This document shows positions 1 to 33,550 of a DNA stretch of 33,550 nucleotides, piece by piece; position 1 is the stretch's first letter; every line of letters begins with the position of its first letter. Both the position numbers and the translations under genes were made by a program. The stretch is from contig SUSZ01000028.1 in assembly GCA_015063165.1 (NCBI GenBank), positions 1-33,550 of the forward strand, given 5' to 3'. This stretch comes from Thermoplasmata archaeon (GTDB lineage: Archaea > Thermoplasmatota > Thermoplasmata > Methanomassiliicoccales > Methanomethylophilaceae). The notes below the pieces were generated by a model. That model ran no database searches and was not told where the DNA came from. It saw only the letters and a list, made by a program, of their open reading frames with translations.

Positions 1-516
1 TCAGCACCGTCCTCTCGCCGTCCCCGCCCATCCGTCGTCACCATGAGCGGAGCCGCGCTCTGGGTATTTGTTGATTTCCCGCGGCTGTCGGCGGCCTGGG
101 GCAGGCCGCCCATCGGTTATACCACAAATGGCGGTATAGCTGTCCCGACGTTGATCGGGACATGGCCAGACATACGGGCACCTGGAGAAAGAGCATCAAT
201 CGAGGGATGTATACCATCAAAATCGGGAGTTAGAGCTGGAATCGTAATGATGGTCGTCATCGGCCTGCTACACAGCACCAGCATCGACTTCACAAGGGGA
301 CACATCGCAATAATGGCGGGAAGCAGAGAGGAACCGGCTGGAATCGATCCATAGCCCCAAGGTGTTGCTGCTCGGACATTCCTCAGACAAATAAATGTGC
401 ATCCGTTCGAGGTCGGTCTAAGGATCATCCGTTCCCTCTAGTGCGTTCTGTTGAAGGACGGGGCGCGAGCGTGGGGTTCGAAGTGGCGACCCCGGACTGG
501 GAGCGCCGGTGGAAAT
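1..516. other. Intergenic stretch without a recognisable gene
   Basis: Short open frames exist on both strands here (about 100 codons each), but their translations overlap one another, show no family motif, and have no convincing start signal. I see no tRNA fold, no insertion-sequence ends and no repeat array. The right-hand part is the region downstream of the minus-strand NADAR gene. It could hold decayed sequence, but nothing in it can be named. Confidence 0.5.
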
Positions 517-951
517 TCAGGCTTCCTGCCTTTCGCCTAGCCTTGACCTTACCCTCATCAGGACCTTGCCGAGGTTGTTCTCGCCTTCGCCGTTGAAGAC
601 GCCCCAGTAGGTGTCGCCGCACTCGTTGTTGTAAGTGAGCTTCGCCTCGCCGGTAGCGATGAGCTTCTCCGCGAGCTCCGGGTGCTGCGAGAACTTGGCC
701 ATCTGGACCTCCTCCATGACACCTATCCTGACTTCCTCCCAGCCTTTGCGGGGGATCATCTAGTCTGCGAACACTCTGACCCTTGCCGGATCGAGACCTG
801 CGAAGCGTTTCCTGTCTTCTATGTCCGCGCACCTCTGCGCCTGATAGGCCGCTTCGCTGCTTAGAAACTTGAGCCCGTCGAATTCCACTCCTAGGGGGTA
901 CCACTTGTTCAGGAAGAAGTACTCCCCGAAGAACCTCTCTACGTTGTCCAT
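517..951 (-). CDS. NADAR (YbiA-like) family protein with one in-frame UAG codon
   Basis: Read as one frame this is 144 codons, the usual size of a NADAR/YbiA domain. The family includes N-glycosidases acting on riboflavin-pathway intermediates or ADP-ribosylated substrates. The frame is interrupted once, by TAG at 760-762 (codon 64). The first half carries the family start (FFGEYFFLNKWYP, then EFDG and EAAYQAQ). The second half continues without loss into GWEEVRIGVMEEV, AKFSQHPEL, GDTYWGVFNGEGENNLG and the LMRVR end. Neither half could fold alone as the domain. The real stop is TGA. Either UAG is read as an amino acid, possibly pyrrolysine in this lineage, or this is a fresh nonsense mutation. 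No frameshift or second stop is present. It is transcribed away from the importer operon to its right. A decayed copy of its 3' end lies at 21181-21270. Confidence 0.8.
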
Positions 952-1144
952 CCTATCTGCCTTCTATGTTGGATTTCACATCCAAATCGAAAATCAGCAC
1001 AACTAGAGTTAAAGATGACTCCAAATGTAACCAAGTTACGGTGACGAGAGGCCATTCGGATATCCGATGCCCCTTATGTTCTTAGGATCGATCTGGTCTC
1101 CGTTTCCGCTCTGTTCCGTATTTCCGAAAATATTTTACGGTTTA

Positions 1145-1181
1145 GTTTTTAGTTAAATATTCATTTGGAGTAATGCTCCAA
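1145..1181 (+). promoter_or_regulatory. Promoter and candidate operator of the first importer operon
   Basis: An AT-rich stretch with a TATA-like element (TTAAATAT, about 1153-1160) is followed at once by a perfect inverted repeat, TTGGAG-TAATG-CTCCAA, at 1165-1181. The repeat lies where transcription would start, so a bound repressor would block initiation. A Shine-Dalgarno sequence AGGTGA (1183-1188) follows. For a metal-chelate importer a metal-responsive repressor such as a DtxR-family protein is the natural guess, but the regulator is not in the window and the repeat is not a known consensus that I can name. Confidence 0.5.
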
Positions 1182-1192
1182 CAGGTGACGAT

Positions 1193-2539
1193 TTGGATAG
1201 CAAAGTGCTCTATGCGATAATCGCGGTGGCCGTCATCGCCATCGCCGCCGTCGCCGCTTTCACTCTTCTGAACAACGGGGGGAACAGCGACGATGCGGAC
1301 CACACGGGTAAATCGTTCGACGACACGCGTCTCAGAATCTACGGAAACGCCAACGGAGACGATCTCATCGATAAGACCGACCTAAGCACCATCAACTGGA
1401 TCATCAAGTCGAACATGGACAGCGATTCTTCCAAGCACGTCGACTGGGCCAAGGATTACCCTCTTGCCGACGCGAACTACGACGGAAAGGTGGACGACAA
1501 AGATTCCGCTGTCGTCCAGGACATCATCGACAAGAAAAAGACCCGCATGTACTACTACAACAAGTACGAGAGGGTCACCTACGTGAACTATCCCATAAGC
1601 GACAAGATCGGAGCCGAGTATCTTATACTCCAGCTCCTCCCAGCGATCAAATCCTACAGCATGCTCAAAGCGATCGATGACACCACCCCAAGCATCTACA
1701 ACAACGTCTATCCTGGAGTGGACAAGATGCCCGTCATGGGGACCTGGAGGGAGATCACCATCGAGAGCCTCACCGACCTCTACAACAAGGGGACAATCGG
1801 GACATTCATGCAGTGGACCGGCGGACAGAACGTGGACTACATATGGGACAAAGCGGTGGCTTCCGGCCTCTCCGAGAAGATGTCCTTCGTGATAGTGCCC
1901 TGTCAGGGCCCTGACGTCATCCAGGGGGTCCTGGAGCTCGCCTGCATGCTCGGAAACCAGAGCCTCTCGGACGACTACAGGAAGTGGTACGACAGCGCCA
2001 TGGAAAAGCTTGATTCCATCGAGGGCAAGATCGCCGGCGGAAAGAAGACCGTCACCGCGGTCAGGTGCTACAACGACAAGGTGGGCTCCATGGCGGCCTT
2101 CGGATCCTCCCAGGGACCCGCCCTCTGGTTCAACAAGGTCATCAAATTCCAGCCCGATTACGTCGGCAAGACCAACTTCACCACCATTGGGTCAGTCGAG
2201 AACTTCGTCTCGTCCGCTACCGACGAGGTCATCGTCATGTTCCAAAAGAACTGCGACTGGAGCGAGTTCAACGACCTGGTGGACAGCTATCTCACCGCTG
2301 TCTACGGGACCACGGAACAGTTCAAGCACGAGAGGATGTACGCCATAGACTTCGAGATCATGCCGTTCGCGGCCGGTCCCGCAGGATGCTACATCCTCGC
2401 CTCATACCTCTACCCAGAGCTGTTCAAGATGGACGAGGCCCTCGACTTCCTGCAGGTCTATCTGGATGACTTCGCCGTGAGGAGCGGCGCGAACGCACGT
2501 CAGGGTTACACCTACACGGGACCCGGATACAGCAGCTGA
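1193..2539 (+). CDS. ABC importer substrate-binding protein with dockerin-like domain (operon 1)
   Basis: Likely the extracellular binding protein of a FecBCD/BtuFCD-type importer for an iron chelate, heme or corrinoid; the ligand cannot be told from sequence. Residues 1-25 are a hydrophobic N-terminal anchor. Residues about 50-115 hold two dockerin-like calcium loops (NANGDDLIDKTDL and DANYDGKVDDKDS), followed by the binding domain to residue 448. I take TTG at 1193 as start because AGGTGA lies just upstream and the paralogue at 22950-24344 begins with the same pattern (M-D-N-K, then the hydrophobic stretch). The permease and ATPase follow 4 bases apart each, so the three form one operon. 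The dockerin fusion is unusual for a transporter component; I do not see a cohesin in the window. Confidence 0.85.
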   Translation: MDSKVLYAIIAVAVIAIAAVAAFTLLNNGGNSDDADHTGKSFDDTRLRIYGNANGDDLIDKTDLSTINWIIKSNMDSDSSKHVDWAKDYPLADANYDGKVDDKDSAVVQDIIDKKKTRMYYYNKYERVTYVNYPISDKIGAEYLILQLLPAIKSYSMLKAIDDTTPSIYNNVYPGVDKMPVMGTWREITIESLTDLYNKGTIGTFMQWTGGQNVDYIWDKAVASGLSEKMSFVIVPCQGPDVIQGVLELACMLGNQSLSDDYRKWYDSAMEKLDSIEGKIAGGKKTVTAVRCYNDKVGSMAAFGSSQGPALWFNKVIKFQPDYVGKTNFTTIGSVENFVSSATDEVIVMFQKNCDWSEFNDLVDSYLTAVYGTTEQFKHERMYAIDFEIMPFAAGPAGCYILASYLYPELFKMDEALDFLQVYLDDFAVRSGANARQGYTYTGPGYSS

Positions 2540-2543
2540 TAAC

Positions 2544-3674
2544 ATGGAAGAAGGGCAGGCCGGCAGGATTGATTCGGCAAAGAGAGCAGCGGAGCTGTGG
2601 GCAGCGGAGGACGATTTGGGCTCGGAAGAGTCCAAGAAAGCTGTCAACGACTACCGCGTCTCCGAGATGCGCAAGCTCGTGTTCACGTTCGCATGCGTGG
2701 TAGCGGCGGTGATAGTCGCCGGCCTGTCCATAATATACGGAACCATGAACCTGGGGTTCTTGGAGTGCTACGAGATAATATGGGACCATCTCACCGGCAA
2801 CATACAGGACAAGCTTCTGGACTACATCGTGGTGCAGGAGCGTCTTCCCAGAGTGGTGGCGGCTTTGGTGACGGGGGCGGGACTCGCCGTAGCCGGATGC
2901 GTCATGCAGTCGGTTCTCAAGAACCCGCTGGCTGATCCTTACACGACAGGGATATCTTCCGGTGCCGGGTTCGGGGCCACGCTGGCCATAACCCTCGGGG
3001 TGTCCATCGTCGGAGGGAACTACGCTATCGTGGTGAACGCCTTCGTGTTCGCCCTCGTCCCCATGGCGGTCATGCTCGCCGTCGGAAAGCTGAAGGGGGC
3101 GTCGCCTACCATGATGATCATGGCTGGGATCGCCATCATGTTCATCTTCAACTCTTTCACGACCGTTCTGAAGCTGCATGCCGACCCGGACGCCCTCGCT
3201 CTGCTGTACCAGTGGACCGTGGGGACGGTGTCCGACTGCTCATGGACGGATATCCCCCTGATGGGCGCGGTCGTCGTCGCAGGGACGTTCGTCACCCAGG
3301 TGCTGTCCCGGAAGCTGAACGTTCTGGCTACCGGGGATGACAGCGCCAAGGCCATGGGCCTCAACGTGGAGAACATGAGGATTATGCTCCTGCTGCTGAT
3401 ATCGCTCATGGTCGCGACCGTGGTGAGCTTCACCGGACTCATAGGATTTGTAGGGCTGGTGGCTCCTCATGTATGCAGGATATTCGTCGGCGCGGACAAC
3501 AGGTATCTGGTGCTGTCGTCGGCGATGTTCGGGGCCGTCCTGCTGGAGGTAGCCGACCTCATCGGAAGGACCGTCATAGCTCCTGCGACACTGCAGGTCG
3601 GAGTCGTGACCGCGTTCATAGGAGGACCGATGTTCCTGTACCTCATCATGAGGCAGAAGAGGTCGTCGTGGTGA
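2544..3674 (+). CDS. ABC importer permease, FecCD/BtuC family (operon 1)
   Basis: Membrane permease of the importer, 376 residues with many hydrophobic helices. Family landmarks are clear: GAGLAVAGCVMQSVLKNPLA near residue 113, GLIGFVGLVAPH near 300, and the conserved end with GVVTAFIGGPMF. The first 45 residues are a charged cytoplasmic extension before the first helix, longer than in many relatives, so a later start is possible. It begins 4 bases after the binding protein stop and ends 4 bases before the ATPase, which implies translational coupling. The second copy is at 25123-26193. Confidence 0.9.
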   Translation: MEEGQAGRIDSAKRAAELWAAEDDLGSEESKKAVNDYRVSEMRKLVFTFACVVAAVIVAGLSIIYGTMNLGFLECYEIIWDHLTGNIQDKLLDYIVVQERLPRVVAALVTGAGLAVAGCVMQSVLKNPLADPYTTGISSGAGFGATLAITLGVSIVGGNYAIVVNAFVFALVPMAVMLAVGKLKGASPTMMIMAGIAIMFIFNSFTTVLKLHADPDALALLYQWTVGTVSDCSWTDIPLMGAVVVAGTFVTQVLSRKLNVLATGDDSAKAMGLNVENMRIMLLLLISLMVATVVSFTGLIGFVGLVAPHVCRIFVGADNRYLVLSSAMFGAVLLEVADLIGRTVIAPATLQVGVVTAFIGGPMFLYLIMRQKRSSW

Positions 3675-3678
3675 TATC

Positions 3679-4452
3679 ATGAGGATCGACATAGAGAATA
3701 TGGACGCTGGATACGGAGACGAGAGGATCCTTCAAGGCATCGACCTTCATCTGGAAGGCCCCGGGCTGACCTGTATCATAGGGCCGAACGGGGTCGGCAA
3801 ATCCACTCTGGTGAAATGCATCAACAGGCTCCTGGACCCCATATCGGGGAAGGTCAGCATCAACGGGAGGGACATAAAGGAGATGACGAGGAGGGAGATC
3901 GCGGAGACTGTCGCATACGTCCCGGTTCAGTCGGAGGACATCTTCGCCATGCCCGTCTTCGACACCGTCCTGATAGGTAGGGCCAACAAGTCCAAGTGGA
4001 AGACGAGCCCAGAGGACGTGGTCAAGGTGAAGAAGGCGCTGGAGGTCATGGGGATCTCGGATCTGTCCAACCGTCATTTCAACGAGCTGTCGGCGGGACA
4101 GCACCAGATGGTGGCCATCGCCCGCGGACTGGTCCAGGAGTCCGAGATCCTCGTCCTGGACGAGCCCACGGCCAACCTGGACATCAGGCACCAGGTGTTC
4201 GTCACCTCCCTGATGCACGAGATAGCCGTTTCCAAAGGAGTCATGGTGGTCATGATCAGCCACAACCTCAATATCGCGGCCATGTTCGCGGACCGCGTGG
4301 TGCTCATGTCCAAGCCAGGGGTCGTCAAGGAGGTCGGCACCGCGGCGGAGGTCGTCACGGCGGAGAACATCTCCGAGGTCTATGACATCGACTGCGAGAT
4401 CGTGGACCATCAGGGCAGGCCCGTCATCCTTCTGGACAGAAACCTATCATAA
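3679..4452 (+). CDS. ABC importer ATPase, FecE/BtuD family (operon 1)
   Basis: Cytoplasmic ATPase that powers the importer, 257 residues, normal for the family. Walker A is GPNGVGKS at residues 35-42, the ABC signature is LSAGQ around 137-141, Walker B is ILVLDEPTANLD, and the switch histidine is in ISHNLN. ATG at 3679 follows GGTGATAT and sits 4 bases after the permease stop. It is the last gene of the operon. A separate TATA box lies between it and the next gene. Confidence 0.93.
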   Translation: MRIDIENMDAGYGDERILQGIDLHLEGPGLTCIIGPNGVGKSTLVKCINRLLDPISGKVSINGRDIKEMTRREIAETVAYVPVQSEDIFAMPVFDTVLIGRANKSKWKTSPEDVVKVKKALEVMGISDLSNRHFNELSAGQHQMVAIARGLVQESEILVLDEPTANLDIRHQVFVTSLMHEIAVSKGVMVVMISHNLNIAAMFADRVVLMSKPGVVKEVGTAAEVVTAENISEVYDIDCEIVDHQGRPVILLDRNLS

Positions 4453-4483
4453 ATGGATGCGAAATCCATCTCGGTACCGTAGG

Positions 4484-4537
4484 CAGTATATACGCTTCCT
4501 GCCGATGGGGCACACGCGTATTCGGGGGTACGTGATG
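4484..4537 (+). promoter_or_regulatory. TATA box and start site of the AAA ATPase gene
   Basis: TATATA at about 4487-4492 would start transcription near 4515. GGGGG at 4523-4527 lies 7 bases before ATG 4535. The open frame continues upstream into the importer ATPase gene, but that part has no sensible protein pattern, so translation most likely begins at 4535 (or GTG 4532). Confidence 0.55.
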
Positions 4538-5731
4538 CTCATCAGGTTCTGGGTTCAAGGCTACCGCTGCTTCGGAAAGAGGGTGGAGATAGATCTCACC
4601 GACAAGAAGAACTACCGCTTCGGAAAGGAATGCGTGAGAGGGGATTTCCTGGACAAGATGGTCGTCCTAGGGAACAACAACGCCGGCAAGACCGCTTTCG
4701 GATATGCTATGACCGACATAGTCTCCACCGTGGGCGGATTCTCCAAGGACATCGGGCAGCATAACGTCGAATGCTTTCTGAACAAGGATGTCGGGGCCGA
4801 GCGCGCCACCTTCCATTATGACCTGAGCAGGAAAGGCTCAGTCGTGTCCTATGAGTATTCCAAGAGCGCTCCCGACAGCGTCGTGGCAGAGAAGCTGATT
4901 GTGGACCGCCGCACCGTCTTCGAATACGATCTCGAAAGGCCAGGCATGTTCTTCGACCCAGATCTCATCGAAGGATGCCCTGCTCCTGACGGGAGGAAGT
5001 CCGTCATACTGTCGATGTACGAGAGCCATGCGGTCGATCCTGACAGCCCTGCAGGAGTGGTCATCGAGTTCGCCACTCATTCGCTTTATTATATGGCGAT
5101 GTGGAAGCATGACGTGCACATCGGGATGATAGACGAAGAGGACGATGCCGAGAGGTTCGTGGTTCAGAACGGACATCTTGATCTGTTCCAGAGCTTTCTC
5201 AAGGAAGTCTGTTCCATAGACATCGATCTTTTCGCCGACGGGGACAGGATCATGATAAGGAAGGGGAGCAGCGCGCTTCCTTTCAGGGAATCCGTTTCCA
5301 GGGGCACCATGATTGCCTGCCGCCTCTATGCCTGGACGGTCAGATGCAGGGATCGCAATGCGCTAATCTACTTCGACGATTTCGATGACATGTTTCACTA
5401 CAGGATGGCGGAGAACGCTATCAGGACCATAATATCGCAGAACTCTGCCCAATGCATATTCGTCACGCACAACACCGGGCTCGTGTCCAACGACTTCCTC
5501 CGTCCTGATTGCTGCTTCATAATGGCGGACGGAGAGCTGAGGTCGCTGTCAAGTCTGACGGACAAGGACATCAGGAGGGGCCATAACCTCGAGAAGATGC
5601 TCCGCGAGGGGGAGTTCGACCCGAAAGCGGAGTCGGAGCGAACAGTGTCCTGCATCCCATGCCAGAGCTCGTCGTGTGATGTGCTGGACGAGTGCCGACA
5701 GGCGGAGGGTAGCAAGACCAGAAGCACTTGA
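4535..5731 (+). CDS. Solitary AAA-family ATPase of the OLD/AbiL-like group
   Basis: A 398-residue ATPase. It starts with the typical beta strand (MLIRFWVQGYRCFGKR), has Walker A GNNNAGKT at residues 46-53, a long insertion, a Walker B-like strand ALIYFDDFDD at about 276-285, and FVTHNTGL near 310, the His-containing motif of AAA_15-type proteins. Such proteins are often parts of phage-defence or DNA-repair systems, usually paired with a nuclease or RloB-like partner. No partner is adjacent: the importer operon lies upstream and 850 bases without a gene lie downstream. The C-terminus has a small Cys cluster (CIPCQSSSCDVLDEC), perhaps a metal site. A role in defence is inference only. Confidence 0.7.
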   Translation: MLIRFWVQGYRCFGKRVEIDLTDKKNYRFGKECVRGDFLDKMVVLGNNNAGKTAFGYAMTDIVSTVGGFSKDIGQHNVECFLNKDVGAERATFHYDLSRKGSVVSYEYSKSAPDSVVAEKLIVDRRTVFEYDLERPGMFFDPDLIEGCPAPDGRKSVILSMYESHAVDPDSPAGVVIEFATHSLYYMAMWKHDVHIGMIDEEDDAERFVVQNGHLDLFQSFLKEVCSIDIDLFADGDRIMIRKGSSALPFRESVSRGTMIACRLYAWTVRCRDRNALIYFDDFDDMFHYRMAENAIRTIISQNSAQCIFVTHNTGLVSNDFLRPDCCFIMADGELRSLSSLTDKDIRRGHNLEKMLREGEFDPKAESERTVSCIPCQSSSCDVLDECRQAEGSKTRST

Positions 5732-6580
5732 GGTCATCTCCGGAGGACGGTGAGGAAGCATTCGACTGTCTCGCTCAGACCATATCTACATCGAGGTGAA
5801 CGGATGCCTGTCGTTGAGGCTGGGAAGAATCACGCAGGAGCAGCTCACGGTTTGGACAAACTAGGTTTCCAGACATCCAAGCGTTCCGTTTCCATGCTGC
5901 GCCATTGTAGCGGACAGGCTATACGGGTTCTGTGGCCTGCTCTGTCGCATCCGTACAAATTCAGCTGCTGTAGCCCATCGCCGAGGTATATTGAACTCGA
6001 TTCCATGCTGCCGCCTCTTGTTTGTCGAGGCAGTTCTCGTTCTGGGTTGTGCCAGGTCCAGATCCCGGTGAATCGAAATTAGACTATAGTCTGATATCTA
6101 TAACGATGGATGACGTCCCGATGAAAAGCCAGATTCCATTATATCACTATAGTCTTTCTTTCGGGTGTTTTTCCGCATCGTTGTCTGCCAGGAAAAGGGT
6201 CCAAGAGACATGTCGGTGAAAGCCAATGGATTCGATTATAACGAACCGGAAGAATCATTCGTCACGAGGCAAGAAGCTACTTAAGAAGAAATAGTTTCAA
6301 GATGGGATCGGAGAACCTCGCCCGTTCAGGATCAGACCTTGCCGCGAGACCTCATGAAGAGGAAGGAAGAACGCCTTGGACACTATCAGCATGCCTACAT
6401 ACACGTTGAGTGCGGTTCGTCTGATCCGGAGGCGGGAGCGGACGGCGGCACTTCCGAGACATGCATGACGCAATGGCGAAACTCGTGGTCGTCGTTTGTT
6501 GTGACGGCGATCCTCGTATCGCAGGCGGATACGGTCTCAGGCAGGCAGAAACGAAATATGCGTAGGGCCATCGTCCTTCC
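5732..6580. other. Long intergenic stretch, no gene recognised
   Basis: About 850 bases with only short, motif-free open frames. Visible small features are a perfect 12-base palindrome AGACTATAGTCT at 6081-6092 and a second ACTATAGTCT at 6146-6155. Possible TATA elements lie near 6236 (GATTATAAC) and 6281 (CTACTTAAG) but lead into no nearby gene start. The stretch could contain a non-coding RNA or decayed genes; the sequence alone does not show which. Confidence 0.45.
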
Positions 6581-7750
6581 ATGACCGGAGACGGCTCTCC
6601 CATGCCAAAGCTCGCGCAGTGGTTCACGGACGACATCAGGAAGGGCAGGTCGTACGACGAAGTCCGGTCTTTGATCGACGGCCTGATGCACGAAGGCGTC
6701 ACGGACGAAGGGCTCGTATCCGCCTTGAAGGGGCTGGCGGACAGGGACGATCCCGACGCCCAGTACGCTCTCGGAATCGCATATTGGTACGGTTTCGGCA
6801 TCGACTGCTCTGAAGAGAAGGCCTGCGGATGTTACGAGAGGGCCATTGTCCAGGGGCATGCTCTGGCCATGTTCGAAATGGGCGTCCACTACATGCTGGG
6901 GATAGGGGTCCAGATGTCCTCTGAGAAAGCCCTCGGCATGCTGAAGAGAGCCTCTTGCAAGGGAGTGGCGGAAGCGTCGAAGGAGATAGCGTGGATGTAC
7001 GGCATCGGATACGGCGTGGAGAAGTCCGAGACGGAATCCTTCAGATGGACCCTCTAGGCAGCCGAGCAGGGTGATGCAGAAGCTCAGGCGGGCGTCGGAT
7101 ACATGTACTACGTTGGAGAAGGGACGGAGCAATCTGACGAAAAGGCTGCGGAATGGTACAGGAAAGGGGCGGAACAGGGGCTGGACGTGGCGCAGTTCGA
7201 CCTGGGCACCATGTGTCTCATGGGCCGGGGGACGGAGAGGTCGGACGTGGAAGCCCTCGCATGGTACCTCAAGGCGGCCGAGCAGGGCTATGCAGATGCC
7301 CAAAACAACGTCGGTTTCATGTTCGAGCATGGGAGAGGGACCGAGCAGTCCTACGAGAAGGCCGCGGAATGGTATGCGAAAGCGTCTGAACAGAGGGACA
7401 CGCTCGCGACGTACCATCTTGGGCGCCTGTATGAGGAGGGAAAGGGAGTCCCGCGGGCCATCGACAAGGCGAAGGAGCTGTACGCCGATTCCGCCGAATG
7501 GGGGATTGAGGACGCCAGGAAGGCCATCCTGAGGCTGGATCCCGACTGGAAGGAGGAGGACCCGGATCCCGAGCGACGACCGCAGACTACAGTCCATCAT
7601 TCGCGACAGCTCATGTCATCCTGCAGGGCAGGCCGACCCTCATATCATAACAGCAGTCTTCCATCACGATGTCATCCCACATCGTCGTCGGACTTCGAGG
7701 AAAGTCTCAAGATAGCTGCGAGGGGGACCTGTGGTGATACGCCTCTGTAG
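6581..7750 (+). CDS. Sel1-repeat protein with one in-frame UAG codon
   Basis: Sel1 repeats are TPR-like helical hairpins used as protein-binding scaffolds. The frame holds about nine repeats of the pattern A-x-x-x-LG-x-x-Y-x-x-G-x-G-V. TAG at 7055-7057 interrupts it, but the same frame resumes at once with AAEQGDAEAQAG. In sister repeats here and in the paralogue at 15071-17137 the residue at this spot is Lys (WYLKAAEQG), so the change is AAG to TAG. Pyrrolysine, a lysine derivative, would fit; so would a new nonsense mutation. ATG 6602 (after GGAG) is an alternative start. The last 50 or so residues (from about 7570) do not look like Sel1 sequence, and the frame ends in TAG, so the 3' end may be decayed. 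No signal peptide is visible, so the protein is probably cytoplasmic. Confidence 0.7.
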
Positions 7751-7821
7751 ATCCGGGAGCAGTCCGGATCTGGACGATCAGCATCGGTCCGTGCCGTCAC
7801 AAGTGTAATAATCCTTTCATG

Positions 7822-7847
7822 CGATTATATCATCAGGAGTGGTTCTG
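7822..7847 (+). promoter_or_regulatory. Promoter and ribosome site of the 209-residue unknown gene
   Basis: A TATA-like GATTATAT lies at about 7823-7830 and AGGAG at 7835-7839, 8 bases before ATG 7848. The Shine-Dalgarno spacing favours ATG 7848 over the in-frame GTG at 7839, which overlaps the motif. Confidence 0.5.
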
Positions 7848-8477
7848 ATGAACAAAGAAGAGATTCTACTGAAAAACTATGCTATTTTGTCGAAGAACAT
7901 CATGAAGAACAAAGGGCCTTTGCAATCTGCCATCACGCAGCTGATGGAGGTCAATCCCGAAACGGGGCTGGACGTCTGGGAGAGGAGCATTAGGGACAAC
8001 ATGTCCGAGCTTTCGCAGGAGATGGACGGCGACGAGTTCCCCTTCGACGGAATGGGATACTTCCTAGTCACCACGTTGGAGAACGACCTGCTCAAGAACG
8101 AGGGCTTCGGACAGGTTGCCGAGAAGTTCGCCGACAACGACTTCCTCGTGGACGTCCTCTTCAGGAAATCCCCTGTAACCGAGTACTCCGGCGCGGAATA
8201 TGTCATCAGCTATCTTATCAGGACCGGCAAGTTGGACGGAGCCGGGAAGATCCTCTCGGCGCTGTACGGCAACGAGAAGTTCACCAGCTATTCCTCTCTG
8301 TGGGAGCAGATAATCAGCGGTTTCCAGTATGGGGACTCGTACAGTCCGGGATTCTTCTTCGGCGAGGAGAAGGAGCAGCCGGACGAGGTGAAGGACTTCT
8401 GCGTGTCCTGGATAGAGAAGATCGAGGACGAGGAGCAGCAGGCCGCCGCTATGACGTACGCTATGACGCTGTTCTGA
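7848..8477 (+). CDS. Hypothetical acidic helical protein
   Basis: A 209-residue soluble protein that I do not recognise. It is acidic, looks mostly alpha-helical and has no membrane segment or signal peptide. There are clusters such as MDGDEFPFDGMGYF near residues 64-77 and FFFGEEKEQPDEV near 170. Codon use is like that of neighbouring genes and a good Shine-Dalgarno sequence precedes it, so it is a real gene. It is followed after about 110 bases by a potassium channel gene on the same strand, but a shared role is not shown. Confidence 0.75.
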   Translation: MNKEEILLKNYAILSKNIMKNKGPLQSAITQLMEVNPETGLDVWERSIRDNMSELSQEMDGDEFPFDGMGYFLVTTLENDLLKNEGFGQVAEKFADNDFLVDVLFRKSPVTEYSGAEYVISYLIRTGKLDGAGKILSALYGNEKFTSYSSLWEQIISGFQYGDSYSPGFFFGEEKEQPDEVKDFCVSWIEKIEDEEQQAAAMTYAMTLF

Positions 8478-8590
8478 TCCTATCCAACAGGGGTCGGGAG
8501 GGTCCCCCTTTGGACATCCTCCTCCCCTTCCTACCGACTCGCGCGTGCCCCTACCGCCATCGTTATCTGCCACAGCGTCCATGACATGCT

Positions 8591-9055
8591 ATGGCCACGA
8601 GTTTGCTAAGCACGCCGGTCAGGCAGGGACGCATGCTCCTGAAGAGCCTTCTATCGATCAACTTCCATCTCATTCTGCTGATGTATCTCGTCGTCTATGT
8701 AGTGTTTTCCCTGGTCATTTGGATGTTCGATCCCGACATAAATGACCTGTCCGACGCTCTATGGTTCACCTTCGAGACGGCGACGACGATAGGATACGGC
8801 GACATCCTGGTGGACTCGGACATAGGGAGGATCCTGACGGTCATCCTGTCGATCTATTCCATAGCCGTCGTCGCCATATTCACCGGTGTGATCGCAGGGT
8901 TCTACGTGGAGATCATGAAGCTGAGGGCCCACGAGAGCGCCACGGAGTTCCTGGACGAGCTGGAGCGCCTGCCGGAGCTGTCCCATGAGGAGCTCGTCAG
9001 CCTATCGGAGAGGGCCAAGAGGTTCAGGATGAGGCGAGCGGGCGATCCTGCCTAA
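8591..9055 (+). CDS. Two-helix potassium channel
   Basis: A 154-residue ion-channel protein of the Ion_trans_2 type. Helix 1 spans about residues 24-45, a pore helix follows, then the potassium selectivity filter TTIGYGD at 65-71, and helix 2 at about 81-106. The remaining 48 residues are a charged cytoplasmic tail (ESATEFLDELERLPELSHEE) without an RCK/TrkA nucleotide-binding domain. It would act as a tetramer in the membrane. GTG or TTG starts slightly downstream cannot be excluded, but the hydrophobic core is fixed. Confidence 0.9.
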   Translation: MATSLLSTPVRQGRMLLKSLLSINFHLILLMYLVVYVVFSLVIWMFDPDINDLSDALWFTFETATTIGYGDILVDSDIGRILTVILSIYSIAVVAIFTGVIAGFYVEIMKLRAHESATEFLDELERLPELSHEELVSLSERAKRFRMRRAGDPA

Positions 9056-9110
9056 GGACTCCGGGAACGTTTAATTCGTGCACAGATATCGAGTTAGGGA
9101 GGAGGATGCC

Positions 9111-9728
9111 ATGCAGCAAGGTTTCGAACTGAGCCCCACCGAGGAGTCTGAGGCTCTTGGGCGGGCTGTGGAGAAGCTCGACATCTACATCCGCCTCTGC
9201 ATGGACGAAGGCAAGGGCGACAGCGCCGAAAGGTTCCTGTCGGACGGGAGATACGTCCGCTCCGCTCTGAAGCAGTTCGCGGACCTCTTGCTTAGCGAAT
9301 GCCCATGGTCGTACAGCAATAGCCCCAGAATAGACATGGAGAAGGTCTACAGGGTTCTGATGGAGAGCCTTTCGGGAAGCATGAAGGTTCTGATCGATCC
9401 AGGATGCTTTGACGACATCTTGATAGAAGTGGACGACGCGCTGTCGATGCATCTCGCCCTCTACTGCCTTCCCGGGCACATCGAGGTCACGCTCAGGGGG
9501 CCGGACGACGACGGAGAATGGAAGTATCCTGTGGCCCTGCATCTCTCCGACGACTTCGCCCTCAGCCTTTTGGAGCAGGACCTGGACGATCCGTTCGCGC
9601 TCACCGAGGAGCATCTCGAAGATTTCTGCGGCCTGGTCCTGTATCTGCACGGGGCCTGCGGACGGATAAAGGGGTTGGCGCAGATCAGGGCAGAAGCGCT
9701 GGCCAGAAGATACGGTCTCCGCATGTGA
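9111..9728 (+). CDS. Hypothetical protein
   Basis: A 205-residue soluble protein of unknown function. GGGAGGAGG at 9097-9105 sits 5 bases before ATG 9111, and TTTAAT near 9070 could be its TATA box, so start and promoter are well supported. The protein is acidic with predicted helices and a short strand region (HIEVTLRGPDDDGEW, about 123-137). I recognise no motif. The same reading frame stays open for 81 codons after its TGA stop, with a coding-like composition (see the remnant at 9747-9974); this is probably chance but is worth noting. Confidence 0.75.
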   Translation: MQQGFELSPTEESEALGRAVEKLDIYIRLCMDEGKGDSAERFLSDGRYVRSALKQFADLLLSECPWSYSNSPRIDMEKVYRVLMESLSGSMKVLIDPGCFDDILIEVDDALSMHLALYCLPGHIEVTLRGPDDDGEWKYPVALHLSDDFALSLLEQDLDDPFALTEEHLEDFCGLVLYLHGACGRIKGLAQIRAEALARRYGLRM

Positions 9729-9746
9729 GCTGCTCGATCATTCTCC

Positions 9747-9974
9747 GGAAGCACCGCGTTCGTCAGCGACGCCCGCATTTCTACGGAGAATCTGCAGGTG
9801 ATCAGGACCTCTCACATCGGCGCCGACACGTCCCATGAGAACTCAGATCCGATCTTCATCATCAGGTCCATCGGGAACGGGGAGGCGACGGTCGACGGGG
9901 GAGATAACGTCGATTTGAGCGGAAACATAGGCACGTACGATGAGAGGTACAAGGGAATCGACTGGAACAGCTGA
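9747..9974 (+). pseudogene. Remnant of a surface-type protein
   Basis: An open stretch of about 75 codons with no start codon, ending in TGA at 9972-9974. The translation (GSTAFVSDARISTENLQ, then SIGNGEATVDGGDNVDLSG) has the Gly/Asp/Ser/Thr-rich beta-strand look of archaeal cell-surface proteins and host-like codon use. With the better-preserved C-terminal piece at 10180-10632 it probably represents one broken gene. Assignment to the same ancestor is inference. Confidence 0.45.
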
Positions 9975-10179
9975 CGCGGCATCGGCGATGCCATAAACGC
10001 TTTGTCTATAAGGCAGGCGGCTGCTTGAAATCCCATGAGGGGGGCGCCGCCTGCCGCATATACGCATCGAAGTCGGGAGCGAGTTTGCGTCCTGGCCGGA
10101 AGCACCACGCAGGTCTCATGACCCTTCCCGCCCGGCTTACCAGCGCTCGAGGGTCCGGACCGAGGTCTTTCTCTCTGAC

Positions 10180-10632
10180 GACGTGGCAACCAGGTGCCGG
10201 ATCCGGGCAGAGGGTATCCGTGCAGACGCCTTCCGGGCTGATATTCGTCATCGATCCGTACATGGAGGCCGGCGGGCGCGTGGCCGCATCCGTCTCAGAG
10301 ACTGTATACGACGGCTATCGCGCATATGACATCACGGCGGACGCGGGACCCAGGTTATGTTCCCGGTGAAGAGCGAGGACACGATGCTGTTCCATGTGGT
10401 CGACGGCATCCCAGTGAAAGTGGCAGGCCATTACGTCATCGAAGACGATGACAGGATGTACATCGAAGCGTACCTGCCGTCCTATTCCACCTACTATGTG
10501 TCGGAGAAGGCGCCGGAGAAGGGTTCCGAGTCGAATCTGATCCCCATCTGTCTGGCGGCGGCAATCGTGGTCCTTTCGGCCATAGCGGTAGCCTACATGG
10601 TCAGGAGGAGCCGCGGAGCCAGGGGCTCCTGA
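10180..10632 (+). pseudogene. Frameshifted C-terminal end of a membrane-anchored surface protein
   Basis: Two frames join into one protein: the first reads VSVQTPSGLIFVIDPYMEAG to YRAYDITADAG. After a one-base slip near 10348 a second frame continues from MFPVKSEDTMLFHVVDGI to STYYVSEK. The end has a spacer, a single hydrophobic helix (LIPICLAAAIVVLSAIAVAYMV) and a basic tail RRSRGARGS, the standard layout of archaeal surface proteins held by a C-terminal membrane helix. There is no N-terminal signal or start, so this is a truncated and frameshifted remnant, or the second frame from 10357 is expressed as a short orphan. Confidence 0.6.
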
Positions 10633-10761
10633 CGTCTCGGCCCGCCGTCAGCGTCTCCTCGCCGGAGAAGGGCTCGCATCAGAGTGGCATCGGCAGACGA
10701 CATGGAATGCTATGCCGATCCGAGTATGGGTTCATATCTCCAGAACGCCATACTTGTCCTT

Positions 10762-12201
10762 ATGGCGGAGATAAGATGCCCCAACTGCAACACATGCTTC
10801 CAGATCGACGAATCGGATTACGGGAAGATAGTCAGCCAGGTCCGCGATGCCGAGTTCTCCAAGGAGATGGCCTTTCGCGTTCAGCACTTCGAGAAGGAGA
10901 AGAAGGACGCCATCGCCCTCGTCAAGGCGGACAGTGACAAGGCCTATACTGAGAGCCTTACAAAGCTTCGGGAGAGGCTGACCGGCGAGATTAGCTCCAA
11001 GGATGCCGAGATTATTGAGCTAAGGGGGCGCATCGGCATGTTCGAGCTGGAGAAGAGCGCTGCTGTCAGAACCGCCGAGGAGGCCAAGGACGGCACGATC
11101 TCTCAGAAGGACGCTGAGATCGCCGAACTGAAGGCGCGGATAGGGAAGTTCGACCTGGAGAAGAGCATGGCTGTGAAGGCGGCCGAGGAAGCCAAGGACG
11201 CTGAGATCGCCGAGCTGAGGTCCGCCCAATCCAGATGGGACGTCGAGAAGAGTCTAGCGCTCACCGAGGCCGAGAACAGGAAGATAGAGGAGATCAGCTC
11301 CAAAGACAGGGAGATCTCCGACCTGAAGTCCAAGATGGAGCAGGCTGAGGCCGCCAAGAAGATGGAGCAGGAGAGCCTGAAGGCCTCGTACGCCGCCCAG
11401 CTCAAGGCGAAGGATGAGGAGGTCCAGTTCTACAAGGACTTCAAAGCCAGGCAGAGCACCAAGATGATCGGTGAGTCCCTCGAGCGCTTCTGCGAGAACG
11501 AGTTCAACAAGCTCCGCCCCACCGGGTTCCAGGGCGCCTACTTCGAGAAGGACAACGAGGTCTCTGGATCCGGCTCCAAGGGAGACTACATATACAGGGA
11601 GGCCGCGGAAGGCGTGGAGTTCGTCAGCATAATGTTCGAGATGAAGAACGAGGCCGACCAGACCGCCACCAAGCACCGCAACGAGGACTTCTTCAAGGAG
11701 CTCGACAAGGACCGCAACGAGAAGGGTTGCGAGTACGCCGTCCTCGTGAGCATGCTGGAGCCGGACAGCGAGCTGTACAACACAGGGATCGTGGACGTCT
11801 CGCACAGGTATCCAAAGATGTACGTGATCAGGCCCCAGTTCTTCATCCCGATGATAACTCTCCTGAGGAACGCGTCCAGAAGCTCCCTGGAGTACAAGCG
11901 GGAGCTGATCGAGGCGAGGAACCAGAACCTGGACGTCACCAACTTCGAGGAGAGGATGAACAGCTTCAAGGACGCCTTCTCGAACAACTACCGCATCGCG
12001 AGCGAGAAGTTCTCCACTGCTATCGACGAGATAGACAAGACCATCGACCATCTGCAGAAGGTTAAGGACAATCTCTTGAAGTCCGAGAGGCAGCTCAGGC
12101 TGGCCAACGACAAGGCCCAGGACCTGACGATAAAAAAGCTGACCAGGAACAACCCCACGATGGCGAGGAAGTTTAAGGAGCTCGAGGACGGCCAGGAATG
12201 A
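10762..12201 (+). CDS. DUF2130 protein: zinc ribbon, long coiled coil, nuclease-like fold
   Basis: A 479-residue protein. It opens with a CPNC motif (residues 6-9) in the DUF2130 start signature ([15 protein letters not shown]), continues with about 200 residues of heptad-like coiled coil containing tandem SKDAEI-type repeats, and then a domain of about 160 residues with the layout of a PD-(D/E)XK nuclease: GESLERFCE, Asp in KGDYIY (about 272-277) and E-x-K in FEMKNE (about 292-297). A second coiled coil ends the protein. I start at ATG 10762 because the family motif begins there and a TATA-like element lies 25-30 bases upstream, suggesting a leaderless mRNA. Function in the family is not settled; DNA binding or cleavage is a guess. 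Confidence 0.85.
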
Positions 12202-12436
12202 GCGGCCCCGTTTCGATAGATGTGCCGTCCAAGACAGGAAATATCCGGAGAGCCTCTGGAGAGGGGTCCTTAGGAATAGTGTTATCTCCTATACGAGCGG
12301 CAGTGTTCCTGGCATGCCTCGCGCTGGCGGCTAGGGACATTCTGAAGTGAATCAAGGGATGTCTGGCGCATCATCCGCGGGCCTGCATCGAGGCTCGACC
12401 GCATCGGATTTATGGCCGTCCGGAGATATCGGCGGC

Positions 12437-12997
12437 ATGGAGCTTCAGACGCTGGGCGCGGATCAGCTGGAGAGGGTATCGAGGTTCATCGAGCCTCTGT
12501 TCATGGAGACCTACGGCGACAAGGTCACCAACGGGCCGGAGGCCGCGAGGGCGATATTCGACAGATGGAACACCGTGGAGCCACTGAAGCGCAAGCATGC
12601 GTCCGGTGTAAGATACTTCATGCATGCCGAAGGCGGCAAGGACCTCGGCCTGATTGCGTTGAAGAAGGAGGAGAACGGGGTGCTCTATCTCGACAAGCTC
12701 TACATCGCGAGGGAGGTCCAGGGGAAAGGGCTCGGAGGCAGGCTCATGGAGTTCGCTTTCCGGTACGGAAGGGAGCAGGGATGCGACATCATAGCCACCC
12801 ACTCCAATGCCGACAACCTCCGCGCGGTCCGCTTCTACGAGAAGCACGGCATGAGTGTAGCAGCGGTCGTCCATCGCATCCACGACGGCGGGGAGTACGA
12901 CTACGCATACCTCGTCGGGAAGATCCCACCGGTCCAGCGAACGGGTAGGAGAGTGACCCTCGCGGCGGGGGCTATGGCATCGTCCAGGTGTCCTTGA
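12437..12997 (+). CDS. GNAT-family N-acetyltransferase
   Basis: A 186-residue acetyl-CoA-dependent acetyltransferase; the substrate is unknown. Motif A with the acetyl-CoA pyrophosphate loop is visible (LYIAREVQGKGLGGRLM, about residues 97-113), followed by HSNADNLRAVRFYEKHGM, the conserved second half of the fold. Start ATG 12437 is chosen because the domain begins there and a TATA-like ATTTAT lies about 27 bases upstream, fitting a leaderless transcript; the open frame extends further upstream but without domain pattern. The C-terminal 30 residues after VGKI are extra and basic. It converges with the S41 peptidase gene across a terminator hairpin. Confidence 0.88.
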   Translation: MELQTLGADQLERVSRFIEPLFMETYGDKVTNGPEAARAIFDRWNTVEPLKRKHASGVRYFMHAEGGKDLGLIALKKEENGVLYLDKLYIAREVQGKGLGGRLMEFAFRYGREQGCDIIATHSNADNLRAVRFYEKHGMSVAAVVHRIHDGGEYDYAYLVGKIPPVQRTGRRVTLAAGAMASSRCP

Positions 12998-13030
12998 GAA
13001 GACCGTTCTTGATGTCTAAAAGTTAAGTGT

Positions 13031-13044
13031 GGGGCTTTCGCCCC
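13031..13044. terminator. Hairpin between convergent genes
   Basis: GGGGCTTTCGCCCC forms a stem with a stable small loop in the short gap between the plus-strand acetyltransferase and the minus-strand S41 gene. No strong T-tract follows on the plus strand, so it is a candidate rather than a certain terminator. Confidence 0.45.
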
Positions 13045-13065
13045 TTGGCTGAGCCGGAGACCCGG

Positions 13066-14949
13066 TCAGCTCTTGTTGCGGTTCTCGTATTTGATCAGGG
13101 CCTTGGAGACCTCGTCCACGTCGTACACGTTGACAGTCGGCATCACTTGGGGATTCACGCCGGCCTCCACTCCGAAGAACTCTCCGGTCGCCTCGTCGTA
13201 TGTTCCGACATGGTGGGACGACGAGTGTCCGATGGTCTGGCCGAAAGGGAAGGTGAGGTAGTCGACCGTGCATTCTCCTCCGCCCGTTCTGGTTCCTATC
13301 GTCTCGGCGATCCCGCTCGTCACTGCATAGTACGGCAGCGCGTTTCCGCATGAGAACGAGTAGGGGCTGGTGACTATGTAGAACTTGAAGTGCTGTCCGA
13401 AACAGTCCTCGGTGTCGTACACGCCGTCGCCGTTGATGTCGACGCGGTAGGAATACTTGGTCACGACTCCGCTGTTCTCGTTCTTCAGGTATATCGACGA
13501 TCTGTTGTCCTTGGACATGAGTGCCAGGATCTTTCCCATGACTAGAACGTATCCGCCGCCGTTCAGGGTGTCGTCGATGACGACCCTCTCGACGCCGCCC
13601 TTGTTCTTGATCTCCTTCAGGTTCTTCACCAGGATGTGGAACGTGTCATGGTAGTAGTCGGACTCGGCGGGAGTTTCGTTGTAGTAGTAGCTGATCATGA
13701 ACTCGTCGAACGAGAAGTATGCGGTCTTCCCGTCGGAGCTGTACCTGACGTCCGTCTGCTCCGCCTTCTCTCCGTTCTTCAGTATCTCCTTCTCTCTTAT
13801 CGGGCTCATCAGTTGGTTGAACGCCAAGCGGTCCTGGATAAGGGTCTGGGGGTAGCCGGTGACCGAGAACGTGCCGCTCTCATTCAGGAACCGTGACCCG
13901 CTGAACGATGTGTGCCCGTCGTTCAGGAGGGACAGGATGGTGCTGTACGCCTTGGTGCGTTCGGAGCCGCTGGCGGAGAGGAACAGGCTCTCGTAGGAGG
14001 TGTTGTCCACGTAGTCGCTCATGTCCTTGTATCCCAGGACCCCTCTGAGGCCGTAGTAGTTGTCGATGGTCCAGATGAACAGCCTCTTCGTGTGCTCCCT
14101 CATGTAGACCGGGAGCACGTTATCGGCTTGTGTGTCGCCTTCCTGCTGGTGTTGCCTGTACTGTTCCATGGAGTCGTTGATGATCTTCGATATGGTCGCG
14201 TTCTCGCCGTACGTCCCGTAGTTGAAGGCCGACTCCAACTGCTCCGATTTAGCGTATTCGAACAGCATTCCTTCCTTGGAGGAGTAGACGAACGAGCGCT
14301 CGATGTCGTGCTGGACGTGCATGGACATGAGGCCGATGGGCAGGTAGGCCTTTCCTTCGTGCATGAAGGGTCCCAGTCCGTAGCACTTGAACGAGTAAAC
14401 GTACTCCTTGCCTGCGTTCTGCACCTCGACGATACTCAGGCTGACATTCTCCATGAGGGTGTTCTTGCCTTCGGGGTGCTTGAGGGCGGAGTAAGGGTCG
14501 CCGTGGCCTCTGAACTCCTGTTTGTCGATGTCCGCGGTGACGTGGTACACCTCCTTCCCGTCCTTGTCCTTGATGGTCCAGGTGACGGTGTTGCCGGAGC
14601 TGGCCACGGCACCGGAATATCCTTCCACGTAGTCGTTCTTGAACAGGTCGGCGAAGGTGTCGAAGGTGGCGTAGAGCACCTCCGGCTCCCCCTTGACCGT
14701 TAGGAACCTGAAGTCGCCTGTCTTGTAGTAGGAGGCGGGCTTCGAATCGTCATAGTAGTGGGGGTCGTTCAGGTCGTAGGAGATGCTCGACATGTTGTAC
14801 GCCCCTACGGTCACGGGCACGAACTCGAGCTTCTCGCTCTGTCCGTCGCCTTTGTCCTGCCTGTCGCCTTGCGTTATGAACAGGCAGGCCAGTATGGCCA
14901 GTATCGCCACTGCGCAGGCGACAAGGATCGCTATGTTCTCTCTTTTCAT
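13066..14949 (-). CDS. Membrane-anchored S41-family peptidase-like protein
   Basis: A 627-residue protein with an N-terminal hydrophobic anchor (residues about 6-27), so the bulk is outside the cell. GAGGTT lies 6-8 bases before ATG 14949. After a unique region of about 280 residues comes an S41 (C-terminal processing / tricorn-core-like) domain: LLNDGHTSF, the beta strand VERVVIDDTLNGGG, the nucleophile region TSPYSFSCGN (about 527-536), and GTRTGGGE, where classic C-terminal proteases carry the Lys-containing GxxTxGK segment. The Lys is absent, so catalysis would need a tricorn-like His arrangement or the enzyme is altered. A calcium-loop-like DINGDGVYDTED (about 504-515) is inserted before the nucleophile. 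It lies downstream of the large Sel1 gene on the same strand; the gap is about 120 bases, so co-transcription is uncertain. Confidence 0.8.
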   Translation of the reverse strand: MKRENIAILVACAVAILAILACLFITQGDRQDKGDGQSEKLEFVPVTVGAYNMSSISYDLNDPHYYDDSKPASYYKTGDFRFLTVKGEPEVLYATFDTFADLFKNDYVEGYSGAVASSGNTVTWTIKDKDGKEVYHVTADIDKQEFRGHGDPYSALKHPEGKNTLMENVSLSIVEVQNAGKEYVYSFKCYGLGPFMHEGKAYLPIGLMSMHVQHDIERSFVYSSKEGMLFEYAKSEQLESAFNYGTYGENATISKIINDSMEQYRQHQQEGDTQADNVLPVYMREHTKRLFIWTIDNYYGLRGVLGYKDMSDYVDNTSYESLFLSASGSERTKAYSTILSLLNDGHTSFSGSRFLNESGTFSVTGYPQTLIQDRLAFNQLMSPIREKEILKNGEKAEQTDVRYSSDGKTAYFSFDEFMISYYYNETPAESDYYHDTFHILVKNLKEIKNKGGVERVVIDDTLNGGGYVLVMGKILALMSKDNRSSIYLKNENSGVVTKYSYRVDINGDGVYDTEDCFGQHFKFYIVTSPYSFSCGNALPYYAVTSGIAETIGTRTGGGECTVDYLTFPFGQTIGHSSSHHVGTYDEATGEFFGVEAGVNPQVMPTVNVYDVDEVSKALIKYENRNKS

Positions 14950-15070
14950 CGTAAAACCTCGGCAGATCGTCCGATGGCAACGGCGTACGCCGCACGGATC
15001 GGGTCGTCTGTTCCGTACAATATTAGCATCAGTTGAAAGATAAAGCTTCGCCGGCTCATGGCGACCGGCG

Positions 15071-17137
15071 TTATTGGAAGGACGCTCGTCCGGAGAGCTC
15101 GGACCGCAGTCTCTCGACGTCCTCTTCGGCCTCCTCGTTCCCGCTCTCGAGGGACCTCTTGTACCATTCCAGAGCCTTCTCCGGGGATTTCTCCACGCCC
15201 TTCCCCTCCTCGTACAGGCGTCCGAGGCTGTGCTGGGCGAGCATGTGGCCCTGGTTGGCTGCCTTGGAGTACCACTCGAAGGCCTTCCCGATGTCCTGGC
15301 CGACGCCCTGGCCGTGCTCGTACATGTACCCGACGTTGTTCTGCGCCCTGTCGCATCCGTCCTCCGCGGATTCAAGGAACAGTTTGAAGGCCTCCTCGTC
15401 GGACGCCGGGACGCCCAGGCCGTCCAGATGCAGCAGGCCAAGATGGAACATCGCCTCCGGGTCCCCGTTCTCCGCGCTCTTCCTGTACCATCCGGTGGCC
15501 TTCTCATAGGACTGCTCGACCCCTTCCCCGGTCTCGTACAGGATTCCCAGGCTGCACTGGGCGCTGGCGTCCCCTTGCTCCGCGGCCTTGAGGAACCATC
15601 CGAATGCCTTCTCGTACGAGACGGGGACTCCGATCCCGTTCTCGCACACGACGCCCATGTTGTACTGCGCAGTCGCGAGCCCCTGCTCCGCCGCCTTCCT
15701 GTACCATTCGACGGCCTTCTTCTCGGACCGCTCCGTGCCCCTCCCGTTCTCGAACATGATGCCGACGTTGTTCTGGGCGTCGGCGTCCCCCTGCTCCGCG
15801 GCCTTGAGATACCATATGAACGCGTCCTCGTCGGACAACTGCACCCCGCGGCCGGTCTCGTACAGCCTCCCGAGGTTGTATGCCGCGTCCGAGCTGCCGT
15901 TCTCCGCCGCCTTCCGGTACCATTTCGCCGCTGCCTCGTACGACTTGGGGACGCCATGGCCGTTCTGGTAGAGGGTCCCTACGGAGTTCTGGGCGTCCTC
16001 GTCGCCGTGCTCGGCGGCCCTCATGTACCATTCTATCGCCTTCCTGTAGTCCTGTTCCACGCCGTCCCCGCTCTCGTACATCTCTCCGAGGTAGTACTCA
16101 GCCACGACGTGCCCCTGGGCGGCCGACTCCGAGTACAGCTCGAAGGCCTTCCTGTAGTCCTTTTCCACGCCCCGGCCATTCCGGTACATCGACGCGAGGT
16201 TGCATTGGGCGTGCATCTCCCCGAGGTCGGCGGCCATGGAGTACCACATGAGTGCCTTGTTGTAGTCGCGCTCCACGCCCAGGGCGTGCTCGTACGCGTA
16301 TCCCAAGTTGTTCGCTGCGTCCACGTCGCCCATCTTCGCCGCTTCGGAGAAGCACTCGAAGGCGCGCGTCTTGTCCTCGTCCACCCCGTTCCCTGTCGCA
16401 TACAGGAGGCCGAGGTTGTTGATGGCCCGGGCGCAGCCCTGGTCAGCGGACATCCTGTACAGCCTTGCCGCCTTTCCGCGGTCCTGCTCGATGCCGAGGC
16501 CCTTGTCGTAGAGGTATCCCAGGTCGCATTGCGCCTCAGAATAACCCATGTCGGCGGACCTTCCGTACCATTCGGCGGCCTTCTCGTAGGATTGAGGGAG
16601 GCCCAGGCCTCTCTCGTAGAGGTTCCCGATGCATCTGACAGACTTGCTGTCCCCCATGGAGACGCCCCTCATGTACAGCTTCACGGCCTCGGCGAGGCTC
16701 TTCTCGGTGCCTTCGGACTCGCACAGCCATCCCAGGCCGCGGACGCAGTCGGCGTTCCCGTAGCTGGAGCCGGTCTTCCAGAAGGCTTTCTTCTTCTCGG
16801 TGCCTAGTGAGAGACCGAGCTCGAAGCAGACCTCGCCGGCCCTCTCGGCGGAGAGAGGGTCTCCGGCGTCTGCCGCTCTTTGGTACCAGCCGAGGGCGTC
16901 CTGCAACGACTCCGGGGCGCCGACCCCGTTCTCCAGCATCAGCCCCAGTAGGAGGCAGGCGTCCGCGTCGCCTCCCAGGGCGAGCTCCTCGAGATATCCT
17001 CTGGCTTCGTCGTCTGATCCCGGGATGCCCCATCCCTTGTCGATGCGGGCGCGGAGGCGATCGTACGCCTCGTCGTCCTTGACGGGGCCGTCGAGTAGCC
17101 ATCCGACGATCGAAGGGGTTCTTTCGTTGCTGACCAT
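15071..17137 (-). CDS. Large Sel1-repeat protein
   Basis: A 688-residue protein made almost entirely of about 16-17 Sel1 repeats of 36 residues (A-x-x-x-LG-x-x-Y-x-x-G-x-GV, then A-x-x-W-Y-x-K-A-A-x-x-G). The array would form a long superhelical binding scaffold. The first 50 residues are a non-repeat cap, related to the cap of the shorter Sel1 protein at 6581. There is no signal peptide or membrane segment, so it is likely cytoplasmic, although some bacterial Sel1 proteins are secreted. A TATA-like element on the minus strand at 17171-17180 would give a very short leader. DNA-level repetition is strong, which makes this locus prone to repeat-number change. Confidence 0.92.
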   Translation of the reverse strand: MVSNERTPSIVGWLLDGPVKDDEAYDRLRARIDKGWGIPGSDDEARGYLEELALGGDADACLLLGLMLENGVGAPESLQDALGWYQRAADAGDPLSAERAGEVCFELGLSLGTEKKKAFWKTGSSYGNADCVRGLGWLCESEGTEKSLAEAVKLYMRGVSMGDSKSVRCIGNLYERGLGLPQSYEKAAEWYGRSADMGYSEAQCDLGYLYDKGLGIEQDRGKAARLYRMSADQGCARAINNLGLLYATGNGVDEDKTRAFECFSEAAKMGDVDAANNLGYAYEHALGVERDYNKALMWYSMAADLGEMHAQCNLASMYRNGRGVEKDYRKAFELYSESAAQGHVVAEYYLGEMYESGDGVEQDYRKAIEWYMRAAEHGDEDAQNSVGTLYQNGHGVPKSYEAAAKWYRKAAENGSSDAAYNLGRLYETGRGVQLSDEDAFIWYLKAAEQGDADAQNNVGIMFENGRGTERSEKKAVEWYRKAAEQGLATAQYNMGVVCENGIGVPVSYEKAFGWFLKAAEQGDASAQCSLGILYETGEGVEQSYEKATGWYRKSAENGDPEAMFHLGLLHLDGLGVPASDEEAFKLFLESAEDGCDRAQNNVGYMYEHGQGVGQDIGKAFEWYSKAANQGHMLAQHSLGRLYEEGKGVEKSPEKALEWYKRSLESGNEEAEEDVERLRSELSGRASFQ

Positions 17138-17343
17138 AGGTAGAGGATTGCGAAGGAGGTATAGAACGATAATTATAGGACCTAGACAAACGTCAAATGG
17201 ACGGAATCGTTTGTTTTTCTCAAGATATTTTTGGCTTCGGAACGATGTATCATCAGATTCAAAAAGGTAAAGTGGGATGATTGCGCTACCGCTATACGAT
17301 TCGAAGAATGCTCCAGAATCTAGATGTAGAGTGAATCTTGCGA

Positions 17344-17361
17344 AGGAGGTTCTGTTCAGTG
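17344..17361 (+). promoter_or_regulatory. Shine-Dalgarno site fixing the GTG start of the A' paralogue
   Basis: GGAGGT at 17345-17350 lies 8 bases before GTG 17359, which points to that GTG as start rather than the open frame further upstream; ATG 17377 is in frame but too far away. The 13-base sequence around it (TTGCGAAGGAGGT, 17338-17350) also occurs at 17148-17160. Confidence 0.6.
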
Positions 17362-20322
17362 ATTAGATGGGCATATATGGATGATGACGTCACAAAGAAG
17401 ATTGGCTCGATAAGGTTCTCTTGTCTATCTCCTGATGAAATCAGGAAGATGTCCATGGTCGAGGTCATAACTCCGGATACATATGATGACGATAATCACC
17501 TCATACCCAAGGGCCTCATGGATCCCCATATGGGCGTTATCGAGCCCGGTTTCCGCTGTAAGACCTGTGGATTCAAATCGGGCGAATGCCCCGGTCATTT
17601 CGGCCACATAGAACTTGCTGCGCCTGTAATACATGTGGGGTACATCAAGGAAATCAAGATGTTGCTCGATTCAACTTGCCATCGGTGTGGCAGGTTGATG
17701 CTTTCTGAAAAGCATATAGAACGTCATAGGGATACGATATCGCACCTTGGTATGGATGTGATATCCGTTAATAACCTTCGCAAAGAGGTTGTGGCAGAAG
17801 CCATTGATCACTCGGTATGTCCATGGTGCGGTGCAAAGCAGGTTAAGATAAAACTGGATAAACCTACTACATTCAGGCTGGATAACGGCAGAAGCTCTGT
17901 AACTGGCTACAGGGCTGTTAATACGAAGGCTCTGGAAGGCATTAAGTTGACGCCAAGAGAGGTCCGTCGGAGGCTCGAGATGATTACCGATGAGGATCTC
18001 AGGACATTGGGTATCGATCCTGAGTGTTGCAGACCTGAATGGATGGTCATCACAGTACTTCCCGTTCCTCCTGTGACAGCGAGGCCAACTGCATCCAATG
18101 ATTATGGGGGTAGATCCGAGGACGATCTGACCCACAAGCTTGTCGATGTCCTCAAGATCAACCAGAGGCTCGGAGAGAACCGCGACGCGGGAGCTCCCCA
18201 GCTGATCGTTGAGGACCTCTGGGAGCTGCTCCAGTATCACGTCACCACCTACTTCGACAACCAGGCCTCTGGGATCCCTCCGGCGAGGCACAGGTCCGGC
18301 CGTCCTCTGAAGACCCTCGTCCAGAGGCTCAAGGGAAAGGAGGGACGTTTCAGATCCAACCTGTCCGGTAAGCGTGTGAACTTCTCCGCGCGTACCGTCA
18401 TCTCGCCCGACCCCCTCCTGTCGATCAACGACGTCGGAGTGCCCATATTTGCGGCTAGGGAGCTCACGATCCCCATTCATGTGAATACATGGAACATCGA
18501 TCAGGTCAGGAAGATTATCAGGAGGGGTGTTATCAACGATTCGCTCTCTTTCCCTTACAGACCTTCAGCCAGATATATCATCCGTACTGACGGAAGGAGG
18601 ATCAGGGTCACCGAGAGGAACGCATTCGAGGTCGCCGAAAGGGTAGACATAGGATATGTTGTCGAGAGGCAGCTGATGGAGGGCGACGTCGTCCTGTTCA
18701 ACAGAGCACCCTCGTTGCATAGAATGTCTTTGATGGCCCATCGGGTAAGAGTCGTTAATGGAAGCACATTCAGGCTCAATCCTGCCGTATGTCCGCCTTA
18801 TGGTGCGGACTTCGACGGGGACGAGATGGTAATCCACGTCCTTCAGTCCTATGAGGCTCGCGTCGAGGCTCGTATTCTCATGCAGGTCCAGGAGAACATC
18901 CTGTCCCCCAGGTACGGAGGGCCAATAATTGGGGGCATACATGACTACATCTCCGGAATCTATTTCCTCACTCATAACAACCCTCGTTTCGATTTCTTCC
19001 AGACATCGGATATACTATTCCGGCTTCCGGAGAGAAGCTACACGAAGATGAAGACATCTCCAGACGATAGGCATCATGGCTCCATGACGGATTGTGGAGA
19101 CATATCGATAGAGATTCCTGGACCCGCTGGCATCGACGAGCGCGGGCTTCCGTTCTGGACTGGGCGGCAGCTGTTCTCTACCATCCTGCCTGAGGACTTC
19201 AACGCCACATTCAGAGCTAGGATTTGCCGTCGTTGCGAAGAAGGATGCAGCAGGGAGGGCTGTCCATTCGATGCCTATGTCAGAATCCAAAACGGGGTTC
19301 TGGAGTGCGGGACCATCGATTCAATGGGTATTGGGAACGACGAAGGCGAAATTCTTGGACGCATAGCCCATGGCTACGGTATGTCCCGTGCATCGAGGTT
19401 CATTGATCAGGTCACTAGGCTATCTCTAGGCGCTCTCATGACCTTCGGGTTCAGTGTTGGCATCAGCGACATGGATTTGGACGAGGAAACCAGCAATCAG
19501 ATTTCAGCCAGTGTGCAGGATTCCATTGAATCGGTGGACTGGATACTTGAATCGCATTATGGAGGAAGCTTAAGGGCCATTTCAGAGAGTTTCATGAGAA
19601 GGACCACCGAGTCTGCCGTCAGGAAAATTCTTGGAGATGCTTGTGATAATGCAGGGAAGATTGCTGAAGAGGCTCTTGGGGAGGACAACCCAGTCGTGAT
19701 AATGGCGAAATCCGGGGCTCGCGGGTCTATTAAGAACATGTCACAGATGGCATGTTGTCTCGGCCAACAACTGGTCCGTGCGCAGAGGCCTTCCAGAGGG
19801 TATTACGGAAGGGTACTCCCTCATTTCGAAAGATACGATCTAGGGGCTTGTGCCAGAGGCTTCTGTACCAGTTCCTTCAAATCCGGGCTGTCTCCGACAG
19901 AGTTCTTCTTCCATGCCATGGGGGAGAGGGCGGACGGAGTCGACAAGATGATCAGATTTTCTAGGTCTGGCTACATGCAGAGGAAACTGGTCTCTGCTAT
20001 GGGGGACCTCCGGCTTTCCGAAGATGGAACCGTTAGAAACTCCATCGGAGAGGTGATCCAGTTCACGTACGGCGAGGATGGCGTCGATCCTTCCAGAGCC
20101 GTAAGCGGCAAGGCAGTAGATATAGACGAGCTCTTTTTCACAGTCCTCCCCGAGGAAGAGTTCGATTTGCTGGTGGATCCCAAAGAGAGGAAAGAAGAGT
20201 CTGGTTATGGTTCTGTCAATCTGGACGAGATGGAGTTCACAGAGGACGAGGAAGATTTGGGATATACGGAAGACAACGAGGACGAGGACGAATTCGAAAC
20301 GGATGGCGGCCTTACAGATTGA
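17359..20322 (+). CDS. rpoA1-like: Stand-alone divergent RNA polymerase subunit A' (Rpo1N paralogue)
   Basis: A 987-residue homologue of the largest-subunit N-terminal part. Retained: clamp zinc ligands C67, C70, C77, H80; second zinc set C107, C110, C154, C157; the well-conserved DLTHKLVDVLKINQR to LSGKRVNFSARTVISPDP block; and metal-A aspartates D484, D486, D488. Changed: Gly482 replaces the near-universal Asn of NADFDGD; the bridge helix (about 848-880) reads HAMGERADGVDKMIRFSRSGY where the usual pattern is [21 protein letters not shown]. A Cys cluster (CRRCEEGCSREGC) lies in the funnel region and an acidic tail of about 40 residues ends the protein. No rpoH, rpoB, A'' or nusA is nearby, unlike the archaeal polymerase operon, so I read it as a second copy; it would need A'' in trans. 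Codon use is patchy (see findings). Confidence 0.88.
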   Translation: MIRWAYMDDDVTKKIGSIRFSCLSPDEIRKMSMVEVITPDTYDDDNHLIPKGLMDPHMGVIEPGFRCKTCGFKSGECPGHFGHIELAAPVIHVGYIKEIKMLLDSTCHRCGRLMLSEKHIERHRDTISHLGMDVISVNNLRKEVVAEAIDHSVCPWCGAKQVKIKLDKPTTFRLDNGRSSVTGYRAVNTKALEGIKLTPREVRRRLEMITDEDLRTLGIDPECCRPEWMVITVLPVPPVTARPTASNDYGGRSEDDLTHKLVDVLKINQRLGENRDAGAPQLIVEDLWELLQYHVTTYFDNQASGIPPARHRSGRPLKTLVQRLKGKEGRFRSNLSGKRVNFSARTVISPDPLLSINDVGVPIFAARELTIPIHVNTWNIDQVRKIIRRGVINDSLSFPYRPSARYIIRTDGRRIRVTERNAFEVAERVDIGYVVERQLMEGDVVLFNRAPSLHRMSLMAHRVRVVNGSTFRLNPAVCPPYGADFDGDEMVIHVLQSYEARVEARILMQVQENILSPRYGGPIIGGIHDYISGIYFLTHNNPRFDFFQTSDILFRLPERSYTKMKTSPDDRHHGSMTDCGDISIEIPGPAGIDERGLPFWTGRQLFSTILPEDFNATFRARICRRCEEGCSREGCPFDAYVRIQNGVLECGTIDSMGIGNDEGEILGRIAHGYGMSRASRFIDQVTRLSLGALMTFGFSVGISDMDLDEETSNQISASVQDSIESVDWILESHYGGSLRAISESFMRRTTESAVRKILGDACDNAGKIAEEALGEDNPVVIMAKSGARGSIKNMSQMACCLGQQLVRAQRPSRGYYGRVLPHFERYDLGACARGFCTSSFKSGLSPTEFFFHAMGERADGVDKMIRFSRSGYMQRKLVSAMGDLRLSEDGTVRNSIGEVIQFTYGEDGVDPSRAVSGKAVDIDELFFTVLPEEEFDLLVDPKERKEESGYGSVNLDEMEFTEDEEDLGYTEDNEDEDEFETDGGLTD

Positions 20323-20390
20323 ATATTGGATGTTTGACCTAAGTTAGTCAAATTCAGGATATGCGGTCTTTTCATTCTGATGGCGAATTA

Positions 20391-20402
20391 TAGTATATAT
20401 AA
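20391..20402 (+). promoter_or_regulatory. Strong TATA box upstream of the nitroreductase gene
   Basis: TATATATAAG-type element at about 20393-20402 in the gap after the A' paralogue. Transcription would begin near 20427, leaving a leader of about 50 bases before ATG 20480. A weaker ATTATTAT at about 20445 could instead give a leaderless message. Confidence 0.5.
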
Positions 20403-20479
20403 GTCAGGGGTGTTGAACCTCAGGAACATAGTTTCTCGCTTCACTATTATTATCAACTCATTCATCGCTACTGCACCCT

Positions 20480-20992
20480 ATGGAATTCGAAAAGCTGGTC
20501 AGGGAACGCTATTCGGTAAGGAAGTTCACGGACGAACAGGTATCGGATGAGGACATCAGGAAGATCCTGGATTCGATATACATATCCCCCACCGGACAGA
20601 ATAAGCAGCCTCTGAGGATATGGACCATAAGAAGCAGGGAACGTCTGGAAGACGTGAAGAGAATCACTAAGTTCCATTACGATGCGCCCCTCACGATAGC
20701 CGTATGCGCCGTCCCGGGAGAGGGATTCGTGAGGAAGAGCGACGGCTGCGACCATTGCGTCATCGACGCCGCGGCGGCCACCATGCAGGCATGGTTGATG
20801 ACGGAGGACATCGGCCTAGGGGCGGTGTGGGTGAGCGATTTCGACAGCAGTCTTCAGGATGCCCTGTTTCCTGAGATGAAGGGAACGGAATTGGTGGCGT
20901 TGCTACAAATAGGCCATATCTCCCCCGAATCCAAGCCGCTAGGATGGCATTCGAAGAAGAGGGACAGGTCCGAGATGTTCTTCGAGCTTTAA
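20480..20992 (+). CDS. Nitroreductase-family flavoprotein
   Basis: A 170-residue FMN-dependent oxidoreductase of the nitroreductase superfamily. The FMN phosphate-binding start RYSVRKF is at residues 10-16, the SPTGQNKQP substrate/FMN loop at about 36-44, and the GLGAVWVSDF motif at about 111-120; length is that of the compact archaeal group. It probably works as a dimer with NAD(P)H, but the physiological substrate is not deducible. A CDHC pair at about 86-89 is unusual and might bind metal. Its own TATA box separates it from the A' paralogue. Confidence 0.9.
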   Translation: MEFEKLVRERYSVRKFTDEQVSDEDIRKILDSIYISPTGQNKQPLRIWTIRSRERLEDVKRITKFHYDAPLTIAVCAVPGEGFVRKSDGCDHCVIDAAAATMQAWLMTEDIGLGAVWVSDFDSSLQDALFPEMKGTELVALLQIGHISPESKPLGWHSKKRDRSEMFFEL

Positions 20993-21180
20993 GATTTGAA
21001 TTCCCAGTCCTGGTTTCAGCGACCGGGATGCCATAGTTGAACGGTGGCGCATTTCTGAATCGAATGATCGGACGATGGAACGCGCCGCTAGGTTCACATC
21101 TTGAACAATCCCGTTCCTGCAACCGTGTTCGGTAAATCTCATTCTGCATCATTAGGGGTTCGTCTCTCGGTCACCTTGTT

Positions 21181-21270
21181 CTCACCCTTTAGGACCTAGC
21201 TGAGGTTGTTCTTGCCTCGCCGTTGAAGACTCTCCGGTATCTGTCGCCGCATTGTTGTTGTAGGTAGACA
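21181..21270 (-). pseudogene. Decayed fragment of a NADAR gene
   Basis: About 90 bases match the 3' part of the NADAR gene at 545-640, including shared runs such as GAGGTTGTTCT, TCGCCGTTGAAGAC, TGTCGCCGCA and GTTGTTGTA. Small deletions break the frame. The upstream part of the gene is missing. This is a relic of a duplication or of a second NADAR gene. Confidence 0.7.
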
Positions 21271-21326
21271 GAATCCCTTCATTCGGATGCAGGATAGGGT
21301 CCATCCAGGCCCCAGCGCCATTCAGT

Positions 21327-21464
21327 TCATCGGTTGGCAGGGTTCTTGCGGATCTTCTCGGAGGGACTCTTCGAAGGAGGGTCGAGCTCCAGAGCGTTCC
21401 CGCAGAACTGGCATATCGAGAACGGGTTCAGGCCGGAGTCCCGGCCGCATACTGGACACTTCAT
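21327..21464 (-). CDS. Small zinc-ribbon protein
   Basis: A 45-residue open frame: MKCPVCGRDSGLNPFSICQF starts it, giving a CPVC (residues 3-6) and CQFC (18-21) pair that fits a mini zinc ribbon, followed by a basic tail ending NPANR and a TGA stop. No clear Shine-Dalgarno sequence is seen; the message may be leaderless. Such proteins are common in archaea and often bind nucleic acid or partner proteins, but no role can be assigned. The regular two-pair spacing and host-like codons argue that it is real despite its size. Confidence 0.6.
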   Translation of the reverse strand: MKCPVCGRDSGLNPFSICQFCGNALELDPPSKSPSEKIRKNPANR

Positions 21465-21678
21465 GTTCAGAACCAGAGCCCGCGGTTATTTGACTGGTTC
21501 GGACACCTGACCGAAAGTGTGATTCTTCTGGTATATTAACGTTACACGACTTTCTGTAAAAATCAGGCTTGTTATAGTTTAGTTAACAATTAAACTTACT
21601 TTTGTATAAAACTTATGTAAAAAATGGAAAAACAAGGTATATGCTTTAACTACCCAATAGGATACGATTACGATAACC

Positions 21679-22053
21679 ATGGGAAAGTTCGTTATCAAGA
21701 AATCGAAGGACGAGCAGTTCTACTTCAACCTGCTCGCGGGGAACGGACAGGTGATTTGCAAGTCGGAGATGTACAAGGCTCTGGCTAGCGCCAAGAACGG
21801 AATCGAATCCGTCAGGAAGAACGTCGATTCCAAGATCGAGGACCAGACCGTGGAAGGATACGAGAAGGTCAAATATCCCAAGTGGGAGGTCTACGTCGAC
21901 AAGGCCGGCGAGTACAGGTTCAGGCTGTGCGCCTCGAACGGGGAGAACATCGCTGCCAGCGAGGGATATGTCAGGAAGGACAGCGCCCTCAACGGAATCG
22001 ATTCCATTCGCAGGAACGCACCCGAGGCCGAGGTCGTAGAAGATCTCGAATGA
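21679..22053 (+). CDS. DUF1508 (YegP-like) tandem-repeat protein, copy 1
   Basis: A 124-residue protein with two tandem DUF1508 units (about 1-55 and 64-118). Each has the pattern F-x-x-x-AxNGxxIxxSExYxxKxxAxNGIxSVRKN: here LLAGNGQVICKSEMY...NGIESVRKN and LCASNGENIAASEGY...NGIDSIRRN. The family is small, cytoplasmic and of uncertain function. An AT-rich promoter region (about 21540-21650, TATA-like GTATATGC near 21638) precedes it. A close paralogue lies at 31759-32133. Confidence 0.9.
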   Translation: MGKFVIKKSKDEQFYFNLLAGNGQVICKSEMYKALASAKNGIESVRKNVDSKIEDQTVEGYEKVKYPKWEVYVDKAGEYRFRLCASNGENIAASEGYVRKDSALNGIDSIRRNAPEAEVVEDLE

Positions 22054-22061
22054 AATAATCC

Positions 22062-22084
22062 GACGGGGATTTCCCCGTCTTTTT
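22062..22084 (+). terminator. Intrinsic-type terminator after the DUF1508 gene
   Basis: GACGGGG-ATTT-CCCCGTC followed by TTTTTAT. A 7-base perfect stem plus T-tract sits just after the plus-strand stop and just before the end of the convergent PhzF gene. Confidence 0.75.
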
Positions 22085-22096
22085 ATCACCGTAGTC

Positions 22097-22891
22097 TTAT
22101 TCTAGAATCGAATCCTCGATCTCGAAGGTCGCGAACATCACCGCCTTCCCTGAAAGCTTCACTCTGTCCCCTTCTATCTGTATCACTATAGTGCCACCAC
22201 GCTCTGAGACCTGACGAGCTACCATCCTGTCCTTCCCCAGCCTCTTCCTCCAGAAGTCGGCCAGGCTGCAGTGCATGGAGCCGCAGACCGGATCCTCGTC
22301 TATCCTGATCTTGGGCCAGAACGCTCTGGATACGAAGTCGAATTCGTCGTAACCGGGCGCGGTGACGAACAATCCTTCGCCGTCGGGAATCCGCTTCACC
22401 TTCCCCATGTCCGGTTTCAGACCGATGACGTCCTCGGCTCTCTCGAGTAAGACTATAGGGTCTCTGTATCCGATAGCGACTTCCATGGGTTCGCATCCTA
22501 TCGCTTCGCCTATCGCTTCAGGAGCGTCGTAGGGCTTTGTCTCGATTAGCGGGAAGTCCATGGTGTACATGTCTCCATCCCTCTCCACGGTCAGCCTCCC
22601 GCTGAGGGTCTGGAACTCCGCCATGTCCTCCTAGGGCTTCACGAGGTTCAGGATCACGAATCCAGCGGCGAGGGTGGCGTGCCCGCAGAGGTCCACCTCT
22701 CCTCCGGGCGTGAACCATCTCAGGTCGTACCTTCCGCCGGATCCGACGGCGAAGGCGGTCTCGGAGAGGTTGTTCTCAATGGCCAGCTTCAGCATGATTT
22801 CGTCCGGGAGCCAGCGTTCCAGGATGCAGACGGCTGCGGGATTACCAGAGAAAGGCCGGTCGGTGAAGGCGTCGACCTGGTACATCTTCAT
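22097..22891 (-). CDS. PhzF-family isomerase with one in-frame UAG codon
   Basis: Read through one TAG (22631-22633, codon 87), this is a 264-residue PhzF/YddE-type protein, close to normal length. The first half has FTDRPFSGNPAAV, the catalytic Glu in NLSETAF (about residue 44) and EVDLCGHATLAAG. The second half, in the same frame and only two codons after the TAG from the next Met, has FQTLSGRLTVERDGD, then DPVCGSMHCSLADFW, the partner motif of the active site. The active site is built from both halves, so neither is useful alone. The true stop is TAA. A TATA-like TTTTATCTA at about 22912-22920 lies 25 bases before ATG 22891, so the mRNA is likely leaderless. Read-through as pyrrolysine or a recent nonsense mutation are the two options; there is no other damage. 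Confidence 0.85.
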
Positions 22892-22922
22892 GACAGGCCA
22901 TGCCCTTCGATAGATAAAAGGT

Positions 22923-22939
22923 GGGCGGGGGTTCCGCCC
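22923..22939 (-). terminator. Terminator of the second importer operon
   Basis: On the minus strand GGGCGG-AACCC-CCGCCC is followed by ACCTTTTATC, directly after the binding-protein stop codon. The T-rich tail overlaps the TATA element of the PhzF gene. Confidence 0.65.
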
Positions 22940-22949
22940 TTGGAAGGTC

Positions 22950-24344
22950 TCAAAGCACTCCGAAATCCTTGAAGAAGTTCTCGATCTTGAAGTACTTGTT
23001 GTAGTTCTCGGTCTGGTCGGTGAAGTTCTGGATGAAGTAGTCCATCATCTCCCTGTAATCGACTCCGTTGTTGATGCCAGGATAGAGGACGTCCTGGTAG
23101 AACGCCATCTCGACGATATAGAACGGGCTGTTTCCGCCTTCGCGGGCCATTCCGAGGTAGTGGATGGTCTCGGGGCGGTTCTTCAGGACCTCCGCCCAGC
23201 CGGGGACTCCGACGTCCAGGTCCTTGGAGTTCCTGAGCCCGTCGTGCTCGTTCACGATGAAGTACACTGTGTTGTTCGAGGGGTTGGCGCTATTCATGAG
23301 CACGGTCTCGATCTGCTCCATCGTTAGGCTGTTGTACAGGTTGGGGGTGAGGTCCATGGTGCGGGTGGGACAGTTGACGCCGGCCCAGGTCGCGTGGTAG
23401 AGGTTGGTGTTGTCGCCTCCGGTGATGCTGTAGGTGGACGTTCCGGTGGCGATGAAGTTCCTGGTCATGACGAGGTTCTGCTTCTCCGTCAGGGTGGCCG
23501 CGGCGCTCTTCATCTTGGAGAGGCAGTCGTCATGCCAGGCCAGATACCTGTAGGTCTGGTCCATGTCCCCTTGGAGGAGGTATCCGTACATCAGGATGGA
23601 CCTGTCGATGTTGATGTTGGCGATGCCGTCCCCGTCGCAGGTGTGCTTGAACATGACATCTATGCCCTGGAGCTGCTCGCGGGCGATCTTGTCGGCTTCC
23701 GAGGCGAAGTATCCGGGGACGTACACATCGACCTTCGCCTTGATTATGGCTTCCCAGTCGGGGGAGCTGACGGAACCTGAGGAGGGAACTGTCTGGAACC
23801 TGGAGTTCAGGTAGAGCCAGTTGTTGTTCTTGATCTCGTCGTTGACCATGGCGACCTTGTCCATGAGTCCGGTGGCTTCGGTTGTGTAGACCCCGCTGCA
23901 GTAGCTGATGGCGATGGTCCTGACGGGCCAGGAGACCTTCTGAATGGTCGTGTAGTCGTCGATGTAGTACACGTCGAGCTTGGTATCCTTTCCAGCATCG
24001 ATGATGCTCCTGAGGTAGTCTACGTCCGCGGAATCGATCTTTCCGTCGGCGTTGGTGTCGCAGAGCACGGTGGTCTTGTTCTTGCCGGAGATGACGCCCT
24101 GGATGTAGGTCACATCGGCGGAGTCAATGCGGTCGTCTTCGTTCGCGTTCCCGAAGACCCAGAGCCTGGAGGAGGACGAGGGGAGCTTCTTGGTCATGTC
24201 CTCTCCGATGCGCTTTCCAGGGTCGGATGTCGGCGTGTCTTCCTTCTTGTCGTCGTTGCCGCCGTTGCTCATCAGCGCGTACGCCGCGACTCCGGCTATG
24301 ACGACGATGGCGACCAGAAGTATTGCGATGATCTTGTTGTCCAT
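22950..24344 (-). CDS. ABC importer substrate-binding protein with dockerin-like domain (operon 2)
   Basis: A 464-residue paralogue of the binding protein at 1193-2539. It has a hydrophobic N-terminal anchor (residues about 5-24), a Ser/Thr/Asp-rich linker, two dockerin-like calcium loops (NANEDDRIDSADV at about 66-78 and DTNADGKIDSADV at 97-109) and a binding domain to the C-terminus. I choose ATG 24344 because it aligns with the M-D-S-K start of the paralogue; a GTG at 24353 overlaps the ATPase stop (GTGA) and is also possible. It is the last gene of its operon, the reverse of operon 1. The binding domains of the two proteins are clearly diverged, which suggests different ligands. Confidence 0.87.
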   Translation of the reverse strand: MDNKIIAILLVAIVVIAGVAAYALMSNGGNDDKKEDTPTSDPGKRIGEDMTKKLPSSSSRLWVFGNANEDDRIDSADVTYIQGVISGKNKTTVLCDTNADGKIDSADVDYLRSIIDAGKDTKLDVYYIDDYTTIQKVSWPVRTIAISYCSGVYTTEATGLMDKVAMVNDEIKNNNWLYLNSRFQTVPSSGSVSSPDWEAIIKAKVDVYVPGYFASEADKIAREQLQGIDVMFKHTCDGDGIANINIDRSILMYGYLLQGDMDQTYRYLAWHDDCLSKMKSAAATLTEKQNLVMTRNFIATGTSTYSITGGDNTNLYHATWAGVNCPTRTMDLTPNLYNSLTMEQIETVLMNSANPSNNTVYFIVNEHDGLRNSKDLDVGVPGWAEVLKNRPETIHYLGMAREGGNSPFYIVEMAFYQDVLYPGINNGVDYREMMDYFIQNFTDQTENYNKYFKIENFFKDFGVL

Positions 24345-24349
24345 TGTGA

Positions 24350-25126
24350 TCACTCATCGTATTGGGGTATCAGGATGATGTGCGGGGCGCCCATCACGTC
24401 TATGACCCTCGCTTTGACTTTGTAAACGGTTTCGATGTTGTCCTCGGTGAGCACTTGCTTCGGGTCGCCGTCTGCGAAGACGTTGCCTTCGTACATCAGG
24501 ACGACGCGGTCGGCGTATGCCGCGGTGATGTTCAGGTCGTGGCAGACCATCAGGACCAGGATTCCAGCAGTCTTGGCGTAGGTCTTCAGGAATTTCATCA
24601 CGTCCATCTGGTACTTCACGTCCAGATTGGATGTGGGCTCGTCCAGGATCAGGATCTCCGGCTCCTGGACCAGGCCCCTGGCGATCTTCACCCTCTGTGC
24701 CTGTCCCGCGCTGAGCTTGCGGAAGTCGCGGTCCATGAACTCCTCAAGTCCGAGGAGCTTGATGGATTCCGAGACCTTCCTCAGGTCCTCGTCGGTGGTG
24801 GTCCAGCCGGAGCGCGGATGCCTTCCCATGAGGATGGCTTCGGTCACGGTCATCGAGAAGGTGGCTGTCGAAGTGGCCGAGACGAAGGCCATCTTCCTGG
24901 CCAGCTCGTGGAGGCCGTACTCGGACACGTTCCTGCCGTCGAGCAGGGCTTCTCCGCTGGAAGGCTTCAGGAGCTTGTTCCCGCACTTGACCAGGGTGGT
25001 CTTTCCCACTCCGTTGGGGCCGAGGATGCAGACCAGGCCCGGCTCGTCGAACTTCAGGTTCACCCCATTAAGGATGATCTTCTCCTCGTACCCGAACACG
25101 AGGTCCTTGAACTCCAGCGAGGTCAA
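24350..25126 (-). CDS. ABC importer ATPase, FecE/BtuD family (operon 2)
   Basis: A 258-residue ATPase with Walker A GPNGVGKT near residue 35, signature LSAGQAQRVKIARGL, Walker B ILILDEPTSNLD and the switch His in VCHDLN. GGAGG lies 7 bases before a TTG at 25126 that overlaps the permease stop (TTGA), so coupled translation from TTG is likely; ATG 25132 is too close to the ribosome site. The open frame extends much further upstream inside the permease gene, but that is not coding. It differs enough from the ATPase of operon 1 to be an old duplicate or an independent acquisition. Confidence 0.9.
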   Translation of the reverse strand: MTSLEFKDLVFGYEEKIILNGVNLKFDEPGLVCILGPNGVGKTTLVKCGNKLLKPSSGEALLDGRNVSEYGLHELARKMAFVSATSTATFSMTVTEAILMGRHPRSGWTTTDEDLRKVSESIKLLGLEEFMDRDFRKLSAGQAQRVKIARGLVQEPEILILDEPTSNLDVKYQMDVMKFLKTYAKTAGILVLMVCHDLNITAAYADRVVLMYEGNVFADGDPKQVLTEDNIETVYKVKARVIDVMGAPHIILIPQYDE

Positions 25127-26193
25127 GCCCATTCCTCCTTCGAATTGTACAGGATCAGTATCAGGAACAGCGGCCCTCCGATGAAGGAGGTGACCACCCC
25201 CACAGGCAGCATCGTCGGGGCGACGACCACGCGCGCCACGATGTCCGAGCAGATCAGGAGAAGGGCACCGAAGGCTCCTGCGGCAGGCACGAGGTACTTC
25301 ACATCGGATCCGATGAGTATCCTGACGATGTGAGGCGCGACGAGCCCGACGAATCCTATGACTCCGGTGAAGCTGACGATCCCTGCGGCCACCAGGGTGA
25401 CCAGGAGGATGCAGATCAGCCTCTTCCTCTCGACGTCGACCCCCATGGTCTTGGCAGTCTCGTCTCCCAGGCCCATGATGTTGAGCTGGTTGGAGACGTA
25501 CTGGAAGTAGAACATCCCGATCACGCAGAACAGCATGATGATAAGGGAATGCTCGTACGTGACGCCATCCAGATTCCCCACGCTCCAGCGGAACAGGTCG
25601 CTGAGGCCGTCGGGATCGGCGAGGAGCCTCACCATCTGGACGATGGCCGAGAACAGGTAGTTCAGCGCCACTCCCACGAGGATCATGACCAGTGGGGTGG
25701 CTCCTTTGAACCTGCTGAGGAAGAGGATCACCAGGGCGGGGATGCATGCGAACAGGAACGCGTTGGCGACCAGGCCGGCGTTCAGGAGCTCTATGCCGAA
25801 TATGATGGCGAGAGAGGCTCCCAGGCTGGCTCCGGTCGAGATGCCCATGGTGTAAGGGTCCGCGAGGGGGTTCTTCAGCATGCTCTGCATGGCGACTCCG
25901 CTAATCGCGAGCCCGAATCCGCATAGGAATCCGGCCACTATCCTGGGCAGGCGGAGGTCGATGACGATGTGCCTTATGGTGGGATCGACGGAATCTCCGT
26001 TTCCCGTGAGAACGCTCCAGACGGTTCCGTACACGTCCTCGGCCGTGATAGGGTACGAGCCGAGTGTCGCCGAGTAGATCGAGGCTATCAGCGACGCCAC
26101 GAGACAGACCACGATGAAGGCGATCTTCCTCTTGGTGTGCCTGCGGTAGGTCACTGCGACCGTGTCCGCGATGTTGTTCTCGGATTCTGTCAT
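25123..26193 (-). CDS. ABC importer permease, FecCD/BtuC family (operon 2)
   Basis: A 356-residue membrane permease with the family motifs GLAISGVAMQSMLKNPLA, GVIGFVGLVAPHIVRI and GVVTSFIGGPLF. I start at ATG 26193 (GGGA a few bases upstream); an in-frame ATG at 26238 would add 15 residues with no family match. It is the first gene of operon 2, followed with overlap by the ATPase and then the binding protein. The long AT-rich region upstream (26194-26490) must hold the promoter. Confidence 0.9.
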   Translation of the reverse strand: MTESENNIADTVAVTYRRHTKRKIAFIVVCLVASLIASIYSATLGSYPITAEDVYGTVWSVLTGNGDSVDPTIRHIVIDLRLPRIVAGFLCGFGLAISGVAMQSMLKNPLADPYTMGISTGASLGASLAIIFGIELLNAGLVANAFLFACIPALVILFLSRFKGATPLVMILVGVALNYLFSAIVQMVRLLADPDGLSDLFRWSVGNLDGVTYEHSLIIMLFCVIGMFYFQYVSNQLNIMGLGDETAKTMGVDVERKRLICILLVTLVAAGIVSFTGVIGFVGLVAPHIVRILIGSDVKYLVPAAGAFGALLLICSDIVARVVVAPTMLPVGVVTSFIGGPLFLILILYNSKEEWA

Positions 26194-26213
26194 CGTTCCC
26201 GGTAATCTTGTCT

Positions 26214-26460
26214 GCGTATTTAGTATTACGTATTTCAAAATAATATTACTGACGACATATTAATTTTTAATAATTATTAATTGGATTATATTTGGATATA
26301 ATGATTAAGATTATTGAATTTATAATAGTTTATGGTTTATTTTATAAAGAAAACAATTAGAATTAAATTTTAACAGATTATTTAATGAATAGTTGATATT
26401 CTATTCAACTATTGATTTTCAAATCAATCATAGATACATAAATATGATGAAGATTGGATG
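26214..26460. promoter_or_regulatory. AT-rich island with inverted repeats upstream of importer operon 2
   Basis: About 250 bases of strikingly AT-rich sequence in an otherwise GC-rich window, with no gene. It contains a perfect 18-base palindrome ATTGATTT-TC-AAATCAAT at 26411-26428. Overlapping it is a 9-base inverted repeat AATAGTTGA / TCAACTATT (26388-26413, 8-base spacer). An imperfect inverted repeat around 26220-26248 lies near the expected TATA box. It probably carries the operon 2 promoter and regulator sites. Its size and composition would also fit an unwinding element, but no origin gene is near. Confidence 0.5.
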
Positions 26461-26493
26461 AATAACTTGAGGAGAAATTTGTTCGATTTCTTA

Positions 26494-26521
26494 CCTCCGG
26501 ACCCACTCTCGGATCCGGAGG
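26494..26521 (-). terminator. Hairpin after guaAb
   Basis: CCTCCGGA and TCCGGAGG form an 8-base stem with a 12-base loop, 10 bases after the guaAb stop on the minus strand. No long T-tract follows, so this may be a terminator or mRNA-stabilising hairpin. Confidence 0.55.
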
Positions 26522-26530
26522 CTTTTAATA

Positions 26531-27511
26531 TCATTCCCACTCGATGGTGGCGCAGGGCTTGGGCGAGAGGTCGTACAGCACGCGGTTGACTCCCTTCACC
26601 TCGGCCAGGATCCTGTCGGTGATGACCTTCAGCAGCGAGTAGGGGATCTCCTCTATCGTCGCGGTCATGGCGTCCTTGGTGTTCACTGCGCGTATGATGA
26701 CGGGCCAGTCCCAGCTGCGGATGCCCTCGCGGACTCCGGTGGACCTGTAGTCCGGCACGACGGTGAAGTACTGCCATACCTTCCCTTCCAGTCCGGCTTT
26801 GGCGAACTCCTCGCGGAGTATGGCGTCGGATTCCCTGACGGCCTCCAGCCTGTCCCTGGTGATGGCTCCGGTGCATCTCACGCCGAGACCGGGTCCGGGG
26901 AAGGGCTGGCGGTAGACCATGCTGTCGGGCAGCCCCAGAGCCTTTCCTACGACGCGGATCTCGTCTTTGTACAGGAACTTCACGGGCTCGCACAGCTCGA
27001 ATCCGAGGTCCTCGGGAAGCCCTCCGACGTTGTGATGGGCCTTCACGCCTTTGCTCTCGATGATGTCGGGGTAGATGGTCCCCTGGGCGAGGAACTTGAC
27101 CCCCTCGAGCTTCCTGGCCTCCTCCTCGAAGACGCGGATGAACTCTGCGCCGATGATCTTCCTCTTCTGCTCGGGGTCTGATACGTCTACGAGCTTGTCC
27201 AGGAAGCGGTCCACGGCGTCCACGTACACCAGATTGGCGTTCATCTGGTCGCGGAACACGGCCACGACCTGCTCGGGCTCTCCCTTCCTCAAGAGGCCGT
27301 GGTTGACGTGGATGCAGGTGAGCTGCTTCCCTACGGCCTTGATGAGCAGAGCGGCGACGACGGAGGAGTCCACCCCTCCGGAGAGGGCTAGGATGACCTT
27401 TCCGTCCCCTATCTGCTTCTTGAGTTCTGCCACGGTGTCTTCGATGAACCTCTCGGCCATCGGCTGGCTCGTGATGCGGGCCATGGATTCGGGACGTTTG
27501 TTGCTGTCCAT
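26531..27511 (-). CDS. guaAb: GMP synthase PP-loop (ATP pyrophosphatase) subunit B
   Basis: Makes GMP from XMP, ATP and ammonia in purine synthesis; ammonia comes from a separate glutaminase subunit (GuaAa), which is not in this window. The 326-residue protein has the PP-loop LSGGVDSSVVAALL near residues 43-56, then GVKAHHNVGGLPEDL and the C-terminal dimerisation domain with RQPFPGPGLGVRC and the terminal ATIEWE, all standard. AAGGAGA 6 bases before ATG 27511 sets the start, and a TATA-like TTTTAAAA at about 27567-27574 is the promoter. Split GuaA subunits are typical of archaea. Confidence 0.96.
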   Translation of the reverse strand: MDSNKRPESMARITSQPMAERFIEDTVAELKKQIGDGKVILALSGGVDSSVVAALLIKAVGKQLTCIHVNHGLLRKGEPEQVVAVFRDQMNANLVYVDAVDRFLDKLVDVSDPEQKRKIIGAEFIRVFEEEARKLEGVKFLAQGTIYPDIIESKGVKAHHNVGGLPEDLGFELCEPVKFLYKDEIRVVGKALGLPDSMVYRQPFPGPGLGVRCTGAITRDRLEAVRESDAILREEFAKAGLEGKVWQYFTVVPDYRSTGVREGIRSWDWPVIIRAVNTKDAMTATIEEIPYSLLKVITDRILAEVKGVNRVLYDLSPKPCATIEWE

Positions 27512-27580
27512 CTCTATTCTCCTTGGATGCCCATGGGGGCTATGCACGGTGCATCGTGCTTTCTGTTTTTAAAATATCGA

Positions 27581-27598
27581 GAGGGGAAGGGTCCCCTC
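27581..27598 (-). terminator. Terminator after LRR protein 1
   Basis: GAGGGGA-x4-TCCCCTC stem just past the stop codon on the minus strand, followed by GATATTTTAAAA, which is also the guaAb promoter region. Confidence 0.6.
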
Positions 27599-27606
27599 CC
27601 ATGGTT

Positions 27607-29016
27607 TCATCTCTTCTCGATCTCGGTCTCCTGGGGGAAAGCCGACATCGGGATGTCCAGACCCTTGGGCACGGAGGCTTTCCTGAGCGATTTGCACTCT
27701 CCGAAAGCCCAGGTTCCCAGCGATTTCACGCTGTCGGGCAGTACGACTGAATCGAGCTCCAGGCATCCCATGAAGGCGTACTTGCCGATGCTCCCGACGT
27801 TCTTCCCGAAGGTGACGGATGTCAGGGAGATGCATCCCTTGAACGCCTCGTTCATCACGTCCTTGACGGAATCGCCCATCCTGACCGTGGAGATCCTCTC
27901 GCACTCTTGGAACGCGCCGCTGGCGATGGTCTCGACGGAAGCGGGTATGTCCAGGTCCCCTTCGAAGCTTCCGGGGGCCCTGACCAGGGCCTTCATGTCC
28001 TTCTTGTAGAGTATCCCGCCTAGGGAGGCGAACACATGGTTGTCCGCATCCACGCAGATCGAGCGCAGCGAGGAGCATCCTCTGAAAGCGTACTCGGCGA
28101 CCTCCGTCACGGAAGCGGGCAGATCGATGCCCTCGAGGGAGGAGCATCCGCTGAACGCCGACTTCCCGATCCTCTTGACATTCGGGCCGATCGCCACCTT
28201 CGTAATCTTGGAGCATCCGTGGAACGCCGAGTCGCGGATGAATACCAGCTCCTCTGGGAGCTCCACCTCGCCCTCCAGAGCTCCGGGGGCGTGTATGAGG
28301 GACCTCCTGTCCTTCGTGTACAGGATGCCGAATTCGTCCGTCCAGAAGCTCTCGCTGCCCTCCGCCACGTCGAACCTGCGCAGGGAGCCGCATTTCCTGA
28401 ACGCTCCGTCGCCTATCGTCTCCAGCGAGGCGGGGATAGAGACGCTCTCCAGCTTGGAGCATCCTTCGAAGGCTCCAGCATCCACGGAGACGTATCCCTC
28501 GGGTATCACTATAGTCTTCACATCCGTGTTCCTGAACGTGTTCTCCTCGATCTCCTTGACATTGTAGACTATGTCGGTGAAGCGGATCCTTCTGGGGACG
28601 ATCACGTCACCTCCTTCGCCCGTGTATCTCACGAGTTCGAAGAGATTGGCCTGCTCTTTGGAGGGCTTGAACAGAAGGCCTCCGATGCCGAGGTAGGTGT
28701 TGTTCCCGATGTTGTTGACGTTGATGATGGAGCCGTCGGAGCAGTCCAGCTTCAGCTCGGCTCTTATCTCGTTCACGAATCCTGCAACCTTGTCCTTGCC
28801 GATGGACAGCTCCTCGGATATCTTCGTCACGGCCTTGTTCGATTCGGACAGGCTGTCGGCAGTTATCGCTCTCTTGAGCTCATCCAGGGCGGCGCTGGCG
28901 ATATAGCGCACCATTCCGACGTCCTTGCTGCCCAGTCCGGCGGCGGCAGCCACGTCCGGAAGCTGGGAGAAGTCCGAGCCGGACGTTATGTAACCAGCTA
29001 CAAGTTTCGCATCCAT
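27607..29016 (-). CDS. BspA-type leucine-rich-repeat protein 1
   Basis: A 469-residue protein. The first 110 or so residues are a helical, non-repeat domain without a signal peptide. From about residue 140 on come BspA/LRR_5 repeats of about 23 residues (AF-x-GCSSL-x-x-I-x-IP-x-S-V-x-x-IG), interrupted twice by the family's GILY-x-KD-x-x-x-L-x-x-APG insert (near 239 and 330). In bacteria these proteins are often secreted adhesins; here no export signal is seen, so an intracellular binding role is as likely. It stands next to a second LRR gene on the same strand with 37 bases between them. Confidence 0.88.
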   Translation of the reverse strand: MDAKLVAGYITSGSDFSQLPDVAAAAGLGSKDVGMVRYIASAALDELKRAITADSLSESNKAVTKISEELSIGKDKVAGFVNEIRAELKLDCSDGSIINVNNIGNNTYLGIGGLLFKPSKEQANLFELVRYTGEGGDVIVPRRIRFTDIVYNVKEIEENTFRNTDVKTIVIPEGYVSVDAGAFEGCSKLESVSIPASLETIGDGAFRKCGSLRRFDVAEGSESFWTDEFGILYTKDRRSLIHAPGALEGEVELPEELVFIRDSAFHGCSKITKVAIGPNVKRIGKSAFSGCSSLEGIDLPASVTEVAEYAFRGCSSLRSICVDADNHVFASLGGILYKKDMKALVRAPGSFEGDLDIPASVETIASGAFQECERISTVRMGDSVKDVMNEAFKGCISLTSVTFGKNVGSIGKYAFMGCLELDSVVLPDSVKSLGTWAFGECKSLRKASVPKGLDIPMSAFPQETEIEKR

Positions 29017-29053
29017 GATGACCCTATCGGGGTCGCTATTAAGGATTTTTCCT

Positions 29054-30220
29054 TTATTCCATCACGATGTCGCTGTTGACCGGGAACGCCTGCTCCCCTA
29101 TCCTGGCGCTGATCGGCAGAGACACCGAGTTCAGGCGCGAGCATCCGTAGAAGGCCTTGTCGCCTATGGTCTCGACGCTGTCTGGGATGGTGACGGAAAT
29201 GATCCCGCTGCAGTTCATGAAGGCGCAGTTCCCGATGCGGGTGACGCCTCCGCTGAAGTTTATCGACCTCACCTTGGAGCATCCTTCGAAGGCGGAGTCG
29301 CCTATTACGTTGGTGCTCACAGGGATTGAGATGGAAACGAGCCCGCTGCACCCTTCGAACGCGTTGGAGCGGATGGTCCTGACGGTGTTGGGGACGTCCA
29401 GGACGCCTGCTATGCTGTTGGGGGCCCTGATGACCTCCGTGACCTTGGAATCGTACAGGATCCCCTGCAGGTCGGAGCGGTAGCGCTTGTTGCGGGGATC
29501 CACGTACAGGAGGGCCAGCTTCCTGCAACCGGAGAACACCTTGTCGCCGATCATCCTGACGCTGGCAGGTATCCTCACCGACGTGAGCTCCGTGCATCCT
29601 GAAAAGGCGCCGTCGGAGATCTCCTCCACTCCCGGAGGTATGTCGGCGGTCCCCTCGATGCCGTACGGCACCCTTATCAGCGTCTTCATCTCGCCGTCGT
29701 ACATCGAGCCGTAGGTATCGGAAGTGAAGTTCCCTTTCCCTTTTTCTATGACGAACGTCCTCAGCGAGCTGCACCCTTCGAATGAGCTCTTCCCGATGGT
29801 CTCGGGGCTGTCCTTCATGACGATCCTCGTGATCCCTTTGCAGCCTGCGAACGCCCTTCCGCGGATGTTCTTGATGCCTCTGGGAACGTAAATCTCGGTG
29901 AGCCCGACGCATCCTGAGAAAGCGGATTCGCCGATCGATTCGATGGAATCCGGCAGGGTTATGGAGGTCATCTCGGAGAGCCCGGCGAACGCGTTCTCCC
30001 CGATCTCCGTGACAGAGTAAGGGACTTTGGATACTGTGACGGCCTCGGGGATGGTGACGGAAGGCTTCGTGCCGAAGTGCTTCACCACCCTTACGGTCTC
30101 CGTGCCCTCGATGCGCTGGAAGACGGTCTTACCTATCTCCGCGGCATCGCTGACAGGGTCGTCGAACCCATCGACCTTGATCTCCTCGAACTTCTTCGCC
30201 GACGGCCTGTCGAAAAGCAT
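29054..30220 (-). CDS. BspA-type leucine-rich-repeat protein 2
   Basis: A 388-residue protein with LRR_5 repeats across most of its length (AF-x-GC-x-x-L-x-SI-x-IP) and two GILY/GSMY inserts (near residues 170 and 260). There is no signal peptide or membrane helix. GGAGG lies 9 bases before ATG 30220 (GTG 30223 is an alternative), and a textbook TATA box on the minus strand at 30269-30277 drives it. LRR 1 follows after 37 bases and probably shares the transcript. The N-terminal 45 residues are unlike those of LRR 1, so the pair share repeats but not the cap. Confidence 0.88.
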   Translation of the reverse strand: MLFDRPSAKKFEEIKVDGFDDPVSDAAEIGKTVFQRIEGTETVRVVKHFGTKPSVTIPEAVTVSKVPYSVTEIGENAFAGLSEMTSITLPDSIESIGESAFSGCVGLTEIYVPRGIKNIRGRAFAGCKGITRIVMKDSPETIGKSSFEGCSSLRTFVIEKGKGNFTSDTYGSMYDGEMKTLIRVPYGIEGTADIPPGVEEISDGAFSGCTELTSVRIPASVRMIGDKVFSGCRKLALLYVDPRNKRYRSDLQGILYDSKVTEVIRAPNSIAGVLDVPNTVRTIRSNAFEGCSGLVSISIPVSTNVIGDSAFEGCSKVRSINFSGGVTRIGNCAFMNCSGIISVTIPDSVETIGDKAFYGCSRLNSVSLPISARIGEQAFPVNSDIVME

Positions 30221-30268
30221 CACGGACCGCCTCCTGCCTGATTTTCCACGAGGAGTGTATTGCAGATG

Positions 30269-30305
30269 TATTTTATAGTTTGATGGGAGACGGGAGGGCC
30301 CCGTC
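30269..30305 (-). promoter_or_regulatory. MFS terminator hairpin and LRR 2 TATA box
   Basis: On the minus strand GACGGG-x5-CCCGTC (30289-30305) ends the MFS gene, followed within 12 bases by CTATAAAATA (about 30269-30278), the TATA box of LRR 2. Confidence 0.65.
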
Positions 30306-30313
30306 CCCCTGTA

Positions 30314-31651
30314 TCATTCTGAAATGTCGGCGAGCTCTGCGCCCTTGGTCTCCTTCCCGATGAACGCCACCGTGAGCGCCACGACGACGAAGACGGCGGT
30401 GAGGATCGCGAACACTATGGCGAATCCCTCGTCCTTGTCGAACATGCCGTAGATGATCGGCACGACCCAGGGCGCTATGACGGCTCCGACGCGTCCGAAG
30501 GCGGAAGCCCATCCGGAGCCGGAGGCGCGGATGTCGGTGGGGTACACTTCGGGGGTGTAGGAGTAGACGCATCCCCAGGCTCCGAGGGCGAAGAAGTACA
30601 GCAGGCATCCGGTGGCCAGAACCTCCGTCTCCGAGGAGGCGTGCCCGAACAGCCAGGAGGCCAGAGCGGTCCCGAGGAAGTAGACGATCATGGTGGGCTT
30701 GCGTCCGATCCTCTCGATCAGATACGCCGCGCTGAAGTATCCGGGGAGCTGAGCCAGGCACATGATGAGCGTGAACTCGAAGCTCTTGACCATGTCGAAT
30801 CCTCTGTCCATGAGCAGCGAGGGGGTCCAGAGGACGAAACCGTAGTATCCGAAGTTGATCCCGAACCAGATGACCCAGAGGACGACGGTGCTCCTGACGT
30901 TCCTGCGGGACCAGAGCTTCTTGAAGGAATCGACCCAGCCGGCCTTCACGACGTTGTCCTCCTCGGGTCCGTCGTCTATAGATTCTACTCCGGCTTGCCT
31001 CTCCATCTCGGAGACGATGGCGTTGGCCTGGTCGTGCTTCCCTGCGATCTCCAGGTATCTGGGGGACTCGGGGACCATCTGTCTGAGCACAGCGGCGAAC
31101 AGCGCGGGGACGGCTCCCACGAAGAACGCCGCGCGCCATCCGAATTCGGGGATGACAAGGTATGCCACCAGCGATGCGGCGATCCATCCCCATGCCCAGA
31201 AGCTCTCCAGCAGGACGACGTTCCTTCCGCGGTAGCGTGCGGGGGACATCTCGGTGACCATGGCGGAAGCGACGGGGAGCTCCCCTCCGAGCCCGAACCC
31301 GGTGATGAAGCGGAACACGATGAGCATCCAGTACTCGGTGCTGAGCCCGCTCAGGAAGCTTCCGAGGGAGTACAGGAGAAGGGTGACCACTATGACCTTG
31401 CGCCTCCCCCATCTGTCCGCGATGTTCCCGGAGAGGGCGGCCCCTATGATCATCCCGATGATTCCGGAGCTGGTCAGCCAGCTCTTGTCGTAAAGGGAGA
31501 GTTGCCAGTCCGTACCTATGGCCGCGATGACTCCGCTGACCATGCCCTGGTCCATCGCATCGAACATCCATCCGATCCCGATGATCAGCAGCACGGTCCA
31601 GGTCATCTTCGTCATAGGCAACGATTCAATGCGCTGCGAAATGCTTGCCAT
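30314..31651 (-). CDS. MFS transporter, metabolite:proton symporter type
   Basis: A 445-residue, 12-helix major facilitator. The loop 2-3 motif is GNIADRWGRRK (about residues 74-84), ESPRYLE follows helix 6, and PEVYPTDIRASGSGWASAFG lies in the second half, the pattern of the AAHS/NiaP-like group that carries aromatic acids, nicotinate and similar compounds. The exact substrate is unknown. A TATA box (minus strand, about 31680-31687) gives a very short leader before ATG 31651. It stands alone as a transcription unit. Confidence 0.9.
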   Translation of the reverse strand: MASISQRIESLPMTKMTWTVLLIIGIGWMFDAMDQGMVSGVIAAIGTDWQLSLYDKSWLTSSGIIGMIIGAALSGNIADRWGRRKVIVVTLLLYSLGSFLSGLSTEYWMLIVFRFITGFGLGGELPVASAMVTEMSPARYRGRNVVLLESFWAWGWIAASLVAYLVIPEFGWRAAFFVGAVPALFAAVLRQMVPESPRYLEIAGKHDQANAIVSEMERQAGVESIDDGPEEDNVVKAGWVDSFKKLWSRRNVRSTVVLWVIWFGINFGYYGFVLWTPSLLMDRGFDMVKSFEFTLIMCLAQLPGYFSAAYLIERIGRKPTMIVYFLGTALASWLFGHASSETEVLATGCLLYFFALGAWGCVYSYTPEVYPTDIRASGSGWASAFGRVGAVIAPWVVPIIYGMFDKDEGFAIVFAILTAVFVVVALTVAFIGKETKGAELADISE

Positions 31652-31758
31652 GAGACCGGAAAGGGGACTGCAGATTCTAGTTTATAAGTTAATCTAAAGA
31701 GAATAAGATGGCATTTAAAAAGAAGCGGGGACGGCCGGAGCCGAACCCCTTTGTAGAA

Positions 31759-32133
31759 TCACTCGAGCTCTTCGACGATCTCGGAATCGGGCGCGTTCCT
31801 GCGGATGGAGTCGATTCCGTTCTTCGCGTTCTCTTTGGTGGTGTATCCCTGTCCGGAGAGGATGGGCTCGCCGTTGGAAGCGCAGAGCCTGAACCTGTAC
31901 TCGTCTCCCTTGTCCTTGTAGAGCTCCCACTTGGGGTTCTTCTTGGACTCGGGCTCGGCGAGGGTCTGGTCCTCGATCTCTGCATTGACGTTCTTCCTGA
32001 CGGACTCGATTCCGTTCTTGGCGCTCGCCTTGGATGCATAGACCTGCGAAGTGCAGATTACCTGCCCGTTAGTGGCGAGGAGGTTGAACATAAATCCGTC
32101 ATTCTTCGTTTTCTTGAGAATAAATTTTCCCAT
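31759..32133 (-). CDS. DUF1508 (YegP-like) tandem-repeat protein, copy 2
   Basis: A 124-residue paralogue of the protein at 21679-22053, with the same length and the same two units (LLATNGQVICTSQVY...NGIESVRKN and LCASNGEPILSGQGY...NGIDSIRRN). The linker between units differs most (AEPESKKNPKWE against VEGYEKVKYPKWE). A TATA box TTTTATATT (minus strand, about 32153-32161) lies about 25 bases before ATG 32133, so the message is nearly leaderless. A GGGG...CCCC hairpin with CTTCTTTTTAAA follows the gene (about 31705-31748) and is a likely terminator. Confidence 0.9.
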   Translation of the reverse strand: MGKFILKKTKNDGFMFNLLATNGQVICTSQVYASKASAKNGIESVRKNVNAEIEDQTLAEPESKKNPKWELYKDKGDEYRFRLCASNGEPILSGQGYTTKENAKNGIDSIRRNAPDSEIVEELE

Positions 32134-32224
32134 GGTATGTAAATCACTTTGTTCAATATAAAAGCAACCTCAAAAAAAGCTAATATTTGGACTTAAAAGC
32201 GCATGAGCCGGCTATCGGACGGAT

Positions 32225-32782
32225 TCAGTCCCTGTGCTCTCCAGTCCATCTTCTGTATATATCGTGGACGATTCCGGCTTGGTCCATGCATCTCCCGACG
32301 ACTATGTCGACAATCTCCTCAACAGTCTTGGGACGGGGGTAGAACCCGGGGTTGGCGTCCATGATCACGACCCCAAGCCTGGCCAGCTTCAGCTCGTTCT
32401 CGAGCATTATGGCGCTCTTCGGGGATTCGCGGACTAGCAGGATGAGCCTGCGTCCTTCCTTGATGCATACCGATGCCGCCCTGGTGATCAGCGTGTCGGC
32501 GATCCCGTTGGCTATCTTCGCGACAGTGGACTCGCTGCAGGGGGCTATGAACATGGCATCGAACCTGAAGCTCCCGGAAGCTATGGGCGAGAACAGGTCT
32601 TCGTCCTCGTACGAGGCGTCGGCCATCGCGCGGAGGTCGTCCACGGTCCTGTCGGTCTCCGCAGGGAGTATCGCCTTCGCTGTCTCGGAAACGACCAGAT
32701 GCTTCTCCCCCGGGAGAACCTCCATGAGACGGACCGCGTAGGCTGCTCCGGATGCTCCGCTGACGGCTACGATGCTCTTCAC
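32225..32782 (-). CDS. ubiX: UbiX-like flavin prenyltransferase
   Basis: Makes prenylated FMN, the cofactor of UbiD-type decarboxylases. The 185-residue protein has the flavin-binding AVSGASGAAYAV at the N-terminus, SETAK near residue 36, APCSESTVAKIANGIADTLI in the middle and the conserved end ANPGFYPRPKTVEEIVDIVVGR. The only start that fits the family is GTG at 32782; a TATA-like CATTATAC lies about 27 bases upstream, so the mRNA is likely leaderless. No ubiD gene is in the window. Confidence 0.93.
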   Translation of the reverse strand: MKSIVAVSGASGAAYAVRLMEVLPGEKHLVVSETAKAILPAETDRTVDDLRAMADASYEDEDLFSPIASGSFRFDAMFIAPCSESTVAKIANGIADTLITRAASVCIKEGRRLILLVRESPKSAIMLENELKLARLGVVIMDANPGFYPRPKTVEEIVDIVVGRCMDQAGIVHDIYRRWTGEHRD

Positions 32783-32838
32783 ATTGATGGGAATACGGCA
32801 TCGGTATAATGCTATTGCGAAAAAAGAAAGGAGTTTGG

Positions 32839-32856
32839 AGGGCCCGGAAGCCCTCA
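32839..32856 (-). terminator. Terminator of the zinc-ribbon membrane protein gene
   Basis: GAGGGC-TTCCGG-GCCCTC stem overlapping the stop codon on the minus strand, followed by CTCCTTTCTTTTTT. Confidence 0.7.
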
Positions 32857-33390
32857 GGAGAACAGGGCCTGGCCCTGCTTGATCCTGTACGCCATGTACA
32901 GGCCGACCACGAAGGTGACTATCCCGAACAGCAGTCCGAAGGCGAACGACGTGGCGGCCGCGGCGATGCACAGCACGAGGGCGGCGGTGTAGTTCGTCCT
33001 CTTTTTGACGAGGAAGCTGCTGACCAGGGCGCACGCGGCGCTGACGATTATCACGGCGCATTCTATCATCGCGGAAGTGACGTAGTCGTCGGTGATCACC
33101 ACGCCCATGTCTTTCAACGCCTGCTGCATGGCAGGGTCGTTGAGCATGCTCACTCCGACGAGTCCGAGGACGCCGAAGGCCAGCGCGGCGATGCCGTACA
33201 GCATGATCAGCAGGCGCGTGGTGTCCAGGCTGCTGGATTCAGGGGAGCTGTATCCGCTTGATCTTCCGGCGTACGGATTCGGAGTCCCATCCACGTTGGC
33301 TCCGCAGCTGGGGCAGAACTTCTCGTCCCTCCCCATCTCGGTTCCGCATTGAGTGCAGAACACTTTGTCTCCATCCATGTTCCTTTTCAT
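32854..33390 (-). CDS. Zinc-ribbon membrane protein
   Basis: A 178-residue protein with an N-terminal zinc ribbon (CTQCG at about 12-16 and CPSCG at 26-30), a Ser/Pro/Gly-rich linker, and three to four membrane helices (about 58-82, 105-127, 135-170). Proteins of this layout are common in archaea and bacteria and have no settled function. ATG 33390 and ATG 33378 are both possible; a TATA-like CATAAATAC about 28 bases before 33378 favours the shorter, leaderless form. Nothing recognisable follows to the window end (33391-33550). Confidence 0.8.
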   Translation of the reverse strand: MKRNMDGDKVFCTQCGTEMGRDEKFCPSCGANVDGTPNPYAGRSSGYSSPESSSLDTTRLLIMLYGIAALAFGVLGLVGVSMLNDPAMQQALKDMGVVITDDYVTSAMIECAVIIVSAACALVSSFLVKKRTNYTAALVLCIAAAATSFAFGLLFGIVTFVVGLYMAYRIKQGQALFS

Positions 33391-33550
33391 TCTTTTTCCG
33401 TATTTATGGATTGCTTGATTCCGTGACTGTGTGTAACAACTTCGGCCGAGTCGATAGTTCGTAATGCGGTCGCGGACGGATGTCTACCGACCGGCGTCTT
33501 TTCTGATCGTCCGTTCGTCTAGTCGTCTCGCCATGGGCGCATCCAGGTCT

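Follow-up and report, generated by a model that had tools for sequence, protein, structure and literature searches.

The NADAR antitoxins associated with DarT1 have been demonstrated to de-ADP-ribosylate guanine, and the residue roles used here (catalysis, the lysine and the pyrophosphate contact) are those given by Schuller et al. (PMC11543638). In that work, the catalytic acidic residue is E125 in the Phytophthora NADAR, equivalent to D171 of the E. coli C7 NADAR, and the essential lysine is K50, equivalent to K95, for which the K95R variant was active in vitro but gave no rescue (PMC11543638). A functional need for pyrrolysine (Pyl) has been established for the methylamine methyltransferases, other occurrences being described as scattered or treated as neutral in the accessible parts of the sources (PMC8211752, PMC4153887). 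In MttB, a tyrosine has been proposed to protonate the pyrroline imine through water (PMC9842639).

The gene described here, denoted Pyl-NADAR, lies in a stretch of 33,550 nucleotides (the window) and differs in several respects from each of these systems. Its closest relatives found are the phage-type NADARs (for example those of Bacillus phages AR9/PBS1 and SPbeta-like phages), which have the same length, align without gaps around the site and share approximately 40% identity, but which carry a sense codon at position 64 together with an invariant catalytic Glu, Lys40 and Asn16, all absent from the Pyl clade. The fold is common to the YbiA subfamily (E. coli YbiA and Phytophthora NADAR), whereas key ligand residues are replaced, and the profile for the YbiA riboflavin-intermediate N-glycosidase (NCBIfam TIGR02464) scores 60.6 bits, short of its cut-off of 73.7. 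The DarT1-associated antitoxins belong to the same superfamily, but their catalytic Asp/Glu position is a Tyr in Pyl-NADAR; no DarT-like gene was recognised among the neighbouring genes examined. Pyl-NADAR shares a conserved in-frame UAG with MtmB, MtbB and MttB, although their fold is unrelated and no corrinoid partner is known for it. The scattered Pyl proteins of M. alvus and ISO4-H5, and also Methanosarcina Thg1, are, as far as the accessible portions of the sources go, likewise non-methyltransferases with an in-frame UAG; many such proteins have TAG-free homologues there, whereas no TAG-free orthologue of Pyl-NADAR was found. The features of the window are as follows.

517..951, minus strand: coding region of Pyl-NADAR (144 codons, UAG64 among them; translation; read-through Pfam NADAR match; eight orthologous copies)
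760..762, minus strand: codon 64, TAG, inferred to be read as pyrrolysine (translation; TAG in 8/8 copies)
763..951, minus strand: codons 1–63, N-terminal half, with E33, R40 and D63 (dN well below dS; alignment)
520..759, minus strand: codons 65–144, C-terminal half, with W71, Y107, D113 and W116 (purifying selection; alignment)
1193-2539, plus strand: protein of 448 aa, secreted or anchored in the membrane, with no family match (divergent neighbour, context)
2544-3674, plus strand: FecCD-type permease (divergent neighbour, context)
3679-4452, plus strand: ABC ATPase (divergent neighbour, context; the neighbour block is 1193..4452)
21174..21265, minus strand: decayed fragment left by a third Pyl-NADAR copy (81% identical across 96 alignment columns)
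22097..22960, minus strand: PhzF-like control gene containing a single in-frame TAG (Pfam PF02567, 8.8e-55)

The Pyl-NADAR gene runs from an ATG at 951 to a TGA stop at 517-519, and its sole in-frame TAG is codon 64 (CTA on the plus strand). The Pfam NADAR family (PF08719) matches the read-through protein over residues 11–138, spanning the TAG, with 77 bits (E=2.6e-21) against a curated cut-off of 35.1 bits. An earlier note on this DNA had described a NADAR gene at 517-951 interrupted by one TAG at 760-762, without naming the strand, and a family domain formed only by reading through it; both descriptions are confirmed, on the minus strand. Its statement that the flanks, VFAD and MIPRKGWEEV, join smoothly in the family pattern stands in part: they are ungapped relative to phage-type NADARs, but the dipeptide just before codon 64 is A-D rather than the usual G-[R/K], so that the pattern is partly lost. 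The decayed NADAR relic that it had reported is real, and matches part of the Pyl-NADAR gene with four gap bases in three places. This fragmentary, frameshifted copy provides a picture of decay, which the gene at 517-951 does not resemble.

Searched by profile, 31 genomes from the genus and 147 from the order yielded eight full-length copies, distributed over seven species of a rumen Methanomethylophilaceae genus. Two of them are in the source genome (2.28 Mb, 67 contigs), the second being intact and located on another contig. All eight contain a single TAG, always at codon 64, and no version with a sense codon at this position was found among the genomes searched. Overall invariance is high within the clade and, as the copies share one ancestor, the conservation of the TAG represents one origin retained and not eight independent events. 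Only 7 of the 31 species of the genus have the gene, several genomes being incomplete. Five named records match the clade, all of which are metagenome assemblies; three bear the labels sheep, water buffalo and roe deer rumen, and the taxon labels read Methanomethylophilaceae, Thermoplasmata or Methanomassiliicoccaceae archaeon. A candidate TAG-free orthologue in genome G029 was rejected, as it is a different, YbiA-like NADAR fragment with an internal deletion (contig L012, frame 1, residues ~480-640) in a species without Pyl-NADAR; the remaining profile matches included one distant canonical NADAR, in genome G101.

A FastTree phylogeny recovers the Pyl clade as monophyletic with a support of 1.0 and places it among phage-type NADARs, which makes a phage-like source plausible. 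Its patchy presence, together with the extra copy and the relic, points to turnover and possibly to exchange inside the genus. A clade-specific query retrieved no relative from IMG/VR, and none of the 56 phage-type NADARs compared, obtained with a wider IMG/VR query, has a TAG at position 64. Separately, a phage NADAR on a viral contig (L088:2001-2417) has a stop codon at the otherwise invariant Trp71 position, possibly reflecting a recoded phage.

Decoding of UAG as pyrrolysine is described for the same order (PMC3941956, and PMC4153887 in its accessible part). The source genome carries, on contig C34, a tRNA-Pyl with anticodon CTA and pylS (TIGR02367, 255 bits), followed by reading frames named pylB, pylC and pylD from their translations alone; the cluster adjoins corrinoid-protein and methyltransferase frames. 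The genome thus meets the host criterion for a pyrrolysine-containing protein, a pylTSBCD cluster with tRNA-Pyl(CUA). In the 260 kb sampled, which is not the whole genome, TAG terminates 17 of 146 long open reading frames; for five of these the next stop follows within 16 codons, and some of the others are possibly chance frames. Translation is inferred without protein-level proof, but we consider it very likely that the gene works and that its UAG64 yields pyrrolysine.

The structure was predicted with AlphaFold2 from a 64-sequence alignment, with Lys in place of Pyl (pLDDT 94.9, pTM 0.90), superseding a model from eight sequences (pLDDT 73). Foldseek matched the model to E. coli YbiA (2b3w, TM 0.87) and to the Phytophthora NADAR–ADP-ribose complex (8bau, TM 0.75), and the protein is confidently predicted to adopt a YbiA-like NADAR fold. 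The ligand site was compared between the eight copies of the Pyl clade and the 56 phage-type relatives, with residue numbering carried over through alignments and not checked on coordinates. Residues E33 (E43 in the Phytophthora NADAR), W71 (W89), D113 (D130) and W116 (W133) are kept. In contrast, the catalytic E107 (E125; Glu in all 56 relatives) is Tyr107 and K40 (the essential K50; 56/56) is Arg40 in all eight copies, N16 (56/56) is replaced by Lys, W111 (53/56) by Cys, and R63 (R79, a pyrophosphate contact; Arg or Lys in 49/56) by Asp; Asp63, Tyr107 and Arg40 are each invariant within the clade. The protein therefore lacks both the catalytic acid and the essential Lys expected of an active ADP-ribosyl-guanine hydrolase, and the loss of the acid and of one pyrophosphate Arg makes hydrolysis by the known route unlikely. 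Pyl64 immediately follows D63 at the end of helix 55–64, which in ordinary NADARs bears the Arg that binds pyrophosphate, and the alignment, in the absence of distance data, would place it beside the putative ligand site.

The reading that we favour, with a probability of just under 0.8, is that the gene encodes a full-length NADAR in which Pyl64 is functionally fixed within a ligand site that has been remodelled. Its translation, its substrate and its chemistry are all inferences. That pyrrolysine itself is selected for at position 64 we regard as likely. The principal alternative is neutrality: Pyl64 would be translated, but merely as the outcome of an ancestral AAG (Lys) codon that became TAG and has not reverted, with Pyl serving as a bulky lysine. 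Position 64 is variable in the phage-type relatives and most commonly Lys or Arg (31/56), and Pyl could accordingly stand in for lysine, which counts against the favoured reading, as do the lack of protein-level proof, the single origin of the eight copies, the presence of the gene in few species, the high overall invariance of the clade and the reliance on alignment for the position of Pyl64 near the active site; non-methyltransferase Pyl in the order is usually scattered, to judge from the accessible parts of two reports (PMC4153887, PMC5011839). The window has one such scattered case in its PhzF-like gene. An in-frame TAG is present there, but only in this one of nine genes, the eight relatives in the genus having Asp or Gly at the site, and its pyrrolysine codon is sporadic and probably recent as judged from these comparisons. 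The nitrogenase-like genes of the genus likewise contain only scattered TAGs. Both sets of genes establish sporadic TAG use in this genus, and the Pyl-NADAR TAG is not of that type. At codons with an invariant amino acid, fourfold third bases have changed at 31 of 32 sites among the eight copies, 29 of them by transversion, while the TAG has not reverted in any copy. The residues around the site are also invariant, and several ligand-site residues have changed in the same clade. Neutrality is accordingly possible but improbable. Set against fourfold-site turnover, and with scattered TAG genes as a control, TAG invariance offers a simple genomic test of functional versus accidental pyrrolysine.

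It is also conceivable that UAG64 acts as a regulatory switch reporting methylamine or pyrrolysine status, by which the full protein would be made when pyrrolysine suffices and a 63-residue fragment otherwise. The invariant in-frame UAG and the pyl genes are compatible with this, but a pure switch needs neither a fixed position nor remodelled surrounding residues, and a conserved, PYLIS-like RNA element downstream of the TAG is unsupported (covariation term unfavourable at +1.78; double changes in 4 of 31 pairs); we give the switch very little weight. In pairwise comparisons, dN falls far short of dS before as well as after the TAG, which places the downstream region under coding constraint. 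A pseudogene or an assembly error, in which the TAG would be either a true early stop or a mistake of sequencing, has a precedent in the decayed copy of the window but can be rejected with near certainty, because the same TAG recurs in eight copies from separate assemblies with otherwise intact frames, selection past it is purifying, tRNA-Pyl is present and the true relic is fragmentary and frameshifted. The earlier note's view of an intact recoded gene is thereby supported, and two of the three refuting conditions that it had named, a sense codon at the site in orthologues and a lack of pyl genes, did not hold. The evidence extends further than read-through, as the TAG is fixed in the clade and the ligand site has been remodelled along with it.

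Under the favoured reading of a functionally fixed Pyl64, tRNA-Pyl and PylS would decode UAG64 to give a 144-residue NADAR-fold protein, and selection would hold Pyl64 within a subset of the rumen methanogen genus. Key residues of the ligand site have changed jointly (N16K, K40R, R63D, E107Y and W111C), and the protein may bind a nucleotide- or ADP-ribose-like ligand, an inference for which there are no binding data. The pyrroline imine, perhaps aided by Tyr107 or Asp63, could then provide electrophilic or binding chemistry absent from ordinary NADARs. The electrophilic nature of the imine, the imine-assisting Tyr of MttB, which has a counterpart in the invariant Tyr107, and the location of Tyr107 at the place of the catalytic Glu make a site composed of Pyl64 with Tyr107 or Asp63 the most specific hypothesis; by analogy only, and without distances, such a reactive or ligand-capturing site is proposed with low confidence. 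We judge it evenly balanced whether Pyl-NADAR represents a protein family, beyond the methylamine methyltransferases, that functionally requires pyrrolysine; it would then be an enzyme or sensor of NADAR fold with an ADP-ribose-type site rebuilt around the pyrroline imine, partnered by Tyr107 or Asp63. If so, this small protein of one domain, with its invariant Pyl beside altered catalytic positions, would allow a direct test of whether nature employs pyrrolysine in further kinds of chemistry.

Open-literature text searches found no relevant report of pyrrolysine together with NADAR or YbiA. A recent archaeal study reportedly read all TAG codons as pyrrolysine and may list such proteins, so the novelty of a pyrrolysine NADAR is not certain. 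In the accessible parts of two further reports, NADAR is not named among the listed Pyl proteins, which include unnamed hypothetical proteins (PMC4153887, PMC5011839).

As in the neighbour block, an ABC cassette also adjoins the Pyl-NADAR gene at L027, L030 and L031, and in some species FecCD-type ABC cassettes and nitrogenase-like NifHD/NifK-like genes both do so. We infer no function from the neighbourhood, because nitrogenase-like genes, of which the genus has many related ones, are widespread in it without Pyl-NADAR and because different genes flank the second copy and the one at L029. At L027:6530-9783 (minus strand) and L030:1664-5117 (plus strand), a NifH–NifD fusion and a second nitrogenase-component-1-like protein are encoded beside the NADAR and FecCD-type ABC genes. 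Beside the second NADAR copy, a GNAT acetyltransferase-like frame (L003:6512-7398, minus strand) contains a TAG near its 3′ end, past which the codons continue.
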